A DNA stretch of 64,000 nt from Cohaesibacter sp. ES.047 (GTDB lineage Bacteria > Pseudomonadota > Alphaproteobacteria > Rhizobiales > Cohaesibacteraceae), in assembly GCF_900215505.1 (NCBI RefSeq), contig NZ_LT907844.1:2930001-2994000 (forward strand), in the 5' to 3' direction. Every line of letters begins with the position of its first letter. Positions within the stretch are counted from its first letter, which is position 1. Position numbers and translations under genes: made by a program. Under the pieces are notes generated by a model. The model was not told where the DNA came from and ran no database searches. It was given only the letters and a program-made list of their open reading frames with translations. Shown in pieces: positions 1 through 64,000 of this stretch.

Positions 1-2652
<2,652 letters not shown>

Positions 2653-2743
2653 TCTCATTTATCTATGACCATTCAAACGCTTTTACAAAAATCCTGAAAA
2701 GCGTCGACTAAAAGACCAGCTTCATTGTCCTTGCGTTTAACCG

Positions 2744-2861
2744 GCCTGGTGGCTATGGCGAGGAGGCCAAACCCGATCCCATCCCGAACTCGGTCGTTAA
2801 ACTCCTCTGCGCCAATGGTACTCCGTCTTAAGACGTGGGAGAGTAGGTCGCTGCCAGGCCT
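2744..2861 (+). rRNA. 5S ribosomal RNA
   Basis: The 118-nt gene shows the standard 5S blocks 'cccgatcccatcccgaactcgg' (split by eye) and 'gggagagtaggtcgctgcc', with 'gcctgg' at the start pairing with 'ccaggc' at the end. It follows 23S after about 90 nt, so the order is the usual 23S-5S. The terminal helix is extended outward by flanking arms 'tgcgtttaac' and 'gttaaacgca', likely an RNase processing stem. No tRNA-fMet follows, although many alphaproteobacterial rrn operons carry one there. Confidence 0.95.
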
Positions 2862-2882
2862 GTTAAACGCAAGAACAATATC

Positions 2883-2920
2883 AAAAAACCCCCATCGCTA
2901 TAAGCTATGGGGGTTTTTGC
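2883..2920 (+). terminator. Rho-independent terminator of the rRNA operon
   Basis: Arms 'aaaaacccccat' and 'atgggggttttt' form a 12-bp stem around an 11-nt loop and end in a T run. It lies about 20 nt after 5S and closes the operon. Confidence 0.9.
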
Positions 2921-3004
2921 GTTCAATATAAGGAAAATACAAGAAGAACTAAAAGCGCTTAGCCGGAAAGCTAATAAAGCGACGCATAAGCTGTGACCGC
3001 GCAT

Positions 3005-3031
3005 AAAAATGAGGCGGCCAGTGGCCGCCTC
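3005..3031 (-). terminator. Probable terminator for the ccrM transcript
   Basis: On the minus strand a 9-bp GC stem ('gaggcggcc' with 'ggccgcctc', 3-nt loop) is followed directly by 'attttta'. It lies about 180 nt beyond the ccrM stop codon. The interval 3032-3212 has no convincing ORF, but a second hairpin ('ccagaca'/'tgtctgg', 3183-3201) sits just after the stop. The ccrM mRNA therefore probably has a long 3' untranslated region or a 3'-derived RNA. Confidence 0.6.
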
Positions 3032-3212
3032 GAGTTAGGTGAAAGTCAGTTGTCGCGTCTACGGCTCCTGCAACCTACGTCCGGTACGCAAAACCCTTGC
3101 CAGACGTGTGATGGACAGGAACCGATTTTCACCTATGGTTGGAACTCAGAACATTTCCTCGGTTTTTCAGTCTCTTGTTGTGCCAGACATACGTTGTCTG
3201 GAAAGCGAAAGA

Positions 3213-4961
<1,749 letters not shown>

Positions 4962-5507
4962 ATGGATAAATCAGGTAATCTGAACAAGAAGTCAGGCAAC
5001 AAGACCGGAATGCGCAACACGAGGGCTGCACCCAAGAAAGGGGCACAGGTGCTCGGCGACATCATCGGATCCTGTCTGACGCCGCTTTGCCGCAAGCAGG
5101 GTTTTGCGTCCTCGGATATCTTACGGCACTGGAAACAAATCGTCGGTCCGCAGTTCGCCGATTGCACCGAACCGGAGCGCATTCGTTGGCCTCGGCGGAC
5201 GGAGGGGGAGGGCTTTCGGCCCGGCACGCTGGTCCTTCATTGCGAAGGCGCGCAGTCTGTCTTTCTTCAGCACGAGCAGGCGACAATCATTCAGCGGGTG
5301 AATGCCTATTTCGGCTATCCTGCGGTGGACCGTATCCAGATTTTGCAACGTCCCATGCGGGCCAAACCGGACCGGCACCCGGATCCCTTGCGACCTTTGA
5401 CAAGAAGTGAGACCGTTGCACTCGATATGCAGCTTGAAGGGGTCAAAGACGACAAAATGGCCGAAGCGTTGCGGCGTCTGGGACATGCCGTCTTGGTCAA
5501 GAGCTGA
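4962..5507 (+). CDS. DUF721 / DciA-like protein
   Basis: The 181-residue protein starts with a basic, Lys/Asn-rich tail (1-35) followed by a DUF721 core with 'LRHWKQIVGPQFADCTEPERI' (here split: 'LRHWKQIVG', 'PQFADCTEP') and a strand-rich segment 'GTLVLHCEGAQSVFLQHE'. DUF721 proteins are related to DciA, which helps load the replicative helicase. Membership is clear from the pattern; the replication role in this organism is inferred. In Rhizobiales this gene usually lies directly upstream of a DsbA-like gene and smc. Here both follow in order, but SH3, ohrR and ohr genes intervene. The ATG follows 'acagga'. The C-terminal region about 140-181 is less conserved. Confidence 0.85.
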   Translation: MDKSGNLNKKSGNKTGMRNTRAAPKKGAQVLGDIIGSCLTPLCRKQGFASSDILRHWKQIVGPQFADCTEPERIRWPRRTEGEGFRPGTLVLHCEGAQSVFLQHEQATIIQRVNAYFGYPAVDRIQILQRPMRAKPDRHPDPLRPLTRSETVALDMQLEGVKDDKMAEALRRLGHAVLVKS

Positions 5508-5599
5508 GATTTTTAAAGCCAAATCCAAGCACAGTAACGCCCGCTCCTAGGCACAAGTCCGGCAATGATATCCGGCAATGGGTGGTGCTGAGTGACCGG

Positions 5600-5962
5600 T
5601 TAGGGGCAATGGCTATCGCGTACGTAACGCGCCTTCACCCATCCGCGCATTGTATCGTAGCCGCTGTAATGGGTAACAGGACACCAGCGCTGTGCCCAAG
5701 GCCGTGAGAGGGGCACGCAAGGCCTTTCAAGGCGAATGATGCCATGCTGGCCGGGCTTCAGATAGTCGACAATCCGGGATTTTGCAGATGGTCTTGCGCG
5801 CATATTGAGCGCGTCCCAATTGGCAACATTGACCACGTAAAGACATCCCGGTCCCGATGTGGCCTGTGCCTCCAACGTGCCCTGCCAGCCGGTCCACGCG
5901 ATGGCAAATAAATACATCAAGAGGCGCTGCCGTGCGGACTTTGGACTTTTCTTGAAAGACAT
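5600..5962 (-). CDS. Small secreted SH3-domain protein
   Basis: The 120-residue product has an N-terminal signal peptide (basic stretch, hydrophobic 'LLMYLFAIAWTGWQG', cleavage likely after 'EAQA' near residue 34). One bacterial SH3-type domain follows: 'LNMRARPSAKSRIVDYLKPG' at about 52-71 is the typical 'LNVRSGPS' start, and 'GWVKARYV' is the typical end. Four cysteines in the mature part could form disulfides in the periplasm. The ATG at 5962 is chosen for its strong 'gggggagag' ribosome binding site; an upstream start would precede the signal peptide with an odd tail. Such domains usually bind peptides or cell wall. No partner is visible and the specific role is unknown. Confidence 0.75.
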   Translation of the reverse strand: MSFKKSPKSARQRLLMYLFAIAWTGWQGTLEAQATSGPGCLYVVNVANWDALNMRARPSAKSRIVDYLKPGQHGIIRLERPCVPLSRPWAQRWCPVTHYSGYDTMRGWVKARYVRDSHCP

Positions 5963-6120
5963 AATTGGCTCTCCCCCTTCGATTGATCCGGAAAATGCTT
6001 GATACATGAAACAGCCCGGTTGCGTCTCATGATACCACACCTTTCATCTCCAAGCTCCGGATTTGAAGATGGCTCGCGGATTGGCAGGCTCGGGCTTGTC
6101 TTTCGACCAAGCGCCCATTA

Positions 6121-6138
6121 AATTGTGCGATAACTAAA
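6121..6138 (+). promoter_or_regulatory. Candidate OhrR operator at the ohrR promoter
   Basis: The 11-base motif 'tgcgataacta' (6126-6136) is repeated exactly, in reverse orientation, just upstream of ohr (6691-6701). It ends 15 bases before the ohrR start, a position suited to autorepression. Confidence 0.55.
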
Positions 6139-6151
6139 ACAGGATTTGCCA

Positions 6152-6619
6152 ATGTCATCCCGGAATAAAAACAGCGCTGAAATGAAGCACCCCTTGCCTC
6201 TGGATGAACAGCTCTGCTTCACACTCTATTCTGCGTCGCTCGCCATGACTCAGCTCTACAAGCCACTGCTGGATCCGATTGGCCTGACCTATCCGCAGTA
6301 TCTTGTGATGCTCATCCTGTGGGAGAAGGATGGCCTGACACTCAAGCAGATCGGCGCCAGACTGGGCCAGAAATCGGGGGCGTTGACGCCTGTGCTCAAG
6401 CGTCTGCAAGAGGATGACCTGATAACGCGTGAAAAGAGCAAGAGTGATGAACGCGCGCTCGATATCCATCTCACGGCAAAAGGGCATGCGCTGAGTGAAA
6501 AGGCCGCTGGAATTGGACCGTGCGTGCTGGACGCCAGCGCGATGGCGGTTGACGATCTCATCCATTTGCGTGAGACACTGGCCCGCCTGCGCGGCAATCT
6601 ACTGGATGCTCACATTTAG
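6152..6619 (+). CDS. ohrR: Organic hydroperoxide sensor OhrR (MarR family)
   Basis: OhrR is a dimeric winged-helix repressor released from DNA when an organic hydroperoxide oxidises its reactive cysteine. The 155-residue product has that cysteine at position 22 in 'QLCFTLYSAS', the hallmark of OhrR, and a second at 124 ('GPCVLD'), as expected for the two-cysteine type. The winged helix spans about 48-112 ('LTLKQIGARLGQKSGALTPV', 'DERALDIHLT'). The ATG at 6152 has 'agga' seven bases upstream; the TTG at 6146 is less likely. It lies in tandem with ohr, its known target family, and each gene has its own promoter region with a shared inverted motif. Confidence 0.93.
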   Translation: MSSRNKNSAEMKHPLPLDEQLCFTLYSASLAMTQLYKPLLDPIGLTYPQYLVMLILWEKDGLTLKQIGARLGQKSGALTPVLKRLQEDDLITREKSKSDERALDIHLTAKGHALSEKAAGIGPCVLDASAMAVDDLIHLRETLARLRGNLLDAHI

Positions 6620-6651
6620 GTGATGCCATGAAAAGCAATTGCAAGGACCGG

Positions 6652-6706
6652 TTGACAGATCGGAGCAGCGTCACTATCTCTTTAATATAATAGTTATCGC
6701 AATAAC
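6652..6706 (+). promoter_or_regulatory. ohr promoter with candidate OhrR operator
   Basis: A perfect -35 'ttgaca' (6652-6657) is followed after 17 bases by 'tatctc'. A consensus 'tataat' also lies at 6686-6691. Overlapping or just downstream is the near-palindrome GTTAT-cgca-ATAAC (6693-6706), whose complement shares 11 bases with the ohrR promoter motif. Binding there would block RNA polymerase. Confidence 0.6.
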
Positions 6707-6765
6707 AAAATATCTGGTGACGTTTTCCGGTGATTGTTAAGCCACCCAACTGAAGGAGTTATCTC

Positions 6766-7194
6766 ATGGAGATCATGTACAAGACCAGCGCAACAGCGAC
6801 CGGTGGCCGTGAAGGCACCGCAAAATCCGTTGATGGCAAGCTCGAAGCTGTTCTGAGCACTCCCAAGGAACTGGGCGGCGACAACGGCCCGGGCACCAAT
6901 CCCGAGCAGTTGTTTGCAGCAGGCTATGCCGCATGCTTCCTCAGTGCCCTGAAACTGGTCGCAAGCCAGGCGAAGGTGAAACTGGATGACAGCGCGAGCG
7001 TAACGGCCAGCGTTGGCATTGGCCCCAATCCAGCAGACGGCGGTGCCGGGTTCGCAATCGATGTAGATCTCGAAGTCCAAGCCCCGGGTGTTGATGAGGC
7101 AGAGCTCAAAGGCCTCGTTGAGAAAGCCCATGAGGTCTGTCCCTATTCCAACGCAACACGCGGCAACGTCCGTGTTGGGCTCAGCGTTAGTTAA
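6766..7194 (+). CDS. ohr: Organic hydroperoxide resistance protein Ohr
   Basis: Ohr is a cytosolic thiol peroxidase of the Ohr/OsmC family that reduces lipid and alkyl hydroperoxides, usually recycled by lipoylated proteins. The 142-residue length is typical. The two active cysteines are C57 ('YAACFLSAL') and C125 ('HEVCPYSNATRGN'), and the N-terminal 'GREGTAKSVDGKLEAVLSTP' and 'GTNPEQLFAAGYAACF' patterns are characteristic. A strong 'aaggag' lies 8 bases before the ATG. It is the expected target of the adjacent ohrR. Confidence 0.96.
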   Translation: MEIMYKTSATATGGREGTAKSVDGKLEAVLSTPKELGGDNGPGTNPEQLFAAGYAACFLSALKLVASQAKVKLDDSASVTASVGIGPNPADGGAGFAIDVDLEVQAPGVDEAELKGLVEKAHEVCPYSNATRGNVRVGLSVS

Positions 7195-7218
7195 GAAAAA
7201 CAGTCCCCTAACAAACTC

Positions 7219-7256
7219 GAAGGGTGATTTCTATCTCGGAGATCGCCCTTTTCCTT
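7219..7256 (+). terminator. Probable ohr terminator
   Basis: Arms 'aagggtgat' and 'atcgccctt' pair (one G-U) around a 13-nt loop and are followed by 'ttcctt', 25 nt after the ohr stop. Confidence 0.6.
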
Positions 7257-7452
7257 ATCGCAAGTCCAATCATAGGTTCGAAAAATCAAACATTACAAAT
7301 CCGCAAGGTGAATATCTCAGTCAGGATCTTGCCCTTTATTCGCCAAAATGTGATTGAAGTGTCAGCAAACAAAGAGGACGAAGAGGGCCAATCTCGCTAT
7401 GATGCGCCCAAGTTCACCGAGCGTAAAAGACAACGATGACAAGGAACAGAAC

Positions 7453-8106
7453 ATGGCCATCACGCGTAGAGATCTTTTGGCGACCGGCAGCCGACTAACG
7501 CTAGGGCTCGCAGCCTTCGCCAGCCTGCCTGCGCTGTCAACCGCACCAGCCCTTGCTGAGAGCTTTGATCAGGACAAGCTCCTTGAAAAGGGCAATCTGG
7601 AAGACGTCGTTCTCGGTCAGGACGATGCACCGATCACCGTTATCGAGTATTTCTCTTTGACGTGCGGTCATTGCGCCAATTTTCATGCGACCACCTTCAA
7701 GCATGTCGATGAGAAATATATCAAGACAGGCAAGATCCGCTTCATCCTGCGCGAGTTCCCGTTGGATCCACTTGCTGCAGCCGGGGCCATGCTCGCCCGT
7801 TGCGCACCCAGTGGCAATCCCGAGCCGATGATCAGCTTGTTGCTGGATACCCAGCGCACCTGGGCCTTTTCGGACGATCCTGTAAAGCAGCTGGAAATCA
7901 TGTCGAAACAGGCAGGTTTTACACAGGAGAGCTTCAAGGCATGTCTCACCAACCAAAAACTGCTGGACGATATCACGGCAGTGCGGGAACGTGGACATGA
8001 GGAATTCAAGGTTGATTCCACGCCGACTTTCTTTGTGAACGGCGAAAAACATGTCGGAGCCATGTCGGTTGAGGAGTTCGACAAAATTTTGGAACCACTG
8101 CTCTAA
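7453..8106 (+). CDS. DsbA-family thiol-disulfide oxidoreductase
   Basis: This is a periplasmic thioredoxin-fold protein that makes or rearranges disulfides. The 217-residue product has a Tat-like signal ('TRRDLLATGS', then a hydrophobic stretch to 'PALA' near residue 35), the active site CGHC at 71-74, and the cis-Pro loop 'STPTFFVNG' near the C-terminus; a DsbA helical insert lies between. The start at 7453 follows 'aagga'. A longer reading from 7354 would bury the signal. In Rhizobiales this gene commonly sits between DUF721 and smc, as it does here. A DsbA/Com1-type oxidant is most likely; a DsbC/G-like role is possible. Confidence 0.88.
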   Translation: MAITRRDLLATGSRLTLGLAAFASLPALSTAPALAESFDQDKLLEKGNLEDVVLGQDDAPITVIEYFSLTCGHCANFHATTFKHVDEKYIKTGKIRFILREFPLDPLAAAGAMLARCAPSGNPEPMISLLLDTQRTWAFSDDPVKQLEIMSKQAGFTQESFKACLTNQKLLDDITAVRERGHEEFKVDSTPTFFVNGEKHVGAMSVEEFDKILEPLL

Positions 8107-8241
8107 TCGAATTGGTCGGTTCCGCATCGACCAAGTTCTCAAGGCGTGTCAAATGGTCCGGTCAGGGTCGTTGGCACGCCTTTTGTCGTTGGTGCCCTGC
8201 CGCCTGATTGCAGCCACGCCCTCTTCCGGGAGAGGTGTCTG

Positions 8242-11200
8242 ATGATTTTCACGAAGCTGCGGCTGCTTGGGTTCAAATCCTTTGTCGAGCCGATGGATTT
8301 CATCATTCATCCGGGTTTGACCGGTGTGGTCGGGCCCAATGGGTGCGGCAAGTCCAATCTTGTCGAGGCTCTACGCTGGGTGATGGGCGAAAACAGCTAT
8401 CGCAACATGCGTGCTTCGGGGATGGATGACGTGATCTTTGCCGGATCGACCCATCGACCGGCGCGCAATACCGCCGAAGTGACCGTCTTTCTGGACAACA
8501 CGGCCCGCACCGCGCCTGCGGGCTTTAATGATGAGGATGCGATCGAGATTTCCCGCCGCATTGAGCGGGAGAGCGGCTCGGCCTACAAGATCAATGGCAA
8601 AGACGTACGTGCTCGTGATGTGCAGTTGCTCTTTGCGGATGCGTCGACGGGCGCGCGCTCACCCTCGCTGGTCGGGCAGGGGCGCATTGGCGAGATCATA
8701 AGCCAGAAGCCGACACAGCGCCGCGGCCTGCTCGAAGAGGCCGCTGGCATATCGGGGCTGCATTCGCGCCGCCACGAAGCAGAACTGCGTCTGAAGGCGG
8801 CAGAAGGCAATCTTGAGCGTCTTGAAGACATTATGGCGCAGATCGCGACCCAGCTTGAGGGTCTGAAGCGACAGGCCCGCCAGGCCAACCGCTATCGCAA
8901 TCTTTCATCTGATATCCGTTCCACAGAGGCCACGCTCTATCATTTGCGCTGGCGCGATGTGATGAGCGATGAGGAAAAGGCGAAAGAGGAACTGCGCCGC
9001 GCCGATCTCGCTGTAGCAGAAGCAACAACGCAGCAATCAGCCGCCGCGCGTGAAGAAGCCGTCGCAAAACATCAATTGCCGGACTTGCGTAACAAACAGG
9101 CGGAAAAGGCCGCAGCCCTCCAGCGGCTGACGCTGGCCGCACGCGAACTGGACGGAGAAGAACAGCGCGTCAAGGAAAAGATGGTCGATCTCACGCGCCG
9201 CGTGGAGCAATTGAAGGAAGACCGCGCGCGCGAACAGCAGTTGGTCACCGAGAATGCCGACCTGTTGGCCGCTCTTGATGAGGAAAAGGCACAGCTGGTC
9301 ACCGAGGAAGAAGCCACGGGCACAACCAGACTTGAGGCCGAGAAAGCGCTTGCCGATGCTGAAGCGGAGCTGCAAAAGGCCGAAAGCCATGCAAGCGACC
9401 TGACCGCTCGTCTGGCCGAGGCGGAAGGTACGGCCCGCCAGATGGCTCAGGCGACCGAAGCGGCCCGGGGGCGGGTTGCCCGTCTTGCAAGCCAGACGGC
9501 CCAAAGCCGCCGGGATCTGGACAAGGTGAGTGATGAGCTCGATCGTGACAGCGATCTCGATGTACGCCGTGCCGAGGTTGAGACAGCATCTGAAGAGCTT
9601 GAGGTTCTTGAAGCCGCGGCCGAAACCGCATCCATTGCCGTGGCCGAGATGCGCGAGGCCGAAACCGAGGCTCGCCGCGCCCGCGCCGATGCCGAGAGCG
9701 CTTTCAACCGCCTTGACACCGAAGCCCGCACCCTGGCCAGAATTGTCCAGTCCGGTGAAGACACCCGTTTTCCAACCTTGATGTCTCGCTTGAAGGTCGA
9801 GGCCGGTTATGAAACCGCATTGGCAGCCGCGCTCGGGGACGACCTTGATGCGGCTCTTGATGCCAATGCTGCCCGTCACTGGGACGAGCTACCGCCATTT
9901 GATGATGATCCCGATCTGCCGAATGATTTGCCTAGGCTCGCTGAGATGGTTGCCGGGCCGGATCGCGTCACGCGCCGCCTCAATCAAATTGGCATCGTTG
10001 CCGCCAGCGATGGCGCCGGCATGCAACCGCTCCTCAAGCCCGGTCAGCGTCTGGTTAGCCTTGCAGGAGATCTGTGGCGGTGGGATGGCCTTGTCATGAA
10101 AGCCGGTGCACCAACCTCGGCCGCTCAGCGCCTAGAGCAAAGAAACCGGCTGGAGGAACTGGAAGGGCGGCTTGAAGAAGCACAAGACCAATTGGAGATG
10201 GCGCGAAGGGCCTTTCAGGAAAAGCAGGATGCGGCTGCTGACAGCGCCAAGGCGGAACAGACCGCCCGCAACCGCTGGCGTGATGCCCAGAAACGCCTTT
10301 CACTCCTGAGAGATGCACTGTCCCGTGCAGAACGGGATGCCAATCAGTTGCTGGCCAGAAAAGCGACGCTCGAAGCGACGCTTGAGCGCCTTGTTGAGGA
10401 TGAGGAAGAAGCCCGCGCGGTGCTGTATGAGGCGGAACAACAGCTGCAGGATTTACCGGACTTTGCGCATCTGCAACGCGAGCGAGATGAGGCGCGCCTC
10501 GTCCAGTCGGAAACCCGCAGTCTGGTTGCAGAAGCCCGCGCCAATGTTCAGGGACTGACCCGCGAGACCGACATGCGGCAGCGGCGCCTTGAGGCCATTG
10601 AACGGGAGCGGTCAAGCTGGGTGGCCCGCGCGCAAAATGCGGACGCCCAGATTGCCACGCTCGATGCACGCCTTCAGGAGACAGAAAAGGAAATCTCTGC
10701 TCTTGAGGATGCGCCAGACGATTTTGCGGCGCGGCGGCGGTCGCTTCTCTCCGGGATTGCCAAGGCAGAGGAAATCCAGAAAGAAGCCAGCGATGCTCTC
10801 GCCGAAGCCGAACGCGCGGCGATGGAAGCTGATGTTGCATCCAAGGTCGCCATGGAAGGGCTGAGCACGACAAGGGAAGCGCGTAGCCGCGCCGATGAAC
10901 GCGTGAAGGGCATCGAAAGCCGCAAACAGGAACTGACGCGACAGATCGCCGAAGCGCTTGATTGCGCCCCTGCCGCGACGTTCGGGCTGGCTGGCCTCAA
11001 GCAAGGCGCTCCCTTGCCCGCGATGGCGGCAATCGAGAGCAAGCTTGAGCGCCTGCGCAACGAACGCGAGCGGCTCGGAGGCGTGAACTTGCGCGCCGAT
11101 GAAGAGGCAACCGAAATCTCCGATCAACTGAGCACCATGGAAACCGAGCGCGATGATCTCATTGAGGCGATCAAGAAGCTCAGAAATGGGATTTTCAACC

Positions 11201-11757
11201 TCAACAAGGAAGCCCGTGCGCGCCTTCTTGCCTCGTTCGAAGTGGTCAACGAACACTTCAAGTCGCTGTTCTCCAAATTGTTTGGTGGCGGTCAGGCCGA
11301 ATTGCAGCTCACCGAAGCGGATGACCCTTTGCAAGCCGGTCTCGATATTGTCGCACGACCGCCGGGCAAGAAGCCGCAAACCATGACACTGTTGTCTGGT
11401 GGCGAGCAGGCGCTGACGGCTATGTCGCTGATTTTTGCGGTTTTTTTGACAAATCCTGCGCCGATTTGCGTGCTTGATGAGGTCGACGCACCGCTCGACG
11501 ATGCGAATGTGGAGCGTTTTTGCACCTTGCTGCTGGAAATGCGCCAGTTGACCGAAACCCGCTTTGTCACCATCACGCACAACCCGATCACCATGTCCCG
11601 CATGGATCGCCTGTTTGGTGTCACCATGGCAGAGCGCGGGATTTCGCAGTTGGTGTCTGTCAATCTGGAGGCGGCCGAGGAGTTGATCAGCGATGATGAC
11701 GAGAAAGCAGCTCTCGCCACCGTGCCCCCCGGCCACCCTTCTGTCGACCGGGCCTGA
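8242..11757 (+). CDS. smc: Chromosome segregation ATPase SMC
   Basis: SMC is the core of the bacterial condensin complex with ScpA and ScpB. The 1171-residue protein has an N-terminal ATPase half with Walker A 'GPNGCGKSN' (about 31-39) and 'GQGRIGEIISQKP', two very long coiled coils, a hinge near 500-640, and a C-terminal half with signature 'LLSGGEQALTAMSL' and Walker B 'CVLDEVDAPLDD' followed by the 'THNPITM' H-loop. The length is typical. The ATG at 8242 follows 'agaggtg' and gives the canonical start 'MIFTKLRLLGFKSF'; translation from 8146 would add an unrelated tail. It lies 135 nt downstream of the DsbA-like gene in the same orientation. Confidence 0.97.
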   Translation: MIFTKLRLLGFKSFVEPMDFIIHPGLTGVVGPNGCGKSNLVEALRWVMGENSYRNMRASGMDDVIFAGSTHRPARNTAEVTVFLDNTARTAPAGFNDEDAIEISRRIERESGSAYKINGKDVRARDVQLLFADASTGARSPSLVGQGRIGEIISQKPTQRRGLLEEAAGISGLHSRRHEAELRLKAAEGNLERLEDIMAQIATQLEGLKRQARQANRYRNLSSDIRSTEATLYHLRWRDVMSDEEKAKEELRRADLAVAEATTQQSAAAREEAVAKHQLPDLRNKQAEKAAALQRLTLAARELDGEEQRVKEKMVDLTRRVEQLKEDRAREQQLVTENADLLAALDEEKAQLVTEEEATGTTRLEAEKALADAEAELQKAESHASDLTARLAEAEGTARQMAQATEAARGRVARLASQTAQSRRDLDKVSDELDRDSDLDVRRAEVETASEELEVLEAAAETASIAVAEMREAETEARRARADAESAFNRLDTEARTLARIVQSGEDTRFPTLMSRLKVEAGYETALAAALGDDLDAALDANAARHWDELPPFDDDPDLPNDLPRLAEMVAGPDRVTRRLNQIGIVAASDGAGMQPLLKPGQRLVSLAGDLWRWDGLVMKAGAPTSAAQRLEQRNRLEELEGRLEEAQDQLEMARRAFQEKQDAAADSAKAEQTARNRWRDAQKRLSLLRDALSRAERDANQLLARKATLEATLERLVEDEEEARAVLYEAEQQLQDLPDFAHLQRERDEARLVQSETRSLVAEARANVQGLTRETDMRQRRLEAIERERSSWVARAQNADAQIATLDARLQETEKEISALEDAPDDFAARRRSLLSGIAKAEEIQKEASDALAEAERAAMEADVASKVAMEGLSTTREARSRADERVKGIESRKQELTRQIAEALDCAPAATFGLAGLKQGAPLPAMAAIESKLERLRNERERLGGVNLRADEEATEISDQLSTMETERDDLIEAIKKLRNGIFNLNKEARARLLASFEVVNEHFKSLFSKLFGGGQAELQLTEADDPLQAGLDIVARPPGKKPQTMTLLSGGEQALTAMSLIFAVFLTNPAPICVLDEVDAPLDDANVERFCTLLLEMRQLTETRFVTITHNPITMSRMDRLFGVTMAERGISQLVSVNLEAAEELISDDDEKAALATVPPGHPSVDRA

Positions 11758-11876
11758 GTGCCGCTATCGGCCACCTCAACATCTCTATTCTATCGTCTGG
11801 AGACTGCGCTCAGAAGTTGTCATGGTCTGAATTCTTGCCTAATCTATGGAAAACATCCAAACCCAAAGGTGCTTTC

Positions 11877-12572
11877 ATGTCTCGGCCAGAGTCTCGCGAT
11901 CTCAAATTGACGCTCTATATAGCCAACAAGAACTATTCTTCCTGGTCCTTTCGGCCGTGGATTGCGATGACGCAGAAGGGCATCCCTTTCACCGAGCATT
12001 TGCTGCAATTCGACGAGGCGACGGGGCACGCCCATTTCATCGAATTCTCTCCCACCAAGAAAGTGCCGGCCTTGCGAGTCGAGCAGGAAGGAGCTGAGAC
12101 GGTCACCATCTGCGAATCCCTCGCGATTTTGGAAGTGGTGGCGGATCTGTTCCCCGAAGCATCGCTGTGGCCCGAAGACGTCATGGACCGGGCCAAGGCC
12201 AGAGCCTTTGCCGCTGAAATGCACGGCGGGTTCTTTGGTCTTCGTGGGTCGTGTCCGATGAACATGCGCAGAGAGATCAAGGCCCTTGACCTTGATCCCT
12301 ACAGTGCAGGCGCTGTTGTCAAGAATGTGGAGCGAATCGAACAGATCTGGTCCGAATGTCTTGATCAATCGGGCGGTCCGTTTCTGTTTGGCGATTTCGG
12401 CGCCATCGATGCCATGTACGCGCCTGTCATCAATCGGTTCGAGAAATATGCATTGAGCGATAGCGACGTGTTCGGTCGCTATCGCAAGGCGATGAAAGCC
12501 CTGCCTGCCTGGCAGCAATGGGAGGAAGCCGCGCTCAAGGAGCCATGGATCGTGCAGGAAGATGAGGCCTGA
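11877..12572 (+). CDS. Glutathione S-transferase family protein
   Basis: The 231-residue cytosolic protein has an N-terminal thioredoxin-like domain (about 9-90: 'LTLYIANKNYSSWSFRPWIA', 'VPALRVEQEG', 'ICESLAILEVVADLFPE') and an all-helical C-terminal domain. The 'NYSSWS' segment replaces the usual catalytic Tyr/Ser region, and 'ESLAI' is the glutathione gamma-glutamyl binding motif. This pattern resembles the maleylacetoacetate isomerase-like subgroup, but the substrate cannot be told. The ATG at 11877 follows 'aaaggt'. It lies 119 nt after smc, perhaps cotranscribed. No terminator is seen between it and the convergent NUDIX gene. Confidence 0.87.
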   Translation: MSRPESRDLKLTLYIANKNYSSWSFRPWIAMTQKGIPFTEHLLQFDEATGHAHFIEFSPTKKVPALRVEQEGAETVTICESLAILEVVADLFPEASLWPEDVMDRAKARAFAAEMHGGFFGLRGSCPMNMRREIKALDLDPYSAGAVVKNVERIEQIWSECLDQSGGPFLFGDFGAIDAMYAPVINRFEKYALSDSDVFGRYRKAMKALPAWQQWEEAALKEPWIVQEDEA

Positions 12573-12644
12573 TCCTTGGTCGACGGCCGCGCTTTAGTGC
12601 TGAGCGTGGGTGAATCAGGCTTCAGTGTGGCTGCGCTTGGCTTC

Positions 12645-13112
12645 TCACGCGGGCAGGTAGATGCGTTTCCCGCCATTTACCAAGCGGTTTATGACGTCGA
12701 TGGTGCCGTCAGTCAGGGGATAGGTTTTGACCTGATCAAGCGGCACCCACAATGCTTGTCGCGCATCATCGCCCGCTGACAGGATCGGCAGGGGAAGATC
12801 CAGAGCCGATGGGTGACCGACAAAGACCGCGATGACGAAATGACGGCTACAGCGTGCTTCTTCATCGTGGAGAATGACTTCAACCAGTTCTCCAACACCC
12901 TTGGGCGTGAAATCGAGACCTGTTTCTTCAAGAATCTCGCGCTGGATTGCCTCTTCAAGACTCTCGCCGGTCTCCACCGTGCCACCTGGCAGGCTCCATT
13001 CGCCCGCAAGGGGTGGATTGCCCCGTTCAATCAGAAGCACGTGATCTCCGGATCGTATAAGAGCACTTACGCCGAGAAACGGATGGTCGGGGTAGGAGCG
13101 TGACGTCGCCAT
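12645..13112 (-). CDS. NUDIX hydrolase
   Basis: NUDIX enzymes cleave nucleoside diphosphates linked to another group. The 155-residue protein contains a complete NUDIX box: G at 'GGTVETGESLEEAIQREILE' followed by 'ETGLDF', matching GX5EX7REUXEEXGU. The N-terminal 'HPFLGVSALIRSGDHVLLIE' and 'PPLAGEWSLPGG' are typical of the MutT/ADP-ribose pyrophosphatase type. The ATG at 13112 is preferred over the upstream 13169. It is convergent with the glutathione transferase gene. Substrate unknown. Confidence 0.92.
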   Translation of the reverse strand: MATSRSYPDHPFLGVSALIRSGDHVLLIERGNPPLAGEWSLPGGTVETGESLEEAIQREILEETGLDFTPKGVGELVEVILHDEEARCSRHFVIAVFVGHPSALDLPLPILSAGDDARQALWVPLDQVKTYPLTDGTIDVINRLVNGGKRIYLPA

Positions 13113-13202
13113 GGAATAACCTTGTCTCAATCCAAGTCTATTTAAGGCTCTGGATGGATAAAAGACCAACGGCAGGTCACGACGAAAGCAGTCGGACCAG
13201 CA

Positions 13203-13712
13203 TTAGTCAAAAAGGCGGTCGACTTCATCCTGAGCAGTCGGATGATCAATGGCAAGCATCCAGTCCGTGGTACCAGCACTTGCATTCACCAGCGCACTGG
13301 CTTTGTCGATCAATGGCCGGATCTCGGTCGAGGCTGAAAAGGCGAGGCTCTCATAAGACGCGCCTGAAAGATCGCCATTCAAATTCGAAATTCGCTCGAT
13401 CAACCCGAAGACATTTTCATCGATTCTCCCGATCAGATCCTCAAAGAGTTTCTTCACCTCAGGTGAAACCTCGTCATAAAGCTCAATGGCGAGGGTCTTT
13501 TCCTTGAAGGTGGATTGCTCGAAATAGTCGGCATAGCTCATTGGCTGCCATGAAAACACGTCCTCGGCGCAATCCGGCATTGCTGGCAGCATCTCGATCA
13601 GCATGAGTACTTCATTGAAGTGATTCAGATAATCAGTTGCCAGTAGCGTGTCGGGATTGATGTTCGCAGCGCGTAAAGCCTGCGGATCCCTGAGAGTTTC
13701 AACTTCGCTCAT
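13203..13712 (-). CDS. Hypothetical acidic protein
   Basis: The 169-residue product is acidic and predicted helical, with no signal peptide, membrane segment or known motif. It begins 'MSEVETLRDPQALRAANINP' and contains 'LLATDYLNHFNEVLMLIEML' and 'DVFSWQPMSYADYFEQS'. Codon use matches the neighbours and a ribosome binding site ('taaggcagg') precedes the ATG at 13712, so I consider it real. It lies 90 nt upstream of the NUDIX gene on the same strand. I recall similar uncharacterised proteins in Rhizobiales but no function. Confidence 0.75.
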   Translation of the reverse strand: MSEVETLRDPQALRAANINPDTLLATDYLNHFNEVLMLIEMLPAMPDCAEDVFSWQPMSYADYFEQSTFKEKTLAIELYDEVSPEVKKLFEDLIGRIDENVFGLIERISNLNGDLSGASYESLAFSASTEIRPLIDKASALVNASAGTTDWMLAIDHPTAQDEVDRLFD

Positions 13713-13888
13713 GCCTGCCTTACCTACAGCGCGGTGTCCATGAAGAAATGGAATTGAGTCCAAGCTTAGAAGGCGTGGGTTTCCAAATGTTTGACGAAGT
13801 GAAGAGAAAATTACAAAAGTTGAGTCTCAGCGGCATCTGAAGACGATATGGATGAGACATCCTGTCGCGTCGTGGCTCTCAAATACAA

Positions 13889-13920
13889 AAGGCCCCGGAG
13901 AGAAACTCTCCGGGGCCTCG
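13889..13920 (-). terminator. Porin gene terminator
   Basis: A 13-bp GC-rich stem ('aggccccggagag' with its complement, short loop) is followed on the minus strand by 'ttttgtattt'. It lies about 40 nt after the porin stop codon. Confidence 0.85.
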
Positions 13921-13957
13921 AAACCTGCGTTTCGTAATCTAAGCGATTAAGCCAAGA

Positions 13958-15118
13958 TTAGAAAGTGCGAATGATTTTGAGGCGAGCGCGTACGTCGTCC
14001 CAGTCTTTCACGCCAGAAGCCGAAGAGTAGTCGGTTTTCTGGTAGCCAACAAGACCAATAACGTTCAGGTTATCAACTACTTCGTAATCAATCTGAGCTG
14101 CAACACCCCAGTGAGAGGTGTCGAAGTTAGTAACGGTCTTGTCGATCCACTTTTCGTAGCCACCGTCAAGAGCGAAGGTTACGTTGTCAGCGAAGGAATA
14201 TTCAAGACCTGCAGACACTGTCCAGTTAGCCATCAGAGTGCCGTCGAATGCGGAAGGCGCTGATAGGGCAGTCGTGAACTTAGGCAGGTACATGTTGGAA
14301 CCGCGGGAATAACCACCAGCAACACCAACGCTAAGGCCTTCAGCTATGTCTACGGTAGCTTTACCACCGACTGAGTAGCCGAGATCGGTATCAAATGCAG
14401 CGTTCGGGTAACGAACCTGGAAGACAGAACCACCAACTACGATGGAACCCCAAGCCTGATCAACGCCAACGGTAGCAGCGAAGGAAGGCATAGAGATACC
14501 AGCAGCAGGAGCAGCCCCGTTAATGTTAGCATTTGCATTACCAGCATAATCTTCAGCAGCTACGGTGATGGTTACACCGTTGCCAACTGGCATTGCGTAA
14601 CCGATGGCAACAACGTCACCTTGGCCAAATGCGAAATCGTCAAAGCCGGTGGTGCCAGCGTTGAAGTCGATGATGGAGTCGGTTACACCAGCATAGAAAC
14701 CGTTAAGAGACAGCCAAGCTTTATCGAAAGCGGTGCCACCACCAAGTACGGAACCGTCTTCGTCTCCGTTGTCAGCGTCATCCATTTCGAGAACGGCAGA
14801 CAGGGTGCCATATTCGGTTTCTTGGCGAGCGGTAAATGTGATGTTGGTTTCAACATACATGTCCAGCAGATCTTCTTCGCGCTTTACATTGCCGATTTCA
14901 TCTTCGCCACCGAAACCGTGGGATCCAACGAAGAAGGCAACTTCACCATTGATTTTCAGGCAGGTATCGGTACCTGGGATGAAGAAGTAACCAGCGCCAT
15001 AGGCGTCACATACTTTAACGTAATCTACAGGTTCAGCAACCGGCAGGTCTGCTGCCTGTGCGGCACCAGCTGCTACGATGGCAGCTGCGGAACCGAGGAT
15101 GAGGCTCTTGATGTTCAT
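13958..15118 (-). CDS. Outer-membrane porin of the Rhizobiales type
   Basis: The 386-residue precursor has a classic signal peptide ('MNIKSLILGSAAAIVAAGAA', cleavage after 'QAA') and then the N-terminal pattern of Rhizobiales general porins: 'DYVKVCDAYGAGYFFIPGTD' followed by 'CLKINGEV', with two cysteines probably disulfide-linked. The rest is a series of amphipathic strands rich in Gly and aromatic residues, ending in 'ARLKIIRTF' with a terminal Phe recognised by the BAM complex. The ATG at 15118 is chosen because 'gaaggtc' lies just upstream; the alternative start at 15133 overlaps that site. Codon use is biased as in strongly expressed genes. It is a single-gene unit with its own terminator. 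Confidence 0.95.
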   Translation of the reverse strand: MNIKSLILGSAAAIVAAGAAQAADLPVAEPVDYVKVCDAYGAGYFFIPGTDTCLKINGEVAFFVGSHGFGGEDEIGNVKREEDLLDMYVETNITFTARQETEYGTLSAVLEMDDADNGDEDGSVLGGGTAFDKAWLSLNGFYAGVTDSIIDFNAGTTGFDDFAFGQGDVVAIGYAMPVGNGVTITVAAEDYAGNANANINGAAPAAGISMPSFAATVGVDQAWGSIVVGGSVFQVRYPNAAFDTDLGYSVGGKATVDIAEGLSVGVAGGYSRGSNMYLPKFTTALSAPSAFDGTLMANWTVSAGLEYSFADNVTFALDGGYEKWIDKTVTNFDTSHWGVAAQIDYEVVDNLNVIGLVGYQKTDYSSASGVKDWDDVRARLKIIRTF

Positions 15119-15691
15119 GTTTCTGACCTTCATTTGTCATAAAACTTTATAAATGCAGTGACCAGTCCAGTCAGACCAATCGGGTTCACTGCTTGCGACA
15201 AGGGAGACAATACCTGTTTCTCACCGCGGATCAATCATCTCTGATCCTTGTCTCGATCTGTTTGCTCGGACTGTTGCACAAAAAACACAAAAATGCCCTC
15301 AAACCGCGGTTTTCTGCGAGATCGTTACTGTTTGGTTAATGCCAGTCCTCGAAAAATTAAGCACCTGTTAAGGGCTGCTGCTAGGCTGAGCGTCGCTTCA
15401 AGTCTTGAATTTTATGCTCTTCGTGCCCTTGGACCAGAAAAATGACGGGGTGAAGCTCCAATGAGTCGCTTTTTGCCGCTCATATACGAGAATCGATTCT
15501 CAAAATCAGCACCCAAACTAAGTCGGTTTGTGGGGTCTTCAAGTCAGGCGGGAAACAGAAGCGGAGTGCGTTCGTCTGACCTGAGCGTTCGCACCCATGA
15601 AATAAGAAACCCGACCACAATGGTCTGTTGAACCTTGTGATCGGGTTGGCATTGTGTGGCTCCGGTTTATGTGGAGCTCTTAATCAAAAGA
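15119..15691. other. Porin upstream region
   Basis: No gene is seen. Read on the minus strand, a possible promoter with 'tataaa' lies roughly 25-30 nt upstream of the porin ATG. A perfect 14-bp palindrome 'gagaatcgattctc' lies at 15488-15501, which could be a regulator site. The terminator of the lipoprotein gene occupies 15600-15647. Confidence 0.5.
15600..15647 (-). terminator. Terminator of the lipoprotein gene
   Basis: Arms at 15635-15647 and 15608-15620 form a 13-bp stem with one mismatch, followed on the minus strand by 'tttcttatt'. It lies about 45 nt after the lipoprotein stop. Confidence 0.7.
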
Positions 15692-16426
15692 TCAGAACGG
15701 CCAGATTTTCTGAAACACCGACTCATTTTCTTTTTCGGGATTGAGCGTTGCAAGCTCCTGTTGCACTTCCGGTGATACATCGGTGAAACGCTCAGGCGGT
15801 TGGGTCAGATACTTGCGGCCCTTTGAATTCTTGCCCTGCTGCAAACGGATCAGTGCCAGACGCTCCTGAACCTGCTTTTCATAATCAGCCTTTGCCTGAG
15901 CAGAGGCCTTCAGATCAGGCTCCTTGATCTGCCGGGCAAAGTTGGCGCTGTTGGAATTGTTCTTGATAATCGCATTGCGCTGTTCTGGCGGAAGACGACG
16001 AATGGCCGCGAGCAGTTGTTGGCGTTCCTTGTCTGTCATGTTCTCCATACGCTCGGCGTAGAGCTTGCGCAACTCGTCCGGGTCGGTCGGCCAATCCGCG
16101 TTCTTGGCGACAAGCGGGTTTTTCTGATCAGGCGGGGGGAGACGTGAGGTGTCTGGGGGCAGGACAAGGCTGGCTCGCGGCGTGTATTCGATCCGCGGCT
16201 GATCCTTGGATGCGCCGCCACCGGCCAGGGACGAAATGTCATCAATCAACGCCTGTTCCTGCGTTACGCCGGTACCATAGGTGGTTCCTCCTATGCCCGA
16301 ACAGGCGGCAAGGCCCAGCGGAGCCAGGAGGCATGCCATTGACAAGGCGGACTTGCCAAGCGCTGAGCGCCGGGTCTCGCTGTGACGGGATGGAAGGATT
16401 CGGCCTTCGGTCTTGTCTTCTTTCAT
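15692..16426 (-). CDS. Lipoprotein, DUF3035-like, downstream of lspA
   Basis: The 244-residue product has a lipobox 'LAAC' with the lipidated Cys near residue 42 after the hydrophobic 'LSMACLLAPLGLAAC'. The long basic region before it ('SRHSETRRSALGK') is unusual, so the true start may lie further downstream. The mature part is Pro- and charge-rich and contains 'LPPEQRNAIIKNNSNSANFA', with no enzymatic motif. An uncharacterised lipoprotein following lspA is a common Rhizobiales arrangement. It is probably an envelope structural or assembly factor. LspA, encoded upstream, would remove its signal peptide. Family assignment is from memory. Confidence 0.75.
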   Translation of the reverse strand: MKEDKTEGRILPSRHSETRRSALGKSALSMACLLAPLGLAACSGIGGTTYGTGVTQEQALIDDISSLAGGGASKDQPRIEYTPRASLVLPPDTSRLPPPDQKNPLVAKNADWPTDPDELRKLYAERMENMTDKERQQLLAAIRRLPPEQRNAIIKNNSNSANFARQIKEPDLKASAQAKADYEKQVQERLALIRLQQGKNSKGRKYLTQPPERFTDVSPEVQQELATLNPEKENESVFQKIWPF

Positions 16427-16625
16427 GTCAGATTCGCCTTACAATATTCTGGCACTCTTCGGGCACTCTTTCGGGCAACATTCGGCGCGTCTGATAACCG
16501 GTTGTCCGATACGCTTGAACCTGCAATGCTCGCCAAAAACGCGATGTTGAGCCAAACACATACAGCTTATCAGGGTTTGAGATCAAGCACCATTCCTCAG
16601 GGCTTGATCGTTGGGAGCACAAAGA

Positions 16626-17207
16626 TCACGGCTTTGCGGCATCATTGCGGCCAGAGTCCTCTCGATCAGCTGGCTCTATATCTTTGGGGCCGAAAAAGCT
16701 GTCATAGAACAACAAGACGGCACCGACCACGATCCAGCAGTCTGCAAGGTTGAAGACATACCAGCTGAAATCGCCCCATTGGCTTTCTATGTGAAAATGC
16801 AACAGGTCGACGACGGCACCGTGCAGGATACGGTCTATGCCATTACCAATCGCACCCGATAGGATCAGACCGAGTGCGATCGCCAGCATCCGGTTGTGCA
16901 GCCTCCAGATCCAGATCATGAGGCCAAGTGACGCGCAGCCCGCGACTCCGATCAGAAGATACCGGCCCAAATCGCTGTTCTGCTGAAACAGCCCGTAGCT
17001 GATGCCGCGATTCCACACGAGGATGAGATCCAGAAATGGCGTCAGTTGAACCGGTCCCTCTGTGAGCACAACCTCCTCGATGCCAAAACCATAGAGCATG
17101 AAGAGTTTGAACGCCTGATCCACCAGCAACCCGATGAAGGCGATGAAATAGCCAAGTTGTCTTGCCGACACGTCGGGTCCTTTCTGTCTTTTGACCGGTG
17201 CACCCAT
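16626..17207 (-). CDS. lspA: Lipoprotein signal peptidase LspA
   Basis: LspA is the inner-membrane aspartyl protease that cleaves prolipoprotein signal peptides. The 193-residue protein has four hydrophobic segments and the two catalytic Asp motifs: 'GNGIDRILHGAVVDLLHFH' and 'FNLADCWI', plus the conserved 'VWNRGISYGLF' loop. The ATG at 17207 gives the usual N-terminus; a TTG at 17225 is possible. It lies about 100 nt downstream of ileS on the same strand, the widely conserved ileS-lspA order. The next gene on the strand encodes a lipoprotein. Confidence 0.95.
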   Translation of the reverse strand: MGAPVKRQKGPDVSARQLGYFIAFIGLLVDQAFKLFMLYGFGIEEVVLTEGPVQLTPFLDLILVWNRGISYGLFQQNSDLGRYLLIGVAGCASLGLMIWIWRLHNRMLAIALGLILSGAIGNGIDRILHGAVVDLLHFHIESQWGDFSWYVFNLADCWIVVGAVLLFYDSFFGPKDIEPADREDSGRNDAAKP

Positions 17208-17303
17208 GAATGCCGGTTCGGGCAATTGAAGCTCAATGTGACAAAGCCGGACCTCGGGGCACCCCGCGATCCAGCCTGTCGTTGCCTAAAGGCCGTCAGT
17301 GAC

Positions 17304-20222
17304 TTACGCGCCTTCGATTTCTCGCATGGCTGCGGCATCCCGCGGTGACAGATCAGGATACTCCGGATCCGATCCGACATCCGGCAGGATTTTCCAGCTG
17401 CGCTGGCATTTTGTCCCTTCAGCCAGAGCTGGTACCACGCCTATGCTGGAGATGTCCTCCATCATGAAGGCCCCTTCAGGAGCGTCCCCTTCGATCAGTT
17501 CAGCCTGTGATGTGATTGAAATCTGGGCGAGATCGACATCTTTCATGGCTTCGATGATCGAAGCATCAGACACATAGACTTTGGGAGCTGCTTCCAGTGA
17601 GGAGCCGATCCGCTTTTCCTTGCGTTCAACTTCGAGCGCGCCCGTGACCACGCGGCGCAGGGTTCTCACCTTGCTCCATTTGGCTGCCAGGGCATCATTC
17701 TGCCACTCCGAGGGCACCTCGGGGAACTGGCGGAAATGGACCGAATCGCTTTCCGACGGGAATCGATTGAGCCAGGTTTCTTCCATGGTGAACGGAAGGA
17801 TCGGCGCCAGCCATGCCGTCAGGTGCATGAACAGCTCATGGATGACATAGAGCGCTGCCTTGCGGCGGGCAGAGCTCGGAGCATCACAATAGAGCGCATC
17901 CTTGCGCACATCGAAGTAGAAGGCGGACAGCTCGATACCCATGAAATAATTGAGCTCGTGCATCACACGCTTGAAGTCGAACCCGTCGTAGGCCTCGTTG
18001 ACCATCTTGTCGAGTTCGAAGATGCGGTGGAGCATCAGGCGTTCGAGCTCCGGCATATCCGAGACAGACACCACGTTGCCATCATAATGCGCAAGCGAGC
18101 CCAACATCCAGCGGATTGTGTTGCGCATCTTGCGATAGGCATCGGCGTTGGTCTTGAGGATTTCCTGCCCGATGCGCTGATCATCGGTATAGTCGCTGGT
18201 TGCCACCCACAGACGCAGGATATCGGCACCATACTGATTGATGATATCCTGCGGTGCGATCGTATTGCCAAGGGACTTGGACATTTTCCGGCCGTCCTCG
18301 TCCATGGTGAAGCCATGGGTGAGAACTGCATTATAAGGAGCGCGACCGCGCGTGCCACAGCTTTCCAGCAGTGACGAATGGAACCAGCCGCGATGCTGGT
18401 CGGAGCCTTCCATGTAGAGGTCGGCAGGCCATTTCAGATCGTCGCGCTGCTCCAGACAGAAGGCATGGGTTGACCCTGAGTCGAACCAGACGTCGAGAAT
18501 GTCAAAGACCTGTTCCCATTCTTCGGGATCATAGTCGCCAGCCAGAAACCGCTCTTTGGCCCCTTCAGCGAACCACGCATCAGCCCCTTCTTCGTAGAAG
18601 GTGTCGAAGATGCGCGCGTTGACCGCGTCATCTTGCAGAACGGCGGTTGGGTCATCCTTCTTGACGAAGATCGTGATCGGAACACCCCAGGCACGCTGAC
18701 GCGAGATCACCCAGTCCGGGCGCGTTTCGATCATCGAACGCAGACGGGTCTGACCGGATACCGGAACGAAGCGCGTCGCATCGATGGCTTTGAGCGCCCG
18801 CTTGCGCAGAGTATCGCCTTCACCGTCGATGCCGCGATCCATGGCGATGAACCATTGCGGCGTGTTGCGGAAAATGAGAGGAGCTTTGGAGCGCCAGCTG
18901 TGCGGATAGCTGTGCTTGACCTTGCCGCGCGCCAAGAGTGCGCCGACTTCGACCAGCTTGTCGATAACGACTCCGTTGGTGGTGCCTTCGCCGCCCTTGC
19001 GGTTGAGGATATAGTGACCCTGAAACAGGGGCACATGGGGGAAATAGGCCCCATCTTCCATCACGGTATGCGGGATATCCGGTGTGCCGCATTCGGCGAA
19101 ACGCTCGCGATTGGCAACAAAGACCTCATAGTCTTCCGCGCCATGGCCCGGAGCGGTGTGCACAAAGCCGGTACCGGCATCTTCTGTCACATGATCGCCG
19201 GGCAGCATCGGCACATCATAGTCATAGTAACCATCAGTGCCGTCTTGTCCGGCAAACGGATGGGTGCATTCTGAGATCTGGGACGGATCGACATCGAACT
19301 TGCGCTCATAGCCATCAACGCGCGCAGCCTTGAAGATATCAGCAGCCAGTGTGTCAGCCACGATCAGCTTGTCGCCGACCTTGCCCCAGTTGTCGTCTGC
19401 AGCCTCGGTGATTTCATAAAGGCCATAGCTGATGGACGGGCCGAAACAGATGGCGCGGTTGCCCGGGATGGTCCACGGGGTGGTGGTCCAGATCACCACA
19501 TCTGCATCAAGCAGGGCGTCGAGCTTGTCGTCGTCGACCGTTCCATGCACACCGGAGACAGGGAAGCGCACCCAGATGGTGAAAGAGGTGTGGTCCTGAT
19601 ATTCGACTTCGGCCTCGGCCAGAGCGGTTTTCTCAACCACCGACCACATGACCGGCTTGGAGCCCTGGAAGAGCTGGCCGGACATGGCGAATTTCATCAA
19701 CTCGCCGGCGATACGGGCTTCCGCGTCAAAGCTCATGGTTTTGTATGGCTTGACGAAATCGCCGATCACGCCAAGGCGCTTGAATTCCTCGGACTGGATC
19801 GAAACCCATTCGGACGCAAAGTCACGGCATTCCTGACGGAATTCATTGACCGGAATGGCATCCTTGTTCTTGCCCTTCTTGCGGTACTTCTCCTCGATCT
19901 TCCACTCGATGGGCAGACCGTGGCAGTCCCAGCCGGGGACATAGTTGGAATCATATCCACGCATCTGGAACGAGCGGGTGATGATGTCCTTGATGGTCTT
20001 GTTGAGCGCGTGGCCGATATGCAGATGGCCATTGGCATAGGGGGGGCCGTCATGAAGAACATATTTCTCGCGCCCGCGGGAGCTGTCGCGCAAGGCTTTA
20101 TAGAGATCCATCTCTTCCCAGCGCTGCAGGATTTTGGGCTCATTCTTGGGCAGGCCCGCCCGCATGGGATAGTCCGTCTGCGGCAGGTAGAGAGTTTTGG
20201 AATAGTCGCGTGCTTCGGTCAT
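17304..20222 (-). CDS. ileS: Isoleucyl-tRNA synthetase
   Basis: IleRS charges tRNA-Ile and edits mischarged valine. The 972-residue protein has the HIGH-type motif '[16 protein letters not shown]' near 60-75, the CP1 editing domain with '[12 protein letters not shown]', and the '[10 protein letters not shown]' KMSKS loop. The C-terminal end, which in E. coli IleRS holds a four-cysteine zinc finger, reads '[13 protein letters not shown]' with only one of the expected cysteines, so zinc binding there is lost. The ATG at 20222 is chosen over a GTG at 20231. It is followed by lspA. The upstream leader carries tandem hairpins. Confidence 0.97.
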
Positions 20223-20795
20223 GTTTATCACTTATCGGACATTGATGTCACTGGCAGCAGGCCCGAACAGGCCCCCTTGTCTTCGGGGGCCGGTTTCTCG
20301 TGGGAGAACCGATTTCCGGCTCCCCAGCTCGGGACGAGAAGACTGCTGCCCGACGCTGTCATTTGTTAAGTCTGTGGGATGGGGCACGCTGGCAGATCAC
20401 ATATGCCAGGCCCTTGTCTTTTCCCGGTCCCTCGTGGGCGCCTATGCGCCGGTCACACGAAGGCCGGGCCAGTAATTCGGATCGCTCGCCAACCGATGTC
20501 TATCGAAGCGGGCAGCGCCGGATGTTGTTTCAGTCGCTGCAAAAGGGCACATTTCATTTGGATTATCGTGCGGTCCGCACGTCTCGTCAGCATATCATCT
20601 GCTTTGTATTACGCGCGCGACCATAATTGAACCGGCAAGCCAGCACAAGCCCCCAAGACTCTGCCAAACCAAAGACTCTGCCAAATCAAAGACGCCGAAC
20701 CAACTCAACCCTGTCCCGCTAATCCCCGCTCGCCGATCCCGTGCAAGGCTCTTGCCATCATTCTCATCCAGAACAGGCAAGGAAACGGCAAAGCC
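20223..20795. other. ileS leader and amidase upstream region
   Basis: No gene is supported in these 573 bases. On the ileS strand two adjacent hairpins lie 48-90 nt before the start: 'cggtttctc'/'gagaaccg' (20291-20311) and 'ggccccc'/'gggggcc' (20270-20291). A related segment recurs at 20411-20441 ('cccttgtctt...ccggt...ctcgtggg'), suggesting a partial duplication. No T-box features are recognised. Confidence 0.45.
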
Positions 20796-21650
20796 ATGAT
20801 CAAAAGCGTCCCATCCAATCCATTCAGCATCAAGAGCCATCGACTGTATGAAGACGATCTTCCGGTCCGCTTCCTGCGCTCTCCACACCAGTCCGGTGAT
20901 TTTGCACCCCGCGGCATCATCCTGCATGACACCGCCGGACGGCTGGAAAAGGGAAGCGCCGTGGACTGGTTCCTCCAGCCTGAAGCGCGAGCTTCGGCTC
21001 ACATCACTGTTGAACGGGACGGATCGGTGACGCAGCAGGTGGGGTTTGACCGTCGGGCGTGGCACGCGGGAAAAAGCAGCTATCGCGGCGAGCAAAACGT
21101 CAATGCCTTCGCTTTTGGTATCGAAATGGTCAATCTGGGAAAATGCGTCAAGCTCAGGGACAACAGCCTGCAACCCTGGTTCAAGGCCAGCTACCGCGAT
21201 GGCGTGAATGGTTTGAGTTTTGCCCATGTCGCCACCCGGTACCATGGCAAGGGGTGGTGGCTCGACTATACAGAGGCGCAGATTCTCACTGTGACAGCCC
21301 TGTGCTCCACGCTGGCCGAGAAGTATGATCTGACCTTTCTGGCCGGGCATTTCGAGATCTCACCGGGGCGCAAGACCGACCCCAATCCGCTCTTTCCATT
21401 GCAAGGGTTGCGCGCCCATCTCTTCGGTGAAGGGGATGCCGCCGATGCCCCGGTCCTACTGGCTGAGGCCAACCTGCGCCGTTGGCCTTCCTATCATGAC
21501 AATATCATCATGGTTCTGGACAAGGGAGAACCGGTTCAGGTGATAAGAGAAGGCCGGTTCAATACGCTTGGGCATTTCGAGCACTGGTATCTGGTCGACA
21601 CCGGCAATCAACAGGGCTGGGTTCAGGGGGATTTGCTCGCCGTTGACTGA
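20796..21650 (+). CDS. N-acetylmuramoyl-L-alanine amidase (Amidase_2) with SH3-like tail
   Basis: The enzyme cleaves the bond between N-acetylmuramic acid and the stem peptide. The 284-residue protein has the AmiD/AmpD-type catalytic domain at about 35-200: zinc ligands in 'GIILHDTAG' and 'GHFEISPGRKTDPNPLFP' (His, with Lys and Asp), plus 'AWHAGKSSYRGEQNVNAFAF'. A C-terminal SH3-like part (about 215-284) ends 'QQGWVQGDLLAV'. No signal peptide is visible, so it may act in the cytosol on recycled muropeptides, leave by another route, or be phage-derived. 'aagga' precedes the ATG. It is transcribed against ileS and ribF, which usually lie together, so it looks inserted. Confidence 0.88.
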   Translation: MIKSVPSNPFSIKSHRLYEDDLPVRFLRSPHQSGDFAPRGIILHDTAGRLEKGSAVDWFLQPEARASAHITVERDGSVTQQVGFDRRAWHAGKSSYRGEQNVNAFAFGIEMVNLGKCVKLRDNSLQPWFKASYRDGVNGLSFAHVATRYHGKGWWLDYTEAQILTVTALCSTLAEKYDLTFLAGHFEISPGRKTDPNPLFPLQGLRAHLFGEGDAADAPVLLAEANLRRWPSYHDNIIMVLDKGEPVQVIREGRFNTLGHFEHWYLVDTGNQQGWVQGDLLAVD

Positions 21651-21688
21651 TCAGGTGGGGCCCATCATTGGACGCGAGCAATGAGCGG

Positions 21689-22681
21689 CTAACCCCAGAG
21701 CCGCTCTTCCAATTCGGAAAGCGGTTTGGAATGAGACAGGATACCGCGGGCTTGCGCGCTGTCCTGATCCATTTGCGCGATCAGCCCGTCGAGATTGTCA
21801 AAGCGCGCTTCGCCTCTGAGATAGCCATAAAGAGCCACACGCACTTCCTCGCCGTAAAGGTCTTCATTGAAGTCAAAAATATGCACTTCGAAGACCCGCG
21901 GCCCATTGTCGAACATGGGACGGCGGCCAAAGCTCGCCACGCCATTGTGAAGCGATCCATCCTGACGAACCAGCTTGACGGCATACACCCCTTCACACAG
22001 GCGACTGTTGAGCGGCAGCTTCATGTTGGCGGTGGGATAACCCAGCTTGCGACCATTTTTCTCCCCGTGCACCACGGTCCCGGTCAGAAAATGGCGATAG
22101 CCCAGAAGCTGGTTGGCCGGATTGAGGGCGCCATCTTCCAGAGCCTGCCGAATACGGGTCGAGGACACCGCGTCACCGGACCGGTCGGCCCGCATATCGA
22201 CAATGGTTACACCGAAGCCTCTGGCCAGTCCCTGAGCACGCAGGTAATCCGGCGTGCCAGCGCGGTCCTTGCCGAAATGAAAGTCATAGCCGGAGATCAC
22301 ATTGTGCGCGCCGAAGGCCCCAAGCAGCATGTCCTCGATGAACCGATCCGGAGACTGGCTGGAAAACTCCGGTGTAAAGGCTAGCGAGACCATGGCATCA
22401 AGGCCGATCGCTCTGGCGATATGGGCTTTTTCCGCATGCGGTGTCAGCCGGAATACAGGGGCTTCGGGCCGGAAGACCGTGCGAGGATGTGGCTCAAAGG
22501 TCAGCATCACCGCTTTGAGACCGGAGGCTCGTGCCTCCTGAACCGCATCTTCCAGAACGGCCTGATGACCGCGATGCATGCCATCGAAATTCCCGATGGC
22601 CACGACCGAACCGCGAAGGGACTCGGGAAGCGGCAGCGTTGGCTGATACAATGCGGTAAAGGACGGGGCGATGGCCATCAT
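21689..22681 (-). CDS. ribF: Bifunctional riboflavin kinase / FAD synthetase RibF
   Basis: RibF phosphorylates riboflavin to FMN and adenylylates it to FAD. The 330-residue protein has the nucleotidyl-transferase half with 'IGNFDGMHRGHQAVLEDA' and 'SSTRIRQAL', then the kinase half with 'GEKNGRKLGYPTANM' and 'EGVYAVKL'. The length is typical. The double ATG at 22681 follows 'cggag'; a TTG at 22720 is possible. In many bacteria ribF precedes ileS and lspA. Here the amidase gene separates them in opposite orientation. Confidence 0.95.
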   Translation of the reverse strand: MMAIAPSFTALYQPTLPLPESLRGSVVAIGNFDGMHRGHQAVLEDAVQEARASGLKAVMLTFEPHPRTVFRPEAPVFRLTPHAEKAHIARAIGLDAMVSLAFTPEFSSQSPDRFIEDMLLGAFGAHNVISGYDFHFGKDRAGTPDYLRAQGLARGFGVTIVDMRADRSGDAVSSTRIRQALEDGALNPANQLLGYRHFLTGTVVHGEKNGRKLGYPTANMKLPLNSRLCEGVYAVKLVRQDGSLHNGVASFGRRPMFDNGPRVFEVHIFDFNEDLYGEEVRVALYGYLRGEARFDNLDGLIAQMDQDSAQARGILSHSKPLSELEERLWG

Positions 22682-23205
22682 GGCGGGGCGGACTCCGAAA
22701 TAGGCGGGTCGAATGATCAACCAGATAGGATGGCTTCATCCTTTGGTCAATACCGGCGCGAAGTTGCCCACTTCGTGCAACAAGGTCAAGGGCCGAGTGA
22801 TATCTCTGGCGCAATCCATCCACATTCCGCGCCAAATCAGGCAACGACAGCAGCAAATAGGGGGTAGGAGAGGGGATTTGCGGTCAAGTGCCGCAAGACG
22901 ATGACCAGAAGCTGACTTGACGCCGATCAGGTATGCCCGAGCAGCACCGGTTCGGATCGTCCCGCAAACCATTGCGCCCTCAGATTGCGCCCTCAGGCTG
23001 TGTAGCATTCCAGCCACAGCATGAAACAAAAGCCCCTCACATCTATACAGGCCAAGCCAATACCGTTAAGTTGGCGCCTCTCAAATCGCTGAAACCGGTG
23101 ATCGGAGTATGGCGCCGTGGTATCTTTAAGCCAACAAATCGGCCCCCAATTCTAGGTACCATCGGTTTCTTCTTTCAAAATCTGGCTTAAGCTGTAGGTA
23201 GAACC
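22682..23205. other. Intergenic region between ribF and the MATE gene
   Basis: No gene is seen. A perfect tandem duplication of 13 bases ('attgcgccctcag') lies at 22971-22996. Promoters for both divergent genes must be here, but I cannot place them. Confidence 0.5.
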
Positions 23206-24663
23206 ATGTCCGACCGGCCTTTTTCACCGGAAGAGCGGCGCCGCGACGATATCGTCGGGGATTATGTTGTTGCGCAGGACGTGGGTCCCTCGACCCTGAG
23301 CTGGTCTGGCGAGACACGAGCCACCTTGTCGCTGGCATGGCCGCTCGTTTTCACGCAACTGGCGCAATTTTCGCTCAACATCACCGATGTCATTATGATG
23401 GGCTGGCTTGGGCGTGATTATCTTGCTGCCGGGTCTTTGGCGACAGCGCTGTTTCACCCGCTGCTCCTGTTCGGCATCGGATCCTTGACTGCCGTTGCGC
23501 CGATGGCTGCACAGGCAATCGGAGCCAATGAACCAAGGTCCGTGCGCCGCACGGCGCGGCAGGGGATCTGGGTTGCCTTCCTTCTAGCGCTGTTCCTGAT
23601 GGCCATCGTCTTTCAGGCCGAGACAATCTTTATCATGACCGGACAGTTGCCCTCGCTGTCCGCACTGTCGCAAAGCTATCTGGACTACGCTGCCTTCAGT
23701 CTGTTTCCGGCGCTTGGGTTTATTGCCCTTCGCTCTCTGACCAGTGTGCACGGCGAGACCAAGATCGTTCTTATGGTCACCATTCTCAGTTTTTTCGTCA
23801 ATTTCGCGGGCAATTATGTATTGATGTTCGGTCATTTCGGCTTTCCTCGTCTGGAATTGGCCGGAGCCGGGATTTCCACCAGTATTGTCAATCTCTTCGT
23901 GTTCATCTTCATGATTGTCTATGTTGGACGGCGGCACACCTACGCGGCCTATGATCTGTTCGCCCGCTTCTGGCGGCCGGACTGGCATCGGTTCCGTGAC
24001 ATTCTGCGCATCGGGGTTCCGATCGGCTTCATGGTCATGGTGGAGGTCGCCTTGTTCTCTGCCGCGACCATGCTCATGGGCTGGCTCGGCACCGATGAAC
24101 TCGCGGCCCATACGGTTGCCATGCAATGTGCTGCACTTGCCTTCATGGTGCCGATGGGATTGGGGCAGGCCACCACCATCCGCATCGGGCTGGCCTTCGG
24201 GCGAGGCGCGTGGGAAGGGATCAGACGGGCCGGCTGGGTGTCCATCGGGCTCGGCGTCGGCTTCATGGGCTTTACCTGCATGCTGTTCCTGACCATCCCC
24301 CATGTGCTGATCGAGCTGTTTCTGGATCCGTCAGATCCAATCAACGCAATGCCGATCACGCTGGCTGTCAGCTATCTGGCGTTCGCCGGGCTGTTCCAAC
24401 TCGTCGATGGTCTTCAGGCTGTCGCCTCCGGCGCCTTGAGAGGGCTGGGGGATACGCGTGGTCCCATGCTGATCGCAGTGGTCGGCTACTGGCTGTGTGG
24501 TATGCCGACATCCTATATTCTGGGATTTGTTCTCGGTTGGCGCGGGTCGGGCATCTGGATCGGTCTTGCAATCGGCCTTGCGGTGACCGCCTTCTGTCTG
24601 GCCTATCGTTTCTGGAACCGCGAGCGTCTGGGGCTTCTCAAGCCGATCGTGGCTGAAGCCTAA
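23206..24663 (+). CDS. MATE family multidrug/sodium efflux transporter
   Basis: The 485-residue inner-membrane protein has about 12 hydrophobic segments in two homologous halves after a charged 30-residue N-terminus. MATE-type patterns include 'LAWPLVFTQLAQFSLNITDV', 'MGWLGRDYLAAGSLATALFH' in the first half and 'GVPIGFMVMVEVALFSAATM', 'MGWLGTDELAAHTVAMQ' in the second. 'GALRGLGDTRGPM' near 410 is a strong MATE signature. These pumps expel cationic drugs or metabolites by Na+ or H+ exchange; the substrate is unknown (NorM type most likely). It stands alone between divergent and convergent neighbours. Confidence 0.95.
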   Translation: MSDRPFSPEERRRDDIVGDYVVAQDVGPSTLSWSGETRATLSLAWPLVFTQLAQFSLNITDVIMMGWLGRDYLAAGSLATALFHPLLLFGIGSLTAVAPMAAQAIGANEPRSVRRTARQGIWVAFLLALFLMAIVFQAETIFIMTGQLPSLSALSQSYLDYAAFSLFPALGFIALRSLTSVHGETKIVLMVTILSFFVNFAGNYVLMFGHFGFPRLELAGAGISTSIVNLFVFIFMIVYVGRRHTYAAYDLFARFWRPDWHRFRDILRIGVPIGFMVMVEVALFSAATMLMGWLGTDELAAHTVAMQCAALAFMVPMGLGQATTIRIGLAFGRGAWEGIRRAGWVSIGLGVGFMGFTCMLFLTIPHVLIELFLDPSDPINAMPITLAVSYLAFAGLFQLVDGLQAVASGALRGLGDTRGPMLIAVVGYWLCGMPTSYILGFVLGWRGSGIWIGLAIGLAVTAFCLAYRFWNRERLGLLKPIVAEA

Positions 24664-24733
24664 AAGGCCCCTGAGCAGGACAAGATGGCCTTGAGATACA
24701 AGGCCGCCTTGTTAAGGCTCTATTGCGCGGGCT

Positions 24734-25186
24734 TCATTGTGCGGGCTTTGGGGGAGCCAACACCGTTGCCTCTCCAGACAACACGAGGGCGCCATCCACC
24801 TTCGCCTCGCAGTCAAGGATCACCCGACGACCTCGATCGATCATTTCCTTGATGGAAACGGATACTTCGAGTTCGTCTCCCGGGCGGACTGGTGCCATGA
24901 ATTTCAGCGTCTGTTCAACATAGATGGCTCCCGGGCCCGGCAGGCGCATGCCCAGAAGGGCAGAAAACAGGCTTGCAGTATAGAGCCCGTGCGCAATATT
25001 GCCGCCAAAACGGCTGGCCTCGCCATAGGCTTTGTCGACATGCACTGGATTATAGTCCCCCGATACCGCAGCAAAGGCGGAAATGTCCTTGTCGCTCACC
25101 ATATGGCGAAAACTCTCGCTCTGGCCGATGCTCATCTCTTCATAATAGACGGTTCTGGGCGCAACGCCCTTTAGGGGTGCATTCAT
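24734..25186 (-). CDS. MaoC-like (R)-specific enoyl-CoA hydratase
   Basis: The 150-residue hot-dog protein carries the MaoC/PhaJ hydratase motif: catalytic Asp and His in 'AAVSGDYNPVHVD' (about 44-56) and 'IAHGLYTASLFSALLG'. It hydrates trans-2-enoyl-CoA to (R)-3-hydroxyacyl-CoA, for example for polyhydroxyalkanoate synthesis or fatty-acid metabolism. The ATG at 25186 follows 'gagagga'; the longer reading from 25414 has no support. It is convergent with the MATE gene. No polyhydroxyalkanoate gene is adjacent, so the pathway is open. Confidence 0.9.
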   Translation of the reverse strand: MNAPLKGVAPRTVYYEEMSIGQSESFRHMVSDKDISAFAAVSGDYNPVHVDKAYGEASRFGGNIAHGLYTASLFSALLGMRLPGPGAIYVEQTLKFMAPVRPGDELEVSVSIKEMIDRGRRVILDCEAKVDGALVLSGEATVLAPPKPAQ

Positions 25187-25709
25187 TCTCTGGTTCCTCT
25201 CTTCCCCTGCGTCGGCCATTTTCTTGTTCTGACTGGCCCGTCTTCTCGCGTACTGTCCGGTGACCTGTGGATATTGCGACGCAGCATCCACTGAGCATAT
25301 GCACAAATGCGGATGCATGGCAATCCTACCTTTGAAATCAGCAGGCAAATCCCAAGGGATACGGCGCGCTCGCGGGCCGACTTGCTGCGCTTCGGAATAT
25401 GGCGAGCTTTGCAACGTAGATTTGAGTTTGTTTATGGTTAACCGAAATAAAGGTTAGCGATCTCTGAACAAACTACTTCGTAAAAGTAAATTTTTCAGCG
25501 TTTTCATCGTATTTACTTCAATTCGAGGTCATTATTGGGCAATTCAACTTTTGCCTCTCTTGGCCGGTTAACCGGTTTTTTAATTCCTTGAGCTAGTCTC
25601 CAATCTGTTCCGGGGAGTGCAAGCTCTCTGGCAGTTGAAGACAAAAGGTCTGCAAAGTCGAATAGTCCGCCAACAAAGCGGCAAAGCAGTGTGAGTTTGG
25701 AGTAAACAA
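25187..25709. other. Intergenic region upstream of cheY
   Basis: Nothing coding is seen in these 523 bases. The part from about 25400 to 25580 is AT-rich with many TTAA and TTAACC sequences and likely holds the cheY promoter. No terminator or repeat was found. Confidence 0.5.
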
Positions 25710-26093
25710 ATGGCCCTCGATCTTTCTATGCCGGTACTGGTCGTCGATGACTATAAAACCATGATCCGGATCATCAAGAACCTGCTCAAGCAGCTCGGGT
25801 TCGAGGATGTTGACGACGCCGCTGATGGCACTGAAGCCCTGGCGAAAATGCAGGACCGTCGTTACGGTCTGGTGATTTCCGACTGGAACATGGAGCCGAT
25901 GACCGGCTATGAACTGCTCAAACAGGTGCGCGCAAGTGATAGCCTGTCCAAGACACCATTCATCATGGTGACAGCAGAATCCAAAACCGAAAACGTTATT
26001 GCTGCCAAAAAGGCCGGTGTGAACAACTACATCGTGAAGCCTTTCAACGCCGCCACCCTGAAAACCAAGATCGACGCCGTATTCGACAGCTAA
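25710..26093 (+). CDS. cheY: CheY-like single-domain response regulator
   Basis: The 127-residue protein is a bare receiver domain. Conserved residues are the acidic pair in 'VLVVDDYKTM' (D13, D14 region), the phosphoacceptor Asp in 'LVISDWNMEPM', Thr in 'FIMVTAES' and Lys in 'YIVKPFN'. 'SDWNMPxM'-like wording is typical of flagellar CheY. Phospho-CheY would bind the motor switch FliM. 'ttggag' precedes the ATG. The CheZ-like gene follows 450 nt downstream on the same strand, and its tail has CheY-binding-type motifs. Confidence 0.93.
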   Translation: MALDLSMPVLVVDDYKTMIRIIKNLLKQLGFEDVDDAADGTEALAKMQDRRYGLVISDWNMEPMTGYELLKQVRASDSLSKTPFIMVTAESKTENVIAAKKAGVNNYIVKPFNAATLKTKIDAVFDS

Positions 26094-26546
26094 GGCTGAC
26101 GTGCGCCAGCCGCGATGGCGGTCGTGGCTAGGTATGTCGAAATTGGTAACAAGATTGTTTAGTTGGGCCAAGGGTCGGGAAGCATCCCGACCCGCTCCCA
26201 CCGCCTCCACACCAAGTGAGGCATGCATTCTGTGGCCAACCCGCCGCTTTTGCTCTGTGAAGCTGGCTGGCTCTTCCGATGCCAGAAGTTAACAAACCGC
26301 AATCCCGGCATCACGTCCCGGATCTTCGTTGTCGCGAGCGACTGAGCGTCTCTCCAGAAACAAGGACCCGGCGCAATTGAGGCCCCGATCTTGGCCCGAC
26401 ACCAGCCGGGCGAATAAAAAGAGGGTCAACAAAGGGCAATAACGGTCTCGTTTTGAAAACACGATTTATAAGCGGAGAGAAACGAAAGACCTTTATCAGG
26501 TTCGCTCTGAAGTGAGCAACGCAGACATGAAGTGGGCAAGAAATCA
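26094..26546. other. Spacer between cheY and cheZ
   Basis: No gene is supported. An 8-bp stem ('gggtcggg'/'cccgaccc', 26172-26193) without a T run lies after cheY and may end or stabilise its mRNA. The segment 26400-26530 is AT-rich and could hold a cheZ promoter. Confidence 0.45.
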
Positions 26547-27269
26547 ATGAAATCTCAGCAGAAAACCCTCAGCGCAGACAAGGTCACCAAGCTTGTCACC
26601 TTTCTTGAGCATAGCAAGGGAGAGGATGTTTCACTGACGGATATCATGTCGCTGGCCGAAGTAATGGCGAGCAGCCTAGAGTCCCATATTCGGGCCATGG
26701 ACAAGACCGTATACCACGAGTTCATGAGCATCGCGGATGAGATTTCAACAATGAAGCGGGAAATCTCCGCTCTGCGCCCCGCCGACATGCGCCACAACGC
26801 AATCCCCGATGCCGGACGCGAACTGGATGCCGTGGTTGAAGCGACCGAGAAGGCAACCAATATCATCATGTCTTCTGCCGAGGAGATCATGGGAGCCGAT
26901 CCGAGCGACGCCGAAGCCTATCAGGCTATTGTCAACGACAAGATCATCGAAATTTTTGAAGCCTGCTCTTTTCAGGATATCACCGGGCAGCGCATTTCCA
27001 AGGTTGTGCACGTTCTCAACGTCATCGACGAGCGCGTCTCCACTTTCATCGATCGCATGAAGATGAACAGTGTTGAAGACGAGGATCTCGAGGAAACCGA
27101 AGCGGAACGCCGCAAGCGCGAACTCATTCTTCATGGACCGCAGAAAGAGGGCGAGGGCGTCAATCAGTCTGAGGTTGACGCAATGCTGGCCGAACTCGGG
27201 TTTGGTGAGGAAAACGAAAAGAACACCGATAAAAGCGACCAAAACGACATTGACGCTTTGTTCGACTGA
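26547..27269 (+). CDS. cheZ: CheZ-like phosphatase of CheY
   Basis: CheZ removes the phosphate from CheY-P. The 240-residue, mostly helical protein has the catalytic motif 'FQDITGQRI' at about 142-150; Q148 corresponds to the catalytic Gln147 of E. coli CheZ and D144 to its Asp143. The C-terminal tail contains two CheY-binding-type sequences: 'NQSEVDAMLAELGF' (206-219), like the E. coli CheZ tail and the FliM N-terminus, and 'QNDIDALFD' at the very end. The ATG at 26547 or a GTG at 26532 may be the start; neither has a good ribosome binding site. A strong terminator follows. The pair with cheY is sensible, though no other chemotaxis gene is nearby. Confidence 0.85.
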   Translation: MKSQQKTLSADKVTKLVTFLEHSKGEDVSLTDIMSLAEVMASSLESHIRAMDKTVYHEFMSIADEISTMKREISALRPADMRHNAIPDAGRELDAVVEATEKATNIIMSSAEEIMGADPSDAEAYQAIVNDKIIEIFEACSFQDITGQRISKVVHVLNVIDERVSTFIDRMKMNSVEDEDLEETEAERRKRELILHGPQKEGEGVNQSEVDAMLAELGFGEENEKNTDKSDQNDIDALFD

Positions 27270-27301
27270 TCATTGGCAGCCGTGATCCAGAAGAGTGTTT
27301 C

Positions 27302-27327
27302 AAAAGCCGGGCTCGTCCCGGCTTTTT
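27302..27327 (+). terminator. Rho-independent terminator after cheZ
   Basis: Stem 'aaaagccggg'/'cccggctttt', 5-nt loop, then a run of T. It lies 33 nt after the cheZ stop. Confidence 0.9.
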
Positions 27328-27350
27328 TGTGTCCAGGTTGACGTGGTTTC

Positions 27351-28130
27351 TCAGTCAGACCAGTCGAAATAGTTGAGTTCATCCATTTCCGTATAAAAAC
27401 GGGAATCAAGGCTCTTGTTCAATTCGTCCAGAACGACAGCCTTTTCCGCGTCGACCAGAAGATTGGCCAGATTCTCGGTCAAACCGCGCTTGCGCCGATA
27501 AAAGGGCGCCGCGCGCAAGGTCTCGGTGCCCAGATTGTCAGCGGGCAGGGTTTTCTTTTTTGCTTCGCTGACACGCCAGTTGCCCCCGTTCATCAAGTGC
27601 AGAAAAGCCCCGTTGTAGAGCTCGGCAACAAATTTACTCTCCTTCGTCTTGGTGTCCTTCTCCAGAAAGGCCAGAACAGCCGGATCGAGGAAGCTCACAT
27701 CCTTACCGTCCCATTCCCCCATCCGGCAGAAGTCGATCTGGCGAAGGCGGAACTCCGGTGTCTGCTTGATGTAGTAGTGCAACGCCGCCCCTGTGTCGCC
27801 GCCGACCGTCAGAAACGGGAAAATGCGCTTGTGATAGCCATAGAAATTCACCCGCTCATTGTCGAAAACGAAAAGCTTCGGGTTGGGCAGGGTGGCGGCA
27901 TCGAAGCCGAAGAAGGCATTCCAGATATAGCTGATCTGCATCCATTTGCGCGAGCGATGAATCTTGGTGTGCAGATCACCAAAGGCATGCGCATCGCCGG
28001 GCGATTGGCCTGTCGTAGATCAGCTTCCGGTCGCGATGAATGACAGAAGGGGCGGGGAGGTGGTTGATGCCAAGGCGATAGCATAGGCCTTGATTCGCTC
28101 CCGCATGCCGCACGTGAACAGGTTGGTTCG
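27351..28130 (-). pseudogene. 5'-truncated, frameshifted remnant of an unidentified gene
   Basis: The frame ending at 27351 encodes at least 196 residues ('MQISYIWNAFFGFDAATLPN' onward) with coherent protein character, but there is no ribosome binding site at that Met. Protein-like sequence continues upstream as 'SPGDAHAFGDLHTKIHRSRK' to about 28005. It then resumes in another frame as 'YRLGINHLPAPSVIHRDRKL' to about 28070, and perhaps as 'MRERIKAY' in the original frame near 28090. This implies at least two frameshifts. The gene then runs into IS481-type sequence at about 28145. I do not recognise the family. Confidence 0.6.
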
Positions 28131-28144
28131 ATGGGCTCGTCGGT

Positions 28145-28894
28145 GGCATCCTTAATAGTCCGGTTCATCCTCTCGACCTGACCGTTGGTCCATGGGTGCT
28201 TCACTTTTGTCAGGCGGTGTTCAATGCCGTTTCCAGTGCAGACCCGGTCAAAGATGTGCTGGAACTCATGGAGATCGCGAGACCGATTGGTGAACTGGAT
28301 GCCATTGTCGGTCAGAACAGTATGGATGGTATAGGGCACAGTGGCGACCAGATTGCGCAGGAACTGTGCAGCATTCATCTTTCCTGCCTTGGTATAGAGT
28401 TCAACGAAGGCATACTTGGAAGTCCGGTCAATAGCCACAAAGAGATAGAGCTTGCCTTCAGCTGTCTGTACCTGGGCAATATCGATATGGAAATAGCCGA
28501 TCGGATAGCTCTTGAAACGCTTCTTTGGCTGCTTGTCGCCTTCGACACTCGGTAGTCGCGAAACTCCGTGTCGTTGCAGGCATCTGTGCAGTGAAGAGCG
28601 CGTCAGATGCGGGATTGTCGGCTGGAGTGCATAAAGGCAGTCGTCGAGAGGCAACAAGGTATGCCTGCGGAAGGCGACAATGGTCGCTTCTTCTTGCCGC
28701 GAAAGCACAGTCGAACGTGGCTCCTTCGGTCCGGTTCTTAAGTCCGCTTGTGAGGTGCGCGTCTTCCACTTGACGACCGTTTTCTGATTGATGCCGTATC
28801 GCTTGGAAAGCACTCTCAGGCTCTCTTGACTATTTTGTATTGCTCGACGGACTGCCTCTGTCGTCGTGGCGCTGCCGTGTAGAACTTGGCCCAT
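28145..28894 (-). pseudogene. IS481-family transposase, C-terminus lost
   Basis: The product begins 'MGQVLHGSATTTEAVRRAIQ' with a helix-turn-helix ('LRVLSKRYGINQKTVVKW') and an RNase H-like DDE domain: Asp in 'YFHIDIAQVQ', Asp in 'TVLTDNGIQFT' and Glu in 'NGQVERMNRTIKDA'. All three catalytic residues remain. Full-length relatives continue about 70 more residues. Here the frame instead enters unrelated sequence and reads on in non-homologous code to 27848, so the enzyme is probably inactive. Confidence 0.8.
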
Positions 28895-28965
28895 AGTGCT
28901 TCCCTCCATTCAAATGAGAAAGGTGCACCATCAAAGCATGGGATCAAACACCTAGTCTACCGGCT
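28145..28965 (-). mobile_element. Truncated IS481-family insertion sequence
   Basis: The transposase gene and its upstream end are present. The outer end is probably at about 28960, where the minus strand reads 'tagactaggtgtttgatccc'. The distal end is missing: homology stops abruptly after 'NRTIKDAT' at about 28145. A weak similarity between 'gtagactagg' at the outer end and 'gtagatcag' near 28015 may reflect an inverted repeat, but I could not define matching termini or a target duplication. Confidence 0.65.
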
Positions 28966-29098
28966 TGGCAAACTTATCGTTTCTGTATACCGGCATGACA
29001 AGCCGAGCGAAAGGGGGAGATGGCGGGCAAAGCACAGGCATTTGGCGTAATATCAAAGGCCTGTAGCAAAGGTTCAACAGCCCGTTGTCTGCTCAAAC

Positions 29099-29138
29099 GA
29101 AAAAAGGGCCGCTCAGGTTTTCTCTGCGGTCCTTTTTG
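29099..29138 (-). terminator. Terminator after the ETF-QO gene (bidirectional form)
   Basis: Arms 'aaaaagggccgc' and 'gcggtccttttt' pair with one G-U/mismatch around a loop and have A and T runs on both sides. It lies 22 nt beyond the ETF-QO stop. Confidence 0.75.
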
Positions 29139-29160
29139 AATCTCGATGCGATGAACGCAA

Positions 29161-30837
29161 TCACATGTTCGGATAGGTCGGGCCACCGGCTCCTTCGGGC
29201 ACAGTCCAGATGATGTTGCAGTTCGGGTCCTTGATATCGCAGGTCTTGCAATGGACGCAATTCTGGGCGTTGATCACATAGGTGGGGCTTTCGCCGCTTT
29301 CATCCCACTCATAAACGCCAGCCGGGCAGAAGCGTTGAGATAGTCCAGCATAGACATCATGCTCGGAGCTTTTCTGCAAGGCGAGATCCTTGACGACCAG
29401 ATGGCAGGGTTGATCCTCTTCTTGGTTCGCACCGGACAAAAAGACCGAAGAGAGCTTGTCAAAGGTGATCTTGTTATCAGGCTTTGGATAGTCAATCGGC
29501 TTGCACTGGCTGGCGGGCAGGGTGCTCTGGGCATCGGTTTTGCCGTGCTTGAGAGTGCCAAAGGGTGAGAAGCCGAAGAGGCTGTTGAGCCACATATCAA
29601 GGCCACCAAGGGTCACGCCGATCGTCAGGCCCAATTTGGCCCACAATGGTTTGACGTTGCGCACCTTGAACAGGTCTTTGCCAATCGGTCCTTTGCGCCA
29701 GCCCTCTTCATAAGCAACCAGCTCGTCATTGGCGCGGCCTTCGCCAAGCGCTGCCATCAGGACATCGGCGGCCTGCATACCTGAATCCATGGCATTGTGA
29801 ATGCCCTTGATGCGCGGCACGTTGACGAAACCTGCCGAGCAGCCGATCAGCGCCCCGCCGGGGAAGGTGAGCCGCGGCACGGACTGATAGCCCCCTTCGG
29901 CAATGCAGCGCGCACCATAGGAAATGCGTTTGCCGCCCTCAAGGGTCGGCTGAACCGTGGGATGGGTCTTGAAGCGCTGGAATTCCTCGAACGGCGACAG
30001 ATAGGGATTTTTGTAGTTGAGATAGACTACGAAACCGACGGCAACCTGATTGTCTTCCATGTGATAAAGGAAGGATCCGCCACCGGTCTTCTCATCCAGA
30101 GGCCAGCCAAAGCTGTGCTCGACAAGACCTTCATTGTGTTTGTCGGGGTCGATTTCCCAGATTTCCTTGATGCCGATGCCGAATTTCGGCACGTCGCAAT
30201 CCTTGTCGAGCTGATATTTGGCGATCAGCTCCTTGGCCAGAGACCCGCGCACGCCTTCGCCAATCAGGGTGTATTTGCCCAGAAGCTCCATGCCGCGCAT
30301 ATAGGTGTCCTTGGGCTGGCCGTCCTTGCCCACGCCCATGTCACCGGTTGCCACTCCGTGCAACGCGCCATTGTCATCATAGAGAAGCTCGGCAGCAGCA
30401 AAGCCGGGGTAGATTTCAACCCCCATCGCCTCGGCCTTCTCGGCCATCCAGCGGCACAGATTGCCAAGGGAAATGATATAGTTGCCATGGTTGCTCATCA
30501 AAGGCGGCATGGCGAAGTTGGGAAGAGGAATGGCGCCTGCAGGTCCAAGCAGGCGGAAGCGGTCTTTCTTGACAGCAACTTTTAACGGGCAGCTGTCGTC
30601 GTCTTTCCAGTCGGGGATGAGGCGTGTCAGCGCAACCGGATCAATCACCGCTCCTGAGAGAATATGGGCACCAACCTCGGAGCCTTTTTCCAGCACGACA
30701 ACCGAAATGTCCTCGCCCTTTTCCTCGGCGAGTTGCTTGATTCGGATGGCCGCTGACAGTCCCGACGGTCCCGCGCCCACAATCACGACGTCGAATTCCA
30801 TACTTTCGCGTTCGGGAAGCTCGTTCATTTCAGTCAT
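29161..30837 (-). CDS. Electron transfer flavoprotein-ubiquinone oxidoreductase
   Basis: ETF-QO passes electrons from ETF, reduced by acyl-CoA and other dehydrogenases, to ubiquinone at the inner membrane. The 558-residue length is typical. The N-terminus has an FAD dinucleotide fold ('FDVVIVGAGPSGLSAAIRIK'), the middle carries ETF-QO patterns such as 'GGKRISYGARCIAEGGYQS' and 'VPRIKGIHNAMDSGMQAADV', and the C-terminus has the 4Fe-4S ligands in 'CVHCKTCDIKDPNCNI' plus 'RFCPAGVYEW'. 'aaaagga' precedes the ATG. It is divergent from the uracil-DNA glycosylase. The etfAB genes are not in the window. Confidence 0.97.
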   Translation of the reverse strand: MTEMNELPERESMEFDVVIVGAGPSGLSAAIRIKQLAEEKGEDISVVVLEKGSEVGAHILSGAVIDPVALTRLIPDWKDDDSCPLKVAVKKDRFRLLGPAGAIPLPNFAMPPLMSNHGNYIISLGNLCRWMAEKAEAMGVEIYPGFAAAELLYDDNGALHGVATGDMGVGKDGQPKDTYMRGMELLGKYTLIGEGVRGSLAKELIAKYQLDKDCDVPKFGIGIKEIWEIDPDKHNEGLVEHSFGWPLDEKTGGGSFLYHMEDNQVAVGFVVYLNYKNPYLSPFEEFQRFKTHPTVQPTLEGGKRISYGARCIAEGGYQSVPRLTFPGGALIGCSAGFVNVPRIKGIHNAMDSGMQAADVLMAALGEGRANDELVAYEEGWRKGPIGKDLFKVRNVKPLWAKLGLTIGVTLGGLDMWLNSLFGFSPFGTLKHGKTDAQSTLPASQCKPIDYPKPDNKITFDKLSSVFLSGANQEEDQPCHLVVKDLALQKSSEHDVYAGLSQRFCPAGVYEWDESGESPTYVINAQNCVHCKTCDIKDPNCNIIWTVPEGAGGPTYPNM

Positions 30838-30956
30838 TTGCAGGTCCTTTTCACTCTCGCCTGGTCTCAGCGCTTGCCAGCAGCATTAAAGGGTTGGCCT
30901 CCGATTGTCCCATGCCGTATAAATTATTTATTACGGGAATTGTAGACGGAAACCAA

Positions 30957-31937
30957 ATGCCGAATTTGCCTAATACAGTGACGACAGCTCATGACCTTGC
31001 CGGTCTTCTGGATTGGTATGAGGCTCTGGGCGTCGACTGTATGCTTGATGATACTCCTCAGGATCGCTTCGAAGAAAGCCGCCGTCAGCAAGTGGCACGC
31101 CGTCAGGCCGTTGATGCCGGAGCGAAAAATGCCCAGAACAGCCCCTCGCAAGGGGGCGCACAGCCACGTGCCGTTCCTCCTGCCAACACCTCTCAGGCTA
31201 CGTTTACGTCAAGGTCACCTGACAATCAATCACGCCCTTCGTCCAATAGTGCGCCGCAGCATCAAGGTCAAGTCGCCTTTCCATCTAGCACCAATGGACA
31301 ATCCGCTCCGAATTTCCAGAATGCAGGAACGGCAGCAATCGTTGAAAATGCCGTGGCGGTGGCCAAAGCAGCGCCCACGTTGGCTGAGTTGCGTAAGGCT
31401 CTGGCCAGCTTTGATGGTTGCAGCCTGAAGTTCTCGGCCAAATCCCTCGTGTTCGGGGACGGCAATCCGGATGCGGATGTAATGTTCATCGGCGAAGCAC
31501 CGGGACGGGACGAGGATCTTCAGGGCGTGCCTTTCGTGGGGCGTGCCGGGCAGCTTCTGGACAAGATGATGGCTGCTATAGGTCTTGATCGGGAACGGGC
31601 CTACATTACCAATATCCTGCCGTGGAGGCCGCCGGGAAACCGCAAGCCAAGCCTTGATGAGCAGGCGATGCTGCAACCGTTCATTCATCGTCACATCGAA
31701 CTGGTCAATCCCAAGGTTCTGGTTTTTCTGGGCGGCACAGCTGCTCAGCAGTTGCTCGATACCAAGGATGGCATCATGCGATTGCGCGGTCGGTGGCGCA
31801 GTTATCATGCTGCGGGTGCAGACATTCCGGTCATGGCGACCTTGCATCCGGCGTTTCTGTTGCGCACACCTGCGCAAAAACGGGCGGCATGGCAGGACTT
31901 GCTGGAGGTCTCGGCAAAGCTCGACACCCACACGTGA
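30957..31937 (+). CDS. Uracil-DNA glycosylase, family-4-like without Fe-S cysteines
   Basis: The enzyme removes uracil from DNA to start base-excision repair. The 326-residue protein has a low-complexity Pro/Gln/Ser/Asn-rich region at about 55-125 and a UDG fold after that. Motif A is 'FIGEAPGRDEDLQGVPFVGR', then 'YITNILPWRPPGNRKP', and motif B is 'ATLHPAFLLR'. Family 4 enzymes normally hold a 4Fe-4S cluster by four cysteines; this sequence has only two Cys in all ('VDCML', 'DGCSLKF'), so no cluster is possible. Similar cluster-less enzymes are known in Bradyrhizobium and relatives. The ATG at 30957 ('MPNLPNTVTTAHDLA') is preferred over 30894. Confidence 0.9.
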   Translation: MPNLPNTVTTAHDLAGLLDWYEALGVDCMLDDTPQDRFEESRRQQVARRQAVDAGAKNAQNSPSQGGAQPRAVPPANTSQATFTSRSPDNQSRPSSNSAPQHQGQVAFPSSTNGQSAPNFQNAGTAAIVENAVAVAKAAPTLAELRKALASFDGCSLKFSAKSLVFGDGNPDADVMFIGEAPGRDEDLQGVPFVGRAGQLLDKMMAAIGLDRERAYITNILPWRPPGNRKPSLDEQAMLQPFIHRHIELVNPKVLVFLGGTAAQQLLDTKDGIMRLRGRWRSYHAAGADIPVMATLHPAFLLRTPAQKRAAWQDLLEVSAKLDTHT

Positions 31938-31966
31938 ACACCGGACAATCCTATAGTCAGACAAAG

Positions 31967-31997
31967 AAAAGGCGGGCCATGGCACCCGCCTTTTTGT
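31967..31997. terminator. Bidirectional terminator between udg and sleB-like genes
   Basis: Stem 'aaaaggcggg'/'cccgcctttt' with an 8-nt loop and T runs on both strands, between convergent genes. Confidence 0.85.
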
Positions 31998-32014
31998 ATG
32001 TCACCTTGGTTTGA

Positions 32015-33658
32015 TCAGCTCCAGCCGCCACCATAGGTTTTATAGAAGATATGAAGACCGATCTTGTCGAGGCGCTTCATGGTACGGGCCCAACGCGGGT
32101 GCACGTAGGTCGCATGGTAGTGGGTGGAGGAGCCAATTTCCTTCAGCCAGACTTCCTGCTTGACGACCTGATTGGCGATTTTCCAAGCGGTGTCCCATGC
32201 TTTCTTGGAGCGCACACGATCCGGAATGCGGTCGCAGGCAAAGGAGAACTGGCAGCGATTGCGCTTATGCTGGTTCTGATAGACCACACCGCAGATGCTG
32301 TTCGGATAGGTCGGGTTTTTCACCCGATTGACGACAACCTGGGCCACAGCGATCTGGCCTTTTTCAGGTTCCGAACGGCTCTCGAAATAGATGGCGTTGG
32401 CAAGGCAGGTTTTTTGCTTCTTGCTGAAGGACGATTTGGGCAACTTGTTGGTAATCCAGGCATGTTCACCCTTGGGATCGATTTTGGCCTTTGTCGGGCC
32501 GCCAAATCCGAACCAGCGTGCAAAACGGGAGCGCTTCTTGGGCTCTTCGTCTTCACCTGTTGTCAGCGATGCAAGCTTCAGTTCAGCGCGCCGCGCTTTG
32601 CTCATGGCAAGCGTCAGGCCTTCATTCTGTGTTGCAGTCTCGTCGCCGGTGTTTTTGGGAAGCGCTTCAAGGCTGGCAACAAGGGGGGATGTATCGAGCG
32701 GTTTGCTCACTTTGTTTTCGTCGGTGTCGCTAGAAGTCGAGACCGGAGCGCGTGAACGGGGCAGGGTGCTCAGGGTCGCCAAGGCGCTGGTTGCATCGTC
32801 TTCATCCAGCTCACCGTTGATCTGTTCAACCGCAGAAAGTACCGTTACCTGATTGTCTTCGCTGATCTGGCCCTTGCGTTGCTCGGTCAGGATTGCCTCA
32901 AAGGGCGCTTCGAGGGCTTCCGCAGAATTGGGCGCATAGGCGAGCGCGGCCGTGTCAGCGATTGGGCGCTGCTCAGCTTTGATTGCGCTGTTTGCAGGAA
33001 TTTCGGCCTTTGCAACCATGCTGGTTGGAGCGATAAGCGGTTCAGGTGGCAGAAACTTGGATGCATCCGCCATCACAAGCTTCAAATCGTCGGAAGGCGC
33101 GAAAGCCTGTTTGGGCAGGGCTTCATGTGCCCGCTTCTCGAATGGGCCGGACATGGACCACAGCGATCCAGACCAATTGAGCGCGATGGCACGGCGTCCA
33201 TGGCCAACCTTGAAGGGCTCCCAGCCCCAGCCCAGACGCCTATCGCTTTTGCCCTTGCGGGATACGTGCACAGCCTCTTTGAGATCGGAAAGACTGTTCG
33301 CTGTCAGTTTGAGCGTTTCTACGGATGTCGATGTGTTGCTCGTTTCAGCGATGCGAATATAAGCGCTTTGGTTCGATTTGGTTGGATCGAACGCAGTGGC
33401 TTGCAAGCGCGCAGATGACCGGCCATAGCCGGTATCTTGTGTCTTCGGAGCGAGGATGTCTTTGCTCGTTCCGCGATGCTCAAGCAAGTTGCCGGCAAAG
33501 ACTTCCCTGGTCCAGGCCTGTTGATTCAACGAGGCGACCGAAGGACCTGCCGTACCGGCTTCATCCAGAGATTGTGTGAAGACTAGGACCAGCCCCGATC
33601 CAAGAAGAATTCGAGCGGTCAGGCCAAGGCTATTCTTGCCAAGCTTGGTATTCGACAT
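32015..33658 (-). CDS. Cell wall hydrolase of the SleB family
   Basis: The 547-residue protein has an N-terminal hydrophobic segment ('LTARILLGSGLVLVFTQSL', about 12-30) acting as signal or anchor. A long low-complexity, poorly conserved linker follows, and then a C-terminal SleB/lytic domain of about 130 residues: 'CLANAIYFESRSEPEKGQIA' contains the catalytic Glu (AIYFEAR-type motif), with 'AVAQVVVNRV', 'CGVVYQNQ' and 'TTHYHA'-like 'STHYHATYVHPRWA'. It probably cuts peptidoglycan in the periplasm during growth. The ATG at 33658 follows 'ttggtgg'. In non-sporeformers the term 'spore cortex' does not apply. Confidence 0.85.
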   Translation of the reverse strand: MSNTKLGKNSLGLTARILLGSGLVLVFTQSLDEAGTAGPSVASLNQQAWTREVFAGNLLEHRGTSKDILAPKTQDTGYGRSSARLQATAFDPTKSNQSAYIRIAETSNTSTSVETLKLTANSLSDLKEAVHVSRKGKSDRRLGWGWEPFKVGHGRRAIALNWSGSLWSMSGPFEKRAHEALPKQAFAPSDDLKLVMADASKFLPPEPLIAPTSMVAKAEIPANSAIKAEQRPIADTAALAYAPNSAEALEAPFEAILTEQRKGQISEDNQVTVLSAVEQINGELDEDDATSALATLSTLPRSRAPVSTSSDTDENKVSKPLDTSPLVASLEALPKNTGDETATQNEGLTLAMSKARRAELKLASLTTGEDEEPKKRSRFARWFGFGGPTKAKIDPKGEHAWITNKLPKSSFSKKQKTCLANAIYFESRSEPEKGQIAVAQVVVNRVKNPTYPNSICGVVYQNQHKRNRCQFSFACDRIPDRVRSKKAWDTAWKIANQVVKQEVWLKEIGSSTHYHATYVHPRWARTMKRLDKIGLHIFYKTYGGGWS

Positions 33659-34455
33659 TCTGCCACCAACTTGCACTACGCAATACTACACTCGATCGCC
33701 CCTCAACTGACGCAGGGCGCAAGCTCGCCGTCCAGCACGGCACTTGAAAATAATAATGCGGCATTAACCTTGAAAGACCGTTAACAGAATGGCCTTTGTT
33801 CAACGACGACCTTTAGGCCTTGAATGAGGCGATCAAAGGGCGCGTGAAATCGGTTTGCTCGCGTCAAAATTGTTGGTGCCGGACCGAATGGACCAAAGCC
33901 CAAAATGTCTGTTATAGCGGGTGGGGCGGCATAAACACAATTAGATCAATCGGTCGGTTATTGAAAATTGAAGTCGGGGGATGGTTTCATGGGCATGAAA
34001 AAGCCCGAACCCGGAGAACCAGGTTCGGGCAAGTAAAGCTTGTTAGTAGCCCATCATTCAGGATCAAACCAGCAAAGAACCCGAATGTTGTGGCAGATTT
34101 CAGAACAGTCCCCGCAGATTGTCTGTAGACACCATGAGCCAAATCAGGTGACATGCCCGGGCGTACCTTCAAGCCAATACAAATCTAGCGCGAAATTGCG
34201 AGCAAATCACCCCCAAAAATTTGGACCAATGCCCAAAATAGTACCAAAGACCTATAGTTTTGCTTTTGGTGATTTGAAAGATGGTCGTCTCGTCTGGTTA
34301 AAACGACTGTTTTTGATTGATAAATTGACCTTTTACCCAAGGTTGTAGGTTTCTTGCTTGTACTTAAATGTGACCTAATTTGACGGATTTGAGGACAGGC
34401 AGCAGCAAAATTGCCTGTGTATGAGTTGCCTTTGAGGCTCAATTTAACCGTCCTT
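33659..34455. other. Large intergenic region between sleB-like and meaB genes
   Basis: No convincing gene lies in these 797 bases. The segment 33700-33800 is AT-rich and likely holds the sleB promoter. A terminator-like hairpin on the minus strand (34003-34030) lies 425 nt beyond the meaB stop, so some transcript ends there. A 55-codon minus-strand frame from 34154 ('MSPDLAHGVYRQSAGTVLKS') has 'gaaggt' upstream but overlaps the hairpin and is doubtful. Confidence 0.5.
34003..34030 (-). terminator. Terminator of an unassigned or long-trailer transcript
   Basis: A 9-bp stem 'gcccgaacc'/'ggttcgggc' with a 10-nt loop is followed on the minus strand by 'tttttcatg'. The nearest minus-strand gene upstream, meaB, ends 425 nt away, so it may end a small RNA starting near 34180. 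Confidence 0.6.
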
Positions 34456-35409
34456 TTAGCTGTTATCAGTCAATCGTCGCAGCAGATCTTCGTGGGATTT
34501 TCGTTCTGATTCAAAAAGCGCCAAACCACTGTCGTGCCATCTGTCGAATTGAGATAGTTTCAAACCGATTTGACCAAATTTACGTCGGATACGATCGTGC
34601 ATCCATTGACGGGCCTGTCGATCTCGCTGCGTAGTAAGACTGTGGGTGGAGACAAGATGCGCGAAATGGGCATCGAGCGCTGTGACCAGATCTTGCAGAC
34701 CTGTCCCGTCCTGTGCAGATGCGAGCAGAACCGGAACAGACCAGTCCTGCTGCTTTCTCAGAGCGAGCGAAAGTGCCCCCTCCACATCGGCCCGTGCCCG
34801 CCGCGCCGGTGACCCCATGTCCGCTTTGGTGACGATGACAATGTCCGGCAACTCCATGACACCTGCCTTCATGAATTGCAGGCTGTCCCCTGATCCGGGT
34901 TGAATGCACAGAACGATGCTGTCTGCAGCAAAGGCGATGTCAGCTTCCGACTGGCCGATTCCAACGCTTTCGACCAATACGCGGTCAAACAGGGCTCGCA
35001 TGAGAATGATCGCTGCTAGCGCTTCATCCGATAAACCACCCAATCTATCGCGGGCCGCCATGGACCGCACGAATACCTGTTGATCTGTCGGGTCCGTATC
35101 CAGCCGGGTGCGGTCTCCGAGCAAGGCCCCGGACGAGATTTGAGACGACGGGTCAACCGCTACCACGCCGACGCTTTGACCCTCGCTGCGCCAGTGACGG
35201 ATGAGGGCATTGGTCAGGGTCGATTTGCCGACGCCCGGCGGACCGGTCAGGCCGACCACATGAGCCCGGGCCTCGGTTGCCGCCTCATCAAGCAACCGCG
35301 CCACATCTGGATGCCCATCATTCGCCTCGATGTCACTGAGCGCCCGAGCCAAAGCGCGCTTGCCACCTTGTGCAACGGTATCAAACGAAAGAGAGAGAGG
35401 GCCGGGCAT
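34456..35409 (-). CDS. meaB: MeaB GTPase, chaperone of methylmalonyl-CoA mutase
   Basis: MeaB (ArgK) is a SIMIBI-class GTPase that loads and protects the B12 cofactor of methylmalonyl-CoA mutase. The 317-residue protein has the P-loop 'GLTGPPGVGKSTLTNALI', the switch 'VVAVDPSSQISSGALLGDRT', 'ESVGIGQSEADI' and the guanine-specific 'IVTKADMG'. The length is typical. The mutase gene is not in the window. The ATG at 35409 follows a purine stretch. No terminator follows directly. Confidence 0.95.
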   Translation of the reverse strand: MPGPLSLSFDTVAQGGKRALARALSDIEANDGHPDVARLLDEAATEARAHVVGLTGPPGVGKSTLTNALIRHWRSEGQSVGVVAVDPSSQISSGALLGDRTRLDTDPTDQQVFVRSMAARDRLGGLSDEALAAIILMRALFDRVLVESVGIGQSEADIAFAADSIVLCIQPGSGDSLQFMKAGVMELPDIVIVTKADMGSPARRARADVEGALSLALRKQQDWSVPVLLASAQDGTGLQDLVTALDAHFAHLVSTHSLTTQRDRQARQWMHDRIRRKFGQIGLKLSQFDRWHDSGLALFESERKSHEDLLRRLTDNS

Positions 35410-35517
35410 GATACAGGACGATCCTTTGGGTGAGACACGTTCAGAGCTTTCCGCATATCACAGCTTGCGCCCCAACCGAACCGACGAAAGGCGCAGGCTT
35501 GACCAAAGAATAAGACC

Positions 35518-36150
35518 CTAGATCAGGAAAGTCTGCAGCGCTTGCCACATCATCCATGCGCCCCAAAGGATGAGCAGGCCACCAGAGGCAACGTCGATGA
35601 TCCGCATGATGAGGTCCGAGATCAGTCCTCGAACGAGCGCGGTCATCGTGACAAGGAACAGCCACCAGACCGCTGACCCGCAGAAAACCCCGAACACCAA
35701 CCAATAGGCTGCACCCGGAGCGCTTTCCGCCCCTTTGGATAGTCCAGAAATCATGCCGATAAAGGACAGGATGGTTGCCGGGTTGGCCAACGTCAGCAGG
35801 AACGTCGTACCATAAGCTCGCAAGGGTGCATGGCTCGGGGGCGCGTTGGCTGGGTCGTGAGGCAAGTCATTCAATCCGCGACGAAAGGTCGAGATGCCCA
35901 GATACAGGATCAAAAGGCCCCCAAAGAGCCGCATCTGGTCACCATGGCTGATCAGCAAGCCCGAGATGGCCAGACCGGTGGCCGCAACAAGACCATAGAG
36001 CCCGTCCGCAGTCGCAGCACCCATACCTGTTGCAAGACCGACAAGCCGACCGTCCCGCAAGGTCCGCCGAATGCACAATAAACCGATGGGACCAACCGGA
36101 GCGGCCACCGCAAGACCAACGAGAGCCCCTTGTAGAAAAATGCTTGCCAT
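35518..36150 (-). CDS. LysE/RhtB family amino-acid exporter
   Basis: The 210-residue inner-membrane protein has about six hydrophobic segments and the family start 'GALVGLAVAAPVGPIGLLCI' (LysE motif 'PGPxxL'-like) followed by 'GLATGMGAATADGLYGLVAA' and 'LLTLANPATILSFIGM'. Such proteins export amino acids or related metabolites; the substrate is unknown. 'gggtgag' precedes the ATG. It is 108 nt upstream of meaB on the same strand but is not functionally linked. Confidence 0.92.
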   Translation of the reverse strand: MASIFLQGALVGLAVAAPVGPIGLLCIRRTLRDGRLVGLATGMGAATADGLYGLVAATGLAISGLLISHGDQMRLFGGLLILYLGISTFRRGLNDLPHDPANAPPSHAPLRAYGTTFLLTLANPATILSFIGMISGLSKGAESAPGAAYWLVFGVFCGSAVWWLFLVTMTALVRGLISDLIMRIIDVASGGLLILWGAWMMWQALQTFLI

Positions 36151-36336
36151 GAAGTCTCACCCAGGAAGCAAAAAGTGCTGTATGATATCCGGGAACATGA
36201 GGCCGAGCAATAATAATTGCGGAATATGGAATATATGCAGTAAGGCTTGTTGCTAAATGTACCTTGGCAACAAGTATTGCTGATTATACAGGAATTTCAA
36301 TAAAATATCCTGCGAAGGGCGCGTTTGTGAATGGTC

Positions 36337-39021
36337 CTATCGCCCTCGATTATGCCGTCTGATCGTGGCTTGAGCTGCTGCAAGGCGCGCAATGGGAACG
36401 CGGAACGGTGAGCAGGAAACATAATCAAGTCCGATGCGTTCACAAAAATCGATCGATGTTGGATCACCGCCATGCTCGCCGCAAATGCCCAATTCGAGAT
36501 CGGGGCGTGCAAACCGGCCGCGCTCGACGGCAATTTCCATCAACTCGCCCACCCCGTCCGCATCAATCGAGATGAAAGGATCCTGCTCGATAACACCGGC
36601 TCTCAAATAATCCGAGAGATAGCGGGCCGCATCATCGCGGCTGATACCATAGGTGGTCTGAGTGAGGTCATTGGTGCCAAACGAGAAGAACTCGGCCTTC
36701 TCGGCAATCTTGCGGGCCTGCAGAGCGGCCCTTGGCAACTCGATCATTGTTCCCACCTTATAGGGAATGGTTCGGCCTGCGTCCTTCATGACAGCTGCTG
36801 CTGTGGTGTCGATGCGTGCCTTGACGAATTCCAGCTCGGTGCGGATTGAAACGAGTGGCACCATGATCTCTGGCTGGACTGGTTTTCCGGTCTTTGCAGC
36901 AGCATCCAGCGCCGCTTCAAAGATGGCTCGGGTCTGCATTTCCACCATTTCAGGATAGGAAATGGCCAGACGGCAGCCCCTGTGCCCCAGCATCGGATTG
37001 AACTCATGCATGGTGTGAATGCGGCTGAACAGCTGCTGTTCGGTGACACCGAGTTTTTCCGACACGGCCTTGATATCGCCGGTCTCTGACGGCAGGAACT
37101 CATGCAAAGGCGGATCGAGCAGACGGATGATGACCGGCAAGCCAGCCATGATCTCAAACAGGGTGATGAAGTCGGCGCGCTGCATCGGCAACAGCTTTTT
37201 GAGCGCCTGCTTGCGTGCTTCGGCGCTGTTGGCGATGATCATCTCACGCATGGCCGAGATCCGGTCTTCGTGGAAGAACATGTGCTCTGTACGGCACAGG
37301 CCGATGCCTTCGGCACCAAACTCACGGGCGGACTTGGCATCCTGCGGCGTGTCCGCGTTGCAGCGAACCTTCATGCGGCGAATGCCGTCGACCCACTCCA
37401 TGAGTTGATTGAATTCTTTCGTCAACTCCGGTTTCTGCATTGGCACTTCGCCGTCGATGACCTCACCCGTGCCGCCATCGATGGTCACGAGATCGCCTTT
37501 GCGCATAACTGCGCTGCCCACGGTCAGGGTCTCATTCTCATAGGAAATGCGGATCATGCCCGCACCTGAAACGCACGGGATGCCCATGCCGCGCGCAACA
37601 ACTGCAGCATGGCTGGTCATGCCTCCGCGAGCCGTGAGGATGCCTTGCGCCACATGCATGCCGTGAATGTCTTCGGGGCTCGTCTCGATCCGCGCCAGAA
37701 TGACATTCTTGCCTTGATTGGCAAAGAACTCGGCGTCCTTTGGCTCAAAGACCAGATGGCCAGCGGCAGCACCCGGCGAGGCCGCAAGCCCATTGGCAAG
37801 AATATTTCGCTTGGCTTCTTCATCAATGGTGGGGTGCAGCATATGGTCGAGCGAACGCGGATCGACGCGCATCACCGCTTCTTCCCGATTGATCAGACCC
37901 TCGTTGGCCAGATCCACCGCGATGCGCAGTGCGGCCTTGTGCGTACGTCGACCTGTGCGCGTCTGGAGCATCCAGAGGCGTCCGCCCTCGATGGTAAATT
38001 CCAGCTCCAGCATGTCTCGATAGTGATGTTCGAGCTGCTCGCAGATGGAAAGAAACTGTCCGAACTGCTCCGGCATCAGCTCTTCAAGGCTCAAATCCTT
38101 GGAGCCATTCTCGAGCCTTGCCCTGTGCGTCAGATTGAGAGCCGCCCGGTTGCCCGCAAGAACATCTTCGCCCTGTGCATTGAGCAGAAACTCGCCACAG
38201 AGTTTCTTCTCACCTGTTGTCGGGCTCCGCGTATGGGCAACTGCGGTCGCGGACGTATCCCCCAGATTGCCAAAGACCATGGCCTGCAGATTGACGGCCG
38301 TGCCCCAGTCTTCAGGGATGTCGTGTAATCGTCGGTAGGTGATCGCCCGAGCGCTGATCCAGGAGGAAAAGGTTGCCCCGATGGCACCCCAAAGCTGATC
38401 ATGGACATCTTGCGGGAACGGCTCGTCAAGCTCATCCTCGATCAGGGCCTTGTATTTCTCGACAATGCCCTTCCAGTCCTCCGCCTCAAGGTCCGTGTCC
38501 AGGCCAAAGCCCTGTTCGTCCTTGATCTGTTCAAGAATATCCTCGAATTCATTCTGGTCGATACCCAGCACCACGTCGCCATACATCTGGATGAACCGGC
38601 GATAGCTGTCATAGGCAAACCGGGCGTTGCCCGTCTCTTTGGCGAGCGCCTCGACGGTCTGGTCATTCAGTCCCAGATTGAGAATGGCTTCCATCATGCC
38701 CGGCATGGTCACGCGCGCACCGGCACGGATGGAAAGAAGAAGCGGTTTGTCGATGCTGCCAAACGTCCGGGCCGTGAGTGCGCCGACCTGAGCGAGCGCT
38801 TGGCCGATCTGGTCCTTAAGACCGTCCGGATAGCTATGGTCCTCAGCGAGGTAACGACGGCAAAGATCTGTCGTCATGGTGAAGCCGGGCGGAACAGGCA
38901 GACCGAGATTGCTCATTTCGGCGAGATTGGCACCCTTGCCCCCCAGCAGACTGCGCATTTCGGCGCTGCCATCAGCGCGTCCGCCGCCAAAGCTGTAGAC
39001 CCATTTGGTCGTCTGGCCCAT
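36337..39021 (-). CDS. ppdK: Pyruvate, phosphate dikinase
   Basis: PPDK interconverts pyruvate + ATP + phosphate and phosphoenolpyruvate + AMP + pyrophosphate, serving gluconeogenesis or reversed glycolysis. The 894-residue protein has an ATP-grasp domain ('SLLGGKGANLAEMSNLGLPV', 'SIRAGARVTMPGMMEAILNL'), the phospho-His swivelling domain 'GGMTSHAAVVARGMGIPCV' near 450, and the TIM-barrel PEP-binding domain ('GAEGIGLCRTEHMFF', 'GTNDLTQTTYGISRDD', 'CGEHGGDP'). The ATG at 39021 follows 'agagagga' and gives the usual N-terminus. An upstream start at 39213 has no support. Plus-strand open frames opposite it (for example 37609-38328) are shadows. Confidence 0.97.
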   Translation of the reverse strand: MGQTTKWVYSFGGGRADGSAEMRSLLGGKGANLAEMSNLGLPVPPGFTMTTDLCRRYLAEDHSYPDGLKDQIGQALAQVGALTARTFGSIDKPLLLSIRAGARVTMPGMMEAILNLGLNDQTVEALAKETGNARFAYDSYRRFIQMYGDVVLGIDQNEFEDILEQIKDEQGFGLDTDLEAEDWKGIVEKYKALIEDELDEPFPQDVHDQLWGAIGATFSSWISARAITYRRLHDIPEDWGTAVNLQAMVFGNLGDTSATAVAHTRSPTTGEKKLCGEFLLNAQGEDVLAGNRAALNLTHRARLENGSKDLSLEELMPEQFGQFLSICEQLEHHYRDMLELEFTIEGGRLWMLQTRTGRRTHKAALRIAVDLANEGLINREEAVMRVDPRSLDHMLHPTIDEEAKRNILANGLAASPGAAAGHLVFEPKDAEFFANQGKNVILARIETSPEDIHGMHVAQGILTARGGMTSHAAVVARGMGIPCVSGAGMIRISYENETLTVGSAVMRKGDLVTIDGGTGEVIDGEVPMQKPELTKEFNQLMEWVDGIRRMKVRCNADTPQDAKSAREFGAEGIGLCRTEHMFFHEDRISAMREMIIANSAEARKQALKKLLPMQRADFITLFEIMAGLPVIIRLLDPPLHEFLPSETGDIKAVSEKLGVTEQQLFSRIHTMHEFNPMLGHRGCRLAISYPEMVEMQTRAIFEAALDAAAKTGKPVQPEIMVPLVSIRTELEFVKARIDTTAAAVMKDAGRTIPYKVGTMIELPRAALQARKIAEKAEFFSFGTNDLTQTTYGISRDDAARYLSDYLRAGVIEQDPFISIDADGVGELMEIAVERGRFARPDLELGICGEHGGDPTSIDFCERIGLDYVSCSPFRVPIARLAAAQATIRRHNRGR

Positions 39022-39500
39022 GCCACATTCCTCTCTTAACCTGAGTCTTGTGAACTTGTTCGACCAATAGATCAAGACTGAAGCACACGATACCCGATCA
39101 TTTTGTTCTTGTTGGCCTGCCATGCGGTTCCCGGCGCGCAGTGGACAAGCAATTGCAACAGAAGCTTCAAATATAGAGTGATCAATGTTGCGTTGCAACA
39201 AATTCCATGGCATTTCCTGTTAAACCAAGAGTTTTGCTAGCCTTATGAAGCATGAGGCAATCCGAAAGATGGTGCGCACTGACTTGATCCGGTGCGCGTC
39301 TAGGTGCCTTCCAATGCCTTTGCTGGAATGCCGGATGCTGGTGTCGAACTCGTTTTCTGTCGATCGACGGTTTGATGTCATGTCGCTGTCATCGTTAGTC
39401 GATATTTCTCGACATATTCAGGCCCCGCAACCCGTGAACATCACCGCTGTATGGGCCGTCCGAGACCCGCTTTTGCATTTTGGTTCAAATGATATCTTAG
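39022..39500. other. Intergenic region between ppdK and arsR
   Basis: No gene is seen in these 479 bases. The divergent ppdK and arsR promoters should lie here. Imperfect inverted sequences near 39404-39418 ('tcgatatttctcga') and 39483-39500 could be ArsR operators, but none matches a consensus I trust. Confidence 0.45.
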
Positions 39501-39923
39501 ATGAACAACGACGCTACGATCATCACAAAGGACCGGGAGCGCGCTCCGCAAGATCTCGCACCGCTTAATGCGTGCGAGCAAGTGGATGCCCTGTCCCGCC
39601 TGTCTGCTTTGTCGCAGCCAACGCGCCTTGAGGCCTTTCGTATTCTTGCCCGTGCCGGACAGACTGGCATGAGGGCAGGGGAGTTGGCACGGGAGCTTGC
39701 AACGCGCCACAACACGCTTTCCACCCACCTTGCCATCTTGCAGAATGCCGGGCTGATCCGGTCTGAACGGGGTGGCCGAAATGTGACCTACTTCATCGAA
39801 CCCGGCGGTCTTGAAGCCTTGCTGCTTTTTCTCGATCAGACCTGTCGAAAAATGATCCCTGCCTGCGAGCAACCCGAAGGGGTTTCGCGGGCCCGCGAAA
39901 ATTGTTCCGAAGAGGCACAATAA
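39501..39923 (+). CDS. arsR: ArsR-family repressor of the arsenic operon
   Basis: ArsR/SmtB repressors leave DNA when they bind arsenite or other soft metals. The 140-residue protein has the winged helix at about 30-100 ('LSALSQPTRLEAFRILARAG', 'ELARELATRHNTLSTHLAIL', 'GRNVTYFIEP'). The classic 'ELCVCDL' helix-3 metal site is absent. Instead cysteines cluster at the C-terminus ('DQTCRKMIPACEQPEG' and a later Cys), as in ArsR subtypes with a C-terminal As(III) site. No ribosome binding site precedes the ATG, so it may be weakly or leaderlessly translated. It opens a three-gene unit with the arsC-like and aquaporin genes. Confidence 0.9.
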   Translation: MNNDATIITKDRERAPQDLAPLNACEQVDALSRLSALSQPTRLEAFRILARAGQTGMRAGELARELATRHNTLSTHLAILQNAGLIRSERGGRNVTYFIEPGGLEALLLFLDQTCRKMIPACEQPEGVSRARENCSEEAQ

Positions 39924-40014
39924 TAGGTTGAGTATAGAGAATATTCACGATAGTGAAGCGAAGACAAATGTCGTCTCTTGCCTGCGAGGTCGGAGGGCGG
40001 CGCGGGAGGAATCA

Positions 40015-40506
40015 ATGAAAAATATACTGTTTCTTTGTTCGGGCAATTCAGCCCGATCAATTATGGCAGAAGCACTCATGTCTCGGCTGAGTGAGGGCCG
40101 GTTCAAGGCCTATTCTGCAGGCATGGATACGCGCGACCAACCCAACCCGTGGGCATTGCGATTGCTGGAACGCGAGGGCTATGACATCGGCATGTTCCGT
40201 TGCAAGGCATGGTCCGAGTTTCGCTCGAAACATGCACCGAAAATGGACCTGATCGTCGCGATCTGCGACAGGTCTGTGGAGCCATTGCGCGCCAACTGGC
40301 CGGACGAAACCGTCATTGAGCAATGGAGCATTTCCGATCCCGCAGAAGATGTGGGCGACGACAGGGAAATGGAGCAGGCGTTCGACGGGGTCTACCGGGA
40401 AATTGAACAGAAGGTGCGTGCACTCGTTGCCCAGTCGGTCGATGACACCGATCAGAGTGACATGGACCTCGGCCAAGAGCGTCGTCTGAAAAGAGCGGCG
40501 AACTGA
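40015..40506 (+). CDS. arsC: ArsC-type low-molecular-weight phosphatase / arsenate reductase
   Basis: The 163-residue protein has the P-loop CX5R as 'CSGNSARS' (C8, R14) and 'DPAEDVGDD' with the general-acid Asp. It should reduce arsenate to arsenite, or be a related tyrosine phosphatase. Thioredoxin-linked ArsC enzymes use three cysteines. Here the middle one is present ('AICDRSVEP') but the third, normally in a 'CP' a few residues later, is replaced ('LRANWPDE'), so electron delivery may differ. A strong 'gggagga' precedes the ATG at 40015. It lies between arsR and the aquaporin gene. Confidence 0.85.
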   Translation: MKNILFLCSGNSARSIMAEALMSRLSEGRFKAYSAGMDTRDQPNPWALRLLEREGYDIGMFRCKAWSEFRSKHAPKMDLIVAICDRSVEPLRANWPDETVIEQWSISDPAEDVGDDREMEQAFDGVYREIEQKVRALVAQSVDDTDQSDMDLGQERRLKRAAN

Positions 40507-40543
40507 CGCGATTGACCGATAGCGCATCAGGGGGCGCACTTCG

Positions 40544-41206
40544 ATGACCTTCACGGCAAGAGCCCAGTTACTGGCTGAATTTTTGGGAACTGGGACTCTG
40601 GTCTGCACAGTTGTCGGCTCCGGGATCATGGCGGAGAGCCTAGCGGGCGGTAATGTGGCCATCGCCCTTCTGGGTAACACCATTCCAACCGGTGCGATCC
40701 TGTTTGTGCTGATTACCATGCTCGCGCCCATTTCAGGGGCGCATTTCAATCCCGCCGTTACCCTTGCCTTCACCTTGCGGGGGGAGCTGGAGATCCCCAA
40801 AGCGGTCAAGTTTGTGATCGCCCAGATAACAGGGGGCATTCTGGGCTGCCTTGTCGCCAACTATATGTTCGATCTCGATGTGTTTCAGATCTCTCAGAAG
40901 ATCCGCACCGGCCCGAACCAATGGGCCTCGGAGGTGACAGCAACGGTTGGCCTACTGCTGACAATCCTTGTCTGCCTGAGATCCAAGCCCGACGCGATCC
41001 CCACTGCGGTCGGCCTCTACATCACCGCTGCTTACTGGTTCACATCTTCAACCAGCTTTGCCAATCCGGCGGTCGCCGTCTCGCGCGTTTTCTCAAACAC
41101 CTTTGCTGGTATCCGCCCCGAGGATGCCGCGCTGTTCATTCTGTGCCAGATTGTCGGTGTGTTTGTTGCCATGGTGCTGGCAAAGGGACTGCTGGAAGAG
41201 AAATAG
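40544..41206 (+). CDS. aqpS: Aquaporin / aquaglyceroporin of the arsenic operon (AqpS-like)
   Basis: The 220-residue MIP-family channel has six hydrophobic segments and the two half-helices 'GAHFNPAVTLAF' and 'SFANPAVAVSRV', so both NPA motifs are intact. In Sinorhizobium meliloti an AqpS in the ars operon lets arsenite formed by ArsC leave the cell down its gradient. The same logic fits here because no ArsB or Acr3 pump gene is present. 'gggggc' precedes the ATG, 37 nt after arsC. The role is inferred from context and family. Confidence 0.9.
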   Translation: MTFTARAQLLAEFLGTGTLVCTVVGSGIMAESLAGGNVAIALLGNTIPTGAILFVLITMLAPISGAHFNPAVTLAFTLRGELEIPKAVKFVIAQITGGILGCLVANYMFDLDVFQISQKIRTGPNQWASEVTATVGLLLTILVCLRSKPDAIPTAVGLYITAAYWFTSSTSFANPAVAVSRVFSNTFAGIRPEDAALFILCQIVGVFVAMVLAKGLLEEK

Positions 41207-41334
41207 GCTCAGATCGCGCCTCTTAAAGCGCCGCTGAGGCTGCCTTGGCCATCGCCCAGCGACAAAGGCCCTTCACCCTCTAATTCCGATTGTCAGACGG
41301 GCCCGTGATTGCCGCGCGTGAAGGCACTTTGCGA

Positions 41335-42219
41335 TCAGCTCACGCCACCATAGCTCACCCACCAATTGGGATGGGTGAAGGCGAGACGCCGTGCGGCATA
41401 TTCGGCATGCTTGATACTCTGGAACAGCCCAAAGCAGGTGGCGCCCGATCCTGACATGCGGGCAAACAGGCAATCTCCATCATCGCCCAGCGCCTGGAGA
41501 ACCGTTTCGATCACCGGGGCCTGCTCGATGGCAGCCATTTGCAGATCGTTGCGCTGATCGCTGAGCCAGTCGGCAAGGGCCATCGCAGACAGAAAGGCCG
41601 AGGGAATCGGCCCCATCGAGTCATTTGTCTTGCGTTTGAGTTTCTTGAATATGGTGGGCGTTGAAATGGGAACCCGCGGATTGATCAGAACAAGCCCGAC
41701 ATCTTTGGGAAGACGCGGACCCTCTTCGAGCGTGTCACCGATGCCAGTCGCGCGAAGGCAGGCACCCTCAAGGCACATGGGGACATCCGACCCCAGCTTC
41801 AGCGCGATGGTCCTGAGTTTTTCATCCTTGATTGTGCGCTCCCAGAGCCGCAGCAAACCAAGCAAAGTTGCTGCCGCATCGGCCGAGCCGCCTCCGACGC
41901 CGGCGGAAATGGGGAGGTGCTTTTCAAGGGACAATTCGGCCTTGGCCGGGATATTGAGGTCCTTGGCGAGCAAGCGGGCCGCCCGAACCATCAGATTGTC
42001 CGGTTCCTGACGCAGGCCATCGGCGAAGGGACCGGTGACGGACAGGTGCAGCCGATCCGACGGCTCGAACACCAGACGGTCGAAGGCTCCACCAAACACC
42101 ACCAGCGAATCCAGCGTATGGAAGCCATCCTCACGCTGCCCCGTTATGTGCAGCGCCAGATTCACTTTGGCCGGGGCCTTAAGAGAGAGGGCTGTTTCTT
42201 TCAGTGGCTGGCTGGTCAT
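41335..42219 (-). CDS. ispE: 4-diphosphocytidyl-2-C-methyl-D-erythritol kinase
   Basis: IspE carries out the ATP-dependent phosphorylation step of the methylerythritol-phosphate isoprenoid pathway. The 294-residue GHMP kinase begins 'LKAPAKVNLALHITGQREDG' with the catalytic Asp-region 'FHTLDSLVVF', has the glycine-rich ATP loop 'HLPISAGVGGGSADAAATL' and the C-terminal motif 'ARMSGSGATCFGLF'. The length is typical. It lies downstream of the TPR gene on the same strand, a common Rhizobiales neighbourhood with ispB. Confidence 0.96.
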   Translation of the reverse strand: MTSQPLKETALSLKAPAKVNLALHITGQREDGFHTLDSLVVFGGAFDRLVFEPSDRLHLSVTGPFADGLRQEPDNLMVRAARLLAKDLNIPAKAELSLEKHLPISAGVGGGSADAAATLLGLLRLWERTIKDEKLRTIALKLGSDVPMCLEGACLRATGIGDTLEEGPRLPKDVGLVLINPRVPISTPTIFKKLKRKTNDSMGPIPSAFLSAMALADWLSDQRNDLQMAAIEQAPVIETVLQALGDDGDCLFARMSGSGATCFGLFQSIKHAEYAARRLAFTHPNWWVSYGGVS

Positions 42220-42472
42220 ACCGCAGGGTCTCGAACGGGCTCGCGTATCGTGATCGGATCATATCGGATTGACTTCCCGAACGAAAACAATCGCGGCGGG
42301 GTTTCATCTAGTGAGCTGCCGATTTGCTCCTCCATCAGGCTTTCTCAAGAATAAGATGATTCTAGAGAAAATGTCGCCCTCAGCATAGGATGGCCCGCTG
42401 CTGAATTGGTCGTACTGAGGAAAACCCCTATTTGACTGATTGGGTGGCCCTATTTTCCCTCGGTCGAACGGT

Positions 42473-42529
42473 CACACAATCACCTGCGGTGCTGGCGAAG
42501 GTTTCGCCAGCACCGCAGGTGATTGTGTG
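42473..42529. repeat. Perfect 27-bp inverted repeat (snap-back hairpin)
   Basis: The arm 42473-42499 is exactly complementary to 42503-42529 with only 'ggt' between them. The arm is GC-rich ('cctgcggtgctggcgaa') with 'cacacaat' at its base. It lies 33 nt after the TPR gene stop and 254 nt before the ispE start on the same strand. No T run follows on either strand, so it is not a standard terminator. Nothing else in the 343-bp gap 42220-42562 is recognised. Confidence 0.9.
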
Positions 42530-42562
42530 CCTTTGTGCCGTTAAGCCGCGCGTTGAAGCCGT

Positions 42563-44488
42563 TCAATCAGAACTTGGGACAAGACCATTTTCGATTTTTT
42601 TGTCCACCTGTGCCATCAATTCGTCACTCGGGTCCATCGCCTTGACGCGGTGCCATTGGAAATAAGCTTCGTTTTGACGACCCGCTTTCCAGTAGGCATC
42701 CCCCAGATGATCCGTGATGGTGGGATCTTCAGGGCGCAGCTCGACGGCCCGTTCCAGATATTGTACCGCGTCCTCATATTTGTTGAGGCGATAATAGGCC
42801 CAGCCGAGACTGTCGACAAAGAAACCATCATAGGGTTTGAGAGCAACAGCCTGCTTGATCATCTCGATGGCTTTTTCCAGATGCATGCCACGGTCTACCC
42901 AGCTATAGCCCAGATAGTTCAGAACCGTTGGCTGATTGGGAAACAGCTCAAGGGCTTCCTGCATGTCCTTTTCGGTGTTCGGCCAGTCCTTGATCTGATC
43001 GTAAGCCGAGCCGCGCAGGAAATAGAGAGACCAGTGGATGTCGCGCTTTTTCTTGACGCTGTTAAGGCCGCGGGTCAACAGATCGATGCTGTCCTTGAAG
43101 CGATCCTGCGACTGGTAGATGCGGGAGAGAACCGACACGGTTTCCAGATCGCTGGCATCATCGCCTAGCATGGCACTTAAGCGGTCGATCGCATCATCTG
43201 CGCGCTTGAGGCGTGTGAGCGAAAAGCCTGCCCGGCGTTGGGCCTGACGATAAAGATAGCTGCTTTCCGGGATCTGATCGAAATACTCAAGGGCCTTTTC
43301 GTCCCGTTTCATTCGCTCGAACAGCTGCCCAAGGGCGAATTCCGTGCGATCATGATCGGGGCGCAGATAGTTGGCATATTGCAGATACAGCGCACCGCCC
43401 TCAATTGCGTTTTCCTGCGCAAGAGCATCCCCGAGGGTCGAGAACAATTCAGCCGCGCCATCCTGCGGGGTCCGGATTGGGCTCGCCGTGGGCTGCATCT
43501 TGGCATAGGTCTCTTTCAGCCATGCTTTTTCTTCTGTATCAGCTGACGTCAGATTGAAAATAGCAAGAGTTTCCTTGGCCTTGTCGGTGTTGCCTGCTTT
43601 CAGATAGACATTGATGAGCGCGTCAGCGGTGGCAACCGAATTCGGATCGGCCTTCAGGCTGCTTTGCAGATAGTCAGCGGCCTTTTTGTAATCCTTGGCA
43701 TAGGCTGCGATCAATCCTGAGTGCAGCGAGAAGAAGAACTGGTTCACGTCGCTCGAATTGATGTCTTCCATCGCCAGCAGCGCTTTATCCAGATTCTTGC
43801 GGTCCTGTCCGATAAGGCTCCAGGCGTGCAGGATATTCTGCGAGATGAGGGCAAATGGACCGTTTTGTGCGGACGCACTCAGCAAAGCCGGGTTGTTGAT
43901 ATTGCTGCGGAAGGGCAACGAGCGCAGAAGATCGACCGGATTGTTGATCATCTGATCGAGCCCGGACTGAAAGTTCTTCGATGCGCTGGCGTAGTTCTTG
44001 CCCTTGAGTGCCTTGATGCCCAAAGCCATGTGCACCATTGGAGCAATCTGCTGCGTGGCGAAAAGATCTTCTTCCGATGGCTGGTCTTCGTCGTCCTTGG
44101 CCTCGGAGGAGGCGGTTTCGTTGCCCGCTTCGGTCCGCCCAAGCGTTTGGGTCATGCGTTCGGCAAGGGAAAAGGCGACGTCATAGTTGCCAACTGCGAA
44201 GGCAAGGGCAAAGTTGCGTTCCAGCAGTTGCGGATTTTCCGGATCTTTTTCGAGCGCCTGAGCATAAAAATGCGCCGCGAGCGTCAGATCACCCTCTTCC
44301 TGAGCCACACGTGCGGACAAATAGGCTCCGGCAAGAGTCTCGGGCATATCCTCAAGCGCTTCTGCCACTGATTCTAGGGTTTCTGGCTGCGCCTGACCGG
44401 GGCCAGTTGGCGCGAAAAGCATGGCTGTGCCAAGAACGCTTGAAAGCAGGAACTGTCGGAAAAAAGCTGATGAGCGCGTGAGGTGCAT
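42563..44488 (-). CDS. Exported tetratricopeptide-repeat protein
   Basis: The 641-residue protein has a signal peptide ('FLLSSVLGTAMLFAPTGPGQ', cleavage near 'AQA') and many TPR units through the chain, for example 'AHFYAQALEKDPENPQLLER', 'YLGYSWVDRGMHLEKAIEMI' and 'LGWAYYRLNKYEDAVQYLER'. An acidic patch ('EAKDDEDQPSEED') occurs near 150. It is presumably a periplasmic scaffold for protein contacts; no enzyme domain is seen. A large TPR protein between ispE and ispB is a recurrent Rhizobiales arrangement. The ATG at 44488 follows 'aaggg'. Confidence 0.88.
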   Translation of the reverse strand: MHLTRSSAFFRQFLLSSVLGTAMLFAPTGPGQAQPETLESVAEALEDMPETLAGAYLSARVAQEEGDLTLAAHFYAQALEKDPENPQLLERNFALAFAVGNYDVAFSLAERMTQTLGRTEAGNETASSEAKDDEDQPSEEDLFATQQIAPMVHMALGIKALKGKNYASASKNFQSGLDQMINNPVDLLRSLPFRSNINNPALLSASAQNGPFALISQNILHAWSLIGQDRKNLDKALLAMEDINSSDVNQFFFSLHSGLIAAYAKDYKKAADYLQSSLKADPNSVATADALINVYLKAGNTDKAKETLAIFNLTSADTEEKAWLKETYAKMQPTASPIRTPQDGAAELFSTLGDALAQENAIEGGALYLQYANYLRPDHDRTEFALGQLFERMKRDEKALEYFDQIPESSYLYRQAQRRAGFSLTRLKRADDAIDRLSAMLGDDASDLETVSVLSRIYQSQDRFKDSIDLLTRGLNSVKKKRDIHWSLYFLRGSAYDQIKDWPNTEKDMQEALELFPNQPTVLNYLGYSWVDRGMHLEKAIEMIKQAVALKPYDGFFVDSLGWAYYRLNKYEDAVQYLERAVELRPEDPTITDHLGDAYWKAGRQNEAYFQWHRVKAMDPSDELMAQVDKKIENGLVPSSD

Positions 44489-44871
44489 GAAGTTGCCCTT
44501 GTTGCCTGTAATCAAATGGTTCGACGCCTTAAAAGGCATAAATGTCGCGCGCCCGATACAGGCGCCGCCTTTGGAATAACCTTGGTGCAATCGATCGTTG
44601 ATGATCAATCAAACCTCATTTACCCAATCAGAATGGCTTTTTTACGGCTGGCGAGCAAGCCCCGGATCAACTTGCCTGCACAATTATGATCCCCAGCCGA
44701 GGACGGCCAAGCCACGACGTTAACAACATATTTCCGCGAACGACATGGATAGACATATAGGCTCACCAAAGGTCGTATTTGATCAAGGCCACAAAAAAAC
44801 ATCACCGCAAAGCAAGCATTTGATTCGCGTTCATGTGCGCGATTTTCCGGTCGTCAGCTACGGCCAAGCGC
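44489..44871. other. Intergenic region upstream of the TPR gene
   Basis: These 383 bases hold no gene that I can support. They contain the TPR gene promoter and the downstream end of ispB; no clear terminator was found. Confidence 0.5.
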
Positions 44872-45909
44872 TCAATGGGCACGGGAAATACAGAACTCCA
44901 CAGCGTCGACCAACGCGGATTTGTAGGCGCTATCCTCAAACACATCGAGCGCTCTGATCGCATCCGAGCCGTGCTGGCGTGCCTGCTTCAGGGTGTCTTC
45001 AAGGGCATTGGTTTCTTTGAGCAGACCCATCGCATAATCGAGCGCGCCATCGGTCACATCCTTGCGATCCTGCATCACGCGTTTCCAGAAAGCCTTGTCT
45101 TCCTTGCTGCCCCGTTCATTGGCCAGAATGATAGGCAGAGTGATCTTGCCCTCGCGGAAATCATCGCCGACATTCTTGCCGAGCGCGGCGGCCGAGCCGC
45201 CATAATCGAGGGCATCGTCGATCAACTGGAACGCATTGCCAAGTTCGAGACCATAGGTGCGCAAGGCTTCGATTTTTGCCTCATTGCTGCCTGCAAGGAT
45301 AGGCCCCACTTCACAGGCCGACGCGAACAGCGCAGCGGTCTTGGAGCGGATGACCTTCATATAATCTTCCACCGAGGTCTGCATGTTTTGCGCGACCGAC
45401 AATTGCAGAACTTCGCCTTCCGCGATGATGCAGGCGGCTGATGACAGGACTTCCAGCGCTCTGAGTGATCCAACCTCGACCATGACACGGAAAGCCTGTC
45501 CGAGAAGGAAGTCTCCGACCAGAACACTGGCCTGGTTGCCCCAGAGCATCCGTGCGCTGAGCTTGCCGCGGCGCATGCCGCTCTCGTCGACGACATCGTC
45601 ATGCAGAAGTGTGGCTGTGTGCATGAACTCGACACTCATGGCGAGTTTGATGTGGCCATCAACAGCTTCGTCCGTTGCGTTTGTGCCGTAGCCGCACATG
45701 CCTGCCGAGGCCAGCGTCAACATCGGGCGCAGACGTTTGCCACCGCTGTCGATGAGATGCTTCGCCACTTCCGGGATCATCTCCACATCCGATCCGGCTT
45801 TTGACAGGATCAGATCATTCACCCGATCCATATCGGACTGGACCAGATCGATCAAAGGCTGGATGCTGGCTTCTGGCTTCTTCGTCTCGTTTTGGGAAGG
45901 TGCGCTCAC
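44872..45909 (-). CDS. ispB: Polyprenyl diphosphate synthase (octaprenyl/decaprenyl type)
   Basis: This trans-prenyltransferase builds the isoprenoid tail of ubiquinone from isopentenyl diphosphate. The 345-residue protein has both Asp-rich motifs: 'LLHDDVVDESGMRRG' (first) and 'FQLIDDALDYGG' (second), plus 'GGKRLRPML' at the N-terminal IPP site. The likely start is the GTG at 45909 ('VSAPSQNETKKPEAS'), after 'ttggag'; the ORF extends upstream to 45960 without support. It is divergent from DUF2007 and the methyltransferase, a conserved layout. Confidence 0.94.
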   Translation of the reverse strand: MSAPSQNETKKPEASIQPLIDLVQSDMDRVNDLILSKAGSDVEMIPEVAKHLIDSGGKRLRPMLTLASAGMCGYGTNATDEAVDGHIKLAMSVEFMHTATLLHDDVVDESGMRRGKLSARMLWGNQASVLVGDFLLGQAFRVMVEVGSLRALEVLSSAACIIAEGEVLQLSVAQNMQTSVEDYMKVIRSKTAALFASACEVGPILAGSNEAKIEALRTYGLELGNAFQLIDDALDYGGSAAALGKNVGDDFREGKITLPIILANERGSKEDKAFWKRVMQDRKDVTDGALDYAMGLLKETNALEDTLKQARQHGSDAIRALDVFEDSAYKSALVDAVEFCISRAH

Positions 45910-46176
45910 GCAAAGGCTCCAAGGACTGATGTCGCAAAATCGGGGCGAGAATAGGAGCAAGACACCAAGTCCACAAGGGCAAAGCTACAAAAAACAAAGC
46001 TGTCTTGCATCGACGGGTGCTGTTTTTCCACGCTCAGGGTTTGGTTGCCTGACGGCAAGCCCAGCGGAGGGCCTGACCAAACTCTTCGTGAAGGCCTTTT
46101 CATGGTGAGGTTTTGACATTAATGTCCAGTCAATTGTGCTTTGAGCTCTGTATCTACGACGGAAAAATGGCCAACC

Positions 46177-46413
46177 ATGAAGCTTCTGATCAAAACCAAC
46201 AACGCAGTGACCCTGTCCTTTGTTGAAGCGCTGCTCCGCGACGCGCAAATTCCGTTTCAAACCCTCGACCAGAACATGAGCATTATGGATGGATCGCTCG
46301 GTATCCTGCCGCGCCGTGTACTGGTCGATGAAGATCGCGAGGCTCAGGCGCGACAGTTGCTGGTCGATGCGGGCCTTGAAGAAGAAGCCGAGACGCCGAA
46401 ACAGAAAAGTTGA
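46177..46413 (+). CDS. DUF2007 small protein
   Basis: The 78-residue protein matches DUF2007: a compact alpha/beta fold beginning 'MKLLIKTNNAVTLSFVEALL', then 'AQIPFQTLDQNMS' and 'RRVLVDEDREAQARQLLVDA'. The domain may bind a small ligand or act in signalling; no activity is established. The stop lies 10 nt before the methyltransferase start, so the two are cotranscribed. The ATG at 46177 is preferred to a TTG at 46141. Confidence 0.88.
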   Translation: MKLLIKTNNAVTLSFVEALLRDAQIPFQTLDQNMSIMDGSLGILPRRVLVDEDREAQARQLLVDAGLEEEAETPKQKS

Positions 46414-46423
46414 ACAAGCGGCC

Positions 46424-47260
46424 ATGACGCATCCGACACCTCCTCTGTTGCACAGCAGTGCCGCTGTCATGGACAGTGATCTGTCCGCAGTGAGTGCCAT
46501 GAGCGAAGACCAGTTTCTGGGCGGACGGATCACCCTTTATCAGCCGAAAAAGGGACACCACAGGTCTGGCACGGACGCGGTTCTTCTTGCCGCCTGCACG
46601 CCGGCGCACTCCGGTGATCTGGTCGTTGATCTGGGGTCCGGTGTGGGAGCGGCAGGCCTTTGTGTTGCCGCTCGTGTCGGAGCGCTGCGGCTGCTGGCGG
46701 TAGAAATCGAACCCGATGTGGCCCGGATTGCGCTGGCCAACATGAACCGGCCCGATTGTCATGCCCATCTTCAGGCCGCTTCCGTGCTCAACTGCGATGT
46801 TGCCATCCGGGGCGAGGCGCGCAAACAGGCTGGTCTCGTTGAAAACCTCGCCGATCACGTGATCGCCAATCCACCTTATTACCGCTCGGAGCGCTACCAG
46901 ACCTCGCCCAACGAGGCCCGGGCCATGGCCCACATGCTGACCGATGAAGGCATGGAGCCGTGGTTTCGCACTGCCGTGTCGATCCTCAAGTCGGGCGGCA
47001 CCTTCACGCTCATCCAGCGGGCGGATGAATTGCCTGAGCTGCTGCGCCTGATGCAGGGGCGATTTGGCGGCATTACGGTCCAGCCGTTTGCTCCGCGTGA
47101 GGGCGAAGCAGCGCACCGCGTGGTCATTCAGGGCCGCAAGCAATCCCGAGCTCCCTTCCGTCTGTTGCCCATGATCTCTTTACACGACCAAGGCAAAGAC
47201 ATACCCGCCGAACGCATCGAAGCGGTTCACCGGCATGGGGCCGCGATTGATCTGGGGTGA
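46424..47260 (+). CDS. TrmN6-like N6-adenine methyltransferase
   Basis: The 278-residue AdoMet-dependent enzyme has 'GHHRSGTDAVLLAACTP', the AdoMet loop 'VVDLGSGVGAAGLCVAARVG' and the catalytic 'NPPYYRSERYQTSP', typical of tRNA1(Val) adenine-37 N6-methyltransferases. The RNA target is inferred. The start at 46424 follows DUF2007 by 10 nt with a weak ribosome binding site, suggesting translational coupling. In Rhizobiales it is usually followed by an S49 protease gene; here that gene lies 4 kb further on. Confidence 0.88.
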   Translation: MTHPTPPLLHSSAAVMDSDLSAVSAMSEDQFLGGRITLYQPKKGHHRSGTDAVLLAACTPAHSGDLVVDLGSGVGAAGLCVAARVGALRLLAVEIEPDVARIALANMNRPDCHAHLQAASVLNCDVAIRGEARKQAGLVENLADHVIANPPYYRSERYQTSPNEARAMAHMLTDEGMEPWFRTAVSILKSGGTFTLIQRADELPELLRLMQGRFGGITVQPFAPREGEAAHRVVIQGRKQSRAPFRLLPMISLHDQGKDIPAERIEAVHRHGAAIDLG

Positions 47261-47281
47261 TCCTCGCTCGCGCTCAAATGC

Positions 47282-48517
47282 CTAGCTGTTCCACCATTCC
47301 GTCTCGCCTCCCTCCAGAGGCTCGATCACCGAATAGCTTTTGGGCAGATTGGGCTGATCATAATCCTGACTGGTGCCTCGTCTTTCAAAGACCGAAGGAT
47401 GGATGAACGCCCCTTCCGGAATCCGTCTCCTGCGGCCCCTGTTCAGAAGCAATGTCGAGTGTTCGTTGCCCTTATCATCGAACGAATGCACCGGCCGCGG
47501 GATCCATTCAACAAGGGGCCAGCCTTTGGTCATGGACTTGAAGGGCTTGGCCAGTGGCTGAGGTTTGCAGTATGACTCGCCCGTTTCCCCGAGCACGATG
47601 CGCTCCACCACGTTGCGCTTGACCTGTAGTCCCTTCGCATCGGCCTCGTTGATCATCCAGTCGAGCGGAATTTTCGCAAGTCCGCTCAGCGCCTCTGGAA
47701 GCCCCCCTCCGACATCGCAATGCGTGCCGGAAAACCAGACCTCCTGACAATCCTGCTCGCTTTCCTCAAAGGATCCCAGCAGGGGCTTGAACGTGCCACC
47801 GGACGGAAACAATTGAGGTGCGTACATGGTGCGGCGCTCGTCAATGGCGACCGCATGGCGGACGTTCTTCACGGATGGATTGCGGCGTGTGTAGGCATGG
47901 GTGCGGAACCGCATGCCGCGACCTGTCTGCTCCAAGATCGAAGTGACCGTATCGAACAGCCCCATGAAGTGAATGGGCATGGCATCGGGATTCAGGACGC
48001 GCTGGTAGAGCCCGACCTCGGCAAAGGCGTCCTTGGTCTTGCTGTATCGCTCTTCCTCTTCGATCCGTTTTGCATCATCGCGGTAGCCGATGCTGCGATA
48101 GGCGCGATAGGCATAGGGCAAGAGATTGAGCTGTTCCTTGTCCATCCGGCCCATGATATGCATGAGCCCAGCCAGCACGCGCACCGTATAGGCACCACGA
48201 CTGAAGCCGAACAGATAGATGCGGTCTGGTTCCGTGTTGTTGCTGCGGCCATCGTCGTAGTTTTCAATCAGGAAGCGATAGGCTTCCATCACATTCTCGT
48301 TGATGCCACGACCGAAGGCCAGTCCGACCAGCTCGGTCGCCTTCCGCCTCATGCGAGAAAAAGTGTCGTCAGACCCGAACGTGCCAACGCCCGGATCATA
48401 GTAGACCAATTGGGTCTTGTCGCGCTGGAGGCAGCCAAACAGGCGCAGGATGTTGGTCCGGTTGGCCTCTATTTCGTTCGATGTGCCATCGCACAGAATG
48501 ACAATGTTCTTTCCCAT
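47282..48517 (-). CDS. DUF2235 alpha/beta hydrolase
   Basis: The 411-residue protein starts 'MGKNIVILCDGTSNEIEANR' and contains the nucleophile motif 'YLFGFSRGAYTVRVLAGL' (GxSxG with Ser), the typical DUF2235 pair. 'GTHCDVGGGLPE' late in the chain supplies the acid/His region. DUF2235 enzymes include phospholipase-type effectors of type VI secretion and free-standing hydrolases. No VgrG, PAAR or immunity gene is adjacent, so a housekeeping or lipid role is as likely. 'gagggagaag' precedes the ATG at 48517. It faces the methyltransferase gene. Confidence 0.88.
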   Translation of the reverse strand: MGKNIVILCDGTSNEIEANRTNILRLFGCLQRDKTQLVYYDPGVGTFGSDDTFSRMRRKATELVGLAFGRGINENVMEAYRFLIENYDDGRSNNTEPDRIYLFGFSRGAYTVRVLAGLMHIMGRMDKEQLNLLPYAYRAYRSIGYRDDAKRIEEEERYSKTKDAFAEVGLYQRVLNPDAMPIHFMGLFDTVTSILEQTGRGMRFRTHAYTRRNPSVKNVRHAVAIDERRTMYAPQLFPSGGTFKPLLGSFEESEQDCQEVWFSGTHCDVGGGLPEALSGLAKIPLDWMINEADAKGLQVKRNVVERIVLGETGESYCKPQPLAKPFKSMTKGWPLVEWIPRPVHSFDDKGNEHSTLLLNRGRRRRIPEGAFIHPSVFERRGTSQDYDQPNLPKSYSVIEPLEGGETEWWNS

Positions 48518-48625
48518 TTGGCGCTTCTCCCTCTCCATCACAAGACAAGCATAGCCAGAGTCGAGCTGGATTGATTGTATAGAATTAAAGGGATGCGCAA
48601 AAGTGAAAGGCAGATCTTAAGATCG

Positions 48626-49177
48626 TCAGTGGAGCGCTTTTTCCATCACCAGATTTGGGTAGACCCTGCCGTCGATTTCGAACTGCGTTTCGCCGATCAC
48701 ACGGAAATTCTTGTGCCGGTAGAAAGCGATGGCTTCTCTATTCTAGCTGTTCGGGGTCAGATATGTGGCGACGTGACCGGCCTCGCGCATCGCTTGATAA
48801 CTGGCCTCCAGCAAGGCCGAGCCGATACCAAGACCCTTGTGGCGCTCACGCACATAAAGCGTGACTATCTCGCATGTCGGGCAATCGGGAAGGGGCGGGG
48901 AGGAAGTGTCGCTCCAGGCCAGATATCCGCGCAACGCCGATTCACCCGCATAGTCGACCCATTCCACAAGCAGATGATGATGGGGATCATTGATCCGGTC
49001 CCTTATCGCCGCTTCACCGAAAGCCTCAAGCGCATAAGCCGCAAAGATACGCGGGATTGCAGGGCGACAATAGGTATGCAACCAAACCTCGATCGACAAG
49101 GCAGACAGAGCGCAGGCGTCCTCAAGACACGCGGGTCTGATGGAATGCGCCGCTCCTCTGTCCTCATCAAAGCCCAT
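48626..49177 (-). pseudogene. GNAT acetyltransferase interrupted by one amber codon
   Basis: GNAT enzymes acetylate amines with acetyl-CoA. The frame from 49177 gives 144 residues with the acetyl-CoA loop 'YVRERHKGLGIGSALLEASY' and stops at TAG (48743-48745). Without a frame change the family's C-terminal strand continues directly: 'NREAIAFYRHKNFRVIGETQ' and 'EIDGRVYPNLVMEKALH', ending at TGA 48626. Full length would be 183 residues, normal for the family. The residue at the stop aligns with a variable Asn/Gln/His position. The ATG overlaps the stop of the M20 gene, so it is the last gene of that operon. Confidence 0.85.
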
Positions 49178-50376
49178 CAGCCAAGCTGCTGCTTGATGAT
49201 GCGCTCATAGATGCCGCAGCCGATGCCGATGAGTTCATCGGGGAAATCGAAGTCGGGATTGTGCAATTGCGGCTGTGTTTCGCCGGAGCCGATGAAAAAC
49301 AGCGTGGACGGGCAATGGCTGCTGAACCGCCCGAAATCCTCCGAAAATCGTTCCGGCTCCGTCGCCTCATGGATGGGAATGCCCTCTGCCTGAAGCGCCT
49401 CGCGGACGATCTGGGTTGTCTCCTCGCTGTTCACGCTGGCCTCAAACCCATCATCCTCGGTAAAGGTGACCGACAGTCCATACCGACGGGCCTCATTGAT
49501 GGTGAGATCATGTGCATTCCTGAAAAGATCCTCCATGGCCTCGTCCGTCACGGTCCGCAAGGTGGCCCATATTTCGCCATGAGAAGGCGCAACGCCGTAA
49601 CAGGGTTCGCCCATGGTCAGATGAGTAATGGTAACAAGTTTGAAGTGATCATCCAGCTTCTGATCGGGATTGATGCCGTTCGAAAGCGCCTCAAGACCCT
49701 CAACGACCTTGAGTATGGCATCCACGGGCGACAGCCCATCTTGCGGCATGGACGCATGGGAAGTCTTGCCATCAAAGGTGATTTTCACACCGCGCGAAGC
49801 GCAACAGATGGCACCTGACTTGAGCACGACCTCACCCAATGCCACGCCGGGCAAATTGTGAAGGGCAAAAGCATGGTCCGGAATGAGAGGTGCAAAATTC
49901 GGATCTGCAAGGACCGCTTTGGCCCCTTTGCCGGTTTCCTCGGCTGGCTGGAACATCAGCACCACCCGGCCTTTGGCCGGCCGCTGATCAGAGAGCCGCA
50001 TCGCAAGACCGCGCATGATCGCCATGTGGCCGTCATGACCGCACAGATGGGCCTGTTTGTGATGACGGGAGCGGTAGGGCAGCTGAGATATTTCGTCAAT
50101 CGGCAAGCCGTCAAGTTCGCATCGGAACAGGAGCGTCGGGCCGGGGGTACCTGAATCGTAAACCGCAGCAACGCCGGTGCCACCAAGGGTGCTGCCGTCG
50201 GGCTCTTGCCACGCGCCAAGACGGGTCACGATCTTGTCCGGACGCAAGACTTCAAAAGCATCGATCATGCGCTGCGCTGTGCCTGCTTCTTCGCCAGACA
50301 GTTCCGGATGACGGTGAAGGAGGTGGCGGAAGTCAACCAGTTGTTCCAGTTGGGTGTCGGTAAGAAGCGTGGTCAT
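49177..50376 (-). CDS. M20-family amidohydrolase (hippurate hydrolase-like)
   Basis: The 399-residue cytosolic metallopeptidase removes an acyl group from an N-acyl amino acid or a related amide. Di-metal ligands are visible: 'HRHPELSGEE', Asp in 'FRCELDGLPIDE', 'HLCGHDGHMAIMRG', Glu pair in 'MFQPAEETGKGA' and His in 'FALHNLPG'. 'SHASMPQDGLSP' marks the dimerisation domain. 'agagg' precedes the ATG. Its start overlaps the preceding oxidoreductase stop (ATGA) and its stop overlaps the GNAT start, so three genes form one tight operon. It is the only intact member. Confidence 0.93.
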   Translation of the reverse strand: MTTLLTDTQLEQLVDFRHLLHRHPELSGEEAGTAQRMIDAFEVLRPDKIVTRLGAWQEPDGSTLGGTGVAAVYDSGTPGPTLLFRCELDGLPIDEISQLPYRSRHHKQAHLCGHDGHMAIMRGLAMRLSDQRPAKGRVVLMFQPAEETGKGAKAVLADPNFAPLIPDHAFALHNLPGVALGEVVLKSGAICCASRGVKITFDGKTSHASMPQDGLSPVDAILKVVEGLEALSNGINPDQKLDDHFKLVTITHLTMGEPCYGVAPSHGEIWATLRTVTDEAMEDLFRNAHDLTINEARRYGLSVTFTEDDGFEASVNSEETTQIVREALQAEGIPIHEATEPERFSEDFGRFSSHCPSTLFFIGSGETQPQLHNPDFDFPDELIGIGCGIYERIIKQQLG

Positions 50377-50939
50377 TGTGCCAGATTACCTCTTTGTTCC
50401 GCAGTGGTCTGCGCCCGAATGGCCAGATTCATAGCGGCATATGTGTGGGAGTGCGGACAAGCGACTTTGGTGCGAATGATCACATCCTTCGCAAGATTGC
50501 CAATAGAGTGCAGGTCTGCGTCAGAGCATTCCATATGGATTTGGTCCATGTCATTGACCAAAAACAGATGATCCTTGTCGGACCGTCCGCAGATATCGGT
50601 ATAGTTCATGAGCTCGGTGGTTCCCTCGCTGCCGATCATGAAAAGGCGTCCATCGCCCAATTGGGGCAAAGCGTCTGAGCGGAACCGTTCTATTCTTATA
50701 TAGGATTTCGAAGATCCGGCTTGAAGAGACCATTCACCAAAACTCTTGGAAGTGGTCCAATCCTGGTGGGCGAATTTGCCAAACGCGGCATAAACGACTT
50801 TCGCCTTGCTCGCCTCAGCGAAGGGTACGAACTGGTCGACCTGAATGCCGCCACAGTGCTTCCCTTGCGTCATGCCAGAGACATAACCATGGCTCAGACC
50901 GATGGCTGCAAAGTCGATTTCCTCGCTGTTCCGCCTCAT
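50373..50939 (-). pseudogene. Gfo/Idh/MocA oxidoreductase lacking its Rossmann domain
   Basis: The frame is open for 188 codons, but typical members have about 370. The first 22 residues ('FAAIGLSHGYVSGMTQG') match the start of the NAD-binding domain. They are joined directly to the C-terminal half ('CGGIQVDQF', 'GDGRLFMIGSEGTTELMNYT', 'DKDHLFLVNDMDQIHMECSD', 'YAAMNLAIRAQ'). About 190 residues, including most of the nucleotide fold and the catalytic Lys, are gone, so activity is unlikely. An in-frame deletion is the simplest explanation. The stop overlaps the M20 ATG. Confidence 0.75.
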
Positions 50940-51211
50940 GTCATGCCCCTACCGCATAAGAGAGAAACTATGCATATTCCTACAGCATTGCTGTAGCGCG
51001 TAAAGAGCAAAGATTGCAACAAATTGTGCCACCAAAGGCGAGCTTGTCAAAGTTACCTACGAGATTCCTACGGAGATCCGCGTAAGCAAGGGTGGAAATT
51101 CCACAGCCCGCTTCTTAGATACAATTCATCAAGGGATTTGACCTGCCAATCAGGCCTCGGTGCCGCGCCTCTACGCTGGACATCGCCAACAACCTTCAAA
51201 GGACCTCAGTC

Positions 51212-52111
51212 GTGAGTGTAAAAAAGACCCTCAAGAAGCTCCTACCCGAAAAGCTGCTGCCCAAGAAGCTGCTGGATGAAGCTCCCGTCATCCCGGTTGT
51301 GCGCATGACAGGGCAGATCACAGGCGGCAGCAGCCAGTTTCGGTCCGGGCTCAATCTGGCGTCGGTGGCAGGTCAGCTACAAAAGGCCTTCTCGATGAAG
51401 GAAGCCCCGGCGGTTGCCATCTCGGTGAACAGTCCCGGTGGTTCGCCTGTTCAGAGCCGGCTCATCTACCAGCGCATCCGGCAGCTGGCAGAGGAGAAGG
51501 AGAAAAAGGTTCTGGTCTTTTGCGAAGATGCCGCAGCATCCGGGGGCTACATGATTGCCATCGCAGGGGATCGCATCATTGCGGATCCCAGCTCGATTGT
51601 CGGCTCCATCGGTGTGGTTTCTGGCGGTTTCGGCTTTGTGGATGCAATCGAAAAGCTGGGCATTGAACGCCGTATCTACACCGCAGGCACTCAGAAAGGG
51701 ATGCTCGATCCCTTCAAGGCGGAAGACCCCGAGCATGTTGCCCATCTTGATACCTTGCTCAAGGACCTGTTCGAAACCTTCAAGGATCTTGTCCGCTCGC
51801 GCCGCGGCGAAAAGCTGACAGAGGACGAAGAAAAACTCTTCACCGGCGCTTTCTGGACAGGCAAACAGGCCTTTGACCTCGGACTGGTTGACGAACTGGG
51901 CGATCTTGGAACCTATGTCAAACGGCATTTTGGTGAAGAGGCCAAACTGAAATTGATCAGCCCTCCATCCGGATTCTTCGGACGGTGCCGGGCTGCAGGT
52001 GTCGAGTTGGGCGCCGGTGATCCCGTCTCGCGCATCGCAGCCGGCTTTACACCCGAAGCGGTGCTTGCAAGTCTTGAAGAGCGTGCGTTATGGTCCCGGA
52101 TCGGATTGTAA
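51212..52111 (+). CDS. S49-family serine protease (SppA/SohB-like)
   Basis: The 299-residue protease has the S49 features 'AISVNSPGGSPVQSRLIYQR', catalytic Ser in 'CEDAAASGGYMIAIAGDRI' and Lys-region 'SSIVGSIGVVSGGFGFVDAI'. SppA/SohB-type enzymes degrade cleaved signal peptides or membrane peptides. No clear N-terminal membrane segment is visible, although the basic start could associate with membrane. The GTG start follows 'aaaggacc'. In relatives this gene follows the DUF2007-methyltransferase pair; here a 4-kb insert separates them. Confidence 0.9.
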   Translation: MSVKKTLKKLLPEKLLPKKLLDEAPVIPVVRMTGQITGGSSQFRSGLNLASVAGQLQKAFSMKEAPAVAISVNSPGGSPVQSRLIYQRIRQLAEEKEKKVLVFCEDAAASGGYMIAIAGDRIIADPSSIVGSIGVVSGGFGFVDAIEKLGIERRIYTAGTQKGMLDPFKAEDPEHVAHLDTLLKDLFETFKDLVRSRRGEKLTEDEEKLFTGAFWTGKQAFDLGLVDELGDLGTYVKRHFGEEAKLKLISPPSGFFGRCRAAGVELGAGDPVSRIAAGFTPEAVLASLEERALWSRIGL

Positions 52112-52154
52112 AACACTGCTTTGATGCGCAAGACTGACGGGAAGACGCAAGGTG

Positions 52155-52361
52155 ATGGCAAAAATTCTGGTGCTTGTGGGCCTTTTTGGTGGAGCCTGGT
52201 TCGTGCTGAAGCTGCTGAAACAGCTTGGCCAGAAGGACACCGAACTGGATAGCCATCGCAAACGCGAGACCAAACGTGTTCAGCGCGAAACGGCGGAAAA
52301 AGAGGCCGATATCATCGATCTGGAAGAGGATCCCGAGACGGGCGATTTCCGAGAGAAATGA
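52155..52361 (+). CDS. Small membrane-anchored protein
   Basis: The 68-residue protein has one hydrophobic segment ('ILVLVGLFGGAWFVLKLL', about 4-21) and then a charged tail ('RKRETKRVQRETAEKEADII', 'EEDPETGDF'). It lies 43 nt after the S49 protease in the same direction and is probably cotranscribed. Small anchored proteins of this form occur next to this protease in related genomes, as far as I recall. Function unknown. Confidence 0.7.
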   Translation: MAKILVLVGLFGGAWFVLKLLKQLGQKDTELDSHRKRETKRVQRETAEKEADIIDLEEDPETGDFREK

Positions 52362-52479
52362 TTTGTCGCAGGGCCAGAACCCTATTGGGTTGCACTGGCT
52401 CTGTTCACTACTGTCCTGAATGACTACCATGCCTCCGCTTGGCGCGATTCGACGCGCCGCGCCAATGGGAGGCGGGGTC

Positions 52480-53062
52480 ATGACACTAGTTGAGCAGATA
52501 TTGCCCATACTGCTGATCATTCTGGTTGGCGTGGCCCTGCGCAGGTTTGAGGTTTTCTCACCCAGTGCGATTGAAAGCCTGACACGGGTTGTCGTCAATA
52601 TCGTGCTGCCAAGCGTTCTGTTTACAGTTTTCCTAGAGATGGAAATGAAGCCCGCCTATGCGGGCGTCTTCGTCGTCGTTGGTGGCATCTGCCTTGGTCT
52701 TTACGGGCTTGGTTTTGTGCTGGGGCGACTGGTTGCGCCACATCATCCTTATTTCCGCTTTCTTTTCACCGGCCTTGAGTATGGCATGCTTGGTGTTAGC
52801 CTGTTCGGTGGCGCCTACGGGCTTGAAAAGGTCGGCTATGCTGCTCAACCATTTCGTCCTCGACCAGTGGCTTCAGCTTGAAAAGCCATTCCAGATCGCC
52901 TTCTTCACCCTGATGATCCTGCCGCCGCCCTTTATCATTCCACTCTTTATGCAGAATGCTGAAGAAAGCGAGCGCGTCTATGTCACGAACGCGCTGGCGG
53001 TCTCGACAGTGGTCAGCCTGACGATCTTCGCCATCTATCTGGGCATGCATCCGACGCTTTGA
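52480..53062 (+). pseudogene. AEC-family transporter with internal deletion
   Basis: AEC (auxin efflux carrier) proteins have about 300-310 residues and 10 membrane segments. The first frame from ATG 52480 (good 'gggaggcgg') covers the first four segments ('ILPILLIILVGVALRRFEVF', 'GLEYGMLGVSLFGGAYGLEK') and ends in nonsense. From about 52840 a second frame supplies the last segments ('LLNHFVLDQWLQLEK', 'FFTLMILPPPFIIPLFMQ'). About 100 residues in between are missing and the frame changes at 'gctatgctgctcaac'. It is clearly broken. Two fragments may still be translated. Confidence 0.85.
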
Positions 53063-53074
53063 CGCGTTCGGACA

Positions 53075-54004
53075 TCAGCCCCACACCGGTTCGAGGATGG
53101 TGGAAACCAGAAAGCCATCCTCTCCGAGCCGACCGTGCGCGCGCAACCACTCAAGAAAGATGAGGGCATTGCGACTGGGTGTCGTGCGCTCTGTTGAGGG
53201 ACGAACGACAAGCCCTTCCGTGAAGCAGTAGAATCCGGCAGGTGCCACAAGGGTGCCGCTTCGCAGTTCCTTTTCGATCAGAAACTTCGGTGCCATCGCC
53301 ACACCCATGCCCCGTTCTGCAGCCTCGAAGGCAAGCCCTGCCAGATCAAAGCTCATCTCATTCTCGTACCGAACCTGAACGCCCGTCAGCGCGGTCCATT
53401 GCTCCCACGCCTTTTCTGAGCCGCGCCGGTTGATGCGGGTCTTGAAGGACAGGACACCCGGTTCAATGGTGTGATGAAATGTTGGCGAGAGAACCGGGCC
53501 GATATGAACATCGCCCAATGTCGTTGCGTTCGGGTGTGCCTTGATCGGGCTCGTCAAGCGATCCCAGGAGAGCACCAGATCCACCGGGCCATCCTCTGAA
53601 TGACTGTTTTGGGCGATCGTCAGACTGATCTGGATTTCGATATCCGGGTAGTCCATGTTGAAGCGTGCAATGGTAGGAATGGCCCACAGGCGGGCAAAGG
53701 TCGAGCTGACCTTGATCGATACGCGCTTGTCTTCCTGTCCGCCACACAGGGTTTGATAGGCCCTGCGCATGTCCGACAGATTGTCGGTGATGGCCGCGGC
53801 GAAGATGCGCCCCGGTTTGGTCAATTCGATGCCCGATCCAGACTTTTGAAACAGGGCAACGCCGGCGTGATCCTGAAGTTGGTGCAACTGCTTGCTGACA
53901 GCGCCATGTGTGCGCCCCAGAAGCGCCGCAGCACCGGTCACTGAGCCGGAACGATAAAAAGCTTCGAGCACGAGCAAGGACGTCAGCGGTGGCAGGGGAG
54001 ACAT
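53075..54004 (-). CDS. LysR-family transcriptional regulator
   Basis: The 309-residue protein has an N-terminal winged helix-turn-helix ('LLVLEAFYRSGSVTGAAALL', 'THGAVSKQLHQLQDHAGVAL') and a periplasmic-binding-protein-like effector domain (about 90-300). It resembles the GcvA-type subgroup. The ligand and targets are unknown. It is convergent with the broken AEC gene, and the small DUF1127 gene is divergent to it and a possible target. 'aaaggaag' precedes the ATG. Confidence 0.93.
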   Translation of the reverse strand: MSPLPPLTSLLVLEAFYRSGSVTGAAALLGRTHGAVSKQLHQLQDHAGVALFQKSGSGIELTKPGRIFAAAITDNLSDMRRAYQTLCGGQEDKRVSIKVSSTFARLWAIPTIARFNMDYPDIEIQISLTIAQNSHSEDGPVDLVLSWDRLTSPIKAHPNATTLGDVHIGPVLSPTFHHTIEPGVLSFKTRINRRGSEKAWEQWTALTGVQVRYENEMSFDLAGLAFEAAERGMGVAMAPKFLIEKELRSGTLVAPAGFYCFTEGLVVRPSTERTTPSRNALIFLEWLRAHGRLGEDGFLVSTILEPVWG

Positions 54005-54163
54005 CTATTGCTTCCTTTCATGATCCGGCTCACATTCGCAATAATTGAAGATGTTACTTTTTCTCACATGATGCGTTCACATTATTCAATTTTTTTGCGC
54101 TCGAAAAGGAGCAATAGTGAAGACATGGAAAAGGTTCAAAAACAACAATAAAGGATTATACCG

Positions 54164-54427
54164 ATGAATCCTGACAGTGCCTTGAAGGCAAGGCGGATGA
54201 GCGAAAGCGAAATGCTTGCGCTGATCAATCAAAGGGCCGCAAACGGTGGCGCGGCAAACCGCAGGATTGGCATCCTTTCACTGCTCGCTCTTTGGTGGCA
54301 CCGCTTTGTCGAGCGCAATCAGATGCGCCGGGATCTTGACACATTCACCGATGAAGTCCTCGCCGATTTCGGTATGACATGGCAAGAAGCCTTGGCCGAG
54401 ACGAAAAAACCATTCTGGCGCGCCTGA
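54164..54427 (+). CDS. DUF1127 small protein
   Basis: The 87-residue protein carries a DUF1127 (YjiS-like) motif at about 40-87: 'LLALWWHRFVERNQMRRDLD' followed by 'VLADFGMTWQEALAETKKPF'. Such small Arg-rich proteins are widespread in alphaproteobacteria. Some affect RNA turnover or phosphate and carbon metabolism in Agrobacterium and Rhodobacter, so an RNA-related role is possible. 'aaagga' precedes the ATG. It faces a LysR regulator across a 159-bp AT-rich divergent region that should hold both promoters. Confidence 0.88.
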   Translation: MNPDSALKARRMSESEMLALINQRAANGGAANRRIGILSLLALWWHRFVERNQMRRDLDTFTDEVLADFGMTWQEALAETKKPFWRA

Positions 54428-54506
54428 TCTGATCTGCCCAGACGGTGGCTCGCGGATTGGCCGGGCTCGCACTGCTTGCAAGGGTGGCAGACGAACCGCT
54501 GGACAT

Positions 54507-54547
54507 AAGAAAGCCCGGGCACCTTGTGATACCCGGGCTTTCTTTTT
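54507..54547. terminator. Bidirectional terminator between DUF1127 and clpP
   Basis: A 13-bp stem 'aagaaagcccggg' with its complement and a loop of about 12 nt is followed by T on both strands, between convergent genes. Confidence 0.88.
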
Positions 54548-54565
54548 TACCGTCTTGGCAGATCG

Positions 54566-55150
54566 TCAGCCGATATCGGTGGACGATGTGATGACGCGGG
54601 AAACAAGACCATAGGCTTTCGCTTCTTCAGCAGACAGCCAGTAATCGCGGTCCGTATCCTTGGCCACCTGTTCGATCGTTTGTCCCGTGGCTTCGGAAAA
54701 CAGCTTGTGCAGGCGCTCGTTCATCTTGATGATTTCACGCGCCTGGATTTCAATGTCGGAAGCCGGCCCGCGTGCACCACCGGAGGGTTGGTGCAGAAGG
54801 AAGCGGGTGTTCGGAAGACACAGGCGCAGCTCTTTTGGCGATGCGATATAGATCAACGCGCCAGCCGAGGCGACCCAGCCTGTGCCGATGATCCAGACTT
54901 TCGGGGCGATGAACTGGATCATGTCATGAATCGAATCGCCCGACTCGACATGCCCACCCGGTGAGTTGACAAAAATCTTGATGTCGTCATCGCTGACGGC
55001 CGCCATGGCAATCAACTGGGCACAAACCTTGTGCGCAAGATCCTGGGTGATTTCACCATAAATGAAAATGGACCGGGATTTGAAAAGGGCTTCGGCGGCT
55101 TGCTTGCTAATCGATTCTTCCGGGCTTTTCTGTTCTTCTTCGTCGCTCAT
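54566..55150 (-). CDS. ClpP-family protease subunit (paralogue)
   Basis: ClpP forms the proteolytic barrel used with ClpX or ClpA. The 194-residue protein has the triad Ser95 ('[10 protein letters not shown]'), His120 ('[10 protein letters not shown]') and Asp169 ('[12 protein letters not shown]'), and '[18 protein letters not shown]'. The Ser motif differs from the usual 'ASMGA' of housekeeping ClpP1, and the acidic start '[12 protein letters not shown]' is not a typical propeptide, so it is a paralogue. No clpX, clpA or tig is adjacent. The ATG at 55150 follows 'gaggagag'. Confidence 0.9.
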
Positions 55151-55401
55151 CTGGCTCTCCTCAATGATCAAACTACGCACATTCGTACCTTCTCCCCTTA
55201 GAGCGGTTCGCCGGGTTTGACAATGTGGATTGTGCTCAAACCAGCATCAACCGTGGCCGCAGTGGACTTGCAGAGGAAAAACCAGCCGGGTCATTGAAAA
55301 TTGTTCTTGAAATGTTCTTTGTTGTGCTGCAATCCTTGAGAGGAACAAAATAGAAACGAAGCAGTTGGAATCACTCCGCTGCGACTGGTGGGGTTCTGGA
55401 C

Positions 55402-56562
55402 ATGGCAATGCGTCGAGGCGCAAATACGAAAAAGCGGGTGGAAGATGTCGATCCTTTCGTCGGCTTTCAGGTCGACCCGGATTTACATGTTGGTCGCCGC
55501 GTGCGTGGGCGCGCAGCCACCTCCAATCAGTCCGGGCGGTTCGAGCCCTATGCGAAGGAACCGGAGGATGACGGCTGGGGCAGTGCTTGGGCGGCCGAAG
55601 ACCTTCCTCCCTTGCGCACCGAAGTGCAGGAGGAAAAGTCGCGCACCATCATCACACGCAACGACTCGCCCGATATACCGTTCGACCGGTCCATCAATCC
55701 CTATCGTGGCTGCGAGCATGGCTGCATCTATTGCTTCGCTCGTCCAACCCACGCCTATATGGGGCTTTCCGCCGGGCTCGACTTTGAAACCAAACTGTTT
55801 GCCAAGCCCGATGCCGCCGAACAGTTGCGTCGCGAGCTGTCGAAGCCCGGCTATCGACCGCGCCCCATCGCCATCGGCACCAATACGGATCCCTATCAGC
55901 CCATCGAACGGCAATATCGCTTGATGAGTGATCTGCTCGACGTGCTGGATGAATTCGGCCACCCCGTCGGGATCGTGACCAAGTCGGCCCTCATTCTCAG
56001 GGATCTTGATAAGCTCAAGCGTCTCAACGAGCGCAATCTGGTCAAGGTGGCCTTGTCCGTGACCTCTCTCGATCACAAGCTGTCGCGGGCGCTCGAACCC
56101 CGGGCTTCAAGTCCGAAAAGGCGCCTGGAGGCCATCCGGGGGCTGGCTGACGCGGGCATCCCAACCTCGGTAATGATTGCACCGGTCATCCCTGCGCTCA
56201 ACGATAGTGAATTGGAAGCGATTCTCAAGGCGGCATACGAGGCAGGAGCGCGGGAAGCCGGGACGATCCTGTTGCGGCTGCCCGGTGAAGTCAGCCCGTT
56301 GTTTCAGGATTGGCTCGTCAAGAATTACCCCGACCGATACCGCCATGTCATGAATGTGTTGCGTTCGATGCGCAACGGCAAGGACTACGATAGCCGTTCC
56401 GGCATGCGGATGCGGGGCAGTGGACCCTTTGCCGAGATCCTTCACAAGCGTATGGATGTAGCCTGTCGCGCACTCGGCTATGCCACGCGCAAGACACGGC
56501 TGTCCCTTCAGCATTTCACGCAGCCCAAGAGCGAGGTGGCCCAGCTCTCGCTGTTCGACTAG
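55402..56562 (+). CDS. PA0069-family radical SAM protein
   Basis: The 386-residue protein has the radical SAM cluster CX3CX2C as 'NPYRGCEHGCIYCFARPTHA' with the preceding conserved 'SPDIPFDRSINPYRGC' (SPL-like). 'AIGTNTDPYQPIER' and 'VTKSALILRD' are typical of the family. These proteins resemble spore photoproduct lyase in fold. The chemistry in non-sporeformers is not established; nucleic-acid repair or tRNA modification are guesses in the literature. It stands alone in orientation with the downstream small RNA unit. Confidence 0.93.
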   Translation: MAMRRGANTKKRVEDVDPFVGFQVDPDLHVGRRVRGRAATSNQSGRFEPYAKEPEDDGWGSAWAAEDLPPLRTEVQEEKSRTIITRNDSPDIPFDRSINPYRGCEHGCIYCFARPTHAYMGLSAGLDFETKLFAKPDAAEQLRRELSKPGYRPRPIAIGTNTDPYQPIERQYRLMSDLLDVLDEFGHPVGIVTKSALILRDLDKLKRLNERNLVKVALSVTSLDHKLSRALEPRASSPKRRLEAIRGLADAGIPTSVMIAPVIPALNDSELEAILKAAYEAGAREAGTILLRLPGEVSPLFQDWLVKNYPDRYRHVMNVLRSMRNGKDYDSRSGMRMRGSGPFAEILHKRMDVACRALGYATRKTRLSLQHFTQPKSEVAQLSLFD

Positions 56563-56648
56563 GCCCGCTTCTAGCGCGATCCCCGTTTCTGGCGAGCAAT
56601 GTCGCGTACGAGTGGAACAAGGCCCAGCTTTTGTATGAACAAATAGTT

Positions 56649-56677
56649 TTGACAAGTATTAATCAAAACTATATAGA
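56649..56677 (+). promoter_or_regulatory. Strong sigma-70-like promoter
   Basis: A perfect -35 'ttgaca' (56649-56654) is separated by 17 bases from -10 'tatagaa' (56672-56677). It is the best consensus promoter found in the window, with predicted start near 56684. No ORF with a ribosome binding site lies nearby. Confidence 0.6.
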
Positions 56678-56683
56678 ACACTC

Positions 56684-56890
56684 GGATTTTTGCTTGTCGA
56701 TCGCTGTTTGGACTCAATGACCATAGCTTTTGAACAGCTATTCTTTTGACGAAGCATGGGCTTTAAACGTCTTGGCAGGAACTCGCCGCATCGTTCCTGC
56801 CGCGCGGCAAAGGTGGCCTTCCGTTTGCTGCGCACTCTACTGCCCCGTTTCGGTATCGTCACTGATACCGGAACGGGGCAGTATTTTTTT
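56684..56890 (+). ncRNA. Candidate small RNA (orphan transcription unit)
   Basis: The unit of about 205 nt runs from the consensus promoter to a very strong terminator: a 19-bp stem 'actgccccgtttcggtatc' (56839-56857; one G-U pair) with a 6-nt loop and a T run to 56890. An internal hairpin ('ggcaggaac'/'gttcctgcc', 56773-56800) precedes it. The only ORFs inside are a 10-codon one at 56718 and a 46-codon one at 56758 that reads through the terminator; neither has a convincing ribosome binding site. A trans-acting small RNA is the simplest reading. No known family is recognised. Confidence 0.5.
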
Positions 56891-57234
56891 AGTTAGCCAG
56901 TATTCTTTAAAAATACATGCCTGATGGGGCAGGCCTCCTCAGCCAGAACATGAGAACCATAGCCTTGCGGGGACAAGCGTGCGGATCTCGATCCGCGCTG
57001 AAGACTGGTGCGGAACGCGCGCCTGCCAAGTAACCCACACCCAATTTGCTCAGCTCTTTCACAAAAGTGTGGCAAAGACTACCCTTAGGCAGGTGCACCT
57101 TCTTGATTCGTGGGTTGACCTGTAAATTGGCGATATTCAGGCCAAAAAATGGACCTGAAGCGAAACCTTGACTTGCTGGTATGGGCCCAGTCAGGTCCCG
57201 CAGAACAAGAACGGTTCGTCCCAAAAGGGACAGT
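56891..57234. other. Upstream region of the EAL gene
   Basis: These 344 bases contain no supported gene. They should include the EAL gene promoter; none is evident. Confidence 0.45.
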
Positions 57235-59412
57235 ATGAGTGGAGTTGAGAACATGCAAAGGCTTGGGGCTGTTTTTATCGCCGTTTGTATGGTCGCCATT
57301 TCCACGTCTGTCGGAGCCATCTTTCACTATAGTTTCGGCCTTTCGATCCCGGAAGCCTCCCCGATTGCCTTTGGTATCCTTCTTACCCTATTGCTGATCC
57401 ACTATCAGATTTCCCGTGTTCGGGACCGGATGATGCTCGATGAGCAGATGGATGATCTTACCCGCCTGAAGCTGGGACTGACAAAAGAGCTGCAGGATGT
57501 GCGGGAGATGGCCCGACAGCTCGACGAGGATGTTGCGAAACGGGTGCGCGATGAGATTGAGCCCCTTCTGTCCGAATTGGATGTCATCGGAACCATCGTC
57601 AAGCAACTGGCAGAAACCTGCGCGGAGTTGGATGAACGCGTGCAAACCGGCGAGGGGCAGGTGGATGATGTCCGCGAGCAGCTTTCCTCCGCGACCCAGT
57701 CGGTCATGGCATTGGAACAGATGCTCCGGGCCAACGCCCGTGCCCTGTCCAACCGAACGCCCCGCGCCGAAGCAGCCCCGCGCAGAGACCCCGCCCCGCG
57801 CCCTGTTGCATCCGAACCGCAATGGGCCGACGAGCCGCCATTGAGGGAGCCAATCGCTCCCGAGCGCCCGGTCTATGAGACTGCTGCGGAGTATGATCAT
57901 CAACCCCTCGGCTATGATGAGTACGAGGAAGCATCCGCTCCGGAAGCGGCAGACGAGTGGCCGCCGGAGTTTGAAGAGCCGGGACAGGCTCGGCAGCCTT
58001 CGATCAGCGAGGAAGATGAGGCAGCCGTCAGACGCGCTCTGGCGCTTGGCAAGATCGAACTGTTCATGCAGCCCATCGTCACCCTGCCGATGCGCAAACC
58101 GCAATATTACGAAGCATTGACCCGTCTCAAGACCGAGGACGGTGGTCTCATCACGCCAGATGTTTTCCTGCCTGTATGTCGTGATGGCAATTTCATGCCA
58201 ATGTTGGACCGGATGGCCATGAACGAGGCTTTCCGGCTTCTGCGTCGTCTGACAGATCGGGGCCGGGCGGTTGATATCTTCTGCAATCTGTCGATCCAGA
58301 GCCTTGGTGACAGTGATTTCTTTGCGCTTATGCGCGATCTGTTCGAGCAGAATCAGGATCTCGCCGAACATGTCATTCTTGAATTCCGTCAAGCCGACTT
58401 GCGCAATTTTGGCATTCTCGAAGACGAGACGCTGCAATTGCTGCGCTCCATGGGCTTCCGCTTCTCGGTTGACCAGATCACCAATCTGGGTACGGATTTT
58501 GATGCCTTCGCGCGCAAGGGCATCCGCTTTGCAAAGGTTGCCGCACCCATTCTGACCAACAAGGATGCCGGGCGCGGACTGGATATTCATCCGGTCGATT
58601 TCTCGCGCGTGCTGTCGCGCAAGGGCGTTGAGCTCATCGTCACCCATGTGGCCAATGAGAGCATGCTGGTTAGCTTGGTCGAGTTCAACGTCCATCTAGC
58701 CCAAGGCGATCACTTTGCACCCGCCAAGGCGCTCAAGGGCGCAGGAAACGGCGGGCAGGGCGGCGTTGCCTCCAGCCAATCCAATGAGGCGACGAGCACC
58801 CGGGCAACACCTCAGCAATCGTCGCCAAGGCGCATCGCTCCCGGCCCACTTCAGGGTGGCCATCCTCAGGGACAAGCAGCGCAGGGACAATCTGGCCCAC
58901 AATCAACGAATGGTCAGCCCCAACGCGCGACCCCTCCAGCAGTTGATCGTCCCACCGGCCAGACCGCACCTGCCGCTGCAACAAACGGGGCCGTCGCGAA
59001 CGGAGCGGCTTCGACCAACCGCAGTCTGGGAGAAAACCCGCGCATTGCGAAAGCCTTGCGTGCGCTGGCGTCTGGGGATGGCGAGGACAGCGACACCCGG
59101 ACGCAATTCCGCGCCGTATTGGCCGAGGCCGCGGGGCTGTTGGAAAACTCCGAATCCCGCACCAATGCCCGTATTGACGCGGCAACAGCGGCCTCGAGTG
59201 CCAGATCCGCTGCTCCCGAAGTCTCCACCCGTTTGTCCGATCGTCTTCCTGCCGCTGACGAATTTGGCCTGAACACCGGACCAGAGCGCGGCCAGTTCAT
59301 TGATCTCAGCGAACCGGCAGCACCTCAGTCCGAGGCAGCGCGCCCCCGCAGGACTGCCTCCAGCGATGGGGCCGGGCCAGAGGCCGCCCGTTTCGAGCGC
59401 CTCATCCGATAG
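57235..59412 (+). CDS. Membrane-anchored degenerate EAL-domain protein
   Basis: EAL domains hydrolyse or sense cyclic di-GMP. The 725-residue protein has two membrane segments (about 10-55), a coiled coil (about 60-165), a Pro/Glu-rich linker, an EAL domain (about 260-500) and a Gln/Pro/Ala-rich tail. The 'YEALTRL' motif is present (E293) and 'FCNLSIQS' supplies Asn. The 'DDFG' metal motif reads 'VDQIT' (D413-Q414), and the 'AEGVE' Glu is missing ('VTHVANESML'). Catalysis is therefore doubtful and a c-di-GMP-binding or scaffold role is more likely. The ATG at 57235 follows 'aaaggg'; 57253 is an alternative. A TIGR01459 gene follows. Confidence 0.85.
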   Translation: MSGVENMQRLGAVFIAVCMVAISTSVGAIFHYSFGLSIPEASPIAFGILLTLLLIHYQISRVRDRMMLDEQMDDLTRLKLGLTKELQDVREMARQLDEDVAKRVRDEIEPLLSELDVIGTIVKQLAETCAELDERVQTGEGQVDDVREQLSSATQSVMALEQMLRANARALSNRTPRAEAAPRRDPAPRPVASEPQWADEPPLREPIAPERPVYETAAEYDHQPLGYDEYEEASAPEAADEWPPEFEEPGQARQPSISEEDEAAVRRALALGKIELFMQPIVTLPMRKPQYYEALTRLKTEDGGLITPDVFLPVCRDGNFMPMLDRMAMNEAFRLLRRLTDRGRAVDIFCNLSIQSLGDSDFFALMRDLFEQNQDLAEHVILEFRQADLRNFGILEDETLQLLRSMGFRFSVDQITNLGTDFDAFARKGIRFAKVAAPILTNKDAGRGLDIHPVDFSRVLSRKGVELIVTHVANESMLVSLVEFNVHLAQGDHFAPAKALKGAGNGGQGGVASSQSNEATSTRATPQQSSPRRIAPGPLQGGHPQGQAAQGQSGPQSTNGQPQRATPPAVDRPTGQTAPAAATNGAVANGAASTNRSLGENPRIAKALRALASGDGEDSDTRTQFRAVLAEAAGLLENSESRTNARIDAATAASSARSAAPEVSTRLSDRLPAADEFGLNTGPERGQFIDLSEPAAPQSEAARPRRTASSDGAGPEAARFERLIR

Positions 59413-59565
59413 GCTGAGGCAATCCGGCGCAACAGTCTGTGCTTACCGCTTGCGGTGCACTTGACCTTGTCCGGCGCACAGGAGACAAAAAGAGACACCC
59501 GCAGCATCGGCTTCAAGGCATGATAGGCTGCGATTCTGTCAGTCCGCGCGCGAAAAGGGGTTGCC

Positions 59566-60423
59566 ATGTCATCCCGTATCTCAGGTCTCTCTGTCATTGC
59601 ACCGAACTACAAGGGCGTCCTGTGCGATGTCTGGGGTGTCCTGCACAATGGTGTCGGCTATTTCGAGAGCGCAGCCGAAGCCTTGCGCGCGTTCCGTAAA
59701 GAATCCGGGCCGGTTATACTGGTGACCAACGCCCCGCGCCCGAACGCTCCGATCAAGACCCAGCTCGAGCGCCTCGGAATTCCCGCCGACAGTTATGACG
59801 ATGTGGTGACCTCCGGAGATGTCACTCGCACCGCGATCCTTGAAACCGGCAAGACGAAGCTTTTGCATTTGGGTCCGGAGCGTGACCTGCCTCTGTTCGA
59901 CGGGCTCGATGTCACATTGGTCGGCGAGGAAGAGGCCGAAATTGTTTGCTGCACTGGTCTTCTCAATGAGACCCGCGAAACGCCGGACGATTACGACGAC
60001 ATGCTGCAATCATTTGCGCGGCGTAATCTGCCGTTCATCTGCGCCAACCCGGATCGCATCGTGCAGAAGGGGGCCCAGATCTTCTATTGTGCCGGGGCTC
60101 TGGCCGACCGTTTCGAGGCCTATGGTGGTGAGACGACATTTGTGGGAAAACCCGAAGCGCCAATCTATGCGGCTTCCATGGCGGCTCTCGAGAAGGCAAG
60201 CGGCCAACCCGTCGATCGATCGGATGTGTTGATCATCGGTGATTCCCTGCCAACGGACATGCGTGGCGGGCATTATCAGAAGATCGACGCCCTGTTTATC
60301 AGCTCGGGTATCCATGCCGCGGATTTCGGCCCCTCCGATGCCCCCGATGATGCAAAGGTCAATCTTCGTCTCACGCACGAGGATGTCGAGACGGTGGCCT
60401 GGATGCCGCGTCTTTGCTGGTAG
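59566..60423 (+). CDS. HAD-superfamily class IIA hydrolase (TIGR01459)
   Basis: The 285-residue phosphatase has HAD motif I 'VLCDVWGVLHNGVGYF' (nucleophile and acid Asp/Trp variant as in this family), motif II 'VTNAPRPNAP', and the C-terminal 'IIGDSLPTDMRGG' motif IV. Class IIA members include NagD-like phosphatases. In Rhizobiales this gene often lies next to ribF; here ribF is 37 kb away and its neighbour is the EAL gene. 'aaaagggg' precedes the ATG. The substrate is unknown. Confidence 0.92.
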   Translation: MSSRISGLSVIAPNYKGVLCDVWGVLHNGVGYFESAAEALRAFRKESGPVILVTNAPRPNAPIKTQLERLGIPADSYDDVVTSGDVTRTAILETGKTKLLHLGPERDLPLFDGLDVTLVGEEEAEIVCCTGLLNETRETPDDYDDMLQSFARRNLPFICANPDRIVQKGAQIFYCAGALADRFEAYGGETTFVGKPEAPIYAASMAALEKASGQPVDRSDVLIIGDSLPTDMRGGHYQKIDALFISSGIHAADFGPSDAPDDAKVNLRLTHEDVETVAWMPRLCW

Positions 60424-60537
60424 CACCCTTGCACTAACGCTCTGTAAAGCCTAGATCTGTGGGGACAATCCATGTGGTTGTGCCGACGGATCGTCGTCGG
60501 TTCGAGCCGTTCATATCGCCCTGAAGGAACCCTCACC

Positions 60538-61356
60538 ATGTCCATTCATCGCCTCGCAGATCGTACCTTGGTCCTGATGTCCGGATCAGAGGTCGAACCG
60601 TTGTTGCAGCGCCTGATCACCACGGATCTGGATGATCTCGAAATGGGCAAGGCAGGGTATGGCGCGCTGCTGACACCACAGGGCAAGATCATCATGGATT
60701 TTCTGGTGGCCCGGAAGCCCGAGGGGTTCCTGTTTGATCTGGCGTCCTCTTCCGCCGATGAGTTCGTCAAGAAGATGACCCTTTACCGCATGCGCTCGGA
60801 TGTCACGATCGACAAACTCGATGCAGCCGTGGGACTGAGTTTTACCGATCATCCCGATGCCGTTGCCGATCCCCGTTCGGAGCTGCTTGGCTATCGTCTG
60901 CGCGGCGAGCCGGGGGCCTTTGCGGTGGATGAGGCCATGCAGGCCGAGTATGAGGCACGCCGGGTCCGGGCTGTTGTTGCGGATTCCGGCAAGGACTTCA
61001 GTCCGGGCGATGTCTTCCCGCACGATATTAACATGGACTGTCTCGAGGGGCTGGATTTTGCCAAGGGCTGCTATGTCGGGCAGGAGGTTGTCTCCCGCAT
61101 GAAACATCGCGGCACTGCCCGGCGGCGCCTAGTGGCCATCACGGCAGGTGTTCCGCTGCCTGAAAGCGGAACGCAGATCATGGCGGACAACAAGCCAATC
61201 GGGACGCTTGGTACCGTGTCGGGAACTGCGGGCCTTGCCATTGTGCGCTTTGATCGGGTCTCCGAAGCCATCAAGGAGTCGCAGCCCATGTTCGCTGGCG
61301 AGGCCGAGGTTGCTGTCACTCTGCCAACCTACGCCAGCTTTTCGCTAAATGACTGA
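60538..61356 (+). CDS. ygfZ: YgfZ-type folate-binding protein
   Basis: YgfZ/IBA57 supports assembly or repair of Fe-S enzymes in a folate-dependent way. The 272-residue protein has the diagnostic motif 'GLDFAKGCYVGQEVVSRMKH' (KGCYxGQE with the essential Cys) and an N-terminal part like the glycine-cleavage T protein ('LLTPQGKIIMDFLVAR'). The ATG at 60538 follows 'aaggaa'. It is 114 nt after the HAD gene in the same direction. Confidence 0.94.
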   Translation: MSIHRLADRTLVLMSGSEVEPLLQRLITTDLDDLEMGKAGYGALLTPQGKIIMDFLVARKPEGFLFDLASSSADEFVKKMTLYRMRSDVTIDKLDAAVGLSFTDHPDAVADPRSELLGYRLRGEPGAFAVDEAMQAEYEARRVRAVVADSGKDFSPGDVFPHDINMDCLEGLDFAKGCYVGQEVVSRMKHRGTARRRLVAITAGVPLPESGTQIMADNKPIGTLGTVSGTAGLAIVRFDRVSEAIKESQPMFAGEAEVAVTLPTYASFSLND

Positions 61357-61523
61357 ATTTTTTTAATAAAAAGTGACCAAATAAAGTTACACAAAATCAA
61401 TTGGATAGCGGCTTAGGTGCCGATCTGAGGCGTTTTGAAGGCTGAGAAACGCGGCCCTTTCAGCATTTGTTAAATATGTTTTTTATACTCTGGTTCCCAT
61501 AGACATTGACGGGGGACAGACTG

Positions 61524-61859
61524 ATGGCAGCCAACACATTTGCGCTCGAAGCGCTGGTTGCGGACATTGCTGACTATGCAAAACAGCAGATCGAAAGCGC
61601 CGATCTGTCGGGTCCTCGCTTTGGTGCCTACGTCAAGCTGGCCTGGTTCGGCCAGTCCGGCTCTCCGTGCTATTCCGATTGCCAGAACCTCACTGACGCC
61701 CTTCAGGCGCTGCGTGACTTTGACAACAGCGGCAGGATCGATGAGTTTTATGTCGCAATGACAGCGGCTTCGATTGAGAATTTTCCCGATATCGACAGGG
61801 TTCCTGCAGACTTCGACGGGATCCGCCGAATGTCCGCAGCATTGGGCAAGGTTGCCTGA
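61524..61859 (+). CDS. Hypothetical protein
   Basis: The 111-residue protein has no signal peptide, membrane segment or motif I recognise. It contains 'YVKLAWFGQSGSPCYSDCQN' with two cysteines and ends 'GIRRMSAALGKVA'. A strong 'gggggac' precedes the ATG at 61524, and the codon use looks native, so it is likely real. An AT-rich upstream segment (61360-61500) probably holds its own promoter. Confidence 0.7.
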   Translation: MAANTFALEALVADIADYAKQQIESADLSGPRFGAYVKLAWFGQSGSPCYSDCQNLTDALQALRDFDNSGRIDEFYVAMTAASIENFPDIDRVPADFDGIRRMSAALGKVA

Positions 61860-61906
61860 TCGTGCGGCCTAATCACCGCCCGGCTCATTAGCTTTTCCTC
61901 GTCCCT

Positions 61907-62464
61907 TTATTTGCCCTGAAGCTTCGCGCGTTTGAGATGCTCGTCGAGCCGCGGCATGATTTCCACGAAATTGCACGGCATGTGCCGATAGTCGAGCTGA
62001 TGGGACAAAATGCCGTCCCAGGCATCCTTGCAGGCCCCGCTCGAGCCGGGAATGCAGAAGATATAAGTGGCATTGGCGACGCCGCCGGTTGCCCGCGACT
62101 GAACGGTCGATGTGCCGATGGTTTCGAAGGAAACTTTATGGAACAGCCATGAAAATCCGTCCATTTTCTTCTCGAACAACGGTTCCATGGCTTCGGGCGT
62201 CACGTCCCGTCCAGTAAAGCCAGTGCCTCCGGTCGTGATGATCACATCGACATCCTTTGTCGCGATCCACACCTTGGCCTGCGCCTGAATGGCGTCAACA
62301 TCGTCCTTGACGATGGCACGATCTGCCAGAGTGTGCCCGGCCGCAGTCAGCCGGTCGACAAGAACCTGTCCAGACTTGTCGTCTTCAAAGGTTCGTGTGT
62401 CGGAGACCGTCAGGATCGCGATTTTCATGGGGATGAACGAGCGGGGGGACGAGGAGTGCGCCAT
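61907..62464 (-). CDS. moaB: Molybdenum cofactor biosynthesis protein MoaB
   Basis: MoaB adenylylates molybdopterin or is a related MogA-type protein for molybdenum cofactor. The 185-residue protein has the MoCF motif 'VIITTGGTGFTGRDVTPEAM' and 'GLxxGxPGS'-like 'IFCIPGSSGACKDAW'. The N-terminal extension 'MAHSSSPRSFIP' before 'MKIAILTVSD' is probably part of the protein, as the upstream ATG has a better ribosome binding context ('agaaag'). No other moa gene is adjacent. Confidence 0.93.
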   Translation of the reverse strand: MAHSSSPRSFIPMKIAILTVSDTRTFEDDKSGQVLVDRLTAAGHTLADRAIVKDDVDAIQAQAKVWIATKDVDVIITTGGTGFTGRDVTPEAMEPLFEKKMDGFSWLFHKVSFETIGTSTVQSRATGGVANATYIFCIPGSSGACKDAWDGILSHQLDYRHMPCNFVEIMPRLDEHLKRAKLQGK

Positions 62465-62621
62465 GGCATGACTTTCTGCTGCGGAAGCGAAGGAACGATT
62501 GGTCTTGCGGAGGATCGCGCCGAATGAATAGAGGGCGGCATGCTCCGCGCGGCGACAGCTTCAAGCGACAGGCCTAGACAAGTCAAGGCCATGCGGCTTG
62601 CGCCAGCGATTCGCCAGCCTG

Positions 62622-63245
62622 CTACCGCGCGACATAATGGTCGCGACGGTGATTCACTGCAATGATGAAGTTGAGAATGATTGATCCCAAGAGGGAGAAT
62701 GCCACCTTCTCAAGCGGGAAAAGAAACAGCGCAGAGCCAAAGATCAGCACATCGAACATCTGCTGCACATAGCCTGCTTTGAAGCTGGTCAGTTCCTGTA
62801 TGGTCAAGGCGAGGGCACCTGCGCCCCCCATGCTGCCATCGTGCCGAATGATGGCCAGTAGACCAATGCCGGTAATAGCGCCGAAAGCGAGCGTCCCAAA
62901 GAAGGGATCAAGATGCTCGAACACGATCATATGGGGCATTACCTCAACAAGCAGCGACATGCAGGCCACACAGATCGCCGACTTGATCGTGAAAGCAAGT
63001 CCAAGCGAATGGTAGGTGAACCAGTAGAACGGGATATTGACCAGAAAGAACACAAGGCCAAAATTGTAGCCAGAGACATAGGATATGATGAGCGCCAGCC
63101 CTGCTGTCTGCCCGGTGATCAGGCCCAGATGCGTGAGGAAAACAAAGCCAAGCGCACAGGAGAAAACGCCGAATGCAATCCCCTGAATGTCCTCGAACAG
63201 AGTGTGTTTCACCTTCTCGGCATCGTCTTGATCCCTGATACCCAT
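62622..63245 (-). CDS. YitT-family membrane protein
   Basis: The 207-residue inner-membrane protein has about five or six hydrophobic segments. 'DIQGIAFGVFSCALGFVFLT', 'LITGQTAGLALIISYVSG' and 'GAITGIGLLAIIRHDGSMGG' match YitT/UPF0750 proteins, although the C-terminal DUF2179 domain is absent. The function of this family is unknown, possibly transport. It lies 157 nt upstream of moaB on the same strand. Confidence 0.88.
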   Translation of the reverse strand: MGIRDQDDAEKVKHTLFEDIQGIAFGVFSCALGFVFLTHLGLITGQTAGLALIISYVSGYNFGLVFFLVNIPFYWFTYHSLGLAFTIKSAICVACMSLLVEVMPHMIVFEHLDPFFGTLAFGAITGIGLLAIIRHDGSMGGAGALALTIQELTSFKAGYVQQMFDVLIFGSALFLFPLEKVAFSLLGSIILNFIIAVNHRRDHYVAR

Positions 63246-64000
63246 TTGATCTCAATGCCCTTCGATCTGAGAAAAATACTGTTTCGAAATACGTCAAGAC
63301 CGGATTTAGCCCTCCAATCACGCAAAGGAAAGCGCAAATAATTATCACTGATGTCAATTATTGAGCAGACGACCAAGGGAACGGTGCTGCGGCACTCTTA
63401 ATGTCGATCTGGCTTAATGTCGATCAGGAAGGGTAGGGCGAGCAGACCAAAGAAGGGGATCTGCTTTTAATCCATCCGAAGGAATTGGAATTGTAGGGAC
63501 ACCTTCCATCAGTCACGGAACCCTCCGGGGGACTCTCATTGAAACAATGCGAGGGAACCAGTCGTGATCAGGATCAAAAGCAGATCGACAACGCTTCGGA
63601 AGCTTGCCTCCGAAGGTCGCATAGTGATTGTCACTTTTCTGTTGGTCTTGCCCGGGGCTGCAGTTTGAAAGCCGCACCTTCTGCAGGATCCGGGTGGCGC
63701 CTTCTATCAGCCGTATGGTGAACACTATCTGATGTGGTCATTCATACTGTGTTCATAAAAGGCTGAAATGTGCCGTTTTGCGCGTATCGGGCGTGTCAAT
63801 TGCCGGTGGATGTCAATAATCCGGCAAGTTGCCGGTTTCTTGTGTGGCTCAGAGGGGATAAAAATTTTGCACCGCTGTGAATTCATCTCGCAATAAGGGC
63901 ATTGGCGAGGCAAAATCGCGCTTTCCTTATACCCGGCTTTGCATTAGGGTCCGCGCGAGACAAAGGGTAGCCGCCTGCGTTGCTCGCCCTTTTGCCAATT
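63246..64000. other. Window end, no gene recognised
   Basis: No credible ORF lies in these 755 bases. A near-perfect tandem duplication of 16 bases ('cttaatgtcgatctgg', last copy with one change) lies at 63397-63428. A hairpin 'cttcgga'/'tccgaag' sits near 63595-63616. Three short arms, 'ttgccgg' (63800-63806), 'ccggcaa' (63821-63827) and 'ttgccgg' (63829-63835) followed by 'tttcttg', could form alternative hairpins. A gene may begin beyond 64000. Confidence 0.5.

Follow-up and report, generated by a model that had tools for sequence, protein, structure and literature searches.

A conserved three-hairpin RNA in one Cohaesibacter clade, probably a diverged EcpR1-like small RNA

The unit at positions 56649-56890 of the window, as we call the whole stretch of 64,000 nucleotides analysed here, which comes from a single-contig genome of 5.11 Mb, is a conserved, structured RNA of three hairpins limited to one clade of Cohaesibacter. 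Judging from its loops and layout, it appears to be an extra, diverged EcpR1-like RNA that is missed by Rfam's model. EcpR1 (also SmelC291 or Sra33; Rfam RF02500, Atu_C6) is a trans-acting small RNA of the Rhizobiales by which related bacteria slow their cell cycle when stressed; it is, to our knowledge, one of a small number of sRNAs for which an action on core cell-cycle genes has been demonstrated. We assign a probability of about 0.65 to the explanation as a whole, namely that the unit is a second, remodelled EcpR1-like trans-acting sRNA gene which was gained once and acts on cell-cycle mRNAs. A rebuilt second EcpR1 that keeps little beyond the loops would be a natural experiment on which parts of the molecule matter; such a diverged copy can be overlooked by a library of covariance models, and one gain in one clade would make it testable how a duplicated riboregulator acquires a new input. 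The unit and its neighbours are laid out as follows.

55402..56562, plus strand: upstream gene for a PA0069 family radical SAM protein (NCBIfam NF033668, 536 bits, cut-off 360)
56649..56677, plus strand: promoter-like site TTGACA-N17-TATAGA, 10 of 12 consensus letters, with a counterpart at a similar distance in G016; predicted -35 element TTGACA at 56649-56654, predicted -10 element TATAGA at 56672-56677, spacer of 17 nt
56684..56772, plus strand: predicted 5' leader, hardly conserved in alignments of the upstream region; the start at 56684 is a prediction
56774..56801, plus strand: hairpin 1 (SL1-like), 9 bp, loop of 10 nt at 56783-56792, UCGCCGCAUC
56802..56833, plus strand: hairpin 2 (SL2-like), 10 bp, loop of 12 nt at 56812-56823, GGUGGCCUUCCG
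56838..56890, plus strand: intrinsic terminator, 20 counted pairs at 56838-56883, then T7 at 56884-56890
57181..59412 (start not fixed), plus strand: downstream gene for an EAL-domain protein (PF00563, 120 bits)

Conservation and structure of the RNA

The first-pass annotation had placed a promoter and a terminator around some 205 nt, and both are confirmed, the promoter with 10 of 12 letters and the terminator as a strong intrinsic one. The terminator has the stem and T run that were described, save that the stem counts 20 pairs rather than 19; the internal 9-bp hairpin is present as well, but the second conserved hairpin, directly behind the first in the window RNA, had gone unmentioned. The RNA predicted for 56684-56890 folds with an energy of -91.2 kcal/mol (z -7.1), and 0 of 200 shuffles are as stable. 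Within the 210 nt upstream of hairpin 1 the promoter-like site is the sole match with at least 10 of 12 letters; it is missing from the list of a simple promoter scanner because that program demands T as the last letter of the -10 element. Taken alone, a promoter of this quality is not rare, since a site with 10 letters also arises in 160 of 5000 shuffles of this stretch that preserve its dinucleotides, and across the 64-kb window such sites number two on the plus and three on the minus strand. At its other end (1-2859) the window holds a partial 23S rRNA gene and then a 5S rRNA, both ordinary.

Both its conservation and its covariation argue strongly that the unit is a noncoding RNA. A blastn search for the core across 61 genomes led to 12 further Cohaesibacter genomes, and a covariance model built from the 13 blastn-derived copies with EcpR1 left out (R1) then added G015. 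Together the two methods find the core in 14 of 18 Cohaesibacter genomes; C. marisflavi, C. haloalkalitolerans and C. celericrescens are among the species whose loci carry the same RNA. All 14 copies have the PA0069-type radical-SAM gene on one side and the TipF-like EAL gene on the other. In a MAFFT alignment of 14 rows (13 distinct), 99.1% of the cells at stem positions pair. Two-sided changes are seen in 12 of 27 pairs; shuffles average 3.9, none of 500 reaching 12, and slid versions of the structure have 0 to 4. Hairpin 1 pairs in 100% of cells with two-sided changes in 2 of 8 alignment pairs, hairpin 2 in 97.7% with such changes in 8 of 10, and the outer stem of the terminator is retained in the 14 orthologs. 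Loop 1 is nearly invariant across the 14 copies while the stem of hairpin 2 varies.

The absence of a supported open reading frame from the 205 nt is likewise borne out. We reject the 46-codon frame (56756-56896) as a gene and regard a small protein encoded by it as exceedingly improbable: its core is free of stop codons in 10 of 14 orthologs, but an in-frame upstream start codon is kept in only 6 of the 14, two of them ATG, the variable columns are spread evenly over the codon positions (6/5/5 in 63 nt of seven orthologs), the frame is displaced between clades by an indel of one base in hairpin 2, and the stems show compensatory changes.

When R1 was run against 397 genomes of the order and 385 of the class, matches outside Cohaesibacter came from one other genus only, under strict filters with which EcpR1 itself likewise went unreported. 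These matches, in eight genomes, were rejected as copies, since their likeness is terminator-like and they hold no CGCCGCATC. The same eight loci (L035-L042) share near 1500-1620 an RNA-like stretch, GCGUCUGAUCAGGCCCCCCGUC followed by a terminator, which R1 matches weakly; four of them were run against Rfam and gave no match, and the stretch is possibly an undescribed small RNA. Among the weak R1 matches within Cohaesibacter, four of five inspected places were discarded as having no loop 1, and L113 (E 0.175) was discarded as having a GCCGCATC loop on a different stem, perhaps within a reading frame, and no hairpin 2. The pattern of hairpin 1 occurs at 54 loci of the genome collection, three of them from Cohaesibacter; we judge the remaining 51 to be chance occurrences because of their low R1 scores and the absence of the hairpin 2 loop. 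TGGCNTNCC occurs within 45 nt 3' of the pattern at 0 of these 51 (TGGCYT at one) and close behind it at two of the three Cohaesibacter loci, L077 being the exception.

Likeness to EcpR1

In EcpR1 as described in PMC4414408, the SL1 loop reads UCCGCCGCAUCU, SL2 combines a variable stem with a UCCUCG loop, the terminator comes next, and the SL1 region C16-G36 is invariant across the published homologs; identical loops are given in PMC3927594. The gene lies downstream of divK-pleD, and its product uses loop 1 to repress gcrA and dnaA, independently of Hfq (PMC4414408). The window RNA carries loops with the same cores: CGCCGCAUC on a CAGG/CCUG stem in hairpin 1, GUGGCCUUCC in hairpin 2, and an intrinsic terminator thereafter. 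The core CGCCGCAUC is found in 13 of the 14 copies (L034 has GCCGCAUC), with outer loop letters that differ from EcpR1; loop 2 resembles GUGGC(U/C)U(U/C)CC in most copies, the exact UCCUCG is absent, and stem 2 is variable. The letters of the SL1 stem beside the loop also differ from those of EcpR1, the outer SL1 stem is absent, and the locus is that between the radical-SAM and EAL genes rather than that of pleD and rpmG.

At its gathering thresholds Rfam assigns no family to the window RNA. RF02500 (cut-off 60 bits) gave no match at E up to 10 to three of the 14 copies (the window RNA, L002 and L012), and the rows that Rfam does return for the window RNA at E up to 10 were dismissed as low-scoring and terminator-like (RF02501, Atu_C7, scores 10.3 bits where 45 are required). 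The 6S model RF00013 does not match it either; this genome has its 6S RNA elsewhere, at C1:1312783-1312944. A model of EcpR1 (R2) detects only three of the 14 copies, with E values between 0.15 and 1.4, and misses the window copy, its best match in the window (E 0.057) lying elsewhere.

Because EcpR1 adjoins rpmG, the L33 (rpmG) regions of 29 genomes were examined. EcpR1 is present in 19, in 18 by its loop sequence and in L148 by the model, and order-wide its loop 1 is CAGGUCCGCCGCAUCUCCUG and its loop 2 mostly GAGUGGCCUCCUC. The RF02500 gathering threshold is passed in 15 of 26 regions (the 29 less L163, L171 and L173). A normal EcpR1 passes it in all four Cohaesibacter genomes tried, two with the window RNA and two without it (G000, which is the window genome, and G009, G010 and G017), and also in G018 of the same family. 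The best NCBIfam match of the gene beside EcpR1 in the window genome is PleD (345.6 bits versus 474, in a frame truncated at the edge of the locus). L148:1195-1304 is an EcpR1 that is normal by Rfam (82.7 bits) and has the loop CGCCGCAAC instead of CGCCGCAUC. R1, in which EcpR1 had no part, gave 25 matches in the 29 regions at E up to 10. EcpR1 accounts for 16 of them, which lie at its position in 16 of the 19 regions that hold it. The five best are all EcpR1 (E 1.2e-5 to 0.0024), and the best of the nine that lie off it has E 0.0048.

From these features of sequence we consider it very probable that the window RNA is related to EcpR1. It is probably an EcpR1-like, diverged duplicate; on a strict reading of the Rfam test it is no member of the family. 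The statement of the first-pass annotation that no known family is recognised is not supported, the cores of both loops being those of EcpR1; it is understandable, since the RNA fails Rfam's EcpR1 model. A structured RNA unrelated to EcpR1, whose loops came to look the same by coincidence or because both converged on the same targets, would explain why neither Rfam nor R2 links the two, and the likeness was noticed after the fact, through the literature. We hold this to be unlikely, as the nine-letter core of loop 1, its CAGG/CCUG base, the core of loop 2, the order of the parts and the terminator all match EcpR1. In the open-access literature no paper pairs Cohaesibacter with a small RNA, and among the matches listed for EcpR1 and paralogs no title concerned a second EcpR1 copy.

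Origin and expression

The description of the unit as an orphan is not supported either, as it sits just behind the radical-SAM gene, at its 3' end. It ends at what looks like the old terminator of that gene. The terminator scan lists no other on the plus strand between the radical-SAM stop codon and 56838, and the radical-SAM mRNA may read on to the terminator of the RNA. The four species without the RNA (G005, whose genome is only 64% complete, G008, G010 and G017) retain both neighbouring genes and have a terminator soon past the radical-SAM stop codon, with hairpins 1 and 2 absent; the sequence of this terminator is close to that of the window RNA in three of the four and less so in G017. 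A laxer R1 scan found a weak match on it in G010 (E 0.125) and, in G008, a match elsewhere (E 0.004) to a sequence devoid of loop 1. The tree built from the radical-SAM protein groups the 14 RNA-bearing species in one clade (100/99), with the four others as its sister group (82/78). Either the RNA was gained once or the sister group lost it once, and a gain is the simpler picture because the RNA is absent from G018, G019 and every other genome scanned. An origin from phage was considered and dropped, the 3 kb around the site having matched none of 50,697 phage records.

RNAs of the CpxQ type derive from 3' UTRs and are released by processing, and the window RNA might similarly be the 3' end of the radical-SAM mRNA, in which case its action on targets could be unchanged. 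Consistent with this, the RNA ends at a terminator such as hairpin-less species have directly past the radical-SAM gene, no further terminator is listed between the two, and a 10/12 promoter occurs only in the window genome and G016, the other 12 orthologs reaching 8 or 9 of 12 at best. Against it, G016 keeps the promoter at a similar distance although the surrounding sequence has drifted, and six other orthologs have a perfect TTAA-N7-TTAA, with varying middle letters, 161-164 nt upstream of hairpin 1. Release by processing is less likely than not, and in the window genome and its nearest relative, G016, the RNA is probably transcribed from its own promoter. The CtrA site of S. meliloti is given as TAA-N7-TTAAC (PMC3616915). 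The window genome has no TTAA-N7-TTAA box ahead of the RNA, and the regulatory input of the RNA may differ between lineages. In one subclade (L007, L009, L010 and L011) a terminator-like CCGG hairpin with a T run lies about 25-45 nt upstream of hairpin 1, and FNR-like boxes were seen by eye upstream of the RNA in a few orthologs.

The constancy of the EAL neighbour in all 14 loci would also suit a cis-acting leader or attenuator of that gene. This is very unlikely: the start of the EAL gene is at least about 290 nt past the terminator, no alternative fold opposing the terminator was seen, and the gene has its own upstream block, conserved in 18 species including the four without the RNA. The block (57030-57180 and its counterparts) ends in TTGATTCG/ATGATTCG. 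Just upstream of it a TTAA-N7-TTAA is perfect in five species, one letter off in 11 and absent from two (the window genome and G016), and the EAL gene, whose best NCBIfam match is TipF (NF051880, 196 bits, below the cut-off of 600), looks as if it were controlled by CtrA.

Candidate targets and relation to known systems

EcpR1 of S. meliloti binds gcrA at -109 to -95 (PMC4414408). In the gcrA leaders of ten genomes of the family (seven of the 14 with the RNA, two of the four without, and G018), UGCGGC stands 108-112 nt upstream of the start in all ten while the rest of the leader varies; as three of these genomes have no window RNA, the site supports the loop and not the window copy. A second loop-complementary GCGG near -48 (L177-L186) is present in all seven RNA-bearing genomes and in none of the three others, which amounts to one event, the RNA-bearing clade being one branch. 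For dnaA a complementary stretch lies past the likely start codon in most genomes and is weak in G015, G017 and G018. Shuffles as good as the gcrA sites number 0 to 19 of 300, and as the dnaA sites 0 to 99 of 300. The specificity of the predicted pairing appears moderate, because among 54 genes of the window four have a site as strong as that of gcrA and one as strong as that of dnaA. Exact complements of the loop number 47 in the genome; the plus-strand subset read (16 of 30 retrieved) all fall in frames of at least 176 codons and are therefore uninformative. On inspection by eye, six bases of loop 2 can pair with GGAGGC ahead of gcrA, as anti-Shine-Dalgarno loops generally can. Kissing between the two loops (GCCG with UGGC) found no support, as the inner pairs hardly vary and are broken in L034.

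In the explanation that we favour, a single gain in the ancestor of the 14 species would have set the unit between the radical-SAM gene and its terminator, where it would be transcribed; loop 1 would act as the EcpR1 loop does, by pairing with GC-rich complementary sites in mRNAs of the cell cycle, foremost those of gcrA and dnaA; loop 2, complementary to ribosome-binding sites of the GGAGGC type, may assist; and the outcome would be repression of gcrA- and dnaA-type mRNAs under an input different from that of the normal EcpR1 copy. For the function taken by itself, a trans-acting riboregulator that uses the EcpR1 loop on cell-cycle mRNAs, we would give even odds. It is a rather speculative extension that a cell-cycle sRNA was duplicated and rewired, with one copy at the diguanylate-cyclase gene pleD and the other, bearing the same seed loop, at the TipF-like phosphodiesterase gene under other control, and that the RNA copy and the -48 target in gcrA co-evolved; the other control would be that of the CtrA-type box ahead of the RNA in six of 14 species.

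MicX is a small RNA of a 3' UTR region that has its own promoter and uses the terminator of the mRNA (PMC9438474). Like RNAs of this type, the window RNA lies behind a stop codon, apparently uses the terminator of the gene, and in the window genome has a predicted promoter between stop codon and RNA; unlike them, it has a clear promoter in only two of 14 orthologs. With EcpR1 it shares the order of hairpin 1, hairpin 2 and terminator, the nine-letter core of loop 1 on CAGG/CCUG, GUGGCCU in loop 2, a variable stem 2 and a c-di-GMP gene nearby, pleD in the one case and the EAL gene in the other. It departs from EcpR1 in having no outer SL1 stem, an inner SL1 stem of 8-9 bp rather than about 4-6, a shorter SL2, another locus and a score below the Rfam threshold, and in being confined to a Cohaesibacter clade that also holds a normal EcpR1.
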